Made by a program: the position numbers and the translations under genes | From: a virus | IMG/VR virus record: IMGVR_UViG_3300046810_000554 | Span: 1 to 57,843 of that record | Length of the DNA: 57,843 bases | Reading direction: 5' to 3' (one strand) | The notes under the pieces: generated by a model | Told to the model about the DNA's origin: nothing | The model's database searches: none | The model's input: only the letters and a program-made list of their open reading frames with translations | Shown here: positions 1-57,843 of the stretch, one piece after another | How positions within the stretch are numbered: the first letter of the stretch is position 1 | Layout of the letters: each line of letters begins with the position of its first letter

Positions 1-639
1 TCAAGCTGCTCTGTTCAACTCCTCTCGCAACGCCTGTTCCAGATCGAGCATCGCAGCCACTATGGCGCGCTGCCGTTCCTTGATGACGTCCTTTGTCGTG
101 GTTCCCGGGCTGACACTTTCCAGCGCTTCGCACGTTTCAATCACTCTTGTTGCGCGGATAATCCTCGCTGCACCTTTGATCCTGTGCGCCAATCGGTGTA
201 ACTCACTTGCGTCATCCGGTACCAGAACCGTGAGTTCGAGACGATCCTCCTCGCTGCTGGCCAGCATTTGTTCAAGCAGACGTCGGGTCATCTCCGGCCT
301 CTCTCCGGTCAGGGCGCTCACGCTGCCCATGTTGAATGCCTGCTGCGGCAGGATGCTTACGGCTTCCATGACGGCCTCGTGCCCTGGATGAACTTTGTTC
401 AGGTGTTCGCTCAGTGACGTCAGGCTGACGGGTTTGAACAGGCAGTCGTCCATGCCGGCATCCCGGCAGCGCAGTTTTTCTTCGGGCAGCGCATTGGCGG
501 TGAAACCCCATATCGTGCAGGGCGGGCGCTGATGCTCCAGTTCGTGTGCGCGGATTGCCCGGGTCAGTTCATAGCCGTTCATGATGGGCATATTGCAGTC
601 AGGGACATGGCAATGGTCTAACTGCTTGAATTTAGTCAT
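1..639 (-). pseudogene. Truncated hybrid sensor kinase: receiver + Hpt C-terminal fragment
   Basis: This is the C-terminal end of a BvgS/EvgS-like hybrid histidine kinase. The phospho-acceptor stretch DCNMPIMNGYEL is followed by receiver strands 4-5 (TANALP, then KPVSL), and near residues 150-165 by an Hpt core (HRLAHRIKGAA, phospho-accepting His). The sensor, kinase and first half of the receiver (including the acidic pair of strand 1) are missing: homology starts abruptly at about base 605. The first 11-14 residues (MTKFKQLDHCH) look phage-encoded. The ATG at 639 is preceded by a strong Shine-Dalgarno (GGGGAGG), so the fragment could be translated as a 212-residue protein. An upstream TTG at 678 is less likely. 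It is a broken host gene by structure; whether the fragment is functional is unknown. Confidence 0.8.
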
Positions 640-646
640 CTTTAAA
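590..646. other. Probable attL junction of the prophage
   Basis: Host-like kinase coding sequence ends here and the sequence running to the integrase gene begins. The exact core cannot be defined because the partner attR is not in the window. The limit is inferred from where receiver-domain similarity stops (just before DCNMP) and from the adjacent 3' end of int, the usual lambda-family arrangement. Confidence 0.6.
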
Positions 647-647
647 T

Positions 648-667
648 CCTCCCCAAAACCTCCCCAA
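648..667. repeat. Tandem 9-bp repeats, possible Int arm-type sites
   Basis: CCTCCCCAA occurs at 648-656 and again at 659-667, an 11-bp (one helical turn) spacing, between the attachment junction and the end of int. Lambda-type integrases with an N-terminal arm-binding domain use short direct repeats beside the core. On the minus strand the same repeat reads GGGGAGG and serves as the Shine-Dalgarno of the truncated host gene. Confidence 0.45.
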
Positions 668-684
668 TATTTTGCCAAAACTCA

Positions 685-1788
685 TCAGGCAACTTCGATC
701 CACTCTGAGCCCCTGCCGTCTTTGTACATGTCAGTCATGGTCGAACTGCGGTGACCCAGCAGGTTTTGAGGATCACGGCCTTCAGCAGCGTGCAGTCGAG
801 CTGACAACGATCGCATCTCGTGGAAGGTGGGAGGGTGTTCTCCCAGATCAACGCCAAGATTTTTCGCAGCCTTATCCCTGGCTTCGGCGAATACGCGGGT
901 CAAGGTCTCCAGCTTGATGGGCGTGCCAGCCTTGGCCATTGCGATCGTTTTGCTATGGTGGACAAGATGCTTAGACACGACTCGATCTCTGCACCGCTTG
1001 ATGACCTCCGCCAGGTCAAGTTCAATCGCCTCCAACCGCAGTGACGTGCTTAAGCGTAGGCGCGCGCCGGTTTTTGATTGAACTACATGGAGGAACCCGT
1101 CATGTTCGTCCTTGAACAGCATTGATCGGATATCGTCCCTGCGCTGGCCGGTGAGTAGGGCCAACTCCATCGCACGTTGCATCCATGGTCGATCCGTCGC
1201 CGCGTGAATCGCTTTCCAAAGCTCCAAGCTCAGTCGAGAGCGTTTGACTTTGGAGCGTGCTGCTTTGGTGGCATCAACGGGGTTAGCATCGCACCACCCG
1301 GCTGCTATCGCCTCTGTGAACACGTCGCGAAGTATTGAGCGTAGAGACTTGGACATTGGGGCTTTCCCTGCCTTGGAAAAAGTGCCCAGAAATGTTGCAA
1401 CATCCATTGTCCGGATGCCGCGGATGTACATCGATCCAAATGCCTGCTTGATGACCTTGAGTCTGCTTTTAATACTGCGCAAGTAGTTTTCGCTGAGGTC
1501 CCTTGCGAGATAAATCGCGTCATATTCAACCAGCCACTCGCCAAAGGTATGGCCTTGATCGACCACAGGCTCCGCGATCCGCTGCTGAAGAGTTGGCTTC
1601 AATACGTCGGCATGGTTCGCTGCCACGGCTTCCCGAATGGCTTCTTCCTTGTCCTTGCCCAGGCCGAACATCCGGCCTGTGACTGGGTCTCTGTACGTGT
1701 AATACGTCAGTCCGTTGCGTTTGTCGGTTTTCCGGTAAAGGTTGGGGGGCAGGTCTTTTGAACCTGCATTACGCGGCCTTGGAACCAT
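685..1788 (-). CDS. int: Lambda-type tyrosine integrase
   Basis: Site-specific recombinase that integrates and excises the prophage. The 367-residue protein resembles lambda Int along its length: an arm-binding domain (RPRNAGSKDLPPNLY, then YRDPVTGRMFGLGKDK), a SAM-like core-binding domain at about 80-170, and a catalytic domain with R216 (TGQRR), K239 (SKTG), H323-x-x-R326 (HEMR), H346 (LLGH) and nucleophile Y355 (DMYKDGRG). The ATG at 1788 matches the lambda N-terminus; a GTG at 1797 is possible. The start overlaps the end of xis by 20 bp, as in lambda. The 3' end points at attL. Confidence 0.97.
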   Translation of the reverse strand: MVPRPRNAGSKDLPPNLYRKTDKRNGLTYYTYRDPVTGRMFGLGKDKEEAIREAVAANHADVLKPTLQQRIAEPVVDQGHTFGEWLVEYDAIYLARDLSENYLRSIKSRLKVIKQAFGSMYIRGIRTMDVATFLGTFSKAGKAPMSKSLRSILRDVFTEAIAAGWCDANPVDATKAARSKVKRSRLSLELWKAIHAATDRPWMQRAMELALLTGQRRDDIRSMLFKDEHDGFLHVVQSKTGARLRLSTSLRLEAIELDLAEVIKRCRDRVVSKHLVHHSKTIAMAKAGTPIKLETLTRVFAEARDKAAKNLGVDLGEHPPTFHEMRSLSARLHAAEGRDPQNLLGHRSSTMTDMYKDGRGSEWIEVA

Positions 1789-2011
1789 CACGTGCACTCG
1801 CTATTCGGCTTATCAGGCTACCGCCCACGATGCGGGCGATTGGTTTTTCAGGCTCAGCATATTGGGCCTCGGATTCCACATAATAGCTCCGGCCGTGCTT
1901 CACTGGAGCTGGAGCTATTCGGCCCTCGCGGGCCCACTTGCGCAGCGTGTTCTGGCTGGGCGGCGTCCGGAACTGGTCCGCCGCCCATTCGTCGAGGGTA
2001 ACTTTGCTCAT
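1769..2011 (-). CDS. xis: Excisionase (lambda Xis family)
   Basis: An 80-residue DNA-bending protein that directs Int towards excision. It resembles lambda Xis in order: TLDEWAADQ, NTLRKWAREGRI (winged-helix recognition region) and PPVK-like PAPVKHGRSYYV. The reading frame is open to 2218, but the ATG at 2011 follows GGAGA at the right distance and gives the family N-terminus. It overlaps int and would be transcribed with it from the leftward early operon. Confidence 0.9.
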   Translation of the reverse strand: MSKVTLDEWAADQFRTPPSQNTLRKWAREGRIAPAPVKHGRSYYVESEAQYAEPEKPIARIVGGSLISRIASARDGSKAA

Positions 2012-2140
2012 TGATACTTCTCCACGCCGCGACTTGCGGCAGACGGGTAATAAGTCGGTATGCAGTCTCTGGCGGAAATCGCACGTTCGGTAATATCGTG
2101 CTAGCGTGATGTGAGGTAGTGAATTAGGAGCAGTACTGCC

Positions 2141-2365
2141 ATGGAAGTCGCTAACGTAGACTCTGGTGTTGAGGTATTCGGGCAGAACAATGCAAAGCTT
2201 GGCCGGATGGATGGCCAAGGCGTCGTAAGGTGTAACGGAGTTGTGATTTTGCGAGTCGTCGGCAGCTCCATTTATTCAATGCACGGCGGTTACTTAGGCA
2301 GGCTCACTGATGGAGTAGGCAAGACCGAAAGGGGCCAGCTGATCTTCTCGACCCGCAAGCCTTAG
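2141..2365 (+). CDS. Small hypothetical protein
   Basis: A 74-residue protein on the strand opposite to int/xis. An AGGAG lies 13 nt before the ATG. Gly/Val-rich short strands (GVEVFG, KLGRMDGQGVV, SIYSMHGGYLGRLTDG) suggest a small beta-rich fold in which residues N-A-K-L-G-R and Y-L-G-R-L form an internal repeat. No family recognised. It lies between the convergent 2374 gene and divergent xis. Confidence 0.5.
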   Translation: MEVANVDSGVEVFGQNNAKLGRMDGQGVVRCNGVVILRVVGSSIYSMHGGYLGRLTDGVGKTERGQLIFSTRKP

Positions 2366-2373
2366 CATTCAGT

Positions 2374-3123
2374 TCAGCTTTCAGGCTGCACCCGCTTGAA
2401 CTCAACGACCCAAAACCAAGGGTTGGCAGCCCAGTCACCGCCGGTGGACTGCCAGAGACCGGCGAAACCGTGAATCACCGCCTCTTTGCAATCAAACCGG
2501 CTTGGTGACGTTTCGAGGTACTGCTGGCACATCACAGCATCAACACCTTCGGCTTGCGCTTGATCGCCGCTGATATCCTGCAACCGCTCGACGCGCACGT
2601 CGGTGATCTCCCGCAGGATGCGACTGGCGATGCGCGGCATGTGAATGCTTGGCTTCCAGGCAGAGCGATCATCCCCGCCACCGTCATCGTCGCCGGCCCA
2701 ATCTGCCTCGCCGTCGGCACGGTAGATTACATGGCCTGAGTAGTAGCCCTGGCCGAAGCGCATTTCGCGGACTGGTGATGCCGGTCTATCAGGCACCCAA
2801 TCCACCATGTTCCCGTGCTCATCAAAGTCGTGACTGATGACGCCCCAGGTTTCGCGCACCCACAGCTGGTCGCCGGGCTGGCCGTATGGACACTTGGCGC
2901 TCCATTGACCTCCGCTTCGGGTGGTGTAGGCGTGAAAGCCGTCGACTTCATCGCCGCTCTCTGCCCGCCCGCATGTGTATTCGAACTTGTGATCGCGGCG
3001 AGACCAACTCAGATCGAATGGCTGGGCCTTCACCACTCGGCGCGTGACCGTCTTCCTGCCTTCCAGGATGGCGCGCACCATAGGCGCGCTGAACAGGATG
3101 GGCCGTTCCTTTGTTTCGGGCAT
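2374..3123 (-). CDS. ASCH-domain-like phage protein
   Basis: 249 residues. The start, RPILFSAPMVRAILEGRKTVTRRVVK, is the typical opening of phage ASCH-type proteins, a PUA-like fold thought to bind RNA or modified nucleotides. Later hallmarks are GDQLWVRETW (about 85-95) and WKPSIHMPRIASRI with a FWVVEFKRV C-terminus. The molecular role of these phage proteins is not established. ATG at 3123 is preceded by AAGGAC. It is the last gene of the cluster downstream of the methyltransferases. Confidence 0.75.
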   Translation of the reverse strand: MPETKERPILFSAPMVRAILEGRKTVTRRVVKAQPFDLSWSRRDHKFEYTCGRAESGDEVDGFHAYTTRSGGQWSAKCPYGQPGDQLWVRETWGVISHDFDEHGNMVDWVPDRPASPVREMRFGQGYYSGHVIYRADGEADWAGDDDGGGDDRSAWKPSIHMPRIASRILREITDVRVERLQDISGDQAQAEGVDAVMCQQYLETSPSRFDCKEAVIHGFAGLWQSTGGDWAANPWFWVVEFKRVQPES

Positions 3124-3210
3124 GACTTTGTCCTTGCCGCTGCTGCGGCTGATTGAGTTGTTAACAGATTTGGTGCCGGGGCGCGGGAAGTTAATGGTTT
3201 CGCGGTGTCG

Positions 3211-3660
3211 TTAGTGTTTTAGGGCGCTGCTCGCCTGCGCTGGCTCGGACTGAACATTCATGCCACGCACCTTATCCAGCGTTCCTTTCGCAAGCGCCCG
3301 TAGCGATGATGGCGACCTTGAGGAGGCAGAGGTCGATATGTATTGGAGCGTTGATTCCATTTCGGCCTTGGCCTGCTCGCTGGCATCGAGCCGGAGCTTG
3401 CTGGCTTCACGCTCTTCGGTAGCGGCGATGCGCAGCGCACGGTATTCACGCTTTACGCGCTTCAGGTTCAGGCCCTCTTCATCGGCGAGCACTTGCAGGC
3501 CATTCCGCTCATTCGACACGTCGGCCAATTGTTGGCGCAGGTCTGTTTCGCGCTGATTGGCCTGATTGATCTTCTGATTGAAGTCGCCGGCATGGACCCA
3601 GAAGCCGCGCCTCGGGCTGCTGGCAACGCCATCAGCAGAAAGTCTTTCTACTTCACTCAT
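3211..3660 (-). CDS. Coiled-coil phage protein of unknown function
   Basis: 149 residues, starting MSEVERLS after GGAG. Residues 30-110 are rich in Q, E, K and R in heptad-like spacing (NQANQRETDLRQQLADVSN onwards), predicting a long coiled coil. The frame stays open to 3882, but the ATGA overlap with the upstream 48-residue gene and the ribosome site fix the start at 3660. Upstream genes are the mini-gene and the C5 methyltransferase, all translationally coupled. No recognised domain. Confidence 0.65.
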   Translation of the reverse strand: MSEVERLSADGVASSPRRGFWVHAGDFNQKINQANQRETDLRQQLADVSNERNGLQVLADEEGLNLKRVKREYRALRIAATEEREASKLRLDASEQAKAEMESTLQYISTSASSRSPSSLRALAKGTLDKVRGMNVQSEPAQASSALKH

Positions 3661-3803
3661 TTCGACTCCATTGCGCGCTGCGCATAAATGGCCTGGCGCT
3701 TCTTCGAGCAGGCTGTGTGGTTTCCGGCTGCACGAAGGCGGTGGCAGTTGTCGCAGTACGGCGATGTGGCAAGGCGGGGCGTGGTGCGGCGGAGGGCGGT
3801 CAT
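3657..3803 (-). CDS. 48-residue Cys/His mini-protein coupled to the methyltransferase
   Basis: Its ATG overlaps the methyltransferase stop (ATGA at 3800-3803) and its own stop overlaps the next start (ATGA at 3657-3660), so it sits in an unbroken coupled chain. The sequence has YCDNCHRLRAAGNHTAC, a C-x2-C-H-x10-C pattern that could hold zinc, followed by a basic tail (SKKRQ). It is basic overall. A nucleic-acid-binding role is only inferred from composition. Confidence 0.65.
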   Translation of the reverse strand: MTALRRTTPRLATSPYCDNCHRLRAAGNHTACSKKRQAIYAQRAMESK

Positions 3804-5602
3804 GCAGCGAGTCGACGGTAAAGATCAATAATGTCGGCTGCATTTGCAGCCACCAATCCCTCGGCTTCGTCCGGGCAAACACTGTTGCCGATCAGCCTGA
3901 CCCCATCGGTCTTGTTGACTGACCGCCACTCCTCAGCCCCTGTTACCGGATCGACGAATAGCCCACGGTCAATGATGTAACTGTCAGGGAAGCCCTGGGC
4001 CTTCTTCAGCTCTGGCGGCTGCAGCATGCGAAGAGTGATATCGACGAGCACGTAGCCGCCAACCAGCACCATTTCGGCCGGGTCTTTGAAGTGCTCCGGC
4101 AGAAACTCATGCATGAAGGCCGCGCAACGGCGAGCCCCCTCCATTTGCTCTGGCGTCAGCGTGTCCGGAACCTGAACTGTCTCAATTAATGCGATACGGT
4201 CCTTGGTCGGCAGGGTGTGCATTGGCTCGTTGAGCGATATGCCGTCCTTCTCGTTGCCGTAGTACTTCACCAGGTACGCACTGACGAGCCGCTGATTAGC
4301 GCCCGACTGGCATATGGTCGAAAGAGGATCGCTCGCGGCGCGACCGTCGCCATCGTAGAACCCGCCGTTTGCCTGCTCAAAGAATGCCGCAGCGACTGCG
4401 TGATGCCCGGTGCTGGTTGCCACGACTGACAGAGGCGCTCGTACGTCAGAACCTACCGAGCCTTTTCGGAGCGTTACCATGGAGGCGGCGACCATTGCGA
4501 AATGGCCACCTTTAACCTGAGCGACCTGTGTACGCAGTGGCTCCTGTACGTCGAAGTTTCGCTGGGCGGACCCGTTGGCACATTCGGTCAGGAAGGTCGC
4601 CATCCTTGGGGCGACCAGTGCGTGATGGGTGCCGCCAGCGCTAATGGTGGAAAGCGCCTCGTCAACACCGTGCGAGCTGGTGTGCGATGGTGAGGTGCCG
4701 CGCATCGGTACGATAAAGGGCTTGGCGCTGGTCAGAACGTGCCGCCAGCATCCCTTAGCAACCCGTCGCATCGTGTTTCTAGCCATCGGGTTTTTGCGGA
4801 AGATCGTTCTTCCTTCATGGCTCCAGTCAATGCATTCCGCGGCGCTGCGCCATCCCAGCTGATTTCCTGTCGGCTTCTTATGCCGTACCGGCTCAGGCCA
4901 TACGATGGGCTTGCCGTCACTGCGAGCTATCAGGTACAACCGCTTGCGAATGGTCGGCGCACCCGCGTTGGCTGCAATCCGTTCGCGCCATTCGACGTTG
5001 TAACCAAGTCCGCGGACGAGGCTGGAGAGTGGCACAAACTCTCCAATTGAATCCTTGATCTCCGCCATATCGGGATGGTCCGCAGCAAGCCCGGTGCTCA
5101 GCGCAGCGATGAATGCGCGGAACGTGCGGCCTTTCTCGGACTTGATTGGGCGGCCTTCCTCGTCAATTGGCCCCCAATCTGAGAATTCCTCAACGTTCTC
5201 CAAAAAGAGAAGGCGTGGTCGCGTGGCGAATGCCCATCGAATAACAACCCAGGCCAGCCCGCGGACCTTGCGATCACGCGGTGCACCGCCTTTGGCCTTG
5301 CTGTGATGACGGCAATCAGGTGAGGCCCAGAGGATGCCCACGGGCTGACCGCCAGTTGCCAGCACTGGATCGACCTCAAACACGTCGGCCACGTAATGCT
5401 TTGTGTTTGGATGGTTGGCCCGGTGTACTGCCAGCGCTATTTGGTTGTGGTTTACGGCAATATCTGGCTCGCGGTACGCCCGGGCAATTGCGGTGCTTGC
5501 CCCGCCGGCACCAGCGAACAAATCAACGACCAGCTCTTTCTCGAAAGGAAGGCCCAAGCTGATGGCAGATGCCAGCGAGTGTTTTTTCTGAAATGCAGAC
5601 AT
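3800..5602 (-). CDS. DNA (cytosine-5) methyltransferase, orphan
   Basis: 600 residues. C5-MTase motifs are in order: I (VVDLFAGAGGAS, 25-36, SAM binding), IV (SPDCRHHS, catalytic Cys97, in the phage variant without PCQ), VI (ENV, 135-137), VIII (RKRLYLIA, 219-226), then a long variable region and C-terminal motifs IX/X (QGFPDSY, LIGNSVCP). No restriction endonuclease gene adjoins it, so it probably protects phage DNA from host restriction or acts epigenetically. Residues 312-475 contain five imperfect repeats (listed separately). ATG at 5602 after GAGGAA. Confidence 0.93.
   Translation of the reverse strand: MSAFQKKHSLASAISLGLPFEKELVVDLFAGAGGASTAIARAYREPDIAVNHNQIALAVHRANHPNTKHYVADVFEVDPVLATGGQPVGILWASPDCRHHSKAKGGAPRDRKVRGLAWVVIRWAFATRPRLLFLENVEEFSDWGPIDEEGRPIKSEKGRTFRAFIAALSTGLAADHPDMAEIKDSIGEFVPLSSLVRGLGYNVEWRERIAANAGAPTIRKRLYLIARSDGKPIVWPEPVRHKKPTGNQLGWRSAAECIDWSHEGRTIFRKNPMARNTMRRVAKGCWRHVLTSAKPFIVPMRGTSPSHTSSHGVDEALSTISAGGTHHALVAPRMATFLTECANGSAQRNFDVQEPLRTQVAQVKGGHFAMVAASMVTLRKGSVGSDVRAPLSVVATSTGHHAVAAAFFEQANGGFYDGDGRAASDPLSTICQSGANQRLVSAYLVKYYGNEKDGISLNEPMHTLPTKDRIALIETVQVPDTLTPEQMEGARRCAAFMHEFLPEHFKDPAEMVLVGGYVLVDITLRMLQPPELKKAQGFPDSYIIDRGLFVDPVTGAEEWRSVNKTDGVRLIGNSVCPDEAEGLVAANAADIIDLYRRLAA
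4178..4669 (-). repeat. Five imperfect protein repeats in the methyltransferase variable region
   Basis: Within the C5 methyltransferase, a unit with the core (D/E)-x-(L/M)-x-T-(I/V), often followed by H-x-A-(L/V)-V, occurs at about residues 314 (DEALSTIS), 354 (EPLRTQV), 389 (APLSVVA), 425 (DPLSTIC) and 459 (EPMHTLP). Spacing is 34-40 residues. The position is that of the target-recognition domain, so the repeats may set sequence specificity. Confidence 0.6.
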
Positions 5603-5643
5603 GAGGATTCCTCGCCGGTGTGGCGTGATTCGTTGCTGTTGAA

Positions 5644-6411
5644 TTAAGCGGTACCGAACAATTCAAATTGCGGTACCGGGGTGTCACGAAGGGTTATCGC
5701 TGCGGCGATCCGCTCGGAGGCGGTACCGAAGATCGTTTCGTCTCGCTCAATTCCGATAAATCGTCGGCCAGACTGGATGCATGCCACCCCAGTGGTACCG
5801 CTCCCCATGGTGTTATCCATGACGATCTGGCCGGGATTGGTGTAAGTGCTGATCAGGAAGTCCATCCAAGCGACTGGCTTCTGCGTCGGGTGGTAGCTGG
5901 CTGTCTGTTTGTCGCTCGAGAAGAACTGAACAGATCTCGGGTACCGCTCGGTTGAGTCGTATTCGGTAAGGTTCAAGGCTTTTCCGTAGCATTCAGACTC
6001 GACTGACTTCCGCTTCGAGGTCTTTCGTTCGTGGCCGGTTGTCATGCGCGGGTTGTAAACCGGCTGCTTTCGGTAGAAGACCTGAGCGCTTTCATGCGCC
6101 CTGAGCGGCTGTTTCTTGGCATTCAGAAAGCCGGTAGCTGCCCCTTTCTCCCATATCCATTCGTACTTGTAGTCGCGGACGTTGCTGGAGACCATCAGAG
6201 AGGTGAACGGCTGCGCAGCACAAAGGACGATTGCCGCATCGGGCTTGGCGATGCGCAGGTACTGCTCCCACAGCGCATCGAAGGGGATGATCACATCCCA
6301 TGCGCATTGGGTCGTTCCGTAGGGTAGGTCGGCCAGCACCATGTCCACGCTGGCATCCGGCAGTAGCTTCATCACTTCCAGGCAGTCGCCCAGGTACAGT
6401 TCATATTCCAT
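5644..6411 (-). CDS. DNA adenine/cytosine N-methyltransferase (beta class), orphan
   Basis: 255 residues. Motif IV (LADLPYG, residues 26-32; DPPY variant) comes before motif I (DNTMGSGTTGVAC, near 198-210), the beta-class order. HPTQKP before motif I is typical of phage and type II beta MTases. DLPY favours N6-adenine but does not prove it. It has no partner endonuclease. Its 3' end lies 41 bp before... the C5 methyltransferase start is downstream on the same strand, so the two are probably co-transcribed anti-restriction genes. Confidence 0.9.
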   Translation of the reverse strand: MEYELYLGDCLEVMKLLPDASVDMVLADLPYGTTQCAWDVIIPFDALWEQYLRIAKPDAAIVLCAAQPFTSLMVSSNVRDYKYEWIWEKGAATGFLNAKKQPLRAHESAQVFYRKQPVYNPRMTTGHERKTSKRKSVESECYGKALNLTEYDSTERYPRSVQFFSSDKQTASYHPTQKPVAWMDFLISTYTNPGQIVMDNTMGSGTTGVACIQSGRRFIGIERDETIFGTASERIAAAITLRDTPVPQFELFGTA

Positions 6412-6517
6412 GGTCGAATCCAGGCAGATGCCGCGCTCCCTTTGCGGTGGCAGCAGTTGATTTGAAGGGTTTGAAAGTCGCGTCTAAGCTTCACTCGAGA
6501 CCCAGGAGGGAACCGAA

Positions 6518-6739
6518 ATGACCGACAAGCACGCAATGGAACTGAAGCAGGCGCTCATAGCTGTATTTGCAACGGCAGCGAGCATGGGTATCGATATCGA
6601 CGAGCTGTCAGAGCTGGCGGCTACTGAGCTGGCCGAAGAGGAAACGGTAGGGTGGTTCGAGCAGTTCAAGGCAGGTGCGGTGCATGAGCTTCGATACTGC
6701 CGGGACCTGGTGAAGGGCTTCGATCTCGTTGACCGGTAG
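6518..6739 (+). CDS. Small acidic helical protein, unknown
   Basis: 73 residues, preceded by a strong CAGGAGGG ribosome site. It is acidic and predicted helical (KQALIAVFATAASMGIDIDELSELAATELAEEE). It diverges from the 5644 methyltransferase. No family recognised. Confidence 0.6.
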   Translation: MTDKHAMELKQALIAVFATAASMGIDIDELSELAATELAEEETVGWFEQFKAGAVHELRYCRDLVKGFDLVDR

Positions 6740-6835
6740 CTTGCAACGTTGCCGCCGTGGTCACGTGGAAGCGAAATTTTGAACTGCATATCCCTCAAGA
6801 TGCCCAATCAGGAACCACTAAAGAGGGCCGCCGCC

Positions 6836-6952
6836 ATGACTGACGAAAAGAAAGAACCGCCAAAAGATGACACTCCTGCGCACTCCACCAAGGAAGAGCG
6901 GGAGCGTCTGAAAGACTTCAACAAGGGCGGCATTCCGCCTGGCGCTTGCTGA
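6836..6952 (+). CDS. 38-residue hypothetical protein
   Basis: ATG at 6836 has GAGGG upstream. The product is highly charged (DEKKEPPKDD, KEERERLKDF) and ends GGIPPGAC. It stops 4 bp before the convergent stop of the 6957 gene. An upstream in-frame ATG at 6800 would extend it. No function can be assigned. Confidence 0.45.
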   Translation: MTDEKKEPPKDDTPAHSTKEERERLKDFNKGGIPPGAC

Positions 6953-6956
6953 TCTC

Positions 6957-8015
6957 TCAGGCAGCGCGAACCGGAACGGCACGCAGATGAGCTTTTTCAT
7001 CTGCTGAGCCTAAGTAGGGTTTCAGCTCTGCGCGGGTGTATTTTCCAGCTTGCACGGTGTCAGTCGTGTAACCGCTGTAGCTGGGGCCGAAGTAGCCGCC
7101 TCCGTGCTTGTCGCTCCAGATCATGAATAACGGCTCATCCTTGGGAAAAAGTATGTCCCGGAGCTTTGCCGCTCGCTCGAAGTCCATGCTTGCTGTCGCG
7201 CATTGCATCAGGCCTTCGATCTTCTTGCGCCGCTTTCCGGCTGTCACGAGTCTGCGCAGACTAAGGGGCTCAGTGGTGAAAATGTCAGAGGCCTGCACTA
7301 CTGAGTGATCGTATCGACCGCTGACTACGAACCACGATGCATTCAGGTCATAGAAGGCGGTACCCTTGAAGATCCGCTGGGTTTTCCGATCGTGATACCA
7401 GATCGTTGCGCCGTGCTTGATGGTACCGCCGTCGCGGGCTGTCTCGTTGCTTTTCATGCTGATGCTTGCGCGACCCAGTTCTTCCCGATAATGCCCGGTG
7501 GCTCTGATCGCCGTTTGCACCCACTCCATGGCTGTTACTCGGTCTTTGCCAGGCCCCACCTTGGGATGCCGATCAGGCTCAAAGGTGTAACTGCTGAACA
7601 CACTGCAAAGATAATCGCGCAGCTTAATGCGGGTGTAATGCATGCGAAGTCGTTGCTGGTAGGTCATCCGCTCTTCTTTGTCGAAGCAGTACTGACCTCC
7701 ATTCCGGTTGTCCACATTCTGGACGTTCTGATACATCTTCAGCTCAATGTGACGTCCAGACACGCTCAGCTCCGCTTCAACGTCGCCGTGGCGGCAGTAA
7801 CGGTGACTGCGCGCGAAGCTCATTCCGTACCGTTTGATCATCTCTTCGGGGATTATGCAGGTCCAACCCATTCGGTTCAGCTGTTGAACAATCCGCAGGA
7901 AAACGGCTTTCTTGAACTCGTTTTCCCAGGCGCCCAACACCATCCCGCTTGGAGATTCCCAAACGTTTAGGCTTGCATCGTTGAAGTGGACGGTTCCGGT
8001 GCGTTCTATTTGCAT
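6957..8015 (-). CDS. Unknown phage protein with a UVR-like motif
   Basis: 352 residues from an ATG with GGAG eight bases upstream; an ATG at 8063 would add 16 residues but has no ribosome site. Three parts can be seen: an N-terminal part with WTCIIPEEMIKRY and a His/Cys/Arg cluster (RSHRYCRHGD), a basic central part (FDKEERMTYQQRLRMHYTR), and a segment CATASMDFERAAKLRDIL, which fits the UvrB/UvrC (UVR) protein-interaction motif. The last ~50 residues are Gly/Tyr-rich (GGGYFGPSYSGYTT). No enzyme signature is recognised. It lies in the leftward early operon. Confidence 0.65.
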   Translation of the reverse strand: MQIERTGTVHFNDASLNVWESPSGMVLGAWENEFKKAVFLRIVQQLNRMGWTCIIPEEMIKRYGMSFARSHRYCRHGDVEAELSVSGRHIELKMYQNVQNVDNRNGGQYCFDKEERMTYQQRLRMHYTRIKLRDYLCSVFSSYTFEPDRHPKVGPGKDRVTAMEWVQTAIRATGHYREELGRASISMKSNETARDGGTIKHGATIWYHDRKTQRIFKGTAFYDLNASWFVVSGRYDHSVVQASDIFTTEPLSLRRLVTAGKRRKKIEGLMQCATASMDFERAAKLRDILFPKDEPLFMIWSDKHGGGYFGPSYSGYTTDTVQAGKYTRAELKPYLGSADEKAHLRAVPVRAA

Positions 8016-8132
8016 GGGGCAATCTCCATGGCATGCGCCGCCCTCCGTGACCGGATGCGACATAGTGGCTATTTGGTTTGAGTTGGGGTATTACGGGTGA
8101 CCGGCATGGAGCCGGATCAGAAGGATATGTTG

Positions 8133-8345
8133 ATGAACAAGCGAGAATACTTGTACGAATGTTCAAGGCTTTCGAATGTGATGGCCGAGAAGAGCGATGC
8201 CCTTGAAAATTTCAAGCGAAAGCATAAAGATTTGTTGGATGAATCCATTTTCGAAGAATTTGATGCGCTGCAGCTTGCCCTTTCTTCGGCAATCGGCGAA
8301 TGGCAGTCATTTTGCGACAACAACCGCCACAAGGTTGTCGGCTAA
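8133..8345 (+). CDS. Small helical protein, unknown
   Basis: 70 residues from the ATG at 8133, which follows AGAAGGA. The frame is open from 8097. The product is strongly helical (SNVMAEKSDALENFKRKHKDLL). Its stop abuts the convergent stop of the 8346 gene. It is lower in GC than its neighbours. No family recognised. Confidence 0.5.
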   Translation: MNKREYLYECSRLSNVMAEKSDALENFKRKHKDLLDESIFEEFDALQLALSSAIGEWQSFCDNNRHKVVG

Positions 8346-8657
8346 TCAATCATCCCGGCCGATCCGCAGCGCCTCGCGCTGATAAGCCAGCTCCAACTTC
8401 CGCGCCACAACTGGCGATACCGTTATTTCGTGGCGCGGAACCTCAAGCAATGGCAGGGACCTTTCAGGCCCTAGTGCATGCAGGTGGTGAATCATCAGCG
8501 TCAGCGCCTCACCTTGTTCCTCAATACCCGCCCATTCCATCAGCTCAGCCAGGGCTTGCCGTGTACCGGGTCTGACCCGTAGGCGCAATTCTTCTTCCTG
8601 CGCTGCCGATCGCTTCTGCGCGGTCCGCTCGTTTCGCTGCTGTGGACTCATCGCCAT
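8346..8657 (-). CDS. Small phage protein, ribbon-helix-helix-like
   Basis: 103 residues, ATG at 8657 after GGAG. A charged helix (QQRNERTAQKRSAAQEEE) is followed by LRLRVRPGTRQALAELMEWAGIEEQGEALTLMIHHLH, which resembles a ribbon-helix-helix strand and two helices. A DNA-binding role is inferred from that pattern only. It is downstream of the exonuclease group. Confidence 0.55.
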   Translation of the reverse strand: MAMSPQQRNERTAQKRSAAQEEELRLRVRPGTRQALAELMEWAGIEEQGEALTLMIHHLHALGPERSLPLLEVPRHEITVSPVVARKLELAYQREALRIGRDD

Positions 8658-8738
8658 AAACTGACTCCTTCAAGCCGCTGGGCGGCAGGTTTATGTGCTG
8701 CTGGCGCAGGCCGTGTCGGACGCGAGATTTAATCCGCC

Positions 8739-9197
8739 TCATGCTGATTTCACCTGGTGCCAGGCCCCGGCCGCGTAGAGCAGACTTGCCGCCTGCGACT
8801 CTTCCAAGGATATCTCGGCCGGTATCGCGATCCAGCCCGACGCCACCAGATGGTTCTGATTGCAGCTGCCGCGCAACTCCAGATAGTAGTGCTCGATCGC
8901 ATCCGTCAGCCGCTCGACCTTGTAGATGCCCTCGGGCGATATCTCCACCGACTTGACGTACTCAGCGCCGCGCTCATCGCGACACATGGCGCTGATGTAG
9001 ATCGTCCAGCGGTAGGAGAACTCGAAGAGGGCGTTGGCGATCGCTAGGCTCCGGATCTGCTTGTGGCTTTTCCAGTTCACCATGATCTGCAAACCGCTTG
9101 GATCGATATTCACGACGGCAACGTGGTTGGTGTTGAGCAGCGCGCGGCAACTGCGCTCGGCGCGTGCGAAACAGTTATTCGCTTTGCGCCTTTTCAT
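8739..9197 (-). CDS. Conserved Pseudomonas phage protein, unknown
   Basis: 152 residues. N-terminus MKRRKANNCFARAERSCRALL is basic, followed by NHVAVVNIDPSGLQIMVNWKS and a region rich in aromatic strands (FEFSYRWTIYISAM). Start overlaps the stop of the 9194 gene as ATGA, so it is coupled to the recombination genes. I recognise the type from Pseudomonas phages but not a function. Confidence 0.6.
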   Translation of the reverse strand: MKRRKANNCFARAERSCRALLNTNHVAVVNIDPSGLQIMVNWKSHKQIRSLAIANALFEFSYRWTIYISAMCRDERGAEYVKSVEISPEGIYKVERLTDAIEHYYLELRGSCNQNHLVASGWIAIPAEISLEESQAASLLYAAGAWHQVKSA

Positions 9198-9427
9198 AGC
9201 GAGTCCGCCATCTGCCGAAGTTTCTTACGACCAGCCGGCGAGATGTTCTTCGTCTTTCGGACGAGGACGGTTTCCGGGTCGATCCGGTCGCGGCGTACCG
9301 GGGGGATTGGATGGTCTGGAACGCCTGGCCCTACTTTGACCTGGCCGCCAGATGCGAAGAAGGCAGCTTTCGCCGCCTCCAGTTGCGATTGCCGCTGGTT
9401 GGCGGCAAGGATGAGGTTATCTGTCAC
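9194..9427 (-). CDS. 77-residue phage protein with GTG start
   Basis: The GTG at 9427 has a perfect GGAGG six bases upstream and directly follows the exonuclease stop; the longer open frame to 9751 lies antisense-in-frame inside the exonuclease gene and is a shadow. The product has a helical N-terminus (LILAANQRQSQLEAAKAAFFASGG) and a basic C-terminus (VRKTKNISPAGRKKLRQMADSL). Function unknown; position suggests a recombination accessory role. Confidence 0.6.
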   Translation of the reverse strand: MTDNLILAANQRQSQLEAAKAAFFASGGQVKVGPGVPDHPIPPVRRDRIDPETVLVRKTKNISPAGRKKLRQMADSL

Positions 9428-9428
9428 G

Positions 9429-10097
9429 TTAATCCTCCAATCGTTGAGCTTGCGCTCGAGCTCTATCCGCGACCTCGTCAACCATCCTCCCAAGCTCCAG
9501 ATTGAACTGGACCAGCTCTTGGTGGAGCATCGCGATGTATTCGTCATCGCGTTTGATGGTCTCGATATACAGTCGGCAGTCTTCATCTTGGCGTGGGTCG
9601 AATGACAGAAAATCCCACCATTCTCTGCCGGTAACGAACATGCAGCCCTGAACCTGCGGCTTGTGTTCGTCGGGCATTCCTTCGAGCCAGGTGCGGACGT
9701 GGACGGCCTCATTGAATGGGCATTTCGACTCAATACCTCCGTCTTCGCCAATCAGCCCGTCCGGCGAGCAGCCCAGCCAGTCGTACTTTGGATGCACTAA
9801 AAAGCCCGATTTGATTACAGTATTTCCGGTCAGGATTTCGTAAAAGTCGTGACTGGACTGCTCAACCTCAGTGCCCCAGGCCATCGATTTGCTGCTGACT
9901 GAATGCTTCGATCTATTGGCGAGGCGTTCAAACGCCAACTCGCGCATGTATGTGGTACGGGCAGCAAGTGGTTTGCGCTTGCCGTGTTTGTCGCGATCAC
10001 CCCAGGCGATCACATCCTTGAACCTGCTGGCAGTCAGGCGGCCGCTGCGGTCTTGGTGCCATTGCTCGGTGCGCTGAAGGTCAACTGCGGCGTTCAT
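9429..10097 (-). CDS. YqaJ/lambda-Exo-family exonuclease
   Basis: 222 residues of the PD-(D/E)xK 5'-3' exonuclease family that works with a single-strand annealing protein in phage recombination. It shows EQWHQDRSGRLTASRF at the N-terminus, WGTEVEQSSHDFYE (catalytic Glu region), GCSPDGLI (catalytic Asp) followed by GGIESKCP (E-x-K), and HKPQVQGCMFVTG (conserved Gln). It is ATGA-coupled to recT upstream, confirming the exonuclease/annealase pair. Confidence 0.93.
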   Translation of the reverse strand: MNAAVDLQRTEQWHQDRSGRLTASRFKDVIAWGDRDKHGKRKPLAARTTYMRELAFERLANRSKHSVSSKSMAWGTEVEQSSHDFYEILTGNTVIKSGFLVHPKYDWLGCSPDGLIGEDGGIESKCPFNEAVHVRTWLEGMPDEHKPQVQGCMFVTGREWWDFLSFDPRQDEDCRLYIETIKRDDEYIAMLHQELVQFNLELGRMVDEVADRARAQAQRLED

Positions 10098-11074
10098 TGC
10101 TCGTCGCCTTGAAGATTGCTTCCGGACGTCAAGTCAGAGCCATCATTGAGCGTTGTAAACTCCGCCTCAATCGTCTGCGCAATCGACTTCAGCTCACCGT
10201 GACGAGTCACGCCAATAGCGCCGCGCTGCTGCGGCTTCAGCGCCTTCCAAGCTTTTTCGTAACCTTCAATGCCTTGCTCTTGAGCTATCGTCTTCAACTG
10301 CTCGAACAAGTTTGCGGTGGCGTCGGTAGTGTCGCCTTGAGGGACTGAGGCAGCGCCAACGTCCGCTGGTTTTTCGTTGGTTGATCTTGGGGTGACGTCT
10401 GTTTCCGGAAGCGTGTATCCATCGTCTAGCTCATCGCGGGTGTACACACCCAAGATCACGTCAGGGCAATATAGGCGAGCCCATTTCTTTAGGGCTAGAT
10501 ATGCAATTTGCTGCTTTGGATCGTCCGCCCACAGCGTCGAATTACGGGTTCGCGCCTGAGTCATCAAGGTAGTCAGTTCACGTGGCGAGTCCTCGCCTAC
10601 AAAGGTGGCCCAAACGCGAACCCCCAGCCCCTTTTCGTCGCTTATGTTCCAGTTTGGTACGCGATACTTCTTCGGCTGCCCATGGTCATCGGTTTGCTTT
10701 TTGCTTTCGATTTCACGGAAGTTGCCAATGATCTTTTCCCAGTCGCCAAACCATTCGTAATGGATTCGATCAAGTGTCGGCGCTCTAGTGGTAATGACCG
10801 CATTCACAAGCTGTGCTTCATAGCTCAGTTGTCCACCGTTGACGATGAAGGTTTTTTGCGCCACCTGAAAGGGGTTCATGCCCCATTGCATGGACTGCAT
10901 GATTACGGCCATGCAGTCGGCAGTGTTGCCGTGGAAGTGTTTCGGGAGGGTGGTTTTACCGCCCGCCATGATGCCCGCGAGCTCAGTCATGGACTGCATG
11001 CTTTCGCGATTGAGGATCAGCCCTGTTGGGCTGGTATCCGTCTGGACGGTAGCGATCTGGGTTTGAGCGTTCAT
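10094..11074 (-). CDS. recT: RecT-family single-strand annealing protein
   Basis: 326 residues. The RecT core runs from about 45 to 210: GNTADCMAVIMQSMQWGMNPFQVAQKTF, NGGQLSYEAQLVNAVI and WADDPKQQIAYLALKKWARLYCPDVILGVYTRDEL. It anneals complementary single strands after resection by the coupled exonuclease. The C-terminal 100 residues are variable and acidic. ATG at 11074 after GGAGTAA. It is the central recombination gene of the leftward operon. Confidence 0.95.
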   Translation of the reverse strand: MNAQTQIATVQTDTSPTGLILNRESMQSMTELAGIMAGGKTTLPKHFHGNTADCMAVIMQSMQWGMNPFQVAQKTFIVNGGQLSYEAQLVNAVITTRAPTLDRIHYEWFGDWEKIIGNFREIESKKQTDDHGQPKKYRVPNWNISDEKGLGVRVWATFVGEDSPRELTTLMTQARTRNSTLWADDPKQQIAYLALKKWARLYCPDVILGVYTRDELDDGYTLPETDVTPRSTNEKPADVGAASVPQGDTTDATANLFEQLKTIAQEQGIEGYEKAWKALKPQQRGAIGVTRHGELKSIAQTIEAEFTTLNDGSDLTSGSNLQGDEQ

Positions 11075-11129
11075 TGCTTACTCCATAGCCGACGACTCTG
11101 GTCGGCCTCCGGGGTGATTTCAGGATTGA

Positions 11130-12296
11130 TCAGAAGGACAGGGTGCGCAGCCAGGCCGAAGCCTCGTCATTGGTGACGCAGAAAGCCATGGCTACGACCT
11201 CGACCACTTCGTTGGCGCTTGGCATGTTTGAATCAATGACTTCGTTGGTCACTGGTGCTGGATCAACTTGCGCCAGAACCGCGGGCGCTACGTCGGAATG
11301 CGTTGGAACCGCAATGCTCGCGACGGGAGCGGGTGCGGCAGCCAGTGTGCGCAGGCGAGCGAGTTCTTCCTGGTCACGCTGATACTGCGCGTCGCGTTCG
11401 CGCTGCTGGCGCTGGTACTCTTCCTGTTGCTCCCGCTGTTTCCGCTGCTGTGCTTCCATGTCGCGGCGCTGCTGGTCCAGCTCTTCCTGCTGCTTCTTCA
11501 AACGCTGGCGATCTTCCTCGGCGCGCTGCTTACGCAGCTCTTCGGCTTCAGCGTCGGCGATGCGTTGTTTCTCGCGCAGCTCGTCCAGTTCTTTCTGCTG
11601 GGCCAGCAGCTTGGCAGCAGCGTCCTCCCGCTCGACGGCAGACTTGTGCAGCGTTTCCAGCTGCTCAATTGCATTGTCGCGAGCGATGGTTCCTTCACCT
11701 TCGAACTCGCCATACTCTTCGGGCAGGATCACCGACTCCTTCACGCTTTGAAGAATGGTCGCGACATCGGCGGCGCTCCGGCTTGCATACGCGGCAGCGA
11801 CAGAGCTGAAGCGGGTAATTTTTACCCGGATGGCTTCGACTCGTTCAGCCTCCACGCGCTCGCGCTCGGCCTTGATTGCAGCGATGCGTTTCTCTTCGGC
11901 CTTGATCGCTTCGTCTACAGGTTCTTCAATTGCCAAAACGCGAGTCCTGAGCGTCTCGCCGAATTCCTTAACCTGATTGACGCGAGCTTGTGCATCTTTA
12001 ACCTTCTGCTGGTATGGGATCAGCGCGGTTTTGGTGGTTTTATCCAAGGCGTAGCGAACGTCGCGAATATCGACGCGAACCTCCTTCGCATTTGCCAGGC
12101 CTTCGTTGGTCGAGCAGTCAACGACCAGCTTTGCGTAAGTGGCCTCCAAGCGAACGATCTGCTCTTCGTGGGGGCGGTATTCAGCAATGTCGGTGACAGC
12201 TACAGCCGGGCCTACCGGGTGATTTTTAACTGCGTCGCCGGTTTCGCCCATATCTAAGGATTCCTGAGCGCGCTTTTGTTTAGTATTTGCAGACAT
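11130..12296 (-). CDS. Long coiled-coil phage protein
   Basis: 388 residues. Residues 100-330 form an extended coiled coil rich in E, Q, K and R (EEKRIAAIKAERERVEAERV; QQEELDQQRRDMEAQQRK), flanked by a short globular N-terminus (VTDIAEYRPHEEQIVRLEATYAKL) and an Ala/Pro/Val-rich tail. Its N-terminal part resembles DUF1351-type phage proteins that sit next to recT. Role unknown, possibly recombination accessory. ATG at 12296 after AAGGAA; 55 bp upstream of recT. Confidence 0.7.
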   Translation of the reverse strand: MSANTKQKRAQESLDMGETGDAVKNHPVGPAVAVTDIAEYRPHEEQIVRLEATYAKLVVDCSTNEGLANAKEVRVDIRDVRYALDKTTKTALIPYQQKVKDAQARVNQVKEFGETLRTRVLAIEEPVDEAIKAEEKRIAAIKAERERVEAERVEAIRVKITRFSSVAAAYASRSAADVATILQSVKESVILPEEYGEFEGEGTIARDNAIEQLETLHKSAVEREDAAAKLLAQQKELDELREKQRIADAEAEELRKQRAEEDRQRLKKQQEELDQQRRDMEAQQRKQREQQEEYQRQQRERDAQYQRDQEELARLRTLAAAPAPVASIAVPTHSDVAPAVLAQVDPAPVTNEVIDSNMPSANEVVEVVAMAFCVTNDEASAWLRTLSF

Positions 12297-12343
12297 GACG
12301 ATTCCTTGCCGCGCTATACGCAGCCTTGAACATTGGAAGGGGA

Positions 12344-12463
12344 TTACAGCGGAGCGATGCGATCAGCCAGACACAGGGCCAGCATTAGAAAGGTGAAGCC
12401 TGCGAGGACCGGGAACGAGCCGCGCCAGAAGACATAGCGCCGTCGACGCTGACTGGCATTCAT
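12344..12463 (-). CDS. 39-residue membrane mini-protein
   Basis: ATG overlaps the preceding stop as ATGA at 12460-12463. A basic N-terminus (NASQRRRRYVFWRG) leads into one transmembrane segment (SFPVLAGFTFLMLALCLA), predicting an inner-membrane protein with the N-terminus inside. Unknown role; small membrane proteins of early phage operons often modify host envelope or division functions. Confidence 0.6.
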   Translation of the reverse strand: MNASQRRRRYVFWRGSFPVLAGFTFLMLALCLADRIAPL

Positions 12464-12654
12464 TGCCGGACCCTTACTGCGATCCGGCCGCCCTTCATGG
12501 TCGCAGCCAGGCGCTGGGGCAGGGCGCTCACCAGAAACTCCCGAGGGCGGCCGATGACCTCATTGAAGGGCATGCCGCAGCGGATGATTGCGGGCGAACG
12601 GTCGATTTCTTCGAGCTGCTCTTCGATCAGCGACTTCACAATTGGCTGACTCAT
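12460..12654 (-). CDS. 64-residue hypothetical protein
   Basis: ATG at 12654 after GGAGG (a GTG at 12660 is the alternative) and ATGA overlap with the upstream gene. Sequence has LIEEQLEEIDRSPAIIRCGMPFNEVIGRPREFLVSALP. No family recognised. Part of the coupled small-gene chain 13114-12344. Confidence 0.55.
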   Translation of the reverse strand: MSQPIVKSLIEEQLEEIDRSPAIIRCGMPFNEVIGRPREFLVSALPQRLAATMKGGRIAVRVRQ

Positions 12655-12878
12655 GCGCACCTCCGCATATTTTCAAGCAGTGCTTCAGTTGAGCGGGAGC
12701 GGATGAACATCAGGCACTGGGTGTAGCGGGTGTGCTCACGGCAGTCGATGGCGCTGAGCGCGTAGGCCATTTCCACTGCCATCTGAGTTTCGCAATGAAG
12801 GCTGTAGTCATCGCCGTTTTTAACCAGCTTCTGAATCCGCGAGTCGATCATGCCGACGGCTATTTCATGCTTGGTCAT
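12651..12878 (-). CDS. 75-residue hypothetical protein
   Basis: ATG at 12878 directly after AGGAGG, overlapping the upstream stop as ATGA. Helical, with three Cys (LHCETQ, DCREH, QCLMF). Unknown function; coupled to its neighbours. Confidence 0.55.
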   Translation of the reverse strand: MTKHEIAVGMIDSRIQKLVKNGDDYSLHCETQMAVEMAYALSAIDCREHTRYTQCLMFIRSRSTEALLENMRRCA

Positions 12879-13114
12879 GCAGAACCTCCTTTTGGTGGGC
12901 AAATCAGCTCCATCTGAGCCATGCATGCCTGGATATTTGCCCGCAGTTTTTGGCGGCGAACCAGATCACGTTCGAGGCGCGCTTTACGATCGGCAGGGGT
13001 GTCGTAGTCGTGAATGAAGTCATCGAGGCGCGGCCTCTCGTTGCCCCACCGGTCGCGTACAGAGGACCGGCCCTGGGCGCTGTCCTGATAACGCTCAAGA
13101 TCGAAGTCGGTCAT
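12875..13114 (-). CDS. 79-residue charged protein with C-terminal Cys pair
   Basis: ATG at 13114 with GGAGG. Highly charged (DLERYQDSAQGRSSVRDRWG; DRKARLERDLVRRQKLRANI) and ends ACMAQMELICPPKGGSA. First gene of the four-gene ATGA-coupled chain. No family recognised. Confidence 0.6.
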   Translation of the reverse strand: MTDFDLERYQDSAQGRSSVRDRWGNERPRLDDFIHDYDTPADRKARLERDLVRRQKLRANIQACMAQMELICPPKGGSA

Positions 13115-13680
13115 GGTCGCCTCCGTGGTTGATGTTCAAATCCACTCGCTCAGCCCTCGGCCGCTCGCTATTGCCGATGGGCGCGAGGGGAGGACTGACG
13201 GGTGGATTCGGGAAGGGTGCCCAGGCTCACTACTGGCGACGGCCTGGGTTTGCAGCATCAAGTTGTCTTCATGCGCTGGGGTGGCCTACCGGTTGCCCGG
13301 CCGATGCGCGGTGACATCGACGGCCTGCTGTCCGCTGCCTGTTAGGAGATTTGGGCGCAGCCTTCAGGCTTGCTGCGCCGCACGGGGTGATTCGATGGCC
13401 CACTACATGGCTTCTTTCCTTTTCAGGGTTTCAGCTACGGGGATGCCCTCTGGTAGCTGGATACAGGTGGGCGGTTATAGGCCGCAGTTTCGTCCGCATC
13501 GGGGTGTGATCTACGCGAGGCCGTCACCTCTGGCATTGCCTGCCGCCGCGCTATGTCGACGCTGCTCAGTGGCTGGCCCGATTACTAGTCGGGTGCCTTG
13601 CTCTGCTGTAGATCACACCCCGATGCGCTCTCTCTGAGAGGATCGGGCAGTTAACGTCAGGCTGCCGTGGCGCTGGTTGT
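13115..13680. other. 566-bp region without a convincing gene
   Basis: No supported leftward gene lies here although transcripts from the leftward promoter must cross it. On the plus strand an ATG at 13395 with upstream GGGGTGA opens 80 codons to 13637 (MAHYMASFLFRVSATGMPSG start, Arg/Pro/Cys-rich), against operon direction; I cannot decide whether it is real. The outstanding object is the perfect inverted repeat 13495-13627. Confidence 0.5.
13495..13627. repeat. Perfect 20-bp inverted repeat, arms 93 bp apart
   Basis: The left arm at 13495-13514 begins CGCATCGGGG and ends GATCTAC. The right arm at 13608-13627 is its exact reverse complement. Neither arm extends further inward or outward. Folding would form a 20-bp stem with a 93-nt loop in RNA from either strand. 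Confidence 0.9.
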
Positions 13681-13878
13681 TTAGACGGCGCGTTCCAGCT
13701 CGCAGCATTGTTCGTAATGAGCAACCGCGATTGGCATGTGGTAGCTATCCAGCGGCCACTTGCTTACTTTGCAGCCTTGACCAGCGGGGCAATGAAATAC
13801 AAATAGCTCACCGGCCTCTTTGTCCATCTGCATGCTTACCTGTGCGCCGCTTGTGAAGTCGTCTTCGATGATGACCAT
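13681..13878 (-). CDS. 65-residue hypothetical protein
   Basis: ATG at 13878 with GGAGC upstream; the open frame extends to 13920. Short acidic beta-rich protein (MVIIEDDFTSGAQVSMQMD; ELFVFHCPAGQGC) with a Cys/Gly turn and C-terminal YEQCCELERAV. Among the first genes of the leftward operon. Unrecognised. Confidence 0.55.
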   Translation of the reverse strand: MVIIEDDFTSGAQVSMQMDKEAGELFVFHCPAGQGCKVSKWPLDSYHMPIAVAHYEQCCELERAV

Positions 13879-13938
13879 TTCGTTTGCTCCGGTTGATTTC
13901 CCGTCTGGCCCTGTCGCCAAGGCCAGCCAGTGAAATCG

Positions 13939-14100
13939 TCAACGGGATACTGCGCGAATTGTTGAAAGCGGCACCTTCGCCTCAATCATTCGGGAGAGGC
14001 TGTAAGGCACCGTACTGCCATTCTTCTTTGCCAGCCGACATTGCCTGCGGCATTCGCTGTCGGCCGCCTCCTGATTGTTTGCACATCCGAATTTCTGCAT
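13939..14100 (-). CDS. 53-residue Cys-containing protein, first gene after the leftward promoter
   Basis: ATG at 14100 follows GGGAG. The product has KFGCANNQEAADSECRRQCRLAKKNGS, giving three Cys in a basic context, and SLSRMIEAKVPLSTIRAVSR. It is in the position lambda uses for N, and is small and basic, but it lacks a recognisable arginine-rich motif, so antitermination is only a positional guess. Confidence 0.5.
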   Translation of the reverse strand: MQKFGCANNQEAADSECRRQCRLAKKNGSTVPYSLSRMIEAKVPLSTIRAVSR

Positions 14101-14123
14101 CTCGTGACTCCCGTTGATTTCCA

Positions 14124-14260
14124 ATGCCGCCTCATAGAAGCGGCATCAGAAATCTGTAGTTACTGCTGGCACCGCGTAGCGGGTCATTCACTCGGTTTGA
14201 GCCTTTCGCTCTAGTCAGCCGTCGAGGTGGTCCTCGCGTTGGTAGCCTTTCGGGGCTATC
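14124..14260 (-). promoter_or_regulatory. Hairpin-rich leader of the leftward early transcript
   Basis: Between the leftward promoter and the first gene the RNA can form at least four consecutive hairpins: ATGCCGC/GCGGCAT (14124-14146), GAGC/GCTC (14199-14211), CGAGG/CCTCG (14223-14236) and TAGCC/GGCTA (14243-14258). None has a U-tract, so they are not ordinary terminators. Structured leaders at this place act in cis as antiterminators in HK022 (put RNA); that parallel is inference. Confidence 0.45.
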
Positions 14261-14376
14261 TGATCTCCGGTCGCCGTAGAGGCAGTGCCGTCGTTGTTCG
14301 TATTGCGCAGATTGTTAAAGAGTGGCGGGGCCTTTCAGTCCCTGTCGCGGCGCCTGTTCTGCGCTTCGATGGATGT

Positions 14377-14405
14377 AGTTAACCATCGGTATATTTTTAC
14401 GTCAA
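14377..14405 (-). promoter_or_regulatory. Leftward early promoter (PL-like)
   Basis: On the minus strand TTGACG (14405-14400) is followed after exactly 17 bp by TTAACT (14382-14377). The -10 is weak, but both elements overlap CI-type operators, as expected of a repressible lambda PL. It would drive 14100 down to int. Confidence 0.65.
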
Positions 14406-14418
14406 TACCGATGGTTAA
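14379..14418. promoter_or_regulatory. Pair of CI operators at the leftward promoter
   Basis: TTAACCATCGGTAT at 14379-14392 and its exact inverse ATACCGATGGTTAA at 14405-14418, 26 bp centre to centre. The same sequence recurs between cI and cro, which identifies it as the repressor operator. The pair covers the -10 and -35 elements. Confidence 0.85.
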
Positions 14419-14487
14419 TTTATTTTCGTTGGACGTGCGTTATGCTTTTGTCATTACTGGATGGATATACAGCCATAGGAGGGAAAA

Positions 14488-14790
14488 ATGAGTAGCGCCA
14501 AACCAGCAGTACGAGTCGAGATGTCCGGGGTAGAGCGCTTGGGGCTGCGAGTGTCAGAAATGATCAACCATCCAGTCGCGCAGGTTCAGCGCTGGGTGAC
14601 GATTCACCGCCTGGATACAGATGGGGATCGGGAGTGGGAGGAGGTGATGGGAGTTTTATCCGCTACGGACGAGCTGGATTTAACGTTCGAGGATGATGGT
14701 GCCGTGACGGTGAGGTGGGAGCCGGTTGCGGTGGAAGATCGGCCGAGCGAGGCGGCAGAGGAGAGGGATGAGGAGCCAGCGCCTTTTTGA
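14488..14790 (+). CDS. DUF1654 family protein
   Basis: 100 residues, strong AGGAGGG before the ATG. It fits the Pseudomonas DUF1654 pattern: SGVERLGLRVSEMINHPVAQ, then QRWVTIHRLDTDGDREWEEVM and a strand-rich end (ELDLTFEDDGAVTVRWEPV) with an acidic tail. Members are common in Pseudomonas chromosomes and phages and of unknown function; some are linked to stress responses. It starts 70 bp from the CI operators and points away from the leftward operon, so it may be CI-regulated. Confidence 0.75.
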   Translation: MSSAKPAVRVEMSGVERLGLRVSEMINHPVAQVQRWVTIHRLDTDGDREWEEVMGVLSATDELDLTFEDDGAVTVRWEPVAVEDRPSEAAEERDEEPAPF

Positions 14791-14883
14791 TCGCGCCATC
14801 TAGGCCGGAAAAATCAGAGTGGGCGGCTATAATTATCCGGCCAGCTGCGGGAAGGCTGAGCAGCACAATTAAGGAGGGTATCA

Positions 14884-15141
14884 ATGATTTCTCATCTCGA
14901 ATTGCGGCACATCGTCGAGACGGCATTCTTACCAAAAAAATGCATCTGCACTATAGAGCCGGCCGGATCGATGACGATTCAGATCTTTGGTCAAAACTCT
15001 GACATGGAGGAGTTGACGGTTACAGGAATAGATTCTTCTCGCCTCGTTTCAAGTCGTGCGATCGCCGCGCTTATTGGCGAAATCAAAGAAGAGGCGAGAA
15101 TAGGCCATATCAGGGCAACCGCTCGCCGACGTCAAGCTTGA
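14884..15141 (+). CDS. DUF1652 family protein
   Basis: 85 residues preceded by AAGGAGG. MISHLELRHIVETAFLPKKCICTIEPAGSMTI is the diagnostic N-terminus of the Pseudomonas DUF1652 family, and the VTGIDSSRLVSSRAIAALIGEIKEE segment also fits. No molecular function is known. Follows the DUF1654 gene by 94 bp, possibly the same transcript. Confidence 0.8.
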   Translation: MISHLELRHIVETAFLPKKCICTIEPAGSMTIQIFGQNSDMEELTVTGIDSSRLVSSRAIAALIGEIKEEARIGHIRATARRRQA

Positions 15142-15218
15142 TGTGCCGGAACGGATGGCGCTAGTGGGCGTCCGGGCAGGGCCAGCCTAAATCGAGGGAG
15201 AAAGAAGCACGGTCGCGG

Positions 15219-15428
15219 CTATCTGGGCTGCATTAGCGCTCCAACACAGGCTCCAATGACGGATTGGCTTCGCTCGACGGTTTGCAGGCGTTCCCGAACT
15301 GCTATGGCTACCGGAGAGTGACCGTTGTCTTCCGCCCAGGCTGCCAGATGCTGCAAAGCATCAGCAATGGCAGCTTGGTTTCGGAGCAAAGCATTGAGTA
15401 AAGTCGGGGTTACTTCAGTTCGGTCCAT
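15219..15428 (-). CDS. 69-residue helical protein
   Basis: ATG at 15428 after AGGAGC. Helical (TPTLLNALLRNQAAIADALQ; AVRERLQTVERSQSVIGACV). The large open frame extending to 15902 is the shadow of the DUF2388 gene. It is downstream of the terminator at 15513-15550, so it needs read-through or its own promoter. Unrecognised. Confidence 0.5.
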   Translation of the reverse strand: MDRTEVTPTLLNALLRNQAAIADALQHLAAWAEDNGHSPVAIAVRERLQTVERSQSVIGACVGALMQPR

Positions 15429-15512
15429 GGCCGTGCTCCTGATATTGAAATGGCAGCATAGATCAGGCGCAGGAAAGTGAGGGGGGCTGGGGAGAAAGGC
15501 GACGAACAGCAG

Positions 15513-15550
15513 GCAAAAGAAAAGCCCGTGATGGGGAGTCAACGGGCTTA
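15513..15550 (-). terminator. Rho-independent terminator ending the immunity-region transcript
   Basis: AAGCCCGT (15522-15529) pairs with ACGGGCTT (15542-15549); read leftward the stem is followed by TTCTTTT. It lies downstream of the DUF2388 gene on the same strand. Confidence 0.8.
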
Positions 15551-15609
15551 AACACACTAGGAGCTGTGATGACCATACGGGACAGTGCGTGAAAAAAGCG
15601 TGAATGCTC

Positions 15610-15936
15610 TCAGTGCGAAGTCGCGATTGCCTGGGCCAGTTGTATGTCCGACATAAGTGGCGGGCTGTAGGTCTCGCGATAGTAGCGAGCCGCCTGCTCA
15701 AACTGAGCACCACGAATTTCACCGTCTGAACCGATGAAAGCAAGGGCATCAGCTTTAGCCAAGCCAAAATACTTGTTGGGATGAGACGTGACATCGGTGG
15801 CGGCAGAGCTGAAGAAAGTCGGTCCAGTAGTAGTCCGAACCATCGCACGATCAATGGGGTTATCAATCTGACCTGCCGCCGCCCGGGTACTGCCCAACGC
15901 AAGCAATGCGATTGCCAAAACTTTCAAAGCTGCCAT
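15610..15936 (-). CDS. DUF2388 family exported protein
   Basis: 108 residues with a cleavable signal peptide (KVLAIALLALGSTRAAAGQ, cleavage probably after AAA/AG). The mature part has ATDVTSHPNKYFGLAKADALAFIGSDGEIRGAQFEQAARYYRET, matching the Pseudomonas DUF2388 pattern (KADAxxFIxSxGxIRGA). Predicted periplasmic; function unknown. Being on the cI strand upstream of the terminator, it could be made in the lysogen and act as a conversion factor. Confidence 0.75.
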   Translation of the reverse strand: MAALKVLAIALLALGSTRAAAGQIDNPIDRAMVRTTTGPTFFSSAATDVTSHPNKYFGLAKADALAFIGSDGEIRGAQFEQAARYYRETYSPPLMSDIQLAQAIATSH

Positions 15937-16035
15937 TCCCTGCTGATTCCCTCACGCTTAACTAGTGCGCATGACGATAGCAGAAGTGGTTCAAGCATAA
16001 AACGAGAAGCCCGGCGCTTGACCGGGCGTGCCTGA

Positions 16036-16569
16036 TCACAGAGGTGATTTTATATCGCTGTCGAAATCGAGCTGCTTGGGATTCGCAGGGATGCTGGACA
16101 GGGACCGAGCTAGAATTCCAACCGTCCCGGCTCGTCGGTATATCTGCTTATCATGAGTCCAAATTTCTTTTGCGCCAGAGGCTACTGAAATAGCCAAAAT
16201 CTGCCGATCATATTTGAGCTTGGCCATCGTCGAGTCAGGATCAAGCATTTTCATTTCTTGGTTACTGACGAGCATCGCGCACTCTATTGCCGCCAGCTGA
16301 TCAAACGCTGATATCTCGATGCATTTGACGCTATTGATAATGTCCAGATGCTTCTGATAGCTGTCACGGCTAATACCTATCAAGTATTCAGCCAATACGG
16401 GGGCGGGCAGTACAACTACGCCCTTGATAGCTTCGATCTTCTCTACAAGAGCCTGAGCCCGCATAAAGGCGTTATCAACAATTTGATCCGTCTCTGGATC
16501 ACGAAGATCCCTGGCCCCTTCGTTTTGCATGATCTGGACTAGGACATTTGTATCAATGACGATCTTCAA
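16036..16569 (-). CDS. PIN-domain (VapC-like) nuclease
   Basis: 177 residues. MKIVIDTNVLVQIM gives the first PIN acidic residue (Asp6); LPAPVLAEYLIG supplies the conserved Glu near 60, KLKYDRQILAISVA the Asp near 119 and TNVL...WTHDKQIYRRAG the last acidic site near 140. All four metal-ligand positions are present, so it should be an active Mg-dependent RNase. It is longer than typical VapC toxins (about 130-140) because of an insertion at 15-45. It follows the 16572 gene by 2 bp and so is its co-translated partner. Confidence 0.85.
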   Translation of the reverse strand: MKIVIDTNVLVQIMQNEGARDLRDPETDQIVDNAFMRAQALVEKIEAIKGVVVLPAPVLAEYLIGISRDSYQKHLDIINSVKCIEISAFDQLAAIECAMLVSNQEMKMLDPDSTMAKLKYDRQILAISVASGAKEIWTHDKQIYRRAGTVGILARSLSSIPANPKQLDFDSDIKSPL

Positions 16570-16571
16570 TC

Positions 16572-17312
16572 CTAACCCCTTGTTTCCAAAATACTGGAGT
16601 GGCCGCTAGACATTTCGTTCCAATCAACCCCCCCTGCGGCTTTGAGCCTGGCTATAGCTTCCTTGAAGCCAATGTCTTCCAACTTGGTGAATGTGCTTAT
16701 CCTCAACTTCACCAGCTTCCATACCCCATCACTGGAGCGCTGCCACTCACCATCACCGTGCAAGCGAACAGGCTTGAACAGCAGCTGCGCTAGACGTTCT
16801 GCGATTGCGACATCTGCTTCGCATAACAAGCTCTCATTGTCGGCACCTTCAATCCTGACTGGTACCGTATCATCCTTGCCGCCGACACTGTAAAGGCGTC
16901 CTTGTATACTGGACGGTTTAACTATTCGAAGGGGGGGCTCTTCATACTTGATGCTAGGGAACTGGAATATCTGCGCTCCCTCAGACCTTATGGACGCCCC
17001 TGTACCATCGGCCGCCATGAGTCCTGAAAGAGTTTTGTAGGCAGAGATGGCCGACTTTTTCCCCAGCCCGCCAGATACCTCGCGCACCTGGTTCATCACA
17101 AGTGGGAAAGCTTTTTCCTCTACGTAGGACTTCAGCTGGGCCGAGCCAGTGTCCACGCGATCGAAATGAACGGAATCCTCGCAGCCATAGAACGCGGAAA
17201 GTGCGCGCAGGTAGTCCGCAAGCCGCCTCATCGAGAGTTGGCCGGGGGTGAGGTCGTCGAGGTAAAGCGTTAACTCTTTCATCAGCTGATTATAGTCATG
17301 CGTCCATTTCAA
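16572..17312 (-). CDS. Unrecognised partner of the PIN nuclease
   Basis: 246 codons from a TTG; an in-frame ATG at 17282 would give 236. Neither has a good ribosome site. Residues 1-75 are helical (QLMKELTLYLDDL; LRALSAFYGC), followed by KKSAISAYKTLSGLMAADGTGASIRSEG and a strand-rich half (GRLYSVGGKDDTVPVRIEG; LLFKPVRLHGDGEWQRSSDG; WKLVKLRISTFTKLED). It is not an antitoxin family I know. Being directly upstream of the PIN gene, it may be its inhibitor or the sensing subunit. A -10-like TATAGT at 17320-17315 could give a separate promoter. Confidence 0.7.
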   Translation of the reverse strand: MKWTHDYNQLMKELTLYLDDLTPGQLSMRRLADYLRALSAFYGCEDSVHFDRVDTGSAQLKSYVEEKAFPLVMNQVREVSGGLGKKSAISAYKTLSGLMAADGTGASIRSEGAQIFQFPSIKYEEPPLRIVKPSSIQGRLYSVGGKDDTVPVRIEGADNESLLCEADVAIAERLAQLLFKPVRLHGDGEWQRSSDGVWKLVKLRISTFTKLEDIGFKEAIARLKAAGGVDWNEMSSGHSSILETRG

Positions 17313-17396
17313 TCACTATAGGCAATCGTCGCCCTTACAAATTCGCGACGCACGAGCTACTCATCCCTATCCCGAACAATCCGCTAATTCCGCACC

Positions 17397-17615
17397 TCAC
17401 CGGCGCACGCCATAGAAGTGGCTCAGAGCTGCCAGCTCAAGCACAGTCACGAAAACGCAAAGCACAACGAACCGAGGGCTGAAAACCCGCTTGCGATTGG
17501 ATGCTCCACTGGACAGCAAACTATCGCCGCTGTAACCAGGAAACATCATCAAGAGCGCAACCAGAGTATAGGTCCCTGCCTTGCTCCAGAACCCCTGTGT
17601 TCGCCATTGAGTCAT
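17397..17615 (-). CDS. 72-residue two-span membrane protein
   Basis: Start chosen at the ATG at 17615, with AAAGGA upstream; the frame is open to 17699. Two hydrophobic stretches, GTYTLVALLMMFPGY (about 14-28) and RFVVLCVFVTVLELAALSHF (about 48-67), flank a short basic loop (SNRKRVF). Predicted inner membrane. It lies between cI and the PIN pair, the region where lambda has the membrane protein RexB, but shows no similarity I can claim. Confidence 0.5.
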   Translation of the reverse strand: MTQWRTQGFWSKAGTYTLVALLMMFPGYSGDSLLSSGASNRKRVFSPRFVVLCVFVTVLELAALSHFYGVRR

Positions 17616-17655
17616 TGGTGGTCGGTCCTTTCCCTGCAAATCTCCATTACGCCGG

Positions 17656-17895
17656 CTATTCGGCCCGTTCCCGTACAATCCGCCCGTCTCGCACTTCATC
17701 CGCGTAGCTTGCGAGCTTGTCCTCGGATGCCTGAAATACTACGCAGATCTTCAGCAGCGTCTGCGCATCTGACTCATTGCCCGCCAGGCTCAACCGCTCA
17801 GCAATCCGCAACAGGTCAACAGTTGCCCACTTCAGGTCTGATGCCGACCCTGTGAGGTCGCGCCGGAGCTGTTGATTTGGTTTGTTCAGAGGCAT
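17656..17895 (-). CDS. 79-residue helical protein behind cI
   Basis: ATG at 17895 after AGGAGG, 18 bp past the cI stop, so co-transcribed with it. Helical, with DLKWATVDLLRIAERLSLAGNESDAQTLLKICVVF. No family recognised. Expected to be expressed in the lysogen. Confidence 0.6.
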   Translation of the reverse strand: MPLNKPNQQLRRDLTGSASDLKWATVDLLRIAERLSLAGNESDAQTLLKICVVFQASEDKLASYADEVRDGRIVRERAE

Positions 17896-17913
17896 AAGTC
17901 CTCCTGCTATCAA

Positions 17914-18786
17914 TCACACCGGCTGCCCATTCCACACATACAGCACGCGAGCCAGGATGTGGGTATCGTCGACCCGGATATCTTCTGGATCGTGGTGCTT
18001 GTTGTCCGAGATCATCTTGAACAGGGTTTTACCTTTCTTCTGGAGCCGCTTCACGTAGAGCATCTCATCGTGGGAGAAGAGGTAGATGCCGTCTCCCGTG
18101 AACTCCCGGATCGTGACGTCGACCAGCAGAGGGTCGCGGTCCTTGATCGTCGGGGCCATTGACTGGCCCCAGCCGGTGATCACCTTGAGATGGAAGTGCT
18201 CCTTGAACGTGACGCCCATCTCGCGCAGATGCTTGGGGCTGACCCTGATGTCCTGAAGCATTTCGGGATATTCGTGCGGGATCTGCCCGCCGCCCATTGC
18301 GGCGCGCACGTCGTAGTGCGCGATCCACACTTCGTCACCTACCTGACCTGGACGGGAGAAGTCGACGGTAATGACGTTCGAGCCGTTAGTGCTGGAAGCC
18401 ACTTCCTCGACTGCGTCAGCAATCTTTTGCCGAGCGTCGTCTGACAGGTTCTTCCCGTGCTTCGCCAGCATCTGCTGAACAATGTCCGCGGATGACTGGG
18501 GCGCAATCGGTCTCGCAGTGCTGGTAAGTGACTCGATCTCATCAGCTAGGCGCTTGCTGAATTTCTCTACTGGCTCTTCGAGCATGCGCGACAGGACGGC
18601 TGCGAACTTGGTGTTCAGGGGATTGATGCCCTTGAAATACAAGTTCACGGCAGCCGGCGTCATTCCCGCCTCATCGGCGATTTTCTTTTGGCTGAGCTTC
18701 AACTCGTTCTTCTTGGAGAGGAACAGGTCGTGCGCGGCTGCGCACTCGGCAAGCAGCTCGGGCGGGAGGATACGTTTCTTGGTCAT
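17914..18786 (-). CDS. cI: CI-like repressor (HTH + S24 peptidase)
   Basis: 290 residues. The N-terminal HTH (LSQKKIADEAGMTPAAVNLYFKGINPLN, 31-58) is followed by a linker and a LexA/CI-type S24 domain with nucleophile Ser209 (GWGQSMAPTI) and general base Lys246 (YVKRLQ). The expected Ala-Gly cleavage pair before the catalytic domain reads AAMGGG near 162-167, which is not canonical. The ATG at 18786 has no ribosome site and lies just after a -10-like TATACA, so the mRNA may be leaderless as for lambda PRM. Three operators lie upstream. Confidence 0.92.
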   Translation of the reverse strand: MTKKRILPPELLAECAAAHDLFLSKKNELKLSQKKIADEAGMTPAAVNLYFKGINPLNTKFAAVLSRMLEEPVEKFSKRLADEIESLTSTARPIAPQSSADIVQQMLAKHGKNLSDDARQKIADAVEEVASSTNGSNVITVDFSRPGQVGDEVWIAHYDVRAAMGGGQIPHEYPEMLQDIRVSPKHLREMGVTFKEHFHLKVITGWGQSMAPTIKDRDPLLVDVTIREFTGDGIYLFSHDEMLYVKRLQKKGKTLFKMISDNKHHDPEDIRVDDTHILARVLYVWNGQPV

Positions 18787-18794
18787 CGCGCGAA

Positions 18795-18823
18795 TGTATA
18801 CCAATGGTTAAAAATAAGAAGAA
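18795..18823 (-). promoter_or_regulatory. PRM-like promoter for the repressor
   Basis: On the minus strand a -10 TATACA (18800-18795) and a poor -35 TTCTTC (18823-18818) are 17 bp apart. A weak -35 next to an operator fits an activator-dependent PRM. The predicted start lies at about 18788-18786, i.e. at the repressor ATG. Confidence 0.5.
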
Positions 18824-18859
18824 ACCATCGGTATTGCTTAAAAATTAACAGATGGTTAA
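18798..18859. promoter_or_regulatory. Three CI operators between cI and cro
   Basis: Related 14-bp sites: ATACCAATGGTTAA (18798-18811), GAAACCATCGGTAT (18821-18834, inverted) and TAACAGATGGTTAA (18846-18859). Centres are 23 and 25 bp apart, as in a lambda OR. They share the ACCATCGGT core with the pair at 14379-14418 and overlap both promoters. Confidence 0.85.
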
Positions 18860-18862
18860 TAT
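18834..18862 (+). promoter_or_regulatory. PR-like rightward early promoter
   Basis: TTGCTT (18834-18839), 17 bp, TAATAT (18857-18862). The middle and right operators overlap its -35 and -10. It would start transcription about 20 bp before the cro ATG. Confidence 0.75.
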
Positions 18863-18891
18863 CGGCCTCATCTACAAGCAGAGGCACGACC

Positions 18892-19086
18892 ATGAATGAG
18901 ACTTCCCTCGACAAGTTCGTGGCTGACAAAGGGCAGTCCGAAGCCGCACGGCTTCTTCGGGTGACTGCCCCAGCCATTCACAAAGCCCTATCCGCGAAAC
19001 GGGACATCCGTGTGCTTGAGCTACCCGATGGCAGCTTCCAGGCGCAGGAGCAGCGTCCGTTCCCATCCCAAAAGTCAGCCGCTTAA
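18892..19086 (+). CDS. cro: Cro-like regulator
   Basis: 64 residues, the size of lambdoid Cro proteins. LDKFVADKGQSEAARLLRVTAPAIHKALSAKRDIRV is a compact HTH (recognition helix around VTAPAIHKAL). It is the first gene after PR and diverges from cI. The ATG at 18892 fits this N-terminus; the longer open frame from 18688 runs through the cI gene and is excluded. Confidence 0.85.
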   Translation: MNETSLDKFVADKGQSEAARLLRVTAPAIHKALSAKRDIRVLELPDGSFQAQEQRPFPSQKSAA

Positions 19087-19114
19087 ACCAATTCCAATCA
19101 CGAAGGAGCAGCAC

Positions 19115-19306
19115 ATGTACGACGAACCACGCCATCTGAAGGATCGAGAAATTAAATCTCGGTACGACGATGAAACCTACGAGGCACTCAAGGCAGTCGC
19201 CCGACTTCACAAACTGCAGCTGGCTGTATTCGTGCGCATGTGCGTGGAAGAGAAGCTCGAAAGCATCGTTGAACAGGATGTTACCGAGAAACAGCATTTG
19301 GCCTGA
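19115..19306 (+). CDS. Small ribbon-helix-helix-like regulator
   Basis: 63 residues, AAGGAG before the ATG. REIKSRYDDETYEALKAVARLHKLQLAVFVRMCVEEKL has the strand-helix-helix pattern of RHH DNA-binding proteins (Arc/MetJ type). In the cII position of the rightward operon, but unrelated to CII in sequence. Confidence 0.65.
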   Translation: MYDEPRHLKDREIKSRYDDETYEALKAVARLHKLQLAVFVRMCVEEKLESIVEQDVTEKQHLA

Positions 19307-19325
19307 AGGCCCTGAAGGAGGCTTT

Positions 19326-19568
19326 GTGCCTGAAACCACGATCTGCCACGGGATCGATGGGCGCCTCTACGAAAAGCTTGAACGATTGGCAAAGGCCGCA
19401 GGCATGTCGCCTGACGAGTACGCCGCGAAGCTTGGAGCAGAACGCTTTTTCGAAAAGACCAGGCCCAAGGGTGCCGGAAAACTTCGACATCTACCCACAG
19501 CAAGGCGCGATCCGCCGCAGGACTTAAAAGGCCCTGAAAAAGGAGGGACTGATGAAGGCTCCCGATAG
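19326..19568 (+). CDS. Second small RHH-like protein, GTG start
   Basis: 80 residues. GTG at 19326 is preceded by AAGGAGG; no in-frame ATG fits. IDGRLYEKLERLAKAAGMSPDEYAAKLGAERFFEK resembles an RHH fold, with a basic C-terminal tail (KTRPKGAGKLRHLPTARRD). Possibly a distant paralogue of the preceding gene. Confidence 0.6.
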   Translation: MPETTICHGIDGRLYEKLERLAKAAGMSPDEYAAKLGAERFFEKTRPKGAGKLRHLPTARRDPPQDLKGPEKGGTDEGSR

Positions 19569-19644
19569 CAAAACCCAAATCGCAGGCGAAAAAAAACCAC
19601 CTGGCCGGGTGGTTCTTCGCGTTGCATTCGAAACATATCTGTGA
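19552..19644 (+). CDS. 30-residue mini-protein
   Basis: ATG at 19552 follows an ideal AAGGAGG and overlaps the end of the preceding gene. The product is MKAPDSKTQIAGEKKPPGRV plus ten residues ending FETYL. It contains, in antisense, a perfect intrinsic terminator. Reality rests on the ribosome site and tight spacing. Confidence 0.5.
   Translation: MKAPDSKTQIAGEKKPPGRVVLRVAFETYL
19589..19614 (-). terminator. Antisense intrinsic terminator inside the 30-residue gene
   Basis: AACCACC (19595-19601) pairs with GGTGGTT (19608-19614). On the minus strand the hairpin is followed by eight T. It would stop leftward transcription coming from the replication region before it reaches cro and cI. Rightward transcripts get only TTCTT after the stem. 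Confidence 0.75.
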
Positions 19645-19652
19645 GGCCGATT

Positions 19653-20456
19653 ATGCATACCTCTACTACCGATGTACAGGCCCTGAAGAATCCCGCGCCA
19701 CATTTTTCGAATCACGAAAACGTGGCGCGGAAAATGTCCTCCCGCGAAATTGCCAATGTCACCGGAAAGCGTCACAACAACGTGAAGCGGGACATCGTAT
19801 CGATGCTTACCGAGCTTGAAGAAGATGTGCTCAGTTTTGAGCACATCTATTTGGACGGTTACAAGCGGGAGCAGGTCGAGTATCTGCTCGACCGCGAACT
19901 GACCGACACCTTGCTCACTGGCTACAGCGCCAAGATGCGGCGCGCGGTTATCCGCCGCTGGACAGAGCTTGAAGGGCAGGGCGCAGCTCGTCAGGCGGTG
20001 ATGGCCAACGGCACTAAGGTAGTTGGAGAGCTTGCCATTCTCGAATGCTTCACGCGCCTGCTGAAACCGGCACCTTCCAGCCAAGTAATGATGCTTGCCC
20101 AGATCGCCACCAATAACGGGCTCGACGCCAAATTCCTGCCTGGCTATGCCGTAGATGCCGCGCCGGACGCCACAGGCGGCTCCAGCATGCCCACGAAGTC
20201 CGCCACGGCGCTGCTGAAGGATAACGCCATCCGAATTGCACCTGCCGCGTTCAACCGCGCCCTGGAGTCGGCTGGCTTCCTCAAGGTCCTGCAGCGCAAG
20301 AACTCAAAACAGGAAATGGTGCCTTTCTGGTCCATCACTGAAAAGGGCCTCAAGTACGGCAAGAACCTCACCAGCCCCCAATCCCCCCGCGAGACACAGC
20401 CGCACTGGTACGTGGATCGCTTCCTTGAACTGGCCAATTTGGTCGGGAAGGCCTGA
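19653..20456 (+). CDS. Rha-like phage regulatory protein
   Basis: 267 residues from the ATG at 19653 (GTG at 19641 possible). The N-terminal half has the Rha pattern: ARKMSSREIANVTGKRHNNVKRDIVSML, then LDGYKREQVEYLLDRELTDTLLTGYSAKMRRAVIRRW. The C-terminal 110 residues form a separate winged-helix-like domain (TKSATALLKDNAIRIAPAAF; FWSITEKGLKYGKNL). Rha proteins modulate lytic growth in phi80/P22-type phages. It precedes the replication gene directly. Confidence 0.75.
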   Translation: MHTSTTDVQALKNPAPHFSNHENVARKMSSREIANVTGKRHNNVKRDIVSMLTELEEDVLSFEHIYLDGYKREQVEYLLDRELTDTLLTGYSAKMRRAVIRRWTELEGQGAARQAVMANGTKVVGELAILECFTRLLKPAPSSQVMMLAQIATNNGLDAKFLPGYAVDAAPDATGGSSMPTKSATALLKDNAIRIAPAAFNRALESAGFLKVLQRKNSKQEMVPFWSITEKGLKYGKNLTSPQSPRETQPHWYVDRFLELANLVGKA

Positions 20457-20457
20457 C

Positions 20458-21426
20458 ATGCAATACACCGTCACGATTAACCAGGCGAAGGCATTGGAGT
20501 GGGGGCTGAATGCTCAGCAAGCCCTGCTGTTTGCTTTCGTCTACGAGTGCCCGAGCTGGGCCAATCCAATCAAGACGGATACCGGGATCTACTTCGCGTT
20601 GAGCAAAAGCAAGATCGTTGACGAATTGCCGCTGCTGACTGACAAGCCTGATACCGCTTACCGACTTCTGAAAGCTCTGCGAGACGCGGGCTTGATCGAG
20701 CTTTCCAGCACTTCGAGCATCACTTTGATTCGCCTGACCGAGAAAGCAAAAGAGTGGAACCGTAAGCTAGATGGGTCGGAAAAATATCCGACCTCTGATG
20801 CGATTGATGGTCGGAAAAAAATCCGATCTACCTCGGAAAATTCTCCGAGCAAGGTCGGAAAAAAATCCGAGTCAAGGTCGGAAAAATCTCCGACAAATCA
20901 GGATACCAATAATCAGGGTACCAATCAGGTAACCAGTAATCAGGATTTGCAGGACGGATCGGACAAGCCGAACCGGTCCAGCGGATTGGTTCTGGTCGGC
21001 GGCATTGAAGCGCCACGGGTCGAGATTCCCGCCGATATGCCAGGGCCGAAAGACCAGGCCTGCAAAACCTTCAAAACCTGGGCGAACTACGCCATGTCCT
21101 ACCGCAAGCGCTACAAAGCGTGGCCGGTTTGGAATGCCAAGGTGGGAGGGCAGGTGGGACTGCTCATCGGCCGTCTTGGCATCGACGTGGCTCACAGTGT
21201 CGCGGCGTACTACTTGGGCATCAACGACGCTCAACTGATCCGTAAATGCCACAGCCTCAACGAACTGCTGGCCAACGCCGAGGGGTATCACACCCAGTGG
21301 GTCACTCAGACCCAGGTGAACGGCCGCACAGCCCGCCAGCAGGAAGACACCCAGGCCAACATGAACGCAGCCCAGGAAGCTGCCCGCAAGATCCGTGAAG
21401 GAGGGCCGCGCAATGCTTTCCTCTGA
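20458..21426 (+). CDS. Replication initiator (lambda O-like), contains the origin
   Basis: 322 residues, ATG two bases after the Rha stop. Residues 1-95 form a winged-helix domain (ALEWGLNAQQALLFAFVYE; FALSKSKIVDELPLLTDKPDTAYRLLKAL). Residues about 100-165 are low-complexity, encoded by the iterons. The C-terminal domain (TFKTWANYAMSYRKRYKAWPVWNAK; GLLIGRLGIDVAHSVAAYYLG) is conserved in Pseudomonas phage replication proteins. An initiator carrying its own origin mid-gene is the lambda O layout. Confidence 0.75.
   Translation: MQYTVTINQAKALEWGLNAQQALLFAFVYECPSWANPIKTDTGIYFALSKSKIVDELPLLTDKPDTAYRLLKALRDAGLIELSSTSSITLIRLTEKAKEWNRKLDGSEKYPTSDAIDGRKKIRSTSENSPSKVGKKSESRSEKSPTNQDTNNQGTNQVTSNQDLQDGSDKPNRSSGLVLVGGIEAPRVEIPADMPGPKDQACKTFKTWANYAMSYRKRYKAWPVWNAKVGGQVGLLIGRLGIDVAHSVAAYYLGINDAQLIRKCHSLNELLANAEGYHTQWVTQTQVNGRTARQQEDTQANMNAAQEAARKIREGGPRNAFL
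20774..20895. repeat. Five palindromic iterons: predicted replication origin
   Basis: Five 20-bp near-palindromes of form (G/C)(G/C)TCGGAAAA-N4-TCCGA start at 20774, 20809, 20831, 20853 and 20876. The last four are spaced 22-23 bp, two helical turns. Arms TCGGA/TCCGA are invariant in all five. Adjacent repeats at 20896-20945 complete an origin-like array. Confidence 0.85.
20896..20945. repeat. AATCAGG direct repeats beside the iterons
   Basis: AATCAGGATACC (20896), AATCAGGGTACC (20911), AATCAGGTAACC (20923) and a partial AATCAGGA (20938). They are A+T richer than the surroundings, lie immediately right of the iterons and keep the reading frame open (NQDTNNQGTNQVTSNQD). They may be the unwinding element or a second protein-binding array. 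Confidence 0.7.
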
Positions 21427-22198
21427 CGAAGTTGCGCAACTGGCCGGTGCTATCTGCGCAACTGCCGAAACCTTGGGCCAGACGATCAGCGCGACTGCTG
21501 CTGAGCTGATGGCCGAAGACCTGTCTGTGTACCCGCCCGGCGATATCCGCAAAGCGCTTCAGTCCTGCCGCCGCGAACTGACCGGGAAGCTGACCTTGGC
21601 TGCTGTCCTGCAACGCATCGAGGCCGAAGACGGCCGCCCGGGCAAGGACGAGGCATGGGCCATCGCCATGACGACCCACGACGAATACGAGACCGTCGTA
21701 CTCACGGACGAAATCCAGCTCGCCCTGGCTGCCGCCAAGCCCGTGCTAGATGCAGGCGACAAGATCGGTGCCCGTATGGCGTTCATCAGCGCTTACGAGC
21801 GTCTGGTTGGCCAGGCCCGCGAGGATCACAAGGCCGTGAACTGGCATGTGTCTGTCGGCTTCGACGCCAACCGACGCGTCCAGGCCATCACCAAGGCCGT
21901 GCAAATGCAGCGCATCCCTCAGGAGCGCGGGCAGGTGTATCTGGCCGACCTCAACGTCGTACCGATCTCACAAGACGGCCAAGCCATTGCAGGGCTGATA
22001 ACTGGGCAGGTGACGCGGCCAAGTGCGAACGTCCGGGAAAAGCTCAAGGCGGTGAAGGACGCCATGGCTGAGATGAGCCTGGCCAGTGCTGAGCGCCGCA
22101 AGGAATTGAAGATCAAGGCCGCCAACGATCTGGCCGACCGACTCGCGCTGCTCCAGCAGCAGGCCGAGGATTTGGAATTGAAGAGGGCTGCGCGATGA
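21413..22198 (+). CDS. Replication-associated protein, P-like position
   Basis: 261 residues. ATG at 21413 after AAGGAGG, overlapping the initiator by 14 bp. N-terminal part LSVYPPGDIRKALQSCRRELTGKLTLAAVLQRIE resembles helicase-loader-type phage proteins; the C-terminal ~60 residues are a coiled coil (REKLKAVKDAMAEMSLASAERRKELKI). Its place after O suggests a helicase-loading role, which the sequence alone does not prove. Confidence 0.6.
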   Translation: MLSSDEVAQLAGAICATAETLGQTISATAAELMAEDLSVYPPGDIRKALQSCRRELTGKLTLAAVLQRIEAEDGRPGKDEAWAIAMTTHDEYETVVLTDEIQLALAAAKPVLDAGDKIGARMAFISAYERLVGQAREDHKAVNWHVSVGFDANRRVQAITKAVQMQRIPQERGQVYLADLNVVPISQDGQAIAGLITGQVTRPSANVREKLKAVKDAMAEMSLASAERRKELKIKAANDLADRLALLQQQAEDLELKRAAR

Positions 22199-22665
22199 CC
22201 GACAAAATCAGCGTCAACTGCCAGGCCAAACTCACCGAGGCAATCACCAGCCTCACCACCATGTACCGCGACAAGCGTTTCGTGGTTGTGTCACTACGCC
22301 CGGGCAAGGACCGCACCCTGGATCAGAACGCACTCTGGTTCGCGATGTACAAGCGCATCTCCGAAATGACTCAGATCGGCGACCCAGCCGAGGCGCGCAA
22401 GTACTGCAAGCTGCACATCGGCGTGCAGATCCTGCTGAACGAGGACGCCGGGTTTCAGACTGATTGGTATCGGGTGATGCGCCATCTGTCCTACGAAACG
22501 AAGCTGGACATGATGGGCGGCTGCCATCTGTTCGGGCCTGACGGCTTCCCGGTGACCAGCCTGTTCAACCGTGCCCAGGGCATCGCCTACACCGACCGTA
22601 TCGTCACGTACTTCGGTCGTCACGGCGTTGTGTTCTCGGATCTGCTTGGCGAGGTGGCGGCATGA
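22195..22665 (+). CDS. NinB-like recombination protein
   Basis: 156 residues, ATGA overlap with the previous gene. RFVVVSLRPGKDRTLDQNALWFAMYKRIS carries the NinB hallmark (R-S/T-LDQN-xx-LWA) seen in lambda. The rest (ARKYCKLHIGVQILL; SYETKLDMMGGCHLFG) is compatible with the family. NinB binds single-stranded DNA and belongs to the RecFOR-like set. It is followed by NinG as in lambda's nin region. Confidence 0.65.
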   Translation: MTDKISVNCQAKLTEAITSLTTMYRDKRFVVVSLRPGKDRTLDQNALWFAMYKRISEMTQIGDPAEARKYCKLHIGVQILLNEDAGFQTDWYRVMRHLSYETKLDMMGGCHLFGPDGFPVTSLFNRAQGIAYTDRIVTYFGRHGVVFSDLLGEVAA

Positions 22666-22883
22666 CTACTCTCGAAGAAATCAGCCTTTGCCCGAAAGCC
22701 AATCGTGAGTTCTGGTCTGGGCGCGCTCGCTTCAATTTGACCTGCTATCGGTACATTGGGGCTGGTCCGGCTGATCGCCGGCTTGAGCGCGCTGCGTTCC
22801 GCCGCAACATGGCTCACCGCCGCGCCAAGACGTACTTGGATGAGCAGCGCGGGCAGCTGGAAATGTTCGGGGTGGCTGCATGA
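22662..22883 (+). CDS. 73-residue basic protein of the nin region
   Basis: ATGA overlaps at both ends. Arg-rich (ADRRLERAAFRRNMAHRRAKTYLDEQRGQ). No known family; possibly nucleic-acid binding. Confidence 0.55.
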   Translation: MTTLEEISLCPKANREFWSGRARFNLTCYRYIGAGPADRRLERAAFRRNMAHRRAKTYLDEQRGQLEMFGVAA

Positions 22884-23461
22884 GCCTCTCCATCAAAGAG
22901 CGCAAGAAGAAGACCTGCGCAAACACCGCATGCGCCACTCAGTTCGTACCGGCGCAGCTCGGCCAGAAGGTATGCGGCTGGGCATGTGGTCTGGCCATCG
23001 CTCCAGCGAATCAGGAGCGGGCGCGCAAGGCCATTGCGCAGCGCGACCGGCAGGAGATCAAGGTTCGCAAGGAGAAACTGAAATCTCGCAGCGACCACAT
23101 GCGCGACACGCAGCAGGCATTCAACGAGTGGGTGCGTGCCCGTGACGCTGATCTTCCATGCATCAGCTGCGGCCGGCACCACCAGGGTAAGTACGACGCC
23201 GGGCATTACCGGACAGTGGGCAGCAATCCCGCGCTGCGCTTCGAGCCGCTGAACTGCCACAAGCAGTGCGTGCCCTGCAATCAGCACAAGTCCGGAAACA
23301 TCGTGGAGTATCGGATCAACTTGGTGCTGCGCATCGGAGCCGAGAAAGTGGAATGGCTGGAAGGGCCTCATGAGCCCCAGAAATACACCGTCGAAGAATT
23401 GAAGGCCCTTACGGCCAAGTACCGGGCACTGACCAGAGAATTGAAGAGGGCGGCGGCGTGA
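22880..23461 (+). CDS. ninG: NinG (Rap) recombination endonuclease
   Basis: 193 residues. An N-terminal Cys-rich zinc segment (KKKTCANTACATQFVPAQLGQKVC) is followed by a Lys/Arg-rich helical linker. The nuclease-like centre has DLPCISCGRHH, YDAGHYRTVGSNPALRFEPLNCHKQCVPCNQHKSGNI. This matches NinG/Rap, a branched-DNA endonuclease of lambdoid phages. Confidence 0.92.
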   Translation: MSLSIKERKKKTCANTACATQFVPAQLGQKVCGWACGLAIAPANQERARKAIAQRDRQEIKVRKEKLKSRSDHMRDTQQAFNEWVRARDADLPCISCGRHHQGKYDAGHYRTVGSNPALRFEPLNCHKQCVPCNQHKSGNIVEYRINLVLRIGAEKVEWLEGPHEPQKYTVEELKALTAKYRALTRELKRAAA

Positions 23462-23724
23462 ATCAAGTAGTCCAAATCACCGGGCCTGCAACCCAGGCCA
23501 AAAACGGTTGGCTCAAGCCGATGTTTCCCATCACCGGCAAAGCCCATTACTTCAATCAGGAATCCGACCTGCCCGCGGTTACGACCCAGGGCCGGGCATA
23601 TTTTTGGCGCACCCTGTGCGGAATCGACACTATCAGCACGGAGCGGGTCCCAATGTTTGACGCGGGCAACTGGAGTCGGTGCAAGAAGTGCGAACGTGCA
23701 ATCAGTCGGAGTGAGCCAGTATGA
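23458..23724 (+). CDS. 88-residue protein with C-terminal CxxC
   Basis: GTG start overlapping the ninG stop (GTGA). Ends NWSRCKKCERAISRSE, a CxxC that may bind zinc with upstream Cys/His. Unknown; lies before the Q-position gene, with which it overlaps. Confidence 0.55.
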   Translation: MNQVVQITGPATQAKNGWLKPMFPITGKAHYFNQESDLPAVTTQGRAYFWRTLCGIDTISTERVPMFDAGNWSRCKKCERAISRSEPV

Positions 23725-24302
23725 ATATCAACTCAGCACGTCAAGCCTGGCATGACTGCACCTACAACCCTGCGCCTGGGCAATCTTCGGACGTCGTGCA
23801 GTTGGGCGTAGTGGTCCAGGCAACAGAGCGGGGGCCTACGGCAAATCACGCGATGCACTCCGCCTTGGCCGGTCATATCCAGTCGGCAATCTCCAAGCTT
23901 CACCCGCAAGTGCGTGTGTTCGGCGAGTACATGTACGCGGCCAACCGGGACGACGATATCCGTGAGGCTGCCGAGGATGTGGTATTCGGCATGGTCGTAT
24001 CGAAGTCCAGGCGCATGACAGCGGCGAAGCGGGAAAAGCTGGAGTACGTGGTTAAGGGGGTAATGCGTCGGTACCGGTACATGCACCAGGGCGGACAGTC
24101 GGCCAACGACGATCCGCTGATCAAGCCGGAGGCGTTCCGTTCTTGGTTGCTGTCCGAGTACGGAGTGCGGCTTGAGTCGTTTAACTGGGACCGGGATTGG
24201 GAGTGCATGGTGCGGCTCACTTTCGACTGCTGTGAGGACCTCGACCGCATGGCTTTGAGCCCAATTGGAGCGGCAATTTACAAGATGAAAGAGGCCGCTT
24301 GA
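23721..24302 (+). CDS. Q-position protein, probable late antiterminator
   Basis: 193 residues. Helical throughout, with VVQLGVVVQATERGPTANHAMHSALAGHI, SRRMTAAKREKLEYVVKGVMRRYRYMHQGG and a C-terminal Cys pair (TFDCCEDLDRM). No firm similarity to lambda or P22 Q is visible. The call rests on place: last gene of the early operon, followed by a terminator, a strong promoter and a second terminator before the late genes. Confidence 0.5.
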   Translation: MNINSARQAWHDCTYNPAPGQSSDVVQLGVVVQATERGPTANHAMHSALAGHIQSAISKLHPQVRVFGEYMYAANRDDDIREAAEDVVFGMVVSKSRRMTAAKREKLEYVVKGVMRRYRYMHQGGQSANDDPLIKPEAFRSWLLSEYGVRLESFNWDRDWECMVRLTFDCCEDLDRMALSPIGAAIYKMKEAA

Positions 24303-24368
24303 CTTCCCGTGCGGCTGGCGGCATCATTTCGCCACATTGAGTATTTTGCCTACGGCAACTTGCTCTGG

Positions 24369-24396
24369 AAGCCTGGCCAATGCGCTGGGCTTTTTA
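24369..24396 (+). terminator. Terminator ending the rightward early operon
   Basis: AAGCCTGGC (24369-24377) pairs with GCTGGGCTT (24384-24392) using two G-T pairs, followed by a T-rich tail. Confidence 0.7.
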
Positions 24397-24439
24397 TTAG
24401 ACATTGTTTTTCATGTTGACACACCACTTAAAACATGTA

Positions 24440-24468
24440 TTGACAATAGGTGTTGAATAGAGTAGTAT
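24440..24468 (+). promoter_or_regulatory. Strong promoter, candidate late promoter PR'
   Basis: TTGACA (24440-24445), 17 bp, TAGTAT (24463-24468). A second TTGACA at 24416 lies 24 bp upstream. The promoter follows the early terminator and precedes the terminator at 24776, so transcription beyond that point would need antitermination. Confidence 0.7.
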
Positions 24469-24520
24469 CGTTTCCCTGTCCAAACGAATTAAAATATTTG
24501 GCTAAAGATTTCGGGGGAAC

Positions 24521-24537
24521 GCTGGTTCGAATCCCGC
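24521..24537 (+). other. tRNA T-arm-like remnant
   Basis: GCTGGTTCGAATCCCGC folds as a 5-bp stem with one T-C mismatch and a TTCGAAT loop, like a tRNA T-arm. No D-arm, anticodon arm or acceptor partner precedes it, so it is not a tRNA gene. It lies about 45 nt after the predicted late promoter start and could be a leader-RNA hairpin. Confidence 0.4.
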
Positions 24538-24652
24538 GATGTCGCGAACCCAGATGGCATTGTTGATAGCTTTAACGGTCTTTATGACCAGTTTGTACAC
24601 ATCACCAACAATGCTGAGCGCAACAGGTTTGTTTGCGCAGGAGGGTTTCACT

Positions 24653-24757
24653 ATGACTAGAAGTGTTATTGCAATGATTTTCACCCCATTAGCAACAACA
24701 GTTTCTGCTATCTGGTGTAGCTGCATCGCAAGTGGTCAAGTACCCCGCTGCACGTGA
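24653..24757 (+). CDS. 34-residue hydrophobic mini-protein
   Basis: ATG at 24653 follows AGGAGGG. MTRSVIAMIFTPLATTVSAI is hydrophobic, followed by WCSCIASGQVPRCT with three Cys. A longer frame opens at 24539 without a ribosome site. It lies between the late promoter and its terminator. Uncertain. Confidence 0.35.
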   Translation: MTRSVIAMIFTPLATTVSAIWCSCIASGQVPRCT

Positions 24758-24775
24758 GGATGAGTCCTCCACAAA

Positions 24776-24802
24776 AGCCCGGCCTAACCGCTGGGCTTTT
24801 TG
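24776..24802 (+). terminator. Terminator downstream of the late promoter
   Basis: AGCCCGGC (24776-24783) pairs with GCTGGGCT (24790-24797; one G-T pair), then TTTTT. Candidate tR'-type target of the Q-position protein. Confidence 0.8.
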
Positions 24803-24964
24803 CTATCTAAGGCTTGCATCTATGAACGTAGACAATAGCTGCAGATGGATTGAACCTATGCTGGCCTGATGATTCTATGTAGCTCTGGCCGTCGCCCCTC
24901 TGACTGTGTATCGGTCGTGTGCAGGGCGCGCCTCGCCGATATTTGTTACTAAGGATAGAGCGCA

Positions 24965-25429
24965 ATGGGCATCATAGCAGTTGGTATCGGGTCTTATTTT
25001 CGTGATGGCGGCAGCTGGTTGAAGGTGTCGGTATTGGCAGTCACCTGCGCAGTGATGAGTGGTTGCGCTGGTGAGGCTGCGCCCAATTACTTCAATGGTG
25101 GTTACTACATGGCGGGTGATTCAAATTGCACTCGCATGTCTGTTTTAGGCGCCTCCAGGATTATGTGTTACGACTCTGACGGCAACGCTACAGGTTACCG
25201 AGATGCGATGAGCTCCCAGCAGCTTCAGATGTACCAGTACAATCAATCGCAGCAGACTCAACAAATGCAGCAGCTTAATCAGACTATGCAGCAGACCAAT
25301 CAGTCTTTTCAGCAGAGCACTCCGCAATACCAGCCTTACACGGCCCCAGCAGTGACTCCAATTACCCAGCCAAGTGGTAACCAGGTCAGGTGCATCAACA
25401 CTGATATTTATACCAACTGTCGATACTGA
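24965..25429 (+). CDS. Gln-rich lipoprotein
   Basis: 154 residues. The hydrophobic stretch WLKVSVLAVTCAVMSGC ends in a lipobox, so the mature protein should be lipid-anchored. Residues 95-130 are very Gln-rich (SQQLQMYQYNQSQQTQQMQQ). A Cys pair ends the protein (VRCINTD...NCRY). Prophage lipoproteins of this type often alter the cell surface; no specific role can be given. It is bracketed by terminators at 24776 and 25449 and looks like an independent accessory gene. Confidence 0.7.
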   Translation: MGIIAVGIGSYFRDGGSWLKVSVLAVTCAVMSGCAGEAAPNYFNGGYYMAGDSNCTRMSVLGASRIMCYDSDGNATGYRDAMSSQQLQMYQYNQSQQTQQMQQLNQTMQQTNQSFQQSTPQYQPYTAPAVTPITQPSGNQVRCINTDIYTNCRY

Positions 25430-25448
25430 TCCCGCTATGAAACGAAGA

Positions 25449-25474
25449 CCTAGCCACAGCGCTGGGTTTTTTTT
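25449..25474 (+). terminator. Terminator after the Gln-rich lipoprotein gene
   Basis: CCTAGC (25449-25454) pairs with GCTGGG (25461-25466; one T-G pair), followed by eight T. Confidence 0.75.
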
Positions 25475-25787
25475 CTTTCCGAATTTAATATTCGTAGCCA
25501 TAACCAGTGTGGGCATTAGGGCGGGGACTGGATGCGGTATCGCCGGTAGTCACGCGTTACTAAGAACACCGGCAGTCAGCGTGCTCTCGCTCCATCATAA
25601 GGGGCAGTGCTGACGGGCAGCGCGGGAAGACAGGCCCAACTAATTTCAAGCCTCGGCACTTGCCTGGGCTCTTCGTTTTTCAGCTCCACCACACCCATCG
25701 CCTCAAGCTGGGAGTGCTGCTGCAGCCGATTCAAATCCGCAGGCGAAAGACTGATAGGCCCTCCTGCTCACAACCCGAGGAAATATC
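25475..25787. other. 313-bp stretch without a supported gene
   Basis: Open frames here lack ribosome sites and familiar content. Only weak hairpins (around 25660-25680, CTTGCCTGGGCTC followed by a T-run) are visible. Confidence 0.5.
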
Positions 25788-26045
25788 ATGGCCCCTGTTA
25801 TGCGCTGCAAAATGATCTGCCACGAAATCACCCACGTTCGCCACGTCAATCAAGAGCGTGACGATCCGCTGTGTGATGTCCGGTTCGGGGCGGTGTGCGC
25901 CTTGCCGAAAGATCCACCAGGCGAGAACGCCGTGTTTGGGAAATACACCCCTGTGGCTGAGTACAAGGCCAAGATCGTGAAGTCAGTCGCCGACAAGCTC
26001 GAACCGGGCAAGGCCTACTACATCGACTTCACCCTGGCGGAATAA
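25788..26045 (+). CDS. 85-residue conserved phage protein
   Basis: ATG at 25788 after GAGGAAA. N-terminal MRCKMICHEITHVRH is Cys/His-containing; then VRFGAVCALPKDPPGENAVFGKYTPV and a strand-rich C-terminus (GKAYYIDFTLAE). I recognise this type from Pseudomonas phages of several morphologies, without a function. Confidence 0.65.
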   Translation: MAPVMRCKMICHEITHVRHVNQERDDPLCDVRFGAVCALPKDPPGENAVFGKYTPVAEYKAKIVKSVADKLEPGKAYYIDFTLAE

Positions 26046-26189
26046 CTTTCCTAAGCCATCGGCACCTCTGATCGTCACGTTCAGCGAGGGCCTCTTTCGT
26101 CCCTACCGTTCGGCTTAATTCTCGAACGAGTAATGGCTGGCTATTTCCAATGAGCATACCCGACACCGTGTTGGGCATTGGAGGTAAGC

Positions 26190-26432
26190 ATGAACACTGA
26201 CACAACGCTTCAAGGTGGCATGGGCGGAGTCGATCCGATGCCCACTTCGCCAGATCCACTGAGTCCTGGCCGCACAGATGTGAACCCAAGCGATCAGCCG
26301 GGCGTTGATGAGCTCCCCGGCAACGAAGGGGAGATTCCACTGGATACAGATGACGACGCACCGGTTCAGGAAGAAATGACGGATGTGGACGTGGACAACG
26401 CTGAAATGGATGACCAGCCGAACCCTCGTTAA
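26190..26432 (+). CDS. Acidic 80-residue protein
   Basis: ATG at 26190 after GGAGGT. Pro/Asp/Glu-rich and probably disordered (DELPGNEGEIPLDTDDDAP; EEMTDVDVDNAEMDDQ). Directly followed by a terminator. Function unknown. Confidence 0.55.
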   Translation: MNTDTTLQGGMGGVDPMPTSPDPLSPGRTDVNPSDQPGVDELPGNEGEIPLDTDDDAPVQEEMTDVDVDNAEMDDQPNPR

Positions 26433-26440
26433 AGGTCAAA

Positions 26441-26464
26441 AGCCCGGCCCAGCGCCGGGCTTTC
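26441..26464. terminator. Bidirectional terminator between convergent genes
   Basis: AGCCCGGC (26441-26448) pairs with GCCGGGCT (26454-26461), with TTT on the right and AAAA on the left, serving both 26190 (+) and 26483 (-). Confidence 0.8.
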
Positions 26465-26482
26465 GCTGTGTAGTCCGGCATA

Positions 26483-26707
26483 TTACGCCGCTGACCACTC
26501 CACGTTCGTTATGCCTAAACGCTCAGCTTGAGGCTTGCTCACCTTGGGCACTTTATCGCTGCGATACTTGGGGATTTGACCAAATCCCGCGTCAACAGCC
26601 GCCCAATGCCACGCATCGGCGTTATCCATTCTAGGTGCGCTTAGATAGAACTTTTTGTACGACCCGTTCAGTAGGTAATCAATTCTGAAGTGAGTGCTCT
26701 GTGCCAT
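26483..26707 (-). CDS. DUF6555-like Pseudomonas protein
   Basis: 74 residues, ATG at 26707 with AAGGAC. FRIDYLLNGSYKKFYLSAPRMDNADAWHWAAVDAGFGQIP and the end ERLGITNVEWSAA match a small Pseudomonas family (DUF6555 type). Opposite strand to the late genes, with its own side of a bidirectional terminator, so an independent accessory gene. Confidence 0.65.
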   Translation of the reverse strand: MAQSTHFRIDYLLNGSYKKFYLSAPRMDNADAWHWAAVDAGFGQIPKYRSDKVPKVSKPQAERLGITNVEWSAA

Positions 26708-26926
26708 TTGGTCAGTCCTTGGCGTGATGATGAACGTACAAGTGATTCTGCTATACAGAAAAAATTCCCGACAAAAAACAGAAGCTTAAGACGCAAACTC
26801 GTTCGGATAGGCTGGACAGTTAGAGACATCTAGGCGGGTGTAAAAGAATTGATATTCGCCTGCCGTTAGCACCCAAAATTCTTGATCCATCACTGACTCA
26901 GCGATCACATCACCATCGGAGTAACA

Positions 26927-27298
26927 ATGGACCCTACCGACCTCGGCCCAGGCACAGCTACCTGGCTGGGCGGTACGGGCACCGTATTGCTTGCAGGCTT
27001 CCTATGGTTGCGCAAGTTTCTCTCCCGGGACGCAGCAGATCGCGCGATGGACAACGCCGATATCGGCACCGTCCGCCGGCTGAATGAGTTGCTCGACTCT
27101 GAGCGGCAGGCGCGTAAAGAGGCTGAGGCCCGCGCTGACCAATTCGCAAAGGAGCGCAACGAGCTTGCAGCAGCGGTGGGGCGAATGGAGGGGAAGATCG
27201 AAGCTCTCACCAGCCAAGTCGCTCAGCTCACGCAACGAGTCACCCAGCAGAGCGACGAGATCACTCGCCTTCGCACCAAGTTGGGAGGAGTCAACTGA
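26927..27298 (+). CDS. Membrane-anchored coiled-coil protein, holin candidate
   Basis: 123 residues. One transmembrane segment (TWLGGTGTVLLAGFLWLRKF, about 12-31), then a coiled coil from about 50 to 118 (NELLDSERQARKEAEARADQ; ALTSQVAQLTQRVTQQSDEI). Overlaps the next gene as ATGA. Similar TM plus coiled-coil proteins in this position of Pseudomonas phages are annotated variably as holin-like or unknown. Confidence 0.55.
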   Translation: MDPTDLGPGTATWLGGTGTVLLAGFLWLRKFLSRDAADRAMDNADIGTVRRLNELLDSERQARKEAEARADQFAKERNELAAAVGRMEGKIEALTSQVAQLTQRVTQQSDEITRLRTKLGGVN

Positions 27299-27636
27299 TG
27301 GACAGATGCTCAATGGAATTCATTGCCCGCCGTTGGTGGAGACGCATCGAGGTCTGGGTTATTGCAATCCTGCTCGCTGCCGGTTCGTTCTCGATGGGCT
27401 TTCAGGTTTCCCAGTGGGCCCTCGGCGACTGGTACACCAAACAAGTCGCAGAAGTGCGCCGCGGCTACGACGAAGCAACCTCCCAGCGTGATCTGCGCCT
27501 GGGCAAGTTGGCCGACAAGACAACTGAAGCGGCCGGGAAGGTGGAGGCGGCGTCTGCCAGCGCGGTGCAGGCAGCAGACACCGCAAGCCAGGCAGCCGAC
27601 AAGGTAAACAAGGCGGTTGAGCGGGTAAGCCCGTAG
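27298..27636 (+). CDS. Second membrane-anchored coiled-coil protein
   Basis: 112 residues. A basic N-terminus (RRWWRRIEVW) and one transmembrane segment (VIAILLAAGSFSMGFQVSQW) precede an Ala/Lys/Glu-rich coiled coil (AGKVEAASASAVQAADTASQ). Coupled to the preceding gene; the pair probably forms one membrane assembly. Holin-class or regulatory role is unproven. Confidence 0.55.
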   Translation: MDRCSMEFIARRWWRRIEVWVIAILLAAGSFSMGFQVSQWALGDWYTKQVAEVRRGYDEATSQRDLRLGKLADKTTEAAGKVEAASASAVQAADTASQAADKVNKAVERVSP

Positions 27637-27694
27637 CGCGCCACATTTTCAGATGACGCCATTTCTTGGCGCGACTATCACAGAGGGAATCACC

Positions 27695-27793
27695 ATGGCA
27701 TCGAATACCAATTCATCGAAAGCAGTTTCGGTGCTTGGCCTGTGCGGGCTCGTAGTGGTTGTTCTGATTGCGCTGATCGTCTACGCATTGTGA
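27695..27793 (+). CDS. 32-residue transmembrane mini-protein
   Basis: ATG at 27695 after GAGGG. A polar N-terminus (MASNTNSSKA) is followed by one Val/Leu-rich transmembrane helix (GLCGLVVVVLIALIVYAL). Size and place next to two other membrane genes suggest a holin or antiholin-type component. Confidence 0.55.
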   Translation: MASNTNSSKAVSVLGLCGLVVVVLIALIVYAL

Positions 27794-27870
27794 CCAAACG
27801 AAACTGGTAAGTGACAACCCGAGGCCACGAACCCTTTCGCATGATCATGATCCAGCTTGATGAGGTAGTG

Positions 27871-28194
27871 CTAGATACCGTATAGCTTTGAGCACAGCGC
27901 GGTGGCATCTTCGTTCGGCACGATTATGTTTTTTGTCTCGTCGCCGTGGGGTATCAGCAGGTCCTTTACCGGATTAAGGCTGGCTAAGAAGTCCGCCGGG
28001 TCACGAACCTTATCAACCTCTATCATGAGGTGCAGCAAGTAGCCACCCTGAGTAAGCTCGGTGACCGCTATCTCTTTATGCTGGACAGCCATGGCTACTG
28101 CGGTATCGGTAGCGCGCACCCTATTTGATAGCAGCAGCATGGACGCCGCTAGTTGTAATCCTGCTTTTTGAGGCTGTTGTTGAAAGTCAATCAC
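27871..28194 (-). CDS. Reverse-strand 107-residue hypothetical protein
   Basis: GTG at 28194 with CGGGAG upstream. Contains AGLQLAASMLLLSNRVRATDTAVAMAVQ and a strand-rich second half (YLLHLMIEVDKVRDPADFLASLNPVKDLLIPHG). It is opposite to the packaging genes and diverges from the metallopeptidase gene. Unrecognised accessory gene. Confidence 0.5.
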   Translation of the reverse strand: MIDFQQQPQKAGLQLAASMLLLSNRVRATDTAVAMAVQHKEIAVTELTQGGYLLHLMIEVDKVRDPADFLASLNPVKDLLIPHGDETKNIIVPNEDATALCSKLYGI

Positions 28195-28278
28195 GTATGT
28201 TGTCTCCCGGTAAGATGGATTGGGTGCCTCCTGCTGAAAACATCCCGCTGAGTCAGCCTACCATGTGGAAGTGTACAG

Positions 28279-28899
28279 ATGAGGCCAGCCCCGCCACTGT
28301 CACTGCTAAAGCTGTCCGACCTGTCCGACTTCGGTATTCGTCTGACTCCAGCGCCTGAGGTATGGGAGTGGATACAGGCCGAGATACTTGCCGACACCGG
28401 CAGCATCCATAACGAAGATCATGCCCATCTATTGGATGCAGACATCCGCGTCATGTGGGCGTCTGCCTGCTTCAACAAGCAAGGCCGCACGGTGCTTGGA
28501 CAGGCTGAGCAGGTAGCGTTCCGTGCGGGTGGCTGGCAGAAGGCCCGCATGGAACAGCAGATGCGTGATTGGTTCGGTGATGTGCCGAGCTTCATTATCA
28601 CTTTGGCAGCCGATCACTGCTCCACATGTAGCGATGAAGACTTCTGCGCTCTGGTAGAGCATGAGCTGTATCACCTGGCTCAGGCGACCGACAAGTACGG
28701 TCAGCCAGCATTCACCCAGGACGGCGCACCGAAGATCAAGCTCCAAGGCCACGACGTGGAAGAGTTCGTCGGAGTGGTTCGTCGCTATGGCGCGAGCCCC
28801 GACGTTCAGGCTCTGGTGGATGCAGCAAACAAGCCTGCTGAGGTGGGTAAATTGAACATTTCGAGGGCCTGCGGAACCTGTCTGCTCAAGTCGGCCTGA
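28279..28899 (+). CDS. Putative phage metallopeptidase
   Basis: 206 residues. ALVEHELYHLAQ contains the zinc-protease HExxH signature in the HELYH form, and VEEFVGVVRRYG follows as in the phage putative-metallopeptidase family. An internal Cys pair (DHCSTCSDEDFC) and a C-terminal CGTCLL are present. Proteins of this kind sit just upstream of the small terminase in many phages; substrate unknown. Confidence 0.8.
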   Translation: MRPAPPLSLLKLSDLSDFGIRLTPAPEVWEWIQAEILADTGSIHNEDHAHLLDADIRVMWASACFNKQGRTVLGQAEQVAFRAGGWQKARMEQQMRDWFGDVPSFIITLAADHCSTCSDEDFCALVEHELYHLAQATDKYGQPAFTQDGAPKIKLQGHDVEEFVGVVRRYGASPDVQALVDAANKPAEVGKLNISRACGTCLLKSA

Positions 28900-28930
28900 C
28901 TTCATACAGGCTTAAGACGGAAGTGAAACT

Positions 28931-29392
28931 ATGGCAGCCCTGAAAAATGAGGTGAAGAGCTTCATCGTTCAGGCTTTGGCGTGCTTCGACACACCTTCAC
29001 AGGTTGCGCTGGCTGTAAGAGAAGAGTTCGGCATCGAAGTAACCCGGATGCAGTGTGAGTCTCACGACCCCACCAAGCGCGCCGGAAGAGATGTCGCTAA
29101 GCGGTGGCAGGTCCTGTTTCACGACACCCGCAAGCGCTTCCGTGAAGAGACAGCAGAGATACCGATCGCCAACCGCGCGTTCCGCCTGCGTGCCATGAAC
29201 CGGTTTGTAGAGAAGGCCGAGACGATGAAGAACATCGTGCTCGCCATGCAGATATTGGAGCAGGCAGCGAAAGAAGCGGGGGACATGTACGTCAACCGGC
29301 ACCGGAAGGAAGAGGCTGGCGATGAGCCGGTGATCCCGAGCCGCATTCAGGTCGACGTAGTGGATGCGAGGAAGCCGAATGCCGAGCCTTAA
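28931..29392 (+). CDS. Terminase small subunit (DUF2280)
   Basis: 153 residues. LKNEVKSFIVQALACFDTPSQVALAVREEFGIEVTRMQCESHDPTKR is the N-terminal HTH of the DUF2280 small terminases; a helical oligomerisation region and a variable tail follow. It recognises phage DNA and stimulates the large subunit, whose gene overlaps its 3' end by 14 bp. Confidence 0.88.
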   Translation: MAALKNEVKSFIVQALACFDTPSQVALAVREEFGIEVTRMQCESHDPTKRAGRDVAKRWQVLFHDTRKRFREETAEIPIANRAFRLRAMNRFVEKAETMKNIVLAMQILEQAAKEAGDMYVNRHRKEEAGDEPVIPSRIQVDVVDARKPNAEP

Positions 29393-30680
29393 CGTTCCGC
29401 AGTCGCAGTTCCTCCTGTTACCGCACAAGTTTCGCGCCTTCGTTGCTGGCTTTGGCTCGGGCAAGACGTGGGTTGGGTGCTCAGCACTCAGCAAGCACTT
29501 CATGGAATGGCCTGGCGTCAACGCTGGGTACTTCGCTCCGACTTACCCGCAGATCCGGGACATCTTCTATCCGACCATGGATGAGGTTGCCTTTGACTGG
29601 GGGCTGAAGACCAAGATCAATCAGGCGAACCACGAAGTTCACATCTACAGCGGCCGGCAGTACCGCGGCACTGTGATCTGTCGCTCCATGGAGAAGCCGC
29701 AGACCATTGTCGGTTTCAAGATCGGCCACGCCCTGGTCGATGAGCTGGACGTGCTGACGGCGATCAAGGCTCAGCAAGCCTGGCGCAAGATCATCGCGCG
29801 TATGCGTTACAACCTGCCCGGATTGAAGAACGGCGTAGACGTCACGACGACACCGGAAGGCTTCAAGTTCGTCTTCCAGCAGTTCGTGAAACAGCTGCGT
29901 GACAAGCCTTCTCTGAATGATATGTACGGGCTTGTGCAGGCCAGTACCTTTGACAACGAGCTGAACCTGCCGGACGACTACATCGAATCACTGATGGAGT
30001 CGTACCCGCCGCAGCTGATCCTTGCGTATCTCAAGGGCCAGTTCGTCAACCTGACATCCGGCACGATCTACACAGCTTACGACCGCAAGTTAAATCAGTG
30101 CTTTGACACTGTTCAGCCGGGCGAACCGCTGTTCATAGGCATGGACTTCAACGTCGGCAAGATGGCGGCCATCACTCACGTGAAGCGCGAACAGGGATTA
30201 CCCCGGGCGGTGGATGAGCTGATCGACGGCTACGACACGCCTGACATGATTCGACGAATCAAGGAGCGCTACTGGGCGCACGACGGCAACGACTTCAAGA
30301 AGACCTGCGAAATCAGGATCTACCCAGATGCTTCAGGCGATTCACGCAAGTCTGTGAACGCCAGCATCACCGACCTGGCCATGCTCAAACAGGCTGGGTT
30401 CGCGGTCATCGCTCCAGCGGCTAACCCGCCAGTGAAGGACCGAATCAACGCAATGAACGCCGTTTTCTGCAATGCGCAGAGCGAGCGCCGCTACCTGATT
30501 AATCCGTTCACCTGTCCAACCTATGCCGACGGCCTGGAGCAGCAAGTGTGGGGTACGAACGGGGAGCCTGACAAAACCGCAGGCATCGATCACGCGAACG
30601 ATGCTGGTGGCTACTTTATCCATCGTGAGTACCCGATTATCAAACCGGTCACCTCAATCAAACTGGGATACGCCCGATGA
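29379..30680 (+). CDS. Terminase large subunit
   Basis: 433 residues from the ATG at 29379 (GAGGAA upstream). The ATPase domain has Walker A GFGSGKT (about 25-31) and Walker B HALVDELD (about 107-114). The RNase-H-like nuclease has IGMDFNVG, YPDASGDSRKS and DHANDAGGY with their conserved Asp residues. It packages DNA into proheads with TerS and portal. Confidence 0.95.
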   Translation: MPSLNVPQSQFLLLPHKFRAFVAGFGSGKTWVGCSALSKHFMEWPGVNAGYFAPTYPQIRDIFYPTMDEVAFDWGLKTKINQANHEVHIYSGRQYRGTVICRSMEKPQTIVGFKIGHALVDELDVLTAIKAQQAWRKIIARMRYNLPGLKNGVDVTTTPEGFKFVFQQFVKQLRDKPSLNDMYGLVQASTFDNELNLPDDYIESLMESYPPQLILAYLKGQFVNLTSGTIYTAYDRKLNQCFDTVQPGEPLFIGMDFNVGKMAAITHVKREQGLPRAVDELIDGYDTPDMIRRIKERYWAHDGNDFKKTCEIRIYPDASGDSRKSVNASITDLAMLKQAGFAVIAPAANPPVKDRINAMNAVFCNAQSERRYLINPFTCPTYADGLEQQVWGTNGEPDKTAGIDHANDAGGYFIHREYPIIKPVTSIKLGYAR

Positions 30681-32110
30681 GCAACGACGTTTCCTTCAAG
30701 CGGCCTGAGTACATAGAGGCTCTTGACCGCTGGCTGACCGTTCGTGACGTCTGCGCGGGCCAGCACCGAGTGGTTGACCGGCTGCCGTACATCAACCGGC
30801 ACGACAAGTCAGAAGAGAATATCGAGCGCAACAAGTCGTACCGTGAACGCGCGGTGTTCAAGAACGCTACGGGGCACACCCGAAACGGCCTGATAGGCCT
30901 GGCCTTCCACAAAGATCCAACGCTGACCGCGCCCAAGCCGCTTGAATACCTACAGGACAATGCCAACGGGGCAGGGGTAAGCATTTATCAGCAGTCGCAA
31001 GGCTCTCTGGAGAAGGTGCTGGAGACCGGGCGGCACGGCCTGTTCGTCGACTTCCACGAAGACAGCGGCATTGGCGGGCATGCGGTAATCCTTACTTACT
31101 CAGCCGAGGACATCATCAACTGGCGAACCGGCATGGTGGACGGGCATAACGTTCTGACCATGGTTGTTCTGCGCGAGATGCACGAAGAGGCTGATGGCTT
31201 CGGATTGAAATGTACTGAGCAGTTCCGTGAACTTGCGCTTGGGGATGGAGACAACGAAGACGGCGGCCTGTATGTCTGCCGCGTTTGGCGTCGTAAAGGC
31301 GTGCGCGGCGGCGGCCCTCTCGAAGTGGTTCACGAGTACAAGCCAAAAGGGAAGCAGGGCCGACTCAAGGAGATTCCTTTTACATTCATCGGCGCCCAGA
31401 ACAACGACCCGAGCATTGACGAGTCGCCGCTGTATGACATCGCCATGATCAACCTCGGCCATTACCGTAACAGCGCGGACTATGAGGACAGTGTCTTCTG
31501 GTGTGGACAGGCCCAGCCTTGGATCGGCGGCTTGGATGAGAGTTGGCGCGATGCGATGCAGAAGGACGGCATTTACGTCGGCTCGCGAGCGCCAATGCTG
31601 CTGCCTGCGGGCGGCTCATTCCAATACTCGCAGCCATTGCCCAACACCCTTGTCCGGGAGGCCATGAACGACAAAAACCAGATGATGATCGAGTTGGGTG
31701 CGCGCATGGTCGTGGCTTCACTCGCCGCGAAGACAGCTACAGAGTCACGCGGCGATCAATCTGCGTCCACGTCTGTTCTCGCGACGTGTGTTTCGAACAT
31801 CAATGAGGCTTACACCCGCGCGTTGATGTGGTGTGGCGAGTTCATGGGCTCGAAGGGCAAGACTGCCTACCTGGTCAACCAAGAGTTTGTGGAGCTGTCG
31901 GCTGATCCTCAAATGATCGCCGCCCTGGTTCAGTTGTGGCAGAGCGGCGGGTTCGCGAAGGCCGATCTGCGCGGTTACCTGCGCAAACTTGGTCTGATTG
32001 CACCGGAACGCACCGACCAGCAGATCGATAACGAGATTAGCGAACAGACCGATGGCCTCGGCCTCGATGACGAGGACTTAAACAATGGCCGCCAACCAAG
32101 CGCTGCTTGA
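30677..32110 (+). CDS. Portal protein (DUF4055 type)
   Basis: 477 residues, ATGA overlap with terL. Pattern of the DUF4055 portal group: ERNKSYRERAVFKNATGHTRNGLIGLAFHKDP, VLETGRHGLFVDFHED, LTYSAEDIINWRTG and YRNSADYEDSVFWCGQAQPW. The C-terminal region ends in an acidic, Gln-rich tail. It forms the dodecameric ring at the capsid vertex. Confidence 0.88.
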   Translation: MSNDVSFKRPEYIEALDRWLTVRDVCAGQHRVVDRLPYINRHDKSEENIERNKSYRERAVFKNATGHTRNGLIGLAFHKDPTLTAPKPLEYLQDNANGAGVSIYQQSQGSLEKVLETGRHGLFVDFHEDSGIGGHAVILTYSAEDIINWRTGMVDGHNVLTMVVLREMHEEADGFGLKCTEQFRELALGDGDNEDGGLYVCRVWRRKGVRGGGPLEVVHEYKPKGKQGRLKEIPFTFIGAQNNDPSIDESPLYDIAMINLGHYRNSADYEDSVFWCGQAQPWIGGLDESWRDAMQKDGIYVGSRAPMLLPAGGSFQYSQPLPNTLVREAMNDKNQMMIELGARMVVASLAAKTATESRGDQSASTSVLATCVSNINEAYTRALMWCGEFMGSKGKTAYLVNQEFVELSADPQMIAALVQLWQSGGFAKADLRGYLRKLGLIAPERTDQQIDNEISEQTDGLGLDDEDLNNGRQPSAA

Positions 32111-33161
32111 TGCAACGATTCGGCATGCGGTCTTTCTGGAGCGACTGAAGGCGGGGGAGGTGCAGAAGTTCGCACCGTTCCTCAAGGAAATTGACCGGTC
32201 GTTGCGTGATCGCCTGACCCAGTCGGATATGACCAGCTACACCCGCAAGCGTCTGGAGAAACTTCTCGACGAAGTGGACAGCCTGCTGCTGGGCATATTT
32301 ACCCGGTTCACTGATCAACTGACTCTGGACCTGATTGACCTGGCTACCTACGAAGCCCAGTTCGAAGCGACCAGTCTGACGAGGGCGGCGCCGGTAGGCG
32401 TTAGCTTTGATGCTGTTATGCCGACTGCCACAGCAATCCGGACAGCGGTGATGAGTAACCCGCTCAGCGTGCGGGGTACTGACGGTGGCAAGCTGCTCAA
32501 ACCCTTCATCAAGGACTGGACGACAGCTGAGCGGACGCGCATCACTGGCGCGATCCGGCAGGGATTCTTCGAAGGGCAAACGAACTTCCAGATCATCCAG
32601 AAGATTCGCGGTACTGCTGCGCTGAAGTATGCCGACGGCATCCTGGCCACGACCGACCGGAATGCATCGACAGTTGTTCGCACAGCCATCCAGCACGTTG
32701 CCAGCCAGGCACGTATGGAAACGGCCAATGCGAACAGCGATGTGGTTCCAGAGATCGAGCTGGTTGCAACACTGGATAGCAAGACCAGTCAGGTATGCCG
32801 CAGCCTGGATAAGCGCCGGTTTCCAGTGAGCTCAGGGCCTCGGCCGCCATTTCATCCGAACTGCCGGACAACCTTTGTGATGGTCACGAAGTTCAGCGAA
32901 CTGTTCGCTCAGGGTGCGACAAGAGCGTCGCAAAACGGACAGGTCAGTGCTGACCTCGACTATTACCACTGGCTCCAGCAACAGCCAGCGAGCTTTCAGG
33001 ATCAGGCGATCGGCAAAGCTCGTGGTGCTCTGTTTCGGAATGGCGGACTGAGCGTTCAGAGGTTCGCCGACCTGCAGCTGGATCGGAACTTTGCGCCGCT
33101 GAACCTTGCGCAGATGAAAGCGCTTGAGCCGCTGGCGTTCGAGCGCGCTAATATCGATTGA
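32085..33161 (+). CDS. MuF-like head morphogenesis protein
   Basis: 358 residues, overlapping the portal gene by 26 bp. The N-terminal 200 residues are helical; residues 190-275 have the MuF core: RNASTVVRTAIQHVASQARMETA, VATLDSKTSQVCRSLDKRRFPVSSG and PPFHPNCRTTFV (conserved D, C, H, N, C, R). Minor head protein, possibly injected. Confidence 0.88.
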   Translation: MAANQALLDATIRHAVFLERLKAGEVQKFAPFLKEIDRSLRDRLTQSDMTSYTRKRLEKLLDEVDSLLLGIFTRFTDQLTLDLIDLATYEAQFEATSLTRAAPVGVSFDAVMPTATAIRTAVMSNPLSVRGTDGGKLLKPFIKDWTTAERTRITGAIRQGFFEGQTNFQIIQKIRGTAALKYADGILATTDRNASTVVRTAIQHVASQARMETANANSDVVPEIELVATLDSKTSQVCRSLDKRRFPVSSGPRPPFHPNCRTTFVMVTKFSELFAQGATRASQNGQVSADLDYYHWLQQQPASFQDQAIGKARGALFRNGGLSVQRFADLQLDRNFAPLNLAQMKALEPLAFERANID

Positions 33162-33218
33162 CGTAAGAGGGGCGCGAATCTAGATTCCTTAGCTACGAGA
33201 TTCTTATATGGAATTGCG

Positions 33219-33662
33219 ATGCTGTCCTTCCCGCTTGATCCTGCAATATTTTCAGCCATCGAAAACTTCATCAAGTTCCGGCCTGTAAGGGGGCAGCAGA
33301 GCTCTTTCCGACGAACTGAATACAAGACGGCTCGGCTAACGTTTCTTAATGAAGTGACAAGATTGAAACTGTCCGGAAAAATTACTAACTTGGGTCGATT
33401 TGTAAGAGCGGTTTATGTCCTGCAAATAAATCCGACTCTTTATGCCGAGCATCATAGGTATGTCACTAGATATCAAATCTTGAAGCTGGCAGGTGAGGCC
33501 GGCACAGTGAGCGCTAAAGTTTTGAACAGTGTGTTCAGACTTAAGTACTCGCCGAAAGGGCGTAAAGCGCTACTTGAAATAGAGGCAGAGTTGAAAGAAT
33601 TTTCTGGGAGCTCAAATTTCCAAAAGCAGGATTTTGATGTGCTATCCATGCGTTATTATTGA
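33219..33662 (+). CDS. A+T-rich accessory gene (moron) in the head cluster
   Basis: 147 residues. GC is visibly lower than in its neighbours and codons such as ATA, AAA, TTT and AGA are used. Basic, helical protein (YKTARLTFLNEVTRLKLSGK; RYVTRYQILKLAGEAGTVSA) with no recognised domain. It lies between MuF and scaffold with its own terminator, so it is a late acquisition. The ribosome site is weak. Confidence 0.65.
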   Translation: MLSFPLDPAIFSAIENFIKFRPVRGQQSSFRRTEYKTARLTFLNEVTRLKLSGKITNLGRFVRAVYVLQINPTLYAEHHRYVTRYQILKLAGEAGTVSAKVLNSVFRLKYSPKGRKALLEIEAELKEFSGSSNFQKQDFDVLSMRYY

Positions 33663-33681
33663 GATTATTTATCGAATTATG

Positions 33682-33704
33682 AACCCGCTTCGGCGGGTTT
33701 TTTT
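33682..33704 (+). terminator. Terminator after the accessory gene
   Basis: AACCCGC-TTCG-GCGGGTT (33682-33699) followed by a seven-T run; UUCG tetraloop. Confidence 0.9.
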
Positions 33705-33747
33705 ATGCCTGTAAAGCAGGCAATTCATTCCCAAGGGGTGCATCACC

Positions 33748-34476
33748 GTGGCAGAAGAAAACGAAATCGACTTGGAAAATCCGGCAATCAAGGCCGCTAT
33801 CGCGACTGCCGTCGAAGCATCCGTATCAGGTCTGAAGACAAAAAACTCCGAGCTGCTGGGCAAGTTGAAGGACACGTCCACCAAGCTGACGCAGTTCGAA
33901 ACCCAGTTTGAAGGCATCGACATTGACGCCGTCAAAGGCCTGCTCAGCCGTGCCGGGCAGGACGAAGAAACCAAGCTGCTGACAGAGGGCAGGGTGGATG
34001 AGGTCTTCAACAAGCGCACCGAGCGCCTGCGCGGCGATTACGACAAGCAGTTGAAGGCTGTAAGCGATCGTGCATCGAAGGCTGAGGCGTTCGCTGCCAA
34101 GTTCCAGGGCAAAGTCCTCGGCGACTCGGTACGCGGCGCGGCTCTCAAGGCCGGTGCGCTCCCTGAAGCAACAGACGACATCATCCTGCGCGCCAAAGGC
34201 GTGTTCTCACTGAACGACGAGGGCGAAGCAGTCGCTGTCGATGAGTCCGGACAGACCATCCTCGGCAAAGACGGCAAGACCCCTCTGACTCCGCTCGAAT
34301 GGGCGGAATCCTTGCGCGAAAGCGCGCCTCACCTGTGGCCAAGGGCCTCGGGAACGAATGCCCCGGGCGGGGGTAGCGGCCAGGCTGCATTGAAGCGCTC
34401 CGAAATGTCAGCCACGCAAAAGCGCGACTACCAGCGCAAGCATGGCCAAACCGCATTCCTGCAATTGCCCAAGTAA
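33748..34476 (+). CDS. Capsid scaffold-like protein
   Basis: 242 residues from a GTG at 33748 (AAGGGG upstream). An acidic N-terminus, a central coiled coil (SGLKTKNSELLGKLKDTSTK; YDKQLKAVSDRASKAEAFAA) and a C-terminal tail ending QRKHGQTAFLQLPK. Place directly before the major capsid gene and composition fit a scaffolding protein. Confidence 0.75.
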   Translation: MAEENEIDLENPAIKAAIATAVEASVSGLKTKNSELLGKLKDTSTKLTQFETQFEGIDIDAVKGLLSRAGQDEETKLLTEGRVDEVFNKRTERLRGDYDKQLKAVSDRASKAEAFAAKFQGKVLGDSVRGAALKAGALPEATDDIILRAKGVFSLNDEGEAVAVDESGQTILGKDGKTPLTPLEWAESLRESAPHLWPRASGTNAPGGGSGQAALKRSEMSATQKRDYQRKHGQTAFLQLPK

Positions 34477-34488
34477 GGGGATTCACCC

Positions 34489-35439
34489 ATGGCTACAACT
34501 GTTAACAGCGATCTGATCATCTACAACGATGAAGCTCAGACCGCTTACCTCGAACGCGTTCAGGACAACCTGGACATCTTCAACGAATCGTCCAACGGCG
34601 CGATCATCCTCGACAACGAGCTGATCGAAGGCGACTTCCGCAAGCGTGCCTTCTATAAGCTGGCAGGCTCGCTGGATCATCGCGACGTCAACTCTGAGGC
34701 GAAGGTCGTCGCCAAGAAGATCAGTGCTGGTGAAGCGGTAGGCGTCAAAGCCCCTTGGAAATACGGTCCTTACCAAACCACCGAAGAGGCTTTCAAGCGT
34801 CGCGGTCGCCCGGTGGAAGAGTTCTCCCAGATCATCGGCCAAGACGTGGCTGATGCAACACTGGAAGGCTTCGTCCAGTACGCAACTGCTGCCCTGCGCG
34901 CATCCATCGGTTCCAACCCGGGCATGGTCGTTGAGGCCAGCATCGAAACCGATGGCAAGAAGACACTGACCCGCGGCATGCGCAAGTTTGGTGACAAGTT
35001 CGGCCGTATCGCACTGTGGGTCATGCACTCGTCTGCTTACTTCGACATTGTTGACGAAGCGATCACCAACAAGCTGTACGAAGAAGCCGGTGTCGTGATC
35101 TACGGTGGCCTGCCGGGCACTCTGGGTAAGCCAGTGTTGGTTACCGACACGGCTCCGGTGGACGTGATCTTCGGTCTGCTGCCGAACGCAGTGACCATCA
35201 CTGAGTCGCAAGCGCCTGGCTTCCGCTCGTACGAAGTGAACGACGAAGAAAACCTTGGCATCGGCTACCGCGCCGAGGGCGTCGTCAACATCGACGTGCT
35301 GGGTTACAGCTGGAAGGAAACCGCCGGCGGCGCGAACCCATCGCTCGCCGCAGTTGGCTCTTCGGCTAACTGGGCCAAGCATTCCACCAGCGACAAGGTA
35401 ACTGCTGGCGTGATGATCGAACTCACCCCGGCTGCGTAA
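34489..35439 (+). CDS. Major capsid protein
   Basis: 316 residues. NSDLIIYNDEAQTAYLERVQDNLDIFNESSNGAIIL, then KRRGRPVEEFSQIIGQDVAD, WVMHSSAYFDIVDE and LLPNAVTITESQAPGFRSYEV match the major capsid family of lambda-like Pseudomonas phages. Codon use is strongly biased to C/G-ending host-preferred codons, as expected of a highly expressed gene. Confidence 0.9.
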   Translation: MATTVNSDLIIYNDEAQTAYLERVQDNLDIFNESSNGAIILDNELIEGDFRKRAFYKLAGSLDHRDVNSEAKVVAKKISAGEAVGVKAPWKYGPYQTTEEAFKRRGRPVEEFSQIIGQDVADATLEGFVQYATAALRASIGSNPGMVVEASIETDGKKTLTRGMRKFGDKFGRIALWVMHSSAYFDIVDEAITNKLYEEAGVVIYGGLPGTLGKPVLVTDTAPVDVIFGLLPNAVTITESQAPGFRSYEVNDEENLGIGYRAEGVVNIDVLGYSWKETAGGANPSLAAVGSSANWAKHSTSDKVTAGVMIELTPAA

Positions 35440-35484
35440 GCCATCCAACGGTGCGGTCAGCAATGGCCGCCACGGGAGAACATC

Positions 35485-35913
35485 ATGGAACTCGTTTACA
35501 GTAACCAGCGCGGCGACTTCGATCCGAACAAGCGTTACCGCAATCCGGATCTGTTCCGGAACGTCGAACGCGGCGTGACTAAGGTCACTGTGGTTGGCGA
35601 TTACCCTGAGATCGTCGAGGCCTACAAGGCTATCGAAATCGACGTGGACGTCGAAACCCGCAAGACCCCGGTCAAGGGCAAGACAAAGGCCGCTGAAAAA
35701 ACTCCTGCGAAGCCGGGCAAGGGCGCAACCAAGCCCGAGTCTAACGGCACTCTGCAAGATGGCACCACTGCAGAGCCTGTCTACATTCCGAAGCTGGAAG
35801 CGGATAATCAGTGGATCATCATCACCCGCGACGGCGTGCGCTTCAGTGATTTCGCTGGCGATGAAGCCGCCGCCAAAGCTGAAGCTGACCGCCTGAACAA
35901 CATCAAGGAATAA
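35485..35913 (+). CDS. Head-region protein of unknown function
   Basis: 142 residues, GGGAG before ATG. N-terminal domain (FDPNKRYRNPDLFRNVERGVTKVTVVGDYPEI), a Lys/Pro/Ala linker (KTKAAEKTPAKPGKGATKPE) and a C-terminal strand-helix part. Located between capsid and connector; possible capsid decoration or connector. Confidence 0.6.
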   Translation: MELVYSNQRGDFDPNKRYRNPDLFRNVERGVTKVTVVGDYPEIVEAYKAIEIDVDVETRKTPVKGKTKAAEKTPAKPGKGATKPESNGTLQDGTTAEPVYIPKLEADNQWIIITRDGVRFSDFAGDEAAAKAEADRLNNIKE

Positions 35914-35916
35914 CCC

Positions 35917-36417
35917 ATGCTCATTGTCGAGGACGGCACCGGCAAGTCGGACGCCGAAAGCTATGCAACCGCTGAGGACCTGGCCCTCTATGCCATGAAA
36001 TTCGGCGTAGCGATCCCGGTCGAAGAGGTCGCACAGGAAGCCTTGCTGCGCCGGGCCGCCTTGGCAATGGATGGGATGACATGGAAGGGACGTAAATCCT
36101 CCGGCGACCAGGCGTTGTCCTGGCCTCGTCGGGAGATTCGCCTTGATGGCGAGAACAAGCCGGAGCGTTATTTACCGGCAAGAATTCAATACGGTCAGAT
36201 GGCTCTGGCCGCGGAGATATACAAAGACGACATCGAACCGATTGACCAGCGCAAAGGCGCGGTGATCAAGGACAAGGTCGATGGGGCTGTCGAACGTGAG
36301 TATGCGGTTATCAGTAACACCAGCAACCGTTTGCTGCCCGCTGCGCCGGATCGACCGAGCGCTACTCAGTTTGCCGATTACCAGCTGAAGCGCGGGCTGT
36401 TCGCGGTTCGTGCGTAG
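35917..36417 (+). CDS. Head-tail connector (DnaT-like family)
   Basis: 166 residues. IVEDGTGKSDAESYATAEDLALYAMKFG and LSWPRREIRLDGENKPERYLPARIQYGQMALAAEIY are typical of the phage 'DnaT-like ssDNA-binding' family. These are structurally connector/completion proteins rather than replication factors. The gene starts 3 bp after the previous stop. Confidence 0.8.
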   Translation: MLIVEDGTGKSDAESYATAEDLALYAMKFGVAIPVEEVAQEALLRRAALAMDGMTWKGRKSSGDQALSWPRREIRLDGENKPERYLPARIQYGQMALAAEIYKDDIEPIDQRKGAVIKDKVDGAVEREYAVISNTSNRLLPAAPDRPSATQFADYQLKRGLFAVRA

Positions 36418-36453
36418 TGATAGCGTGGCGCCTCCATTTGCAGGAGTGATGCT

Positions 36454-36654
36454 ATGAGCGATGCACAGGAAGCTGGGAAAATTGACTTCGCCCTTATTGC
36501 GGACGAAGAAAAGATCGCTTGGGATGAGTACGCCGCTGCCGCTATCAGTGGGCGTTTGGCTGGTCGTGATGGGACTGGTTCGACTGGTGCAATCGTATCT
36601 AAAGCGGCTGCAATTGCTGACGCTATGCTGCTCGAACGAATGAACCGATTCTAA
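36454..36654 (+). CDS. 66-residue hypothetical protein
   Basis: AGGAG before ATG. Acidic helical N-terminus (GKIDFALIADEEKIAWDEYAAAAISG) and a Gly/Ser linker. Short proteins of this type lie in the connector cluster of many Pseudomonas prophages. Function unknown. Confidence 0.55.
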   Translation: MSDAQEAGKIDFALIADEEKIAWDEYAAAAISGRLAGRDGTGSTGAIVSKAAAIADAMLLERMNRF

Positions 36655-36678
36655 CATTACAGATGAGATGGAGCCCTC

Positions 36679-37047
36679 ATGGCCTTTTACGAAGAAATGG
36701 CCGTGATGGCTCTCGATCTCATCACCGAGTTCGGCCAGCCGGTCACCATCCGCGACGTTACGAAAGGCGTCTACGACCCGAGCAAGGGCGGCACGGCACC
36801 AGACGCCATCACTGAGCGCACAGCCCAGGGCATCATGCTCGACTTCACTGGTGATGAGTTCCAAACCAACACGCTGATCAAGGTGGGTGACAAGAAGCTG
36901 AAGCTCGCCGCGAAAGGCCTGGATCAGCCGCCGACGCTGCTCAGCAAAGTCATTGTGCAAGGCCGCACCTGGTCAATCATCCCGCCGCTGAAAGAGATCA
37001 CCCCAGCCGGGACGCCGCTGCTCTATGAGCTGCAGGTCAGAGCATGA
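36679..37047 (+). CDS. Head-tail joining protein
   Basis: 122 residues, GGAG before ATG. LITEFGQPVTIRDVTKGVYDPSKGG and VQGRTWSIIPPLKEITPAGTPLLYELQVRA are typical of phage head-closure/stopper proteins. ATGA overlap with the next gene supports one connector operon. Confidence 0.7.
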   Translation: MAFYEEMAVMALDLITEFGQPVTIRDVTKGVYDPSKGGTAPDAITERTAQGIMLDFTGDEFQTNTLIKVGDKKLKLAAKGLDQPPTLLSKVIVQGRTWSIIPPLKEITPAGTPLLYELQVRA

Positions 37048-37466
37048 ACAAGTATTCCGGTCGGCAGGGAGGCTTCGCGCTACAGCTCGCAGAGTTTGCA
37101 GAGCAGGCGAAGGAAGCGGTCGACGCCAGTCTGCGCGAGATCGTCATCGAGCTTGGCAACTCGCTGATACGAATGTCGCCGGTTGATACCGGCCGATTCC
37201 GTGGGAACTGGCAGTTCAGCATTGAAGCTCCGGCCTCTGGCACGCTTTCGACACTGGACCCTACAGGCTCAGACGCTACCGCTCGCATTGCGGGTGACTC
37301 GATTCTGTTCAAGGCAGGCGAGACAGCCTTCATCGTCAACAACCTGCCTTATGCGATCCCTCTCGAATATGGCCATTCCGATCAGGCTCCACAGGGCATG
37401 GTCAGGATTACCCAGGCACGCTTTCAGCAAATCGTGCTGGAGGCCATCAGGAATAACCAGGTATGA
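37044..37466 (+). CDS. HK97 gp10-like tail-completion protein
   Basis: 140 residues. LIRMSPVDTGRFRGNWQFSI and NNLPYAIPLEYGHSDQAPQGMVRITQARF are the diagnostic HK97 gp10 motifs. Required for joining the tail to the head. Coupled by ATGA at both ends. Confidence 0.88.
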   Translation: MNKYSGRQGGFALQLAEFAEQAKEAVDASLREIVIELGNSLIRMSPVDTGRFRGNWQFSIEAPASGTLSTLDPTGSDATARIAGDSILFKAGETAFIVNNLPYAIPLEYGHSDQAPQGMVRITQARFQQIVLEAIRNNQV

Positions 37467-37873
37467 GCCATAAGATCATCCGCTCACTGTTCGAGATGCG
37501 CCTTGCTGCGTGGGCTGCCGATCGCGGGCTGCGCGTCGCGTACCAGGGCGTGAACTTCACCCCTGCATCGGACGAGACCTACCTGAGCGCCTTCATGCTC
37601 CCGGCCGGGACCAACACCGAAACGCTGGCGGGCGATCACCGGGTCTATACCGGGGTCTTCCAGATCAACGTCGTAACGCCCGTCGGTAACGGCACAGGCG
37701 ATGCCGAGGGCCTGGTCGATGAACTGGCCGAACTGTTCCCGGCTTTCCTCCGGCTCATGCAGGACACCTTCGAGGTGATCGTGATGACTCCGGTAGAGCC
37801 GGGGCCGCCAATCACCGGCGACACCACGCTCACCGTCTCGGCCTCGTTTCAGTACCGAGCTGACACCGACTAA
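37463..37873 (+). CDS. Tail terminator (DUF4128 type)
   Basis: 136 residues. IIRSLFEMRLAAWAADRGLRVAYQGVNFTP and the FQINVVTPVGNGTGDAEGLVDELAELFP stretch fit the DUF4128 tail-terminator family (lambda gpU role), which caps the finished tail tube. Followed by a terminator before the tube gene. Confidence 0.82.
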   Translation: MSHKIIRSLFEMRLAAWAADRGLRVAYQGVNFTPASDETYLSAFMLPAGTNTETLAGDHRVYTGVFQINVVTPVGNGTGDAEGLVDELAELFPAFLRLMQDTFEVIVMTPVEPGPPITGDTTLTVSASFQYRADTD

Positions 37874-37894
37874 TTCGCCCGTTGGGCAAACCCG

Positions 37895-37918
37895 AACCCG
37901 CCATTGAGCGGGTTTTTC
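37895..37918 (+). terminator. Terminator before the tail tube gene
   Basis: AACCCGC (37895-37901) pairs with GCGGGTT (37908-37914), then TTTT. Confidence 0.85.
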
Positions 37919-37941
37919 ATTTCTGAAAAGAGGAAACACCA

Positions 37942-38598
37942 ATGGCCGGCATCCAAATGCCCAACGGCGCAACCTTCGAGATTGCAGCCGCGTACGGTCC
38001 TGCAATCCCATTCACCGCCCTGACGAATGCAAGTCCGGCAGTTGCTACGGCCGCAGCGCACGGCTTGGCTGAGGGCGACATAATCGCGGTCGATTCCGGC
38101 TGGACTCGGCTTGATGGCCGTGGCGTGCGAGTCGGTGCAATCGCCAGCGGCACTTTTGCTCTGGGCAACGTCAACACTACTAGCACCCAGCAGTACCCGG
38201 CCGGCTCTGGCATTGGCTCGGTTCGCGAAGTCACAAGCTTCACTGAGATCTCCCAAATCACCGAACTGAACTCAACTGGCGGTGATCAGCAATTCCTGAC
38301 CTTCGGCTTCTTGGCTGACGATGATGACCGCCAGATGCCGACCACGAAAAACCCCATTACGCTGACCATCACTGTCGCGGATGACCCGGCAAAACCGTAT
38401 GTGGATGTCTGTGAAGATGCGGACCAAGACAAGCAGGCGCGACTTCTGCGACTGAACCTGCCTGGCGGCAGCAGCATTGTTTACAACGGCTATGTCTCGA
38501 TCACGTCCACTCCTGCCATGTCTCGAAACAACCTGATGACCCGCGTCATCACCGTCGCGCTGACTGGTCGTCCAACCCGCTACGCGGCGAGCGCGTAA
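37942..38598 (+). CDS. Major tail tube protein
   Basis: 218 residues of the lambda V-like tube family. MAGIQMPNGATFEIAAAYGP, VREVTSFTEISQITELNSTGGDQQFLTFGFLADDDDRQMPTTKNP and the C-terminal VITVALTGRPTRY fit. It precedes the chaperone and tape-measure genes in canonical order. Confidence 0.85.
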   Translation: MAGIQMPNGATFEIAAAYGPAIPFTALTNASPAVATAAAHGLAEGDIIAVDSGWTRLDGRGVRVGAIASGTFALGNVNTTSTQQYPAGSGIGSVREVTSFTEISQITELNSTGGDQQFLTFGFLADDDDRQMPTTKNPITLTITVADDPAKPYVDVCEDADQDKQARLLRLNLPGGSSIVYNGYVSITSTPAMSRNNLMTRVITVALTGRPTRYAASA

Positions 38599-38601
38599 AC
38601 C

Positions 38602-38985
38602 ATGGCGAAGATCAAGATTGCCCAGACTCCGACCTTCAAGGGGAAGGTCGGCATCCCGCGCGTGGGGGGGAAGCCTGAAGAGGTGGATTTCACCTTCATT
38701 TACATGGATCGCTTGGCACTGTCCGCGCTGTTCGACAAGTGGAACAAGCTGCGCGATGAGCATGCCCTTAAGGTCAAAGAAGAAAGCATGACGTGGCAGG
38801 AAGCGACGGCTTCAGAGATCGAGCTACAGGTCTCTCAGGTCAAAGACATCGTTTCGGGCTGGGGTTTCGACGACAAATTCACCGATGAGGCAATCACCGC
38901 CCTGGTGACTACCTGCATCGGCGCGCCTCAGGCCGTGCTCGATGCCTATCAAGGCGCTTACAACCCGGCCCGCATGGGAAACTGA
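38602..38985 (+). CDS. Tail assembly chaperone (gpG-like), zero-frame product
   Basis: 127 residues. KPEEVDFTFIYMDRLALSALFDKWNKLRDEH and VSGWGFDDKFTDEAITALVTTCIGAPQAVLDAY match phage tail assembly chaperones. The stop at 38983-38985 directly follows the slippery heptamer GGGAAAC, so some ribosomes shift to -1 and make a longer protein. The short and long forms bind the tape measure during tail assembly. Confidence 0.85.
   Translation: MAKIKIAQTPTFKGKVGIPRVGGKPEEVDFTFIYMDRLALSALFDKWNKLRDEHALKVKEESMTWQEATASEIELQVSQVKDIVSGWGFDDKFTDEAITALVTTCIGAPQAVLDAYQGAYNPARMGN
38976..38982 (+). promoter_or_regulatory. Programmed -1 frameshift site G GGA AAC
   Basis: The heptamer has the X-XXY-YYZ form in the zero frame (GGA AAC) immediately before the UGA stop. 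A GC-rich palindromic stretch (GGCGGCCCGGGCC, 38990-39002) follows and could stimulate slippage. Lambda G/GT uses GGGAAAG at the equivalent place. Confidence 0.88.
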
Positions 38986-39296
38986 CAGGGGCGGCCCGGG
39001 CCCTCTATGAGCCTGGGCCGTCCGATGCAGATCTTGCAGCTTTCGGTCTGACGAAGGCTGATATCCCGGATGTTGAATTCGAGGTGTGGCCAGACATCTG
39101 GCCTGCCTTCCTCCTGTTCGAAGCAATGTCCACGCAATGGCGTGTCGGGATGGGCGGGCCTATTGGCCTGGACTACACCGCAATCTCGACTGTAGCCCAG
39201 ATGTTGGGAATGAAAAAAAAAGACACCACCAAAGCATTCCAAGACATTCGTGTCATGGAGGCCGAAGCCATGCTCGTTATGAGCGAATCGAAGTAA
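38982..39296 (+). CDS. Frameshift extension of the tail chaperone (gpT-like, DUF1799-like)
   Basis: After -1 slippage translation continues LTGAARALYEPGPSDADLAA, through EFEVWPDIWPAFLLFEAMSTQWRVG, to the stop at 39296, giving a 231-residue fusion. The extension has no start codon or ribosome site of its own near 38985, yet is clearly coding: the W-P-E-N-W-like motif and the GGPIGLDYTAISTVAQMLGM stretch match DUF1799-type tail proteins. A separate ATG at 39126 is unsupported. Confidence 0.85.
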   Translation: MTGAARALYEPGPSDADLAAFGLTKADIPDVEFEVWPDIWPAFLLFEAMSTQWRVGMGGPIGLDYTAISTVAQMLGMKKKDTTKAFQDIRVMEAEAMLVMSESK

Positions 39297-39306
39297 CGGA
39301 GCATGC

Positions 39307-42255
39307 ATGACTACGATTGCCCAACTCGGTGTAGAGGTCACTTCGACCGGCGCCGCGCAGGCGACCTCCGACCTCGACAAGCTCACGGCAGCAGGCGGCC
39401 GAGCAGAGAAGGCGTCCGAGGGCTTAGCCAAAGGCGCGGACAAAGCATCGGCATCTATCAAAAAGCAAAAGGATGAATTGGCCGACCTGCTGGGTGAGAT
39501 TGACCCAACAGTTAAGGCGTTGGGTCGTCTGGATGAGCTGGAAACCAAGCTCTCGAAGCAGAAGAGCCTGGGGGCGCTTGATGCTTCGACCTTCAGCGAG
39601 TACCAAGCAAAAATCGATCAGTCCCGGGCAAACCTCGGCCGTTTTGACGATGGCCTGACCCGCACCGGAAACACCGCAAAGCAGACCGCAGCGGCGCTGC
39701 GGGGCGTTCCTGCTCAGTTCACTGACATTGCGGTATCACTCCAAGGCGGCCAGGCACCGCTGACTGTGCTGCTGCAGCAGGGCGGCCAGCTCAAAGACAT
39801 GTTCGGCGGCATTGGCCCCGCAGCGAAAGCGCTGGGCGGCTACGTGCTGGGGCTGGTCAACCCGTTCACCGTGGCGGCTGCCGCTGCTGCTGCACTCGGC
39901 CTGGCCTATTACAAAGGCTCGCAGGAAACCACTGATTACCAGAATGCGCTGATCCTCACCGGTAACGCGGCTGGTACCAGCGCGCCGCAGCTGTCTGCGC
40001 TTGCTAAGCAGATATCGGCAACCATCGGCACTACCGGTGCGGCCGCCGAGGTGCTGGTTCAGCTTTCGTCATCCGGCAAGGTAGCGACCGATTCATTTGG
40101 TGAGATTGCCCGCGCTGCCCTGTCTATGCAGGAAGCGACTGGCAAAGCTGCATCCGAAACCGTCGCTGAATTTGTGAAAATCGGCAAGGACCCGGTAGCT
40201 GCGGCGAAAGATCTGAATGACCAATATGGTTTTCTGACGCAGGCCGTCTACGCCCAGATCGCTGCGCTCAAGTCGCAGGGTGACGAGGTCGGTGCGGTTA
40301 AGCTGCTGACCGATACCTACGCGAGTGCTGTGCAGACCCGGGCGAGCGAGATCACCCAGAATCTTGGTTACATTGAGCGCGGCTGGCTCGCGGTGAAGAA
40401 TGCGGCCAAAGGGGCGCTTGATGCCACGCTAAGCGTTGGGCGCGATAGCACCCTGGAAGACAGAAGGGCTGTGCTTGAAAAGGCCCTGACGAGCTCCACC
40501 AACAGCGGTGCGGGGCCTCGCGGTGGTGGACGCCAACCCAAGGACGCTATCCAGGCCGAGCTCAACCTTGTAAATCTTCAGATCGAAGCGGAAAAGGCGA
40601 GGGGGCAGTTCCAGGCCGACAACGTTCGAATCCAGAAAGAGGCCATCAGCGCCAGTATCGCCATCAAAGCGACTAACGACGCCAGTCTCACCAATGAAGA
40701 GAAGCGCACCAAGCTATCCGCTGAATACCTGCGTAATATCGAGAAGATCAGGGCTGCTAACCCTAATGCAGCTGAGGTCCAGCCCGCGGCAGTGGCCAAG
40801 GGCTTGGCGAACATCGCCGAAAAGAACAAGGACCCGAAGGCCGCCGGCAGCGCCGTCGATCTGACCGGCTTCAACGATGCTCAGAACCAGCTCAAAGCCG
40901 TTTCGAGCTATTACCAGAATATCCAGAAGGAACTGGACTCGGCCCAAAAGGCTGGCCTGGTATCGGCCGAATCCTACAGCAGCCAGCGCATCGCGCTTGT
41001 TCAGCAGGAGCGTGTCGAGGTTGCGGCAGCGTACGAGGCTGAAATCACAGCTCTGGAGGCTGTCAGGGCCAAATCCAGTACGTCAGGCGCGCAGCGCATC
41101 CAGATTGATCAGAAGATTGCGGACGCCCGGGCCAGCATGGTCAAGGCTCAGCAGGACGCTGACACGCAGCTGGAAGTGCTGGCCAACGCCGAAACGGGCC
41201 GGATCGAGAAACAGCGTCTCGCGATCAGCACCTACACCGATGCGCTCAACCAGCAGAACGCCGCCTTGCAACGCGCCGGGCAACGGGCTGCGGCTGGTGT
41301 GGGGCAGGGTGATCGCCAAGCATCGTTAACTGGCTCGCTGAACGGTATCGAGGACCGGGCCAATCAGCAGCGTCTGGACCTGGCTCGGGACAAGGCCGAC
41401 AAATCGCGGAACATGAGTGCCGAGGAGTACCAGGCAAAGCTTAACGCGATCAATAACAGCGAGAAGGACCTGACTGAAACGACGCTCAGCAACTACGAGC
41501 AGATGTCTGCCGCGCAAAGCGATTGGCGCAATGGAGCAACTTCGGCGTTCAGCAACTATCTGGAGTCGGCTCGCGACGTTGCTGGACAGACCAAAAGCCT
41601 GTTCACCAATGCTTTCACTAGCATGGAAGACGCGATCGTCAACTTCGCCATGACCGGGAAGCTGTCGTTCGCAGATTTTGCCAAGTCGATCATAGCTGAC
41701 ATGGCGCGGATTGCTGCAAGGCAGGCCAGCTCTGCATTGCTAAGCAGCGTTGTCGGAGCGGCTACCAGCTATTTCGCTGGGAGCGGCACCGCGTCTTCTG
41801 CCGGGTCTACATCGGCGGGCTACAGCGAGTCAGCACTGAGTGGATGGTCTGGCGTTCAGCAGGCGAAAGGCGGTGCGTGGAGCGGCGGTGTTCAGATGTT
41901 CGCCAATGGCGGCGCATTTACCAATTCAGTCGTCAGTGCGCCGACAGCGTTTGGAATGGCTAACGGCAAGACCGGCGTAATGGGCGAGGCCGGGGCTGAG
42001 GCCATCATGCCGCTGACCCGAACCTCTAGCGGCAAGCTGGGTGTTATTGCAACAGGCGGCAGCGCTGGCGGCACGCAGATAAATGTTGAGGTGCACATCG
42101 ATGGTGATGGCAACGCCTCGTCTTCTGCAGATGCACCTGGCTATGACGTGTTCGGAAAGGAGCTTGCGACGTTCGTTGAGCAGAAGTATCAGCAGCTGCG
42201 CAACAAGGACATGGCGCAGGGCGGCGTTATCAACAAAGCAATCAAGGGGCGCTGA
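39307..42255 (+). CDS. Tail tape measure protein
   Basis: 982 residues. N-terminal TMP pattern (TIAQLGVEVTSTGAAQATSDLDKLTAAGGRAE), a lambda-H-like core (FTDIAVSLQGGQAPLTVLLQQGGQLKDMFGG), hydrophobic segments (GYVLGLVNPFTVAAAAAAALG), long coiled coils (530-740) and a Gly-rich C-terminal domain (GMANGKTGVMGEAGAEAIMPLTR). It sets tail length and is the longest gene but J. Confidence 0.96.
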   Translation: MTTIAQLGVEVTSTGAAQATSDLDKLTAAGGRAEKASEGLAKGADKASASIKKQKDELADLLGEIDPTVKALGRLDELETKLSKQKSLGALDASTFSEYQAKIDQSRANLGRFDDGLTRTGNTAKQTAAALRGVPAQFTDIAVSLQGGQAPLTVLLQQGGQLKDMFGGIGPAAKALGGYVLGLVNPFTVAAAAAAALGLAYYKGSQETTDYQNALILTGNAAGTSAPQLSALAKQISATIGTTGAAAEVLVQLSSSGKVATDSFGEIARAALSMQEATGKAASETVAEFVKIGKDPVAAAKDLNDQYGFLTQAVYAQIAALKSQGDEVGAVKLLTDTYASAVQTRASEITQNLGYIERGWLAVKNAAKGALDATLSVGRDSTLEDRRAVLEKALTSSTNSGAGPRGGGRQPKDAIQAELNLVNLQIEAEKARGQFQADNVRIQKEAISASIAIKATNDASLTNEEKRTKLSAEYLRNIEKIRAANPNAAEVQPAAVAKGLANIAEKNKDPKAAGSAVDLTGFNDAQNQLKAVSSYYQNIQKELDSAQKAGLVSAESYSSQRIALVQQERVEVAAAYEAEITALEAVRAKSSTSGAQRIQIDQKIADARASMVKAQQDADTQLEVLANAETGRIEKQRLAISTYTDALNQQNAALQRAGQRAAAGVGQGDRQASLTGSLNGIEDRANQQRLDLARDKADKSRNMSAEEYQAKLNAINNSEKDLTETTLSNYEQMSAAQSDWRNGATSAFSNYLESARDVAGQTKSLFTNAFTSMEDAIVNFAMTGKLSFADFAKSIIADMARIAARQASSALLSSVVGAATSYFAGSGTASSAGSTSAGYSESALSGWSGVQQAKGGAWSGGVQMFANGGAFTNSVVSAPTAFGMANGKTGVMGEAGAEAIMPLTRTSSGKLGVIATGGSAGGTQINVEVHIDGDGNASSSADAPGYDVFGKELATFVEQKYQQLRNKDMAQGGVINKAIKGR

Positions 42256-42593
42256 TGGCACTTGAAAGATTCACCTGGTCTACAGAGAAGGGCGCGGATG
42301 GGGATATCACCCAGCGCGTCCGTACCAAAAAATTTGCCGATGGATACGAGCAGTCGGTCGAAGATGGGATCAACAACCAGTCCGAGTCATGGCCCGTTGT
42401 GTTCACCGGCATGAAGGAAAGGATACTGGACATCAGGAAGTTTCTTGACCGTCACAAGGGCGCCAAGGGATTCCTCTGGATACCTCCCCTAGGCGTGCTG
42501 GGCCTTTACAAATGCACTGGCTACAAGCCGGTTCACCGCGGCGGCCAGGTATACGCCATCACAGCCACTTTCGAACAAACCTTTCACCCCTGA
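42255..42593 (+). CDS. Minor tail protein M-like
   Basis: 112 residues. FTWSTEKGADGDITQRVRTKKFADGYEQ, RKFLDRHKGAKGFLWIPP and YAITATFEQTFHP are standard gpM features. It is part of the tail-tip assembly. TGATG-type overlap with the tape measure gene. Confidence 0.9.
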   Translation: MALERFTWSTEKGADGDITQRVRTKKFADGYEQSVEDGINNQSESWPVVFTGMKERILDIRKFLDRHKGAKGFLWIPPLGVLGLYKCTGYKPVHRGGQVYAITATFEQTFHP

Positions 42594-42602
42594 GTAACGC
42601 CC

Positions 42603-43355
42603 ATGGCACTGATCACGGACATCCAGAAACTGGAGCCCGGCGGCGAAATTCGCCTGTTTGAAATTGATGGGACTGAATATGGCGCGGACTACCTACGCTT
42701 TCACGGTCACGCCATCCCTCATACACCGGATGAGCTGCTCGCATACGAAAACTCTGAAGAGGATCTGCCCGCCAAATCAATTTGGTGGCAGGGCGAGGAA
42801 TACGCCGCGTGGCCGGTTCAGATCGATGGGATTTCCTCTAGTAGTGATGGTACGGCGGCGCGGCCCACATTCGCTGCGGGCAACATCAATGGCCGGGTAA
42901 CCGCGCTGTGCCTGGCTTTCGAGGACATGTTGAAGTTCAAACTCACAGTTCGTGAGACGCTGGCCCAGTACCTTGATCCAGCCAACTTTCCTGATGGCAA
43001 CCCCACTGCCGACCCGACGCAGGAGGCGCTGGAGGTCTGGTACATCGACCAGAAAAACAGCGAAGACGGTGAGGCGGTCGTTTGGGAGCTTTCATCGCCG
43101 GGGGAGATCGACAGCCACGGCTTACCCGGCCGGCAGATGACAACATTCTGTCATTGGGCGATGACCAACGGTTATCGAGGTCCGGATTGCGGCTACACCG
43201 GTGCGGCAATGTTTGATGATGAGGATATACCCACGGACGATCCGTCGCTGGACGAGTGCAAAGGCTGCCTGTCCTCCTGCAAGTTGCGCTTCGGCGAGAA
43301 CAACGAGCTTGCGTTCGGCGGCTTCCCTGCTGTTTCCCTTATCGGCCGGAGCTGA
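42603..43355 (+). CDS. Minor tail protein L-like
   Basis: 250 residues. LEPGGEIRLFEIDGTEYGADYLRFHGH at the N-terminus; Cys residues in MTTFCHWAMTNGYRGPDCGYTG and ECKGCLSSCKLRFG correspond to the four ligands of the [4Fe-4S] cluster known for lambda gpL. Tail-tip hub component. Confidence 0.9.
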   Translation: MALITDIQKLEPGGEIRLFEIDGTEYGADYLRFHGHAIPHTPDELLAYENSEEDLPAKSIWWQGEEYAAWPVQIDGISSSSDGTAARPTFAAGNINGRVTALCLAFEDMLKFKLTVRETLAQYLDPANFPDGNPTADPTQEALEVWYIDQKNSEDGEAVVWELSSPGEIDSHGLPGRQMTTFCHWAMTNGYRGPDCGYTGAAMFDDEDIPTDDPSLDECKGCLSSCKLRFGENNELAFGGFPAVSLIGRS

Positions 43356-43357
43356 CC

Positions 43358-44122
43358 ATGTTCAAGTACATACTGGATGCGGTTAAGGCGCATGCGGCGA
43401 CCGAATACCCAAAAGAATGCTGCGGCCTGCTCTTGGCTGTTGGGAAGAAGCAGCAGTACTTCCCCTGTACAAACACCTCGACTGATCCGACCGAAGAGTT
43501 TCGGATCGATCCTGAGGACTACGGGCGAGGAGAAGACATTGGCGAGGTGATCGGAATCGTTCACTCCCACCCTGACGCAACCAGCCGGCCTTCGCCGCGC
43601 GACTTGGCCATGTGCGAAGCGACCGAATTACCTTGGCATATCCTAAGCTGGCCGGAAGGCGATCTGCGAACGATTGTGCCAACGGGCTGCACGCCGTTGC
43701 TCAAACGTCCTTTCGTGCACGGTGCTTGGGACTGCTGGCAGGTCTGCGCTGACTGGTACAAACGCGAATGGGGGCTAGAGTTCGAAGCCTTCAAGCGCGC
43801 CGATGGCTGGTGGGAGAGCAAGGACAGCGTCAGCCTGTACGAAGCGAACTACGAGACCGCTGGCTTTTACCTCGTTGATACCCCGCATCGCGGCGACATG
43901 ATTGTGATGGACGTAGGGCGTACCGCTCACCCGAACCATGCTGGGATCTTTCTTGGGCCAGACGCGACGTTGGCTGGCGAGGACGCAACTACCTTCGGAC
44001 CTGGTCCTTTTCTGTTGCACCACCTATATGGGCGACCCTCGGAAATTATCGTTTTCGGCGGGCCCTGGCTTTACCGGACACGTCTGATACTCAGGCACCA
44101 AAATGCGCAATTAACCATGTGA
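43358..44122 (+). CDS. Tail protein K-like: JAB/MPN + NlpC/P60
   Basis: 254 residues, ATG at 43358 (GGAG). The JAMM metalloprotease domain has E in TEYPKECCGLL and IVHSHPDATSRPSPRD. The NlpC/P60 domain has catalytic Cys in GAWDCWQVCADWY and His in AHPNHAGIFLG. This two-domain build is that of lambda gpK, which assembles the tip and may cut peptidoglycan during entry. Confidence 0.92.
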   Translation: MFKYILDAVKAHAATEYPKECCGLLLAVGKKQQYFPCTNTSTDPTEEFRIDPEDYGRGEDIGEVIGIVHSHPDATSRPSPRDLAMCEATELPWHILSWPEGDLRTIVPTGCTPLLKRPFVHGAWDCWQVCADWYKREWGLEFEAFKRADGWWESKDSVSLYEANYETAGFYLVDTPHRGDMIVMDVGRTAHPNHAGIFLGPDATLAGEDATTFGPGPFLLHHLYGRPSEIIVFGGPWLYRTRLILRHQNAQLTM

Positions 44123-44147
44123 GGCGGCAGGGCCGCGGGAGAGAACC

Positions 44148-44297
44148 ATGAAAGGTGTTATTGAGTCTGCAGCAAAGACCGCCAGCGGGAAGCCAGTCTG
44201 GCGGTTATCGAAAACAGCTGGGCTAGAAATTAATTTCGAGTTTTTTCAGCATCCAGAAGAATCTGGAGTTGCGAAAGGTCGTTCTTCAAAACGCTAA
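44148..44297 (+). CDS. 49-residue hypothetical protein
   Basis: ATG at 44148 after GGGAGA. Basic (SAAKTASGKPVWRLSKTAG; VAKGRSSKR end). Its 3' end overlaps the convergent 44230 gene by 68 bp. Uncertain. Confidence 0.4.
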   Translation: MKGVIESAAKTASGKPVWRLSKTAGLEINFEFFQHPEESGVAKGRSSKR

Positions 44298-44478
44298 GAG
44301 GCCATTCATAGGCGTCGAATGCAGGGCCTTTTTCACATCCCGGTGGCGGCTCATCAATGAAGCGCTGCGCAGCCTTGCCCAATGCTTCGCCGTCAAAGCC
44401 CGGCATAGACTTCAGTGTGGCGGTAAGCGACACCAGCGCCATCAACACGCCTTGATCAAATGGTGGAAGATTGTTCAA
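44230..44478 (-). CDS. Reverse-strand 82-residue protein, TTG start
   Basis: TTG at 44478 follows a strong GGAGGT; the frame is open to 44583. Helical: FDQGVLMALVSLTATLKSMPGF and YEWPLSVLKNDLSQLQILLDAEK. Not recognised. One of two reverse-strand genes inserted between K and I. Confidence 0.5.
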   Translation of the reverse strand: MNNLPPFDQGVLMALVSLTATLKSMPGFDGEALGKAAQRFIDEPPPGCEKGPAFDAYEWPLSVLKNDLSQLQILLDAEKTRN

Positions 44479-44557
44479 TTTGACCTCCAGGTCGTAAACG
44501 CGCCGACATTGGCGCACCCCAGCCCTTGGACTTGCAGGCGAAGGACTGGGAAATCCA

Positions 44558-44815
44558 TTAACCCTTAGTTTGGGTTTCAACAATCAATCTCCACCCAATC
44601 GTTGTTGCTGATCCTGGGTGTTGGTGCGTGTTCTGCGGCGGAAACTCAGTTCCTTTGTTGGAGGTGATCTCATCGCCACACCCCTCGCAGCGATAAATTC
44701 CTGAGACCGGCACTATGGCCCCAATCTTATGCACGGTGTCCCATACCGCACTGCCAAGAATGGTCCTCGGTGTTTTCTTCAGGTATTGGACTGTCTGGTC
44801 AGTTACGAGAGCCAT
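44558..44815 (-). CDS. Reverse-strand zinc-ribbon-like protein
   Basis: 85 residues, AGGA before ATG. YRCEGCGDEITSNKGTEFPPQNTHQH shows CxxC followed by a His/Pro-rich stretch, resembling small bacterial zinc-ribbon proteins. Upstream of and possibly co-transcribed with the 44230 gene. Confidence 0.6.
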   Translation of the reverse strand: MALVTDQTVQYLKKTPRTILGSAVWDTVHKIGAIVPVSGIYRCEGCGDEITSNKGTEFPPQNTHQHPGSATTIGWRLIVETQTKG

Positions 44816-45035
44816 CTTCTATCCTGCCTTGGATTGTGAAGGCGCAACGCTACTACGCAGCCCGCAGCATCGCTACTGGTGTTCCATCCACGCTGGATGA
44901 GTGGACAGCCTGACGATGGGCACCTATCGGTGGTGGCAAATTGACCCAGCCCCATTAGCCGCTGTAGATTCCTTAGCTCTGTACCGATCCGGCACGCATG
45001 CGCGGTCGGGCAATCAATGTTCGAAGGGAATCAAA

Positions 45036-45218
45036 TTGGCCAAATTAATGTGGGTTATCACCATCATCATGTCGATTATCGGCGCCGTTGTTAGTTTTGG
45101 AGGGATGATGATGGCGAAAAGCGCGCCTCAGGAAGCGGCTGCAGCCGCGATGGGGCTGTCTTGCGCCGTGATTCCGTACTGTATTGCACGGGCGTTCACT
45201 GAAATTCGCTCTCTATAG
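45036..45218 (+). CDS. Small two-span membrane protein
   Basis: 60 residues. TTG at 45036 after GAAGGGA is preferred; an ATG four codons on is possible. MWVITIIMSIIGAVVSFGGM is one membrane helix and AAAAAMGLSCAVIPYCIARAF the second. The pattern 'APQEAAAAA...VIPYCIARA' is common in phages and chromosomes of proteobacteria, function unknown. Followed by a terminator. Confidence 0.65.
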   Translation: MAKLMWVITIIMSIIGAVVSFGGMMMAKSAPQEAAAAAMGLSCAVIPYCIARAFTEIRSL

Positions 45219-45237
45219 ATTGTCGCGCGATCACATC

Positions 45238-45262
45238 AAGCCCAGTCCCTGCTGGGCTTTTT
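45238..45262 (+). terminator. Terminator after the membrane mini-gene
   Basis: AAGCCCAG (45238-45245) pairs with CTGGGCTT (45252-45259), then TTT. Confidence 0.85.
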
Positions 45263-45313
45263 GCGTCTGGAGCGTAAGTGATACGCTCGGCGCTTAATCT
45301 GTGAGGGAACATC

Positions 45314-45643
45314 ATGCGAATTTTGATTGGGGCGCTGGCTGCGGCAGCTGTGCCGATGCTGTCGGGGTGCGGAGATGCAGACATAGCCCGCGCCCATGCT
45401 GCGGTCGAGAGCCGCCTCAATGATAGTGGCTCTGCGAAGTTCAGGAACGATCAGGTTTTGTATGTTCCGCCAGGCAAGGAAAAGATCGTGTGCGGCGAAG
45501 TAAATGCCAAGAACTTTTATGGTGGCTACGCTGGATTTACACCCTACGTGGTCGAGCAATTGGATAGCTTCCCTCATGCGAAATTCTCAAGCGAGAACGC
45601 GCTGGATATAAAACTCACCTGCAGTTTCGGTAAGGCTAAGTAG
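45314..45643 (+). CDS. Prophage lipoprotein 1
   Basis: 109 residues, GAGGGAA before ATG. Signal peptide with lipobox (AAAAVPMLSGCGD). The mature part, AAVESRLNDSGSAKFRNDQVLYVPPGKEKIVCGEVNAKNFYGGYAGFTPYV, matches a small periplasmic/lipoprotein pattern known in many prophages. Lipoproteins in this tail position in other phages block superinfection; that role is inference here. Confidence 0.72.
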   Translation: MRILIGALAAAAVPMLSGCGDADIARAHAAVESRLNDSGSAKFRNDQVLYVPPGKEKIVCGEVNAKNFYGGYAGFTPYVVEQLDSFPHAKFSSENALDIKLTCSFGKAK

Positions 45644-45680
45644 GTCGATCTGTCAGCCACGGTATGGATGTGATGAAAAC

Positions 45681-46031
45681 ATGAAATTGCTCTTATGTTT
45701 AACGGCTGCAGTCATGCTGGCTGGGTGCATGGCTCCAACTATGAACGAGGCTCGTCAAGACGGACCATACAAGGTATTGAACTCGAAAAAGTCCGACGCG
45801 GCACTAGCAAAGTGCGTGCAGTATGAATGGCAGAATCAGCCAATCTTCGGGGGCTCACCAGGTGCTACGCTGCAGCCGGGGCGCGACACTGGCTACACAG
45901 TATTTACTGAAGGCTCCCAGTATTTTGTAGACGTCCAGTCTGCAGGTGCTGGCTCAGAGGCCAGGTACTACGTGGTAGTGGGCAATTGGATTGCCAAGAA
46001 GAGGCTATCAGCGTTGGAGGGCTGCCTGTAA
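45681..46031 (+). CDS. Prophage lipoprotein 2
   Basis: 116 residues. Signal peptide and lipobox (CLTAAVMLAGCMA). The mature part has SDAALAKCVQYEWQNQPIFGGSPGATLQPGRDTGYTVFTEGSQYFVDV and a final Cys. A second lipoprotein directly after the first, sharing its terminator, suggests a two-gene surface module. Confidence 0.68.
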   Translation: MKLLLCLTAAVMLAGCMAPTMNEARQDGPYKVLNSKKSDAALAKCVQYEWQNQPIFGGSPGATLQPGRDTGYTVFTEGSQYFVDVQSAGAGSEARYYVVVGNWIAKKRLSALEGCL

Positions 46032-46050
46032 GGGCTGGTCCCGCTCATCA

Positions 46051-46075
46051 AGGCCCGCATTTGCGGGCTTTTTTA
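46051..46075 (+). terminator. Terminator before tail gene I
   Basis: GCCCGC (46053-46058) pairs with GCGGGC (46063-46068), then six T, followed at once by the ribosome site of the next gene. Confidence 0.88.
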
Positions 46076-46094
46076 TTGCCTAGAGGAAAGCTTA

Positions 46095-46706
46095 ATGGCG
46101 GCAACAGTGATCAATTATCAGCCTATGACGAATATCTTGCTGTACGGCCAGCTTCGCCAGTTCGGCCGGTGCTTCCGGATGTCGGTAAGAACTCCGGCCG
46201 AGGCGGTAAAGGCTCTGTGCGTGCAGATTCCGGGATTTGAGCGTTTCCTATCAAACGCTAAGGCCCGAGGAATTGAGTTCGCAGTCTTCCGAGGAACAGC
46301 AAACCTCACGGAGCAGGAGCTTGGTTTTTCTGGCGAGGGCAATATCCGTATTGCTCCAATCGTTACCGGCAGCAAGCGGGGAGGGGCGTTACAGACCATT
46401 ATCGGCGCAGTGTTGATCGTAGTAGGCCTTGTCATCACCGGTGGTACGTTTGGTGCTGGTGCGCCTTTTGGGTCGGCCTTGATCATGATGGGCGCGTCCA
46501 TGGTCGCCGGCGGCGTTATCCAAATGTTAAGCCCCCAGGCTGGAGGCTTGAAAACAAGCGCTGCGCCTGAAAACACCCCTGGTTACGCGTTCGGCAGTGC
46601 CAAGAACACCACGGCATCGGGAAACCCGGTTCCTCTCTGCATCGGTGAGCGCCGGTGGGGCGGTGCAATTATCAGCGCCGCAATTTATGCCGAAGATCAA
46701 ATGTAG
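46095..46706 (+). CDS. Tail assembly protein I-like
   Basis: 203 residues. NILLYGQLRQFGRCFRMSVRTPAEAVKALCVQIPGFERFL and FRGTANLTEQELGFSGEGNIRIAPIVTGSKRGG are gpI features. Two hydrophobic segments (GALQTIIGAVLIVVGLVITG; GSALIMMGASMVAGGVIQML) follow. Acts with K and J at the tail tip. Confidence 0.9.
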   Translation: MAATVINYQPMTNILLYGQLRQFGRCFRMSVRTPAEAVKALCVQIPGFERFLSNAKARGIEFAVFRGTANLTEQELGFSGEGNIRIAPIVTGSKRGGALQTIIGAVLIVVGLVITGGTFGAGAPFGSALIMMGASMVAGGVIQMLSPQAGGLKTSAAPENTPGYAFGSAKNTTASGNPVPLCIGERRWGGAIISAAIYAEDQM

Positions 46707-46726
46707 CCGTTACCCGCATCACCGCA

Positions 46727-46749
46727 GCCGCCCGAGAGGCGGTTTTTTA
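46727..46749 (+). terminator. Terminator before tail gene J
   Basis: CCGCC (46728-46732) pairs with GGCGG (46738-46742), then six T. Confidence 0.8.
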
Positions 46750-46765
46750 TTGCCTGGAGAAAAGC

Positions 46766-49700
46766 ATGGGCGCAGCAGAAAAGATCGATATTCACGGCGC
46801 CAAAGGTGGCGATGACAAACCAAAAACGCCAACCGAAGCACCGGACAGTCTGCGCTCCATCGCTGTTGCCAAGATGCTGATCGCAATCGGCGAGGGCGAA
46901 TTTGAAGGCACCCCCACCGCTCGCGACATCTACCTGGACAACACGCCGCTGCAAGACCCGCAAGGCAATATGAATTTCCCGAATGTGAAGTGGGAGTGGC
47001 GCACCGGGGCAGTGGACCAGACGTATATCCAAGGAATCCCGTCCGTTGAGAACGAGACCACTGTCAGCACCGAGTTGCGCAGTGGTACCCCATGGGTGCG
47101 GGCGATCAGCAACACTCAGCTTTCCGCCGTACGCGTGCGCTTTGCCTGGCCGGCGTTGCAGGCAGTGGATGCAGACGGCAACATCAATGGTTACCGGATT
47201 GAGTACAAGGTTGAGTTAGCAACTGACGGGGGCGCGTATCAGCAGGTGCTGAGCGAGGCTGCAGACGGGAAGACCACCAGTACCTATGAGCGCACACGCC
47301 GCATCGATCTGCCAAAGGCTACCAGCGGGTGGCTGATGCGCGTCACACGGGTTACCGAGAACAAAAACAACAACAAAATCTCGGACACTATGCAGATCGC
47401 CGGTTTCACTGAAGTAATCGACGCGAAGATCCGCTATCCAAATACTGCGCTGCTCTACATTGAGTTCTCGGCTGAGCAGTTCCGCAGCATCCCGGCAGTC
47501 ACGGTATCGTGCAAGGCTCGGAAATGGCCCGTTCCAAGCAACTACGATCCTGTAGCCCGCACTTACATTGGCATCTGGGATGGGACCTTCAAGGAGGCGT
47601 ACACCAACAATCCATGCTGGGCGACTCGCGGGATCACTATCAACGACCGTTTCGGCCTGGGCCGTCGAATCAAGTCATGGATGGTTGATAAATGGGAGCT
47701 TTACCGCATTTCGCAGTACTGCGACCAACTGGTGCCGGACGGAAAGGGGGGGATGGAGCCGCGCTTCATCTGCAATCTGAACCTGCAGAGCAAGGCGGAT
47801 GCCTGGTCGCTGCTGCGCGATATCTCTGCTATCTACAGAGGCATGACCTACTGGGCCCAGGGCCAAGTCTTCACTCTTTCAGACATGCCGCGGTCGACTG
47901 ATTTTGACTTTGCCTATACCGGTGCGAACGTAATCACTGAGGGCAAGCCTCCTTTTACCTACTCCAGTTCCTCGGAGCGCACCCGCTATACCCGGGCCCT
48001 GGTCAGCTACGACAACCCGCTGAACAATTACGACACCGACGTTACTTCAGTCACCGATGCGAAGCTGCAGCGTCGATATGGCGACAATCCTCTTGAGATC
48101 AGCGCGATTGGCTGTGATCGCGAGTCCGAAGCGCAACGCCGCGGTAAGTGGGCGCTCCTGACCAACTCCAAGGACCGCGCAGTCATTTTTAGGGTCGGTC
48201 TCGACGGGCGAATTCCATTGCCTGGCTATGTGATTCCGATTGCAGATGAATTGTTGGCTGGCCGCGCCGTGGGCGGTCGTATTTCGGCGGTTGAAGGGTT
48301 GGCGATAACCCTGGATCGCGACACACAGGCTAAAGCTGGCGACCGCCTGATTCTGAACCTACCCAATGGCAAGTGCGAAGGACGCACCGTGCAAGCGGTA
48401 GACGGTCGGCAGATCACGGTGACTACGGCTTATTCCGTAAGCCCCGAGCGTGAGCTGATATGGGCGCTTGACGCTGACGACTTAGCTATTCCGCTCTACC
48501 GGGTCGTCAGCGTCGCCCGACCTGAGACTGGCGTATTTGAGATATCGGCAGTCCAGTACGACCCAAGCAAGTTTGCGCACATCGACACCGGCGCACGGCT
48601 GGAAGAGCGGCCAATAAGCGTCATTCCGATCACCGTCGTTCAGCCGCCTGCAAGCGTTGCGCTGACTGCTACCTCTGCAATTGCTCAGGGGCTGTCCGTC
48701 GCGACTATGAACATCGTCTGGCCTGCCGTGAATGGTGCAGTCAGCTATGACGTGGAGTGGCGCAAGGACAGCGGCAACTGGATCAAGCTTCCGCGCACCG
48801 GGGCTACCAGTGTTGATGTGGTGGGAATTTATGCTGGGGCATACCTCGCTCGGGTACGTGCTGTAAGCGCGTTTGATATCTCGTCGATCTGGAAAAACTC
48901 GGATCTAACCCAGCTCTCTGGAAAAACCGGCCTGCCGCCGGCCGTAACCAGTCTGACGACCACCAGCCTGCTGTTCGGCATCCAGATCAATTGGGCCTTT
49001 CCACCTGGCGCGGAAGACACCCAGCGGACCGAGCTCTGGTACGGGACAGCGAACGACATTTCCGCCTCGGAAAAACTGGCCGACCTGGCCTATCCGCAAG
49101 CCGATTATTCGATGCAGCAACTGAAGGCGGGTGCGACCCTCTTTTTTTGGGCGCGTCTGGTGGACCGAAGCGGCAACATCGGACCATTCTTCCCTGTCGT
49201 TGAAGGTGTGATGGGGCAGGCCAGCACGGATGCGACTGCCATTCTCGATCAAATCGCCGGGCAGCTTGAGGAATCGGCACTTGGCGAGGAGCTTCTGAGC
49301 GAGATTGGCAAGATCGATGGCAACGGTCCAGGGTCGGTCAACGAGCGACTTGCAGCGGCTAAAGCCCTCAGCGACCAACTACTCGGTAACCTTGCGACCC
49401 AGTTGGGCGAGGTGAACGAAGAGCTTCAAGGGCAGATCGATCAGATTGAAGACCTGGCCGACTCCGCAGGTTGGAAAGACGACCGGCCCTACACCTCCGG
49501 TCAAAGCGTCATCTTCACCGATGGTTTTCTGTACCAGGCTACAAAGGACGTACCGGTAAACACGCCGCCGCCGAACACTGATTACTGGTTGAACGTTGGG
49601 CAGGCGGTGTCTACGGCAAACGGCCTGGCTGCGCGCACGCAGACAATTGAAACCAAAGTAACCGAGATCGAAGGGGTAAACACCACTCAGGCGACCCAGA

Positions 49701-51817
49701 TTACCGGGCTGCGCACGGATGTGGATGGTAAGGCCAGCGGCACGGCCGTGAGCAGCCTAACGCAGAGGGTAACCACTGCCGAGGGCAGTATCGCGAGCCA
49801 AGGCACAGCGCTGACTGGGCTTTCGAATACCGTTGCAGGTAAGGCAGACGCGCAGGCACTGACTGCGCTAACTACGCGAGTCACCAGCGCAGAGGGCGTG
49901 AACACCTCCCAAGGCAATGCCATCACCAGCTTGAACAACAGCCTGGCTGGCAAGGCAAACTCTTCAACTGTGACGACGCTTAGCAACACCGTAAGCGAAC
50001 AAGGCGTTGACCTCACCGCACAGGGCAACGCTCTGACCAACATCAAGGCGAACCTGTCCGGGATCAGGGGCGATAGCATCAACCTTATACCGGACACCTA
50101 TAGCTGGTTGGGGACTACGCTTCCGACCATTGCGGTTAGCAGTACAGCCGTCGCAACCTCGGTAGACGCCAGCGTCCCCAGTGGCAACAGATTCCGGGTA
50201 GTCCGCGGTGAGGTGGCGCAGCCGTGGATCATGATGGCGGCCAGCAACAACGCTGCAGGTTGGAACGTGACCCTCAAGGCAGGCACTTACCTGCTGTCGT
50301 TTTGGGCCAACACCAACGGAGCGGGGATCACAAACGGTCTCACATTGCGAGCTGCCTTTTGGGATGGATCCAGCAGGAGCCCGACTGACTTCAGGCTAAC
50401 CGGTGACCGCGTGCGCTACACGGCTGTGATTACGGTCACTGCTGAAAGCCAAGGTGCTGCAGTGTTCTTCGTCCCGGCTGGCGCTGCGGGAGATGTGTTC
50501 TGGATAGACTCGGTGATGATCGAGGCGCGGGTTGGGACTTCAAATGTCCCGTCGGCGTTTGTGTCTGGCCCGTCCATAACTTCGGCCGCTAACGCTGCGG
50601 CTATATCCTTGCTCAATGCCGCCGTGACTCGGCAGGGCCAGGATATAACCAGTGCGAGTCAGGCGGTTACGCAGCTTTCCAGCTCTATTGGGGGAACCGG
50701 TGTAAATCTGCTACCAGATACCTACAGCTGGATTGCGAGTGCTGCGCTGCCTGCCATAGGTCTGACCGCCGGCCTTTCTCTGTCCGGCTTGTCCGGCGAA
50801 GCAGGTTCTGTAGCGGGCGGCGCTATCCGCATTCAGACGACGGATACGAACACGAACCGGCAGTTCATGCTGATTCCAGTGAATAGCGATGTGAACGGGA
50901 GAAACATCCCCGTTGAGCCTGGGACGTACTTGGTCTCTTTCTTCGCGTACTCCAACCAGAACGTGACTCTGCGTGCCGGGTTGTGGGATTCCACGGGCGC
51001 TAGGCTGGGGGCGACCAAAGTCATCGGCACCGCAAGGGTGAGACACACGTTTGTGGTCACCATTACGGTCGCGGGGATGGCGGCGGTGATCGTCTATCCG
51101 AGCACTGATGGCGTGTCCGGCGTGCCCACCGTTTATTACAGCTTCATGGTAGAGAAGCAGATCGGGGGCTCGATTGTGCCTTCGCCGTTTACCCCTGGCA
51201 GCAGCGCCAGTTCGGTGACCGGCCAGGCAAGCGCTATCAGCGCCACGCAGGCGACGGTTGGCCAGCAGGGAGCTGCAATCACTTCGATGAGTTCGCGTAT
51301 CGACTCTGTAACGGCCACGGCTGGGAGTGCGAGCGCCACGGCTCAACAGGCGCTCACCACTGCGTCTGCGACTGATGGTGAGCTGTCCGCGATGTACACG
51401 GTCAAGCTGGGCGTCACTTCCAATGGGTATTACTACCCGGCAGGGTTTGGCCTGGGTATCGAGAATGGGCCAGCAGGACTGCAGTCGACGTTCGCGGTGA
51501 TGGCCGACAAGTTCGTTGTTCTGAATGGCACCGGGGCAGCAAGCCCGGTTTCACCGTTCTCGATCCTGGGGGGGCAAACGTTCATCAACGCCGCAATCAT
51601 TCAGGACGGCACGATCACCAACGCCAAGATCGGCAGCTTCATCAGCTCCACAAACTATGTGGCAGGCCAGCAAGGATGGATTCTCAACAAAAACGGCACG
51701 CTGGAAATCAACGGTGTGGTGTCTGGTAGCGGGCGACTGGTGGTGACTAACCGTTCGGTTCGCGTATTTGACGCCAACGGCGTGAAGCGAGTGCAACTTG
51801 GAGATCTCACTGAATGA
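46766..51817 (+). CDS. Tail tip / host specificity protein J-like
   Basis: 1683 residues, ATG at 46766 (GGAGA). The N-terminal two-fifths is the gpJ hub (SLRSIAVAKMLIAIGEGEFEG; NNPCWATRGITINDRFGLGRRI; ISAIYRGMTYWAQGQVFTLSD). Fibronectin-III-like domains lie at about 645-830. A helical, Thr/Gln-rich stalk follows (about 960-1095), then two homologous jelly-roll-like modules (1102-1271 and 1311-1476). A DUF1983-like C-terminus (DGTITNAKIGSFISSTNYVA; GWILNKNGTLEINGVVSGSG) ends the protein. It probably binds the receptor. Confidence 0.95.
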   Translation: MGAAEKIDIHGAKGGDDKPKTPTEAPDSLRSIAVAKMLIAIGEGEFEGTPTARDIYLDNTPLQDPQGNMNFPNVKWEWRTGAVDQTYIQGIPSVENETTVSTELRSGTPWVRAISNTQLSAVRVRFAWPALQAVDADGNINGYRIEYKVELATDGGAYQQVLSEAADGKTTSTYERTRRIDLPKATSGWLMRVTRVTENKNNNKISDTMQIAGFTEVIDAKIRYPNTALLYIEFSAEQFRSIPAVTVSCKARKWPVPSNYDPVARTYIGIWDGTFKEAYTNNPCWATRGITINDRFGLGRRIKSWMVDKWELYRISQYCDQLVPDGKGGMEPRFICNLNLQSKADAWSLLRDISAIYRGMTYWAQGQVFTLSDMPRSTDFDFAYTGANVITEGKPPFTYSSSSERTRYTRALVSYDNPLNNYDTDVTSVTDAKLQRRYGDNPLEISAIGCDRESEAQRRGKWALLTNSKDRAVIFRVGLDGRIPLPGYVIPIADELLAGRAVGGRISAVEGLAITLDRDTQAKAGDRLILNLPNGKCEGRTVQAVDGRQITVTTAYSVSPERELIWALDADDLAIPLYRVVSVARPETGVFEISAVQYDPSKFAHIDTGARLEERPISVIPITVVQPPASVALTATSAIAQGLSVATMNIVWPAVNGAVSYDVEWRKDSGNWIKLPRTGATSVDVVGIYAGAYLARVRAVSAFDISSIWKNSDLTQLSGKTGLPPAVTSLTTTSLLFGIQINWAFPPGAEDTQRTELWYGTANDISASEKLADLAYPQADYSMQQLKAGATLFFWARLVDRSGNIGPFFPVVEGVMGQASTDATAILDQIAGQLEESALGEELLSEIGKIDGNGPGSVNERLAAAKALSDQLLGNLATQLGEVNEELQGQIDQIEDLADSAGWKDDRPYTSGQSVIFTDGFLYQATKDVPVNTPPPNTDYWLNVGQAVSTANGLAARTQTIETKVTEIEGVNTTQATQITGLRTDVDGKASGTAVSSLTQRVTTAEGSIASQGTALTGLSNTVAGKADAQALTALTTRVTSAEGVNTSQGNAITSLNNSLAGKANSSTVTTLSNTVSEQGVDLTAQGNALTNIKANLSGIRGDSINLIPDTYSWLGTTLPTIAVSSTAVATSVDASVPSGNRFRVVRGEVAQPWIMMAASNNAAGWNVTLKAGTYLLSFWANTNGAGITNGLTLRAAFWDGSSRSPTDFRLTGDRVRYTAVITVTAESQGAAVFFVPAGAAGDVFWIDSVMIEARVGTSNVPSAFVSGPSITSAANAAAISLLNAAVTRQGQDITSASQAVTQLSSSIGGTGVNLLPDTYSWIASAALPAIGLTAGLSLSGLSGEAGSVAGGAIRIQTTDTNTNRQFMLIPVNSDVNGRNIPVEPGTYLVSFFAYSNQNVTLRAGLWDSTGARLGATKVIGTARVRHTFVVTITVAGMAAVIVYPSTDGVSGVPTVYYSFMVEKQIGGSIVPSPFTPGSSASSVTGQASAISATQATVGQQGAAITSMSSRIDSVTATAGSASATAQQALTTASATDGELSAMYTVKLGVTSNGYYYPAGFGLGIENGPAGLQSTFAVMADKFVVLNGTGAASPVSPFSILGGQTFINAAIIQDGTITNAKIGSFISSTNYVAGQQGWILNKNGTLEINGVVSGSGRLVVTNRSVRVFDANGVKRVQLGDLTE
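50071..51195 (+). repeat. Tandem ~165-residue modules in J
   Basis: Module A (50071-50580) starts DSINLIPDTYSW and module B (50698-51195) VNLLPDTYSW. Both continue with (K/P)xGTYL(L/V)SF, LTLRA-x-WD or VTLRAGLWD, R-V-R-(Y/H)-T and end V-P-S-x-F. The DNA has diverged, so the duplication is old. Carbohydrate binding is a reasonable guess. Confidence 0.8.
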
Positions 51818-52131
51818 GTTTTGGATTGCGAATATGGGGTGGCGATGGGGCGCTCCAGCTGGATGAAAACTCCTTCACCATTAGAGTCGTGCTTTCCACG
51901 CTTGTGACATTTTCGGGTGGGAAATCGAGTCAGGATTTCTCGGTTCCGGGCGTGGACTCCGCGAATGGCGTTGTGCTGGTTATCCCCAACGGGCCTTACG
52001 ACGAGCAGCAGCGGCAATTCGAAACTGAGATGTTGAGTGGGGTAGCCAGGGTTTATAACCACACGCGAGGGTATGCCGCCAGTCTTATCGCGGGTGGCAC
52101 GATGAGGCTTATCGTTATGAGGTTTAATTAA
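51814..52131 (+). CDS. Tail fibre accessory protein
   Basis: 105 residues, ATGA overlap with J. Beta-rich: SFGLRIWGGDGALQLDENSF, VDSANGVVLVIPNGP. The start resembles that of the next gene (MTYGLQFKNN), and both resemble small proteins found after J in Pseudomonas prophages. Function unknown, probably tail tip. Confidence 0.65.
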   Translation: MSFGLRIWGGDGALQLDENSFTIRVVLSTLVTFSGGKSSQDFSVPGVDSANGVVLVIPNGPYDEQQRQFETEMLSGVARVYNHTRGYAASLIAGGTMRLIVMRFN

Positions 52132-52814
52132 TGACTTATGGGCTTCAGTTCAAAAACAACAGTGACGTCGTAACTCTCGATTCAGAATATGCCCGACTGA
52201 TGGTGATTTCTAGCGGACGGTTCAGCCCAACCGAAGAGAGTGGTCTTGGGTCCACCACATACTTCGATAGGCCAGTTACATCTCAGGAGCCGCCATTAGT
52301 TTTTGTCAGGCCTGATACGGTAAGTCGTGTGGCGGGGCTTTGCCTTATGAGACTGATTGGCGGGCCGGGGAACTGGACCGGCTTCTACGTCCGCGCCTAC
52401 AACGTGAACACTGCACAGCCCAACGGGCGATATTTTGTTGCCGCCTTTGGTGCCCAGGCAGCCGCGCAGTTTGGGATGCGGCTGTGGAATGGCGAATCAA
52501 CCATGCTATTTGACTCAGGAACACCGAACGCGAGTTTCACTCGATCATTTCAAACTTGGAGTTATGAGCGGTACGAAACTACATCACAAGGTCTCACCCG
52601 CATTTACTACAGCGTTCCTTTCAACTTCCCAGAAGACGAGTACTTATTAATCAATTCATTTGGCATGCCAATGAATTCAGGGAGTGGTATTCCACGGTCG
52701 TTATACTGTTTGTGGGATTTCCCTAATGGGAAGTTGTACGCGGTCACGTCAGCGGCGTCCAATCCGACAGCGTTTTTTCTACCCGCCCTATTCGCAAAGA
52801 TGCAATTGGCGTAA
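52131..52814 (+). CDS. Tail fibre-like protein
   Basis: 227 residues, overlapping the previous stop by one base (TAATG). Beta-rich with many aromatic residues: YGLQFKNNSDVVTLDSEYAR; GMRLWNGESTMLFDSG; YCLWDFPNGKLYAVTSA. Likely distal tail component or adhesin. Lower GC than J, fitting exchange at the fibre end. Confidence 0.65.
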   Translation: MTYGLQFKNNSDVVTLDSEYARLMVISSGRFSPTEESGLGSTTYFDRPVTSQEPPLVFVRPDTVSRVAGLCLMRLIGGPGNWTGFYVRAYNVNTAQPNGRYFVAAFGAQAAAQFGMRLWNGESTMLFDSGTPNASFTRSFQTWSYERYETTSQGLTRIYYSVPFNFPEDEYLLINSFGMPMNSGSGIPRSLYCLWDFPNGKLYAVTSAASNPTAFFLPALFAKMQLA

Positions 52815-52884
52815 GGGCAATTACGAAGGAAGCTGTTAATAAATCTCTTCTACCCCCTATGTACCCACCAAGGAAACCAATGAT

Positions 52885-53103
52885 ATGCCTTATATTGCAG
52901 TTAACAATAGCAACAATTTTGACACGAACAACGGCGTCCGTTACGCGACGCAAGAAGCAGCTGACGCCCGTGCGCGGGAGATCCTGACGCAGTTCCCTAC
53001 CGCCCAGGTCTTCACCGCCCAGGTGACCAAGGACTACAGCGCCAAGGTGACCGTGACGGCCAAGGATCCTGAAGAGGTTGTGGTCGAGCCCGTCGCCGAA
53101 TAA
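52885..53103 (+). CDS. 72-residue protein before the lysis genes
   Basis: AAGGAAACC before ATG. MPYIAVNNSNNFDTNNGVRY then helical AADARAREILTQFPTAQVF and strand repeats (AKVTVTAKDPEEVVVEPVAE). A short protein with this plan is common after tail fibres. Followed by a terminator. Confidence 0.6.
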   Translation: MPYIAVNNSNNFDTNNGVRYATQEAADARAREILTQFPTAQVFTAQVTKDYSAKVTVTAKDPEEVVVEPVAE

Positions 53104-53122
53104 GTCGCACCCGATCAGCAGT

Positions 53123-53147
53123 GCCCGCCCTGAGCGGGCTTTTTTTC
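53123..53147 (+). terminator. Terminator before the lysis genes
   Basis: GCCCGC (53123-53128) pairs with GCGGGC (53134-53139), then a seven-T run. Confidence 0.88.
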
Positions 53148-53161
53148 GCCTGGAGAAAAGC

Positions 53162-53599
53162 ATGACCGCAACTGAAAACGACCGCGACGTATTGGCTCGC
53201 ACGCTCTGGGGTGAAGCCCGCGGCGAAGGATTGGCAGGACAGATCGCCGTGGCCTGGTCGATCCGCAACCGTGTGGAAATGGACCTGCACAACGATGGCA
53301 AGCCGGACTGGTGGGGCGAGGGTTATGCCGGTGTCTGCCAAAAAGCCTGGCAGTTCAGCTGCTGGAACAAAAACGATCCGAACTTCCCGTACCTGAGTGG
53401 CGCGAAGCAGATCCCATTTCGCGAGCTGGCGCAGGCCCGCATTGCTGCCGACCAGGTGATCGATGGCAAGCAGCCGGACCCAACTGGCGGGGCGACTCAC
53501 TACTACGCGACCACGATGCCGAAGGCTCCAGCCTGGGCTGCGAAGGCCAAGCGGAGGCTGAAGATGGGGCATCACATCTTCTTCAAGGATGTGCCATGA
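53162..53599 (+). CDS. Endolysin: SleB-type cell wall hydrolase
   Basis: 145 residues, GGAGA before ATG. VLARTLWGEARGEGLAGQIAVAWSIRNRV holds the catalytic Glu (WGEARGE) of the Hydrolase_2/SleB lytic-transglycosylase-like family; CQKAWQFSCWNKNDPN and the GATHYYAT motif are also characteristic. No signal peptide, so a separate holin is needed. Coupled to Rz by ATGA. Confidence 0.9.
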   Translation: MTATENDRDVLARTLWGEARGEGLAGQIAVAWSIRNRVEMDLHNDGKPDWWGEGYAGVCQKAWQFSCWNKNDPNFPYLSGAKQIPFRELAQARIAADQVIDGKQPDPTGGATHYYATTMPKAPAWAAKAKRRLKMGHHIFFKDVP

Positions 53600-54096
53600 C
53601 GGCCGTCCTCAAGCTGGTGCCCGCGTGGATGTGGGCTCTGTTGGCGCTGCTGGTCGCTGTCGGATATCTGGCGTTGCGCCTCGACGCCGAGAAGGACTCT
53701 CGCAATGCGGTGACAGTTGAGCGTGACTCTGAGCGGGAAAAGGTGGCGCAGCTTACCGCTGCGAATGAGTCACGCAAGAGAACTCAAAAACTACTGCTCG
53801 ATCTCGATACGCAGCATAACCAGGAACAGGCCAAAGCCGATGAAACGAACAAGCCCATGCTTACTGCTGTCGCTACTGGCGCTCAGCGGGTGTATGTCAA
53901 AGCCAGTTGCCCAGCAGCCCCTGTGCGAGCCACCCCAGCCGCCCCCGGCAAGCCTGATGAAGAAGGTCGAGCCGAACTTGATCCAGCGACTGCGGAAAGA
54001 ATTCTCCATGCCGGAGTCGACGGTGACGACGCCATCCGGCAGTTGAGCGCACTGCAGCATTACGTCAGCACCGTATGCCTCGGGGGTGCAAAATGA
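53596..54096 (+). CDS. Rz: i-spanin Rz-like
   Basis: 166 residues. One N-terminal membrane anchor (WMWALLALLVAVGYLALRL) followed by a periplasmic coiled coil (RNAVTVERDSEREKVAQLTA) and a Cys/Pro segment (KASCPAAPVRATPAAPGKP). It joins with the embedded o-spanin to disrupt the outer membrane at lysis. Confidence 0.88.
   Translation: MTAVLKLVPAWMWALLALLVAVGYLALRLDAEKDSRNAVTVERDSEREKVAQLTAANESRKRTQKLLLDLDTQHNQEQAKADETNKPMLTAVATGAQRVYVKASCPAAPVRATPAAPGKPDEEGRAELDPATAERILHAGVDGDDAIRQLSALQHYVSTVCLGGAK
53840..54046 (+). CDS. Rz1: o-spanin Rz1-like, nested in Rz
   Basis: 68 residues in the +1 frame entirely inside Rz. Lipoprotein signal (MKRTSPCLLLSLLALSGC) with lipobox, then a Pro-rich stretch (LCEPPQPPPASL) typical of Rz1. 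The ribosome site is weak, as usual for nested o-spanins. Confidence 0.88.
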   Translation: MKRTSPCLLLSLLALSGCMSKPVAQQPLCEPPQPPPASLMKKVEPNLIQRLRKEFSMPESTVTTPSGS

Positions 54097-54345
54097 TCAG
54101 GCCGCGGCTTTAGGGAAAGCAAAGCAGCGGTTGCTCTGCGGCACTGAGTTGGCCCGAGAGCAACTGATTACAAGGAAGGTTCTTTAAACTGATAAAACAA
54201 CGACTTGAAGCATTCCTTGTTACGTGGCGTATCCGGGGAGGCGGTTGCCATAGAGTTATGGCTCCAGAGAACTCGAATGGATGGAAAATACATTCAAATA
54301 GATGAACATTCACGTTCAACTTGCAGGCTGGCTAAGTCATGATGG

Positions 54346-54774
54346 GCCACCAATAAAGGGGCGGCCTTATGAATATATCGAATCGTTTACGACGTGAGCG
54401 CAAGGCCCGAGGCATGTCCCAAGGCGCACTGGCGTTGGCCTGTGGCGTGCAGGCTAACACACAACATCACTACGAGAACGGTTTGCGCCTTCCCCGTGCC
54501 GACTATCTCTGCGCCTTACAGACCATGGGTTTCGATGTGCAATACATTCTGTCCGGTGTACGCGGTACTTTGGGCGAGGCGCAACTTTCCGAAGATGAGG
54601 CAACCGTCATTCACGACTTTCGGTTAGTGCAAGCAGGGGACCAGCAAGCAGTTCTACGGATTTTGGCTACGCTGGCCAACGGTGTACTGGTGATAGCCGA
54701 GGATCCAGTTTAAGCGGCCTGGATCGGAAGGGTTGCGGGCATTGGCTGTACGCGTAGCGACGCCACCAATAAAG
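54346..54774. repeat. 13-bp direct repeats flanking the XRE gene
   Basis: GCCACCAATAAAG at 54346-54358, just before the ribosome site, and again at 54762-54774, after the stop. A possible footprint of cassette insertion or two regulator-binding sites. Confidence 0.6.
54369..54713 (+). CDS. XRE-family HTH regulator
   Basis: 114 residues. NRLRRERKARGMSQGALALACGVQANTQHHYENGLRLPRADYLCALQTMG is a full Cro/C1-type HTH, followed by a family-specific tail (YILSGVRGTLGEAQLSEDEATVIHDFRLV). Such proteins occur near phage and island ends in Pseudomonas. Target unknown. A 13-bp direct repeat flanks the gene. Confidence 0.85.
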   Translation: MNISNRLRRERKARGMSQGALALACGVQANTQHHYENGLRLPRADYLCALQTMGFDVQYILSGVRGTLGEAQLSEDEATVIHDFRLVQAGDQQAVLRILATLANGVLVIAEDPV

Positions 54775-54783
54775 ATCTAACGC

Positions 54784-54963
54784 CTAATCAAGTGTCTTCC
54801 ACGGGAATTGCTCTTCGCTTCTAGGTAAGCAGGTGTCCAGATGGGGAAAAGGTTGCTCTTGGTCGACTTCCATTTGCTGCGCGCCACATTTCCGACAACT
54901 GACGGTGACATCGTCCAGCCTCCACAGCGCGCTCCAAGCAATCACATCGCTGCTGGTGGCCAT
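54784..54963 (-). CDS. 59-residue Cys/His protein (paralogue A)
   Basis: ATG at 54963. WSALWRLDDVTVSCRKCGAQQ, then EQPFPHLDTCLPRSEEQFPWKTL: C-x2-C ... H-x3-C ligands followed by F-P-W. The same framework recurs in the 56106 protein, so the two are paralogues. Probably zinc-binding. The longer frame upstream to 55095 lacks a better start. Confidence 0.65.
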   Translation of the reverse strand: MATSSDVIAWSALWRLDDVTVSCRKCGAQQMEVDQEQPFPHLDTCLPRSEEQFPWKTLD

Positions 54964-55208
54964 TTGGTCGTCTTCCCTGTTTGAGCACTTATTGTGCCTA
55001 TCATGCACTCGAATGGGTGCTGTCAATACAATGGACATCACCCGCGCTGGAGCATTCCATCCGGTGCGCATGTCGTTTAAGCCCACCGGGTACACGCTCC
55101 TCGTACCCTCTAGTCGTGGAGGCTACCTACCCGCGGTTTTTGGCCATGTAGCGATACCCATCAATCTGGTAGTGTGTCTTCGAATTTTTTCCTACTCGTG
55201 ATGCTTCC

Positions 55209-55667
55209 ATGCTCAAACCAATACTAATCGTCGAAGATGACCTGAGAGATTTAGAGCTGACGTTGATCGCGTTGGAACGTACCGGCTTGGCAAACCAAGT
55301 GATTATTCTCCGCGACGGTGTCGAAGCTTTGGACTACCTGTTTCGTCGTAACGAATTTTCCAGCCGGCCAGAAGGTAATCCAGCAGTCGTGATGCTCGAC
55401 TTGAAGCTACCGAGGGTCGACGGCTTAGGCGTACTGGAAGCGGTCCGAGCAAATGAGAAGCTGCAACATATCCCGATCGTGATGCTCACTAGCTCCCAAA
55501 TGGAGACGGATCTGTTACGTGCCTACGAGCTCGGGGTGAACGCCTATGTGGTCAAGCCTTTTGAGTTCGATGAGTTTATGAAGGCTGTCTCCAAGTTGGG
55601 GTTATTCTGGGCTGTGGTGAATGAGCCGCCGCTGGGTTCTGTTCGTCCCGTGCTCAAAAGGGATTGA
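55209..55667 (+). CDS. Stand-alone CheY-like response regulator
   Basis: 152 residues, a single receiver domain of the Rcp1/phytochrome-partner type. ILIVEDDLRDLELTLIALE gives the acidic pair, VVMLDLKLPRVDG the phospho-accepting Asp (about residue 63), IVMLTSS the Thr and VVKPFEF the Lys. No output domain. Such regulators normally sit beside a bacteriophytochrome-type kinase; none is present here. The ribosome site before the ATG is poor. Confidence 0.88.
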   Translation: MLKPILIVEDDLRDLELTLIALERTGLANQVIILRDGVEALDYLFRRNEFSSRPEGNPAVVMLDLKLPRVDGLGVLEAVRANEKLQHIPIVMLTSSQMETDLLRAYELGVNAYVVKPFEFDEFMKAVSKLGLFWAVVNEPPLGSVRPVLKRD

Positions 55668-55722
55668 TTGCTGTAGCCTCACCCTTAGAGGCGGTCAATT
55701 CTGTCACCACCGAGGAGCTGCG

Positions 55723-55938
55723 ATGAAAACCTGCATAATCAGCGGTGACCTATCGTCCGGTAGCGCTGCTGGGCAAAATCAGACCGTGAACCTGTGTGAC
55801 GATTGCGTGGCAGATGATGGTCTGCAACATGGCACGCTGGTTATCCGTGAGGAGGAAGAATACGAGCCTGGCTACGGCGAAACCTGCGCGTGGTGCGGCA
55901 AGACCGCCGAAGAGGAGGCTCAAGCCTGGGCCGAGTGA
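55723..55938 (+). CDS. 71-residue protein with CxxC pairs
   Basis: GAGGAG before ATG. LCDDCVADD and ETCAWCGKTAEEE are two CxxC motifs, which suggests a small zinc-binding protein. The pattern is known to me from integrative elements and plasmids of Pseudomonas rather than from phage structural regions. Followed by a strong terminator. Confidence 0.65.
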   Translation: MKTCIISGDLSSGSAAGQNQTVNLCDDCVADDGLQHGTLVIREEEEYEPGYGETCAWCGKTAEEEAQAWAE

Positions 55939-55982
55939 CAGCGCTACGCATAACGGGACATTCGTTAAATGCCACCCCACAG

Positions 55983-56008
55983 AAAAGCCCACCCCGGTGG
56001 GCTTTTTT
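55983..56008 (+). terminator. Terminator after the CxxC protein gene
   Basis: AAGCCCAC (55985-55992) pairs with GTGGGCTT (55997-56004), then TTTT. Confidence 0.85.
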
Positions 56009-56105
56009 GCGCCCGGCGGTCAGCGGTCCCCCCGCCGCTGGCCTACCATCAATGCATTGGGTGGTGTCAGGCTGTGCCCGTCACACACGCAACCGGAGCC
56101 GCACC

Positions 56106-56384
56106 ATGTCCGACATCCACACGCCGTTTGGCGTGCTAGAGGCTGACGATGCCCGGGAACTGCTTATTCCGCCAGCTGATGGGCTGGACCGTCAGGTGCT
56201 GGCGCACGCCTGGCGCTGGCAGGCGGTGGGCCTTTTTTTGCGTTGCGTCGCCTGTGGCCACTCCCAAAAGGCCAGCGACAGTACCCGGCCTTTTCCCCAT
56301 GGCCCCAGGTGTCGCGCCTCGTCCGCTGACGGGGATTTCCCGTGGCGCGAGCTGGCGGAGATCTTGCGGCAATTACCCCGCTAG
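56106..56384 (+). CDS. 92-residue Cys/His protein (paralogue B)
   Basis: GGAG before ATG. HAWRWQAVGLFLRCVACGHSQ, RPFPHGPRCRASSADGDFPWREL repeats the C-x2-CG...PFPH-x3-C...FPW framework of the 54784 protein, with an extra 35-residue N-terminus (HTPFGVLEADDARELLIPPADG). Probably zinc-binding; upstream of the frameshifted gene. Confidence 0.65.
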   Translation: MSDIHTPFGVLEADDARELLIPPADGLDRQVLAHAWRWQAVGLFLRCVACGHSQKASDSTRPFPHGPRCRASSADGDFPWRELAEILRQLPR

Positions 56385-56393
56385 GGAGGCGGC

Positions 56394-56634
56394 ATGAAAG
56401 CCGGGATTTCAGGAAGAAACGCTGCGCGCCATGCTCGAGGGCGGCGCGGTGCGCGAGGTGCTGGTCAGCCGGCATGAAGAGAAGTGGTCCTTGGCCATCC
56501 GCCGGGGCGGGACCGGCAGTTGCTGGCTGCCGGTGCGTTCACGCCGCGAAGCGCTGCGCACTTGGGCCAGCCTGACAGCGGTGGGACGCTTTGCCGAGTC
56601 GGCGGGGATCCGCGCCTTTCAGGTCGAACTCTGA
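56394..56634 (+). pseudogene. Frameshifted partition-associated-like gene
   Basis: GGGAGG and ATG at 56394 begin a frame that ends after 27 codons. The following frame reads KPGFQEETLRAMLEGGAVRE and on to RSRREALRTWASLTAVGRFA and AFQVEL, like small plasmid/ICE partition-associated (ParC/KfrB-type) proteins. Removing one A from the AAA at 56397-56399 restores a continuous MKPGF start. Either an inactivating insertion or a sequencing error. Confidence 0.6.
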
Positions 56635-56643
56635 AACGACGGG

Positions 56644-57348
56644 CTACGTCTGCGAGCCATTGCTCAGCGGTGTAATCAACTCCGGCCCCTGATTCCGTAC
56701 ATTGCCCACGGCTGTACCGACTGCGTACCACTCGAAATCCTCAGCCGGCCGGCAGCACTCCTTCGCGATCGCCTCTGCCTTGGCCGCGTCGGTGTCCGGG
56801 TCCATCCATTCCTGAGCAAGCTCCGGTGTCAGCACAAGCGGCCGACGGTCGTGAATGTCGACCATGCCTTGATCGCTGGCAGCGGTGATGATGACAAAGC
56901 CATCCTCATCGTGCGGCTCAAGGCCGGGCGTCACCTGGGCCAGTGCGCCGTAGAACATCGGTGCCTGGCTCTTCAGCCGGATGAAGTAGGGCTGTTTCTT
57001 CTTCGGATCGGGCCGGTCCTTGACCCACTCATACCAGCCTTCACTGGGTACCAGCGCCCGGCCATTTGGCCAAAGCTGCTTGAAAAACTTCCCCGTTGTG
57101 ACCGTCTCGACCCTGGCATTGATCGGGTCGGGTCTTTTCCCCTTCGCCCAGAATGGCGACCATCCCCAGCGAACCGGATCTATATGGATTCCGGCTTCGT
57201 CCGCTCGCAGAATGTTGACCTTCGTCGTTGGTGCCACGTTGTACCGGCCTATCGGCTGGGCGTCGTAGCCACTGATGATCCGGAAGCGGGGCGCAAGCTC
57301 GCTGAAGTACTCCGGCATTCCCCTCTGTTGAACGATCCTTCCGCACAT
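56644..57348 (-). CDS. yedK: SRAP-domain protein (YedK/HMCES type)
   Basis: 234 residues. The start MCGRIVQQ gives the catalytic Cys2 that forms a covalent crosslink with abasic DNA. Other SRAP residues are RYNVAPTTKV (Asn), WGWSPFWA, INARVETV, LVPSEGWYEW (Glu) and the ITAASDQGMVDIHDRRPLVL His region. All are present, so it should protect abasic sites in single-stranded DNA. Residues before Cys2 in the longer frame to 57792 are spurious. A LexA box lies 60 bp upstream. Confidence 0.93.
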   Translation of the reverse strand: MCGRIVQQRGMPEYFSELAPRFRIISGYDAQPIGRYNVAPTTKVNILRADEAGIHIDPVRWGWSPFWAKGKRPDPINARVETVTTGKFFKQLWPNGRALVPSEGWYEWVKDRPDPKKKQPYFIRLKSQAPMFYGALAQVTPGLEPHDEDGFVIITAASDQGMVDIHDRRPLVLTPELAQEWMDPDTDAAKAEAIAKECCRPAEDFEWYAVGTAVGNVRNQGPELITPLSNGSQT

Positions 57349-57380
57349 AGCGTCACCCGTCGAAAATCCGCTTATCCATA

Positions 57381-57423
57381 TTGACCGGAAATCTCGCTCA
57401 AAGTTAACTGTATGTCTATACAG
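57381..57423. promoter_or_regulatory. LexA (SOS) box in a divergent promoter region
   Basis: CTGTATGTCTATACAG at 57408-57423 fits CTGT-N8-ACAG perfectly, with A/T-rich flanks. It lies between the SRAP gene (-) and the 57442 gene (+). A TTGACC at 57381 and TTAACT at 57404 (17 bp apart) could form the rightward promoter, overlapped by the box. Confidence 0.85.
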
Positions 57424-57441
57424 TATTCCGAGTGCCAGGAA

Positions 57442-57738
57442 ATGCATTACCTCATCGTCCGTCGACGTCACCTGGGCGTGGCCATCGACATAAAGCAGCT
57501 CTGCAAGATTCAGCCGGTGCGCGGCGACATTCATATTTCCGAGATGGAGAACAAGGCGCTCGGCCGAACAACTATCAGCGCCTGGGTATTCAGCTCCGCG
57601 CCAAACTCTCCTGATATCTTGCCGCGATTGCTTGACGTCCGGATCACCGGAATGGCCCAGACAGGCATGAACCTCACCGGTGTCGAGCAGATCGGCGATA
57701 CTTTTTATTCGCAATCCTGGTGGTGCCGACTGGAGTAG
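57442..57738 (+). CDS. SOS-associated small protein of unknown function
   Basis: 98 residues. ATG at 57442, 18 bp after the LexA box, with AGGA upstream. MHYLIVRRRHLGVAIDIKQL, RGDIHISEMENKALGRTTISAWVFSSAP and VRITGMAQTGMNLTGVEQIG look strongly conserved-type, beta-rich. I know it as a Pseudomonas phage/plasmid protein often near SOS genes but not its function. Confidence 0.7.
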   Translation: MHYLIVRRRHLGVAIDIKQLCKIQPVRGDIHISEMENKALGRTTISAWVFSSAPNSPDILPRLLDVRITGMAQTGMNLTGVEQIGDTFYSQSWWCRLE

Positions 57739-57741
57739 GTC

Positions 57742-57843
57742 ATGGACGCTAAAGAGCGAGAATTGAAAATCTGGCACGACCATCTTGACCATGAAGCCAG
57801 GCGTGAGGACGCCATGCCTATGCGCTTGGCCGATTGCAGGTAA
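57742..57843 (+). CDS. 33-residue charged mini-protein at the window edge
   Basis: ATG at 57742, three bases after the preceding stop, with GAGTAGG upstream. Charged helical peptide (MDAKERELKIWHDHLDHEAR onwards, ending MRLADCR). Possibly co-expressed under SOS control with the 57442 gene. The stop is the last codon of the window. Confidence 0.5.
   Translation: MDAKERELKIWHDHLDHEARREDAMPMRLADCR

What the first reader, a model, noticed from the sequence alone, without database searches (positions are those of the whole stretch)
16036..17312. PIN nuclease plus unknown partner in the rexAB position of a lambdoid prophage
The two genes lie 2 bp apart on the cI strand between the repressor and the leftward operators, upstream of the terminator at 15513. 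This is where lambda carries rexAB and where P22-, HK97- and mycobacterial-type prophages carry exclusion genes expressed in the lysogen. The PIN protein keeps all acidic residues and is longer than ordinary VapC. The partner is 246 codons, far larger than typical VapB antitoxins, with a strand-rich C-terminal half that contains (L/F)YSVGGKD...HGDGEWQR. A large sensing or inhibiting subunit plus an RNase is a plausible abortive-infection system.
Basis: partly seen in the sequence, partly recalled or inferred. Interest (0 to 1): 0.85.

Follow-up and report, generated by a model that had tools for sequence, protein, structure and literature searches.

The report
Prophage RNase toxin with OB-fold guardian
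A Pseudomonas prophage carries a compact two-gene cassette, a predicted RNA-cutting PIN toxin and a large, previously undescribed partner with a nucleic-acid-binding-type fold; the same pair recurs across many bacteria and sits where other prophages keep genes that shut out rival phages, so it is probably an uncharacterised toxin-antitoxin-type phage-exclusion system.

Summary
Two co-directional genes lie 2 bp apart downstream of cI. The partner "A" most likely starts at ATG 17282 (236 aa, not 246). The pair is a self-contained cassette: a strongly conserved TATAAT-bearing element lies just upstream and an intrinsic terminator just after the PIN stop; DNA similarity to other Pseudomonas prophages ends at the cassette edges.

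A has no Pfam, NCBIfam or PADLOC match. AlphaFold plus Foldseek give an N-terminal alpha/beta domain, an OB fold and a conserved Trp...Arg C-terminal tail. The PIN keeps its acidic residues and is VapC-like in fold.

The pair is strictly coupled: 42 of 43 genome loci found with PIN alone have A upstream, and the last is a contig edge. It occurs sporadically in about six phyla. In E. coli P22-like prophages it occupies exactly the sieA slot.

Six loci have a broken PIN with intact A; none shows the reverse. This suggests that A restrains PIN.

Best reading: a VapBC-like toxin-antitoxin-type exclusion module with an unusual OB-fold antitoxin that may also sense infection. Toxicity, neutralisation, phage exclusion and the trigger are all untested. 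Verdict: new variant of a known kind.

The parts
17287..17322 (-). Conserved promoter/operator-like element; -10-like TATAAT at 17294-17289, 6 nt before ATG 17282 (possibly leaderless mRNA); contains imperfect inverted repeat TATAGTGAT-N12-ATGACTATA
   Evidence: Alignment of seven Pseudomonas loci: 29 of the 36 nt before the ATG invariant, against 11 of 77 four-fold sites in A. The consensus scan did not call a promoter here. Promoter function inferred.
16572..17282 (-).
   Evidence: phrog_19868 7e-59, unknown function; no Pfam/NCBIfam/PADLOC match; AF2 pLDDT 87.7
16962..17282 (-). A residues 1-107: N-terminal alpha/beta domain (b-a-b-b-a-a-b-b) with invariant S47
   Evidence: AF2 secondary structure; BFVD top match a DUF6575 protein, E 3.7e-09 but TM only 0.34; conservation
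16683..16928 (-). A residues 119-200: OB-fold domain with conserved G128, G134, G135, G176, W180, R182, W188
   Evidence: Foldseek PDB matches: Stn1, LysRS anticodon-binding domain, ExoVII, SSB (E 2e-05 to 1e-03); conservation
16575..16682 (-). A residues 201-236: C-terminal tail, two helices with W221 (90%) and R235 (96%), proposed PIN-inhibiting tail
   Evidence: compared with VapB11 Trp54/Arg62 (PMC6265470). Binding inferred; no sequence match to VapB
16036..16569 (-). PIN-domain nuclease (177 aa, TTG start with AAGGGG upstream), putative RNase toxin
   Evidence: PF01850 8.5e-08; phrog_21691; AF2 pLDDT 87.5, best PDB folds are VapC toxins; acidic residues invariant in 50 relatives
16009..16027 (-). 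Intrinsic terminator directly after the PIN gene (7-bp stem, 6 G-C pairs, tail TTCTCGTTTT)
   Evidence: fold z = -2.55. The scan's overall terminator count was not above shuffles; this one is selected by position and stem strength.

Best explanation
The pair is a self-contained, horizontally mobile toxin-antitoxin-type exclusion cassette. The PIN protein is a VapC-like RNase. Protein A binds it and keeps it off, probably by placing its C-terminal tail with the near-invariant Arg235 into the acidic active site, as VapB does to VapC. Unlike known VapB proteins, A carries a new N-terminal alpha/beta domain and an OB fold, which I infer senses nucleic acid or a nucleic-acid-binding phage protein during infection. 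When a second phage disturbs A, the PIN is released, cuts host or phage RNA (tRNA is the likeliest target by analogy with VapC) and aborts the infection, protecting the lysogen population. Shown by computation: two genes under purifying selection, strict linkage, fold assignments, cassette boundaries, position at superinfection-exclusion loci in separate prophage lineages, decay asymmetry. Inferred: inhibition by the tail, RNA target, trigger, phage exclusion.
For: Linkage: 42 of 43 genome loci retrieved with the PIN alone have A immediately upstream; the 43rd is cut by the contig edge. In the same 385 alphaproteobacterial genomes searched with each protein, every pair with room on the contig is complete except one with a broken PIN. 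A and PIN distances correlate, r = 0.85 over 41 pairs, best of 2000 permutations 0.35. Folds: PIN to VapC; A C-terminal half to OB fold. Tail: W221 and R235 conserved 90% and 96%; in VapBC11 a conserved VapB Trp is buried in VapC and a conserved Arg pairs with the active-site acids (PMC6265470). Decay polarity: PIN broken with A intact in L017, L066, L095, L106, L107, L110; A broken with PIN intact in none apart from contig edges. Cassette: flanks unrelated outside about 16.04-17.38 kb, own terminator, conserved upstream element. Location: after cI in Pseudomonas prophages and phage Pacha; sieA slot in E. coli P22-like prophages.
Against: No experiment. Decay asymmetry rests on six cases (one-sided p about 0.016 under equal rates) and some may be sequencing errors: Sinorhizobium K101 is frameshifted, while strain M103 gives a single uninterrupted match over PIN residues 1-149. 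Chromosomal neighbours of the pair are mixed and only a few are defence genes, so no defence-island signal was shown. The tail has no sequence match to VapB and no complex could be modelled. The DefensePredictor PIN system DS-5 shows that a two-gene PIN system can need both genes without being a TA (PMC13092281).
Confidence: 0.5

Rival explanations
1. A plain addiction module: A is the antitoxin of the PIN toxin, but the pair only stabilises prophages, plasmids and islands and has no anti-phage role.
For: Found on plasmids and chromosomes as well as prophages; polarity of decay; sporadic distribution of a few percent in Alphaproteobacteria and under 1% in Gammaproteobacteria samples.
Against: A is three times the size of usual VapB and carries an OB fold, which a pure antidote would not need; repeated placement at exclusion loci of different prophage families.
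Confidence: 0.25
2. A two-subunit effector like DS-5: A is not an antitoxin but a recognition subunit whose OB fold brings the PIN nuclease to a phage nucleic acid, so both genes are needed for defence and neither is toxic alone.
For: OB fold of the kind that binds tRNA anticodons and ssDNA; precedent of DS-5, a PIN plus unrelated partner where loss of the partner abolishes defence without toxicity (PMC13092281).
Against: Loss of PIN with A retained in six cases and never the reverse is expected for an antitoxin, not for an obligate complex; the conserved C-terminal Arg/Trp tail fits an inhibitor.
Confidence: 0.2
3. The pair serves phage or host RNA metabolism (for example tRNA or mRNA turnover in lysogens) and is neither addictive nor defensive.
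For: PIN domains and OB folds also occur in RNA-processing enzymes (general knowledge; HARP RNase P is among the PIN fold matches).
Against: Sporadic occurrence, mobile-cassette boundaries and lack of a fixed neighbourhood are not typical of processing enzymes.
Confidence: 0.05

Closest known systems
VapBC type II toxin-antitoxin systems
   Same: PIN-domain nuclease with VapC as best solved folds; two-gene operon with the putative antitoxin first and short overlap or gap; C-terminal helical tail with conserved Trp and Arg as in VapB11 (PMC6265470).
   Different: Partner is 230-260 aa with alpha/beta plus OB domains instead of a small RHH/AbrB-type DNA-binding antitoxin; the PIN protein is longer (152-194 aa in the relatives). 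No sequence match to any VapB.
DS-5 (DefensePredictor, PMC13092281)
   Same: Two-protein E. coli system of a PIN ribonuclease and an unrelated partner, with anti-phage activity.
   Different: DS-5 partner has DUF5830 and an AcrIF4-like domain; no member of family A matches DUF5830. DS-5 sequences could not be compared directly.
DUF6575 defence protein (PMC9519451)
   Same: A DUF6575 phage protein is the best viral structural match of A (BFVD E 3.7e-09 over 252 columns), and DUF6575 occurs in an experimentally selected defence system.
   Different: TM-score only 0.34 with flexible domain arrangement; no sequence match of A to PF20215. Relationship suggestive only.
SieA of phage P22 and RexAB of lambda
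   Same: Same genomic slots: sieA lies between gene 16 and mnt in P22, and rexAB next to cI in lambda (general knowledge); lysogen-expressed exclusion genes.
   Different: [quoted passage not shown] RexB is a membrane protein (general knowledge). Here one partner is a predicted nuclease and no homology was detected.

Membership tests
VapBC (type II TA) | PIN-domain toxin with conserved acidic active site | tested here: met
   PF01850 above cut-off; D6, E61, D121, D140 invariant in 50 sequences; VapC folds top Foldseek
VapBC (type II TA) | Two-gene operon, antitoxin gene first, short overlap or gap | tested here: met
   A precedes PIN at gaps of -14 to +17 nt in all intact loci listed
VapBC (type II TA) | Small antitoxin with RHH, AbrB, HTH or Phd DNA-binding N-terminus | tested here: not met
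   No Pfam or NCBIfam match in 51 members; model shows alpha/beta plus OB fold, about 240 aa
VapBC (type II TA) | C-terminal antitoxin tail with conserved Arg neutralising the PIN acids | tested here: inconclusive
   W221 and R235 conserved in two C-terminal helices; no sequence match to solved VapB; complex not modelled
VapBC (type II TA) | Toxin harmful alone, neutralised by antitoxin | not testable with these tools
   Indirect only: six PIN-broken/A-intact loci, none the other way
VapBC (type II TA) | Autoregulation at an operator upstream of the operon | tested here: inconclusive
   Strongly conserved element with inverted repeat and TATAAT; binding not testable
DS-5 | Partner with DUF5830 | tested here: not met
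   No DUF5830 match in 51 members or in the E. coli relative
DUF6575 defence family | Match to PF20215 | tested here: not met
   No PF20215 match in 51 members at E 0.1, despite a structural hit
Prophage superinfection-exclusion genes (functional class) | Expressed from prophage and excludes other phages | not testable with these tools
   Position only
Moron (phage cargo cassette) | Own promoter and terminator, inserted between genes that are adjacent in relatives | tested here: inconclusive
   Terminator and conserved TATAAT element found, similarity confined to the cassette; related phage Medea1 lacks the pair; promoter activity and exact junctions not proven

The most novel reading that the evidence does not exclude
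A is the prototype of a new antitoxin class in which an OB-fold nucleic-acid sensor is fused to a VapB-like inhibitory tail, so that infection-derived ssDNA, RNA or a phage single-strand-binding protein directly unlocks a PIN RNase: a single-step phage-sensing toxin-antitoxin family spread over about six phyla and traded between the exclusion loci of unrelated prophages.
Probability: 0.3. Interest if true: 0.8.

Novelty: new variant of a known kind. Interest (0 to 1): 0.6.

Why it matters
How toxin-antitoxin modules sense phage is an open question. A PIN module whose partner carries a putative nucleic-acid-binding domain, and which prophages place at their exclusion loci, offers a direct and testable case. 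The family is widespread, occurs in E. coli (33 of 5426 complete genomes), is not recognised by PADLOC and is annotated only as 'hypothetical protein' and 'PIN domain-containing protein'. I found no paper describing it in the library searched.

Tried and rejected
Scanning with the ten-row A alignment in genome contigs and viral contigs failed for lack of conserved stretches; PIN-based and sub-family scans replaced it. Sequence searches of A against PDB gave nothing. PF20215 was searched in 274 genomes to compare DUF6575 with A: the only hit was a sub-threshold coiled-coil ORF, judged chance. Weak A-profile hits L076 and L077 are rRNA methyltransferases. L029 first looked like A-broken/PIN-intact but both genes are damaged. 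L106 and L107 looked like solo A; each keeps only the start of a deleted PIN gene. L129 looked like solo PIN; it is cut at the contig edge. L064's PIN falls below the length cut-off used for 'intact' and was treated as divergent, not broken. PADLOC PDC-M11A matches to the PIN are weak and unrelated in length. Neighbourhood census gave no third conserved gene. Paper searches for this pair by accession found nothing.

Full report
What is there. The window is a 57,843-base virus record with the gene content of a lambdoid siphovirus prophage of Pseudomonas: RecT/RecE-type recombination genes, an anti-repressor-like (Rha/Ant-type) regulator, O-like replication gene, NinG, terminase, portal, tape measure and a J-type tail fibre. 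Both ORFs are real genes: against five Pseudomonas relatives synonymous differences are near saturation (pS 0.67-0.85) while pN is 0.06-0.12.

Corrections to the coordinates. A most likely begins at ATG 17282 and has 236 residues. Distant relatives start at the equivalent ATG, and the ten upstream codons lie in a stretch conserved as DNA: of the 36 nt before the ATG, 29 are invariant in seven loci, whereas only 11 of 77 four-fold synonymous sites in A are. That stretch contains TATAAT six bases before the ATG and an imperfect inverted repeat, so a promoter (perhaps giving a leaderless mRNA) with an operator is likely but inferred; the consensus scan did not call it. An intrinsic terminator starts 9 bp after the PIN stop (16027-16009). 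Similarity to other Pseudomonas prophages covers about 16.04 to 17.38 kb and ends abruptly on both sides. The relative Medea1, which shares the replication and nin region, lacks the pair. The pair is therefore a self-contained cassette.

The pair is strictly coupled. Relatives of A in plasmids and in phage Pacha have a PIN gene next to them. Scanning 84,980 species genomes with the PIN alignment returned 43 loci; 42 have A directly upstream and the last is cut by the contig edge. Searching the same 385 alphaproteobacterial genomes with A and with PIN gave the same genomes, except one with A and a broken PIN and one PIN cut by a contig edge. Viral scans agree. A and PIN distances correlate (r = 0.85, n = 41; best of 2000 permutations 0.35); this control does not remove shared descent. 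No third gene is conserved. The pair occurs in Alpha-, Beta- and Gammaproteobacteria, Acidobacteriota, Gemmatimonadota, SAR324, Latescibacteria and Paceibacterota (record titles), and sporadically: about 3% of sampled Alphaproteobacteria, under 1% of Gammaproteobacteria, 33 of 5426 E. coli.

Folds. The PIN model (pLDDT 87.5) matches VapC toxins best. The A model (pLDDT 87.7, pTM 0.52, so domain arrangement is uncertain) has an N-terminal alpha/beta domain, a beta barrel whose PDB matches are OB folds of Stn1, LysRS, ExoVII and SSB, and a tail of two helices. The best viral match is a DUF6575 protein (E 3.7e-09, TM 0.34); DUF6575 was found in an E. coli defence selection (PMC9519451), but A does not match PF20215. 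In the tail W221 is kept in 90% and R235 in 96% of relatives. In the solved VapBC11 complex a conserved VapB Trp is buried in VapC and a conserved Arg pairs with the active-site acids (PMC6265470). The resemblance in layout suggests the tail inhibits PIN; it is not a homology result (one search found no VapB).

Polarity of decay. Among the loci examined, six have a broken or deleted PIN with an intact A (L017, L066, L095, L106, L107, L110). None, contig edges aside, has a broken A with an intact PIN. Under equal rates this has a one-sided probability of about 0.016. Sequencing errors may account for some cases: Sinorhizobium strain M103 gives an uninterrupted match over PIN residues 1-149 where K101 is frameshifted. 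But A is the longer gene, so errors should hit A more often. This is what an antitoxin would show, and it argues against a complex that is harmless and needs both parts.

Position. The pair follows a repressor on the same strand in the window, in several other Pseudomonas prophages and in phage Pacha. In E. coli it lies in P22-like prophages between gene 16 and mnt. P22 itself carries sieA exactly there, and SieA excludes superinfecting phages (PMC10883804). Different phage families thus place the same pair at slots known for superinfection exclusion. Defence hotspots at fixed prophage positions, including next to cI, are documented (PMC9122126). Chromosomal copies have mixed neighbours with only a few restriction-type genes, so a defence-island association was not shown.

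Mechanism. The best-supported model is a toxin-antitoxin-type exclusion cassette: PIN as RNase, A as bound inhibitor, with A's OB fold as a candidate sensor. Catalysis, inhibition, target, trigger and phage exclusion are inferred. Rivals are a pure addiction module and a DS-5-like effector pair (PMC13092281).

Known or new. The PIN is a known kind and the two-gene layout is TA-like. The partner fails the small-DNA-binding-antitoxin feature of VapB, so the pair should not be filed as VapBC; it probably works like one. I rate it a new variant of a known kind.

Noticed in passing
window 15610-15936 (-): DUF2388 protein (PF09498, 5.9e-17) just beyond the cassette terminator, a possible second cargo gene.
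   Followed up: no
window 17397-17699 and 17656-17913 (-): Two small genes of unknown function (phrog_29612, phrog_6388) between cI and the pair.
   Followed up: no
window 17287-17322: Inverted repeat TATAGTGAT-N12-ATGACTATA (8 of 9) overlapping the -10-like element, possible operator for autoregulation; not clearly conserved through compensatory changes.
   Followed up: partly
L094 10387-10809: 140-aa gene of unknown function downstream of the pair in E. coli P22-like prophages, in the remaining part of the sieA slot; no sieA annotated there.
   Followed up: no
G003:C14 25019 and 36906; G012:C6 242202 and 296719; L027/L029: Some replicons carry two A genes; on the Cupriavidus necator plasmid pplas2 one pair is intact and one degraded.
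   Followed up: partly
L089 4001-4654: A identical to the phage Pacha protein up to residue 218, then sequence departs and no PIN follows, a possible recombination junction inside the tail.
   Followed up: no
window 14488-14790 (+): DUF1654 protein (PF07867, 1.1e-24).
   Followed up: no
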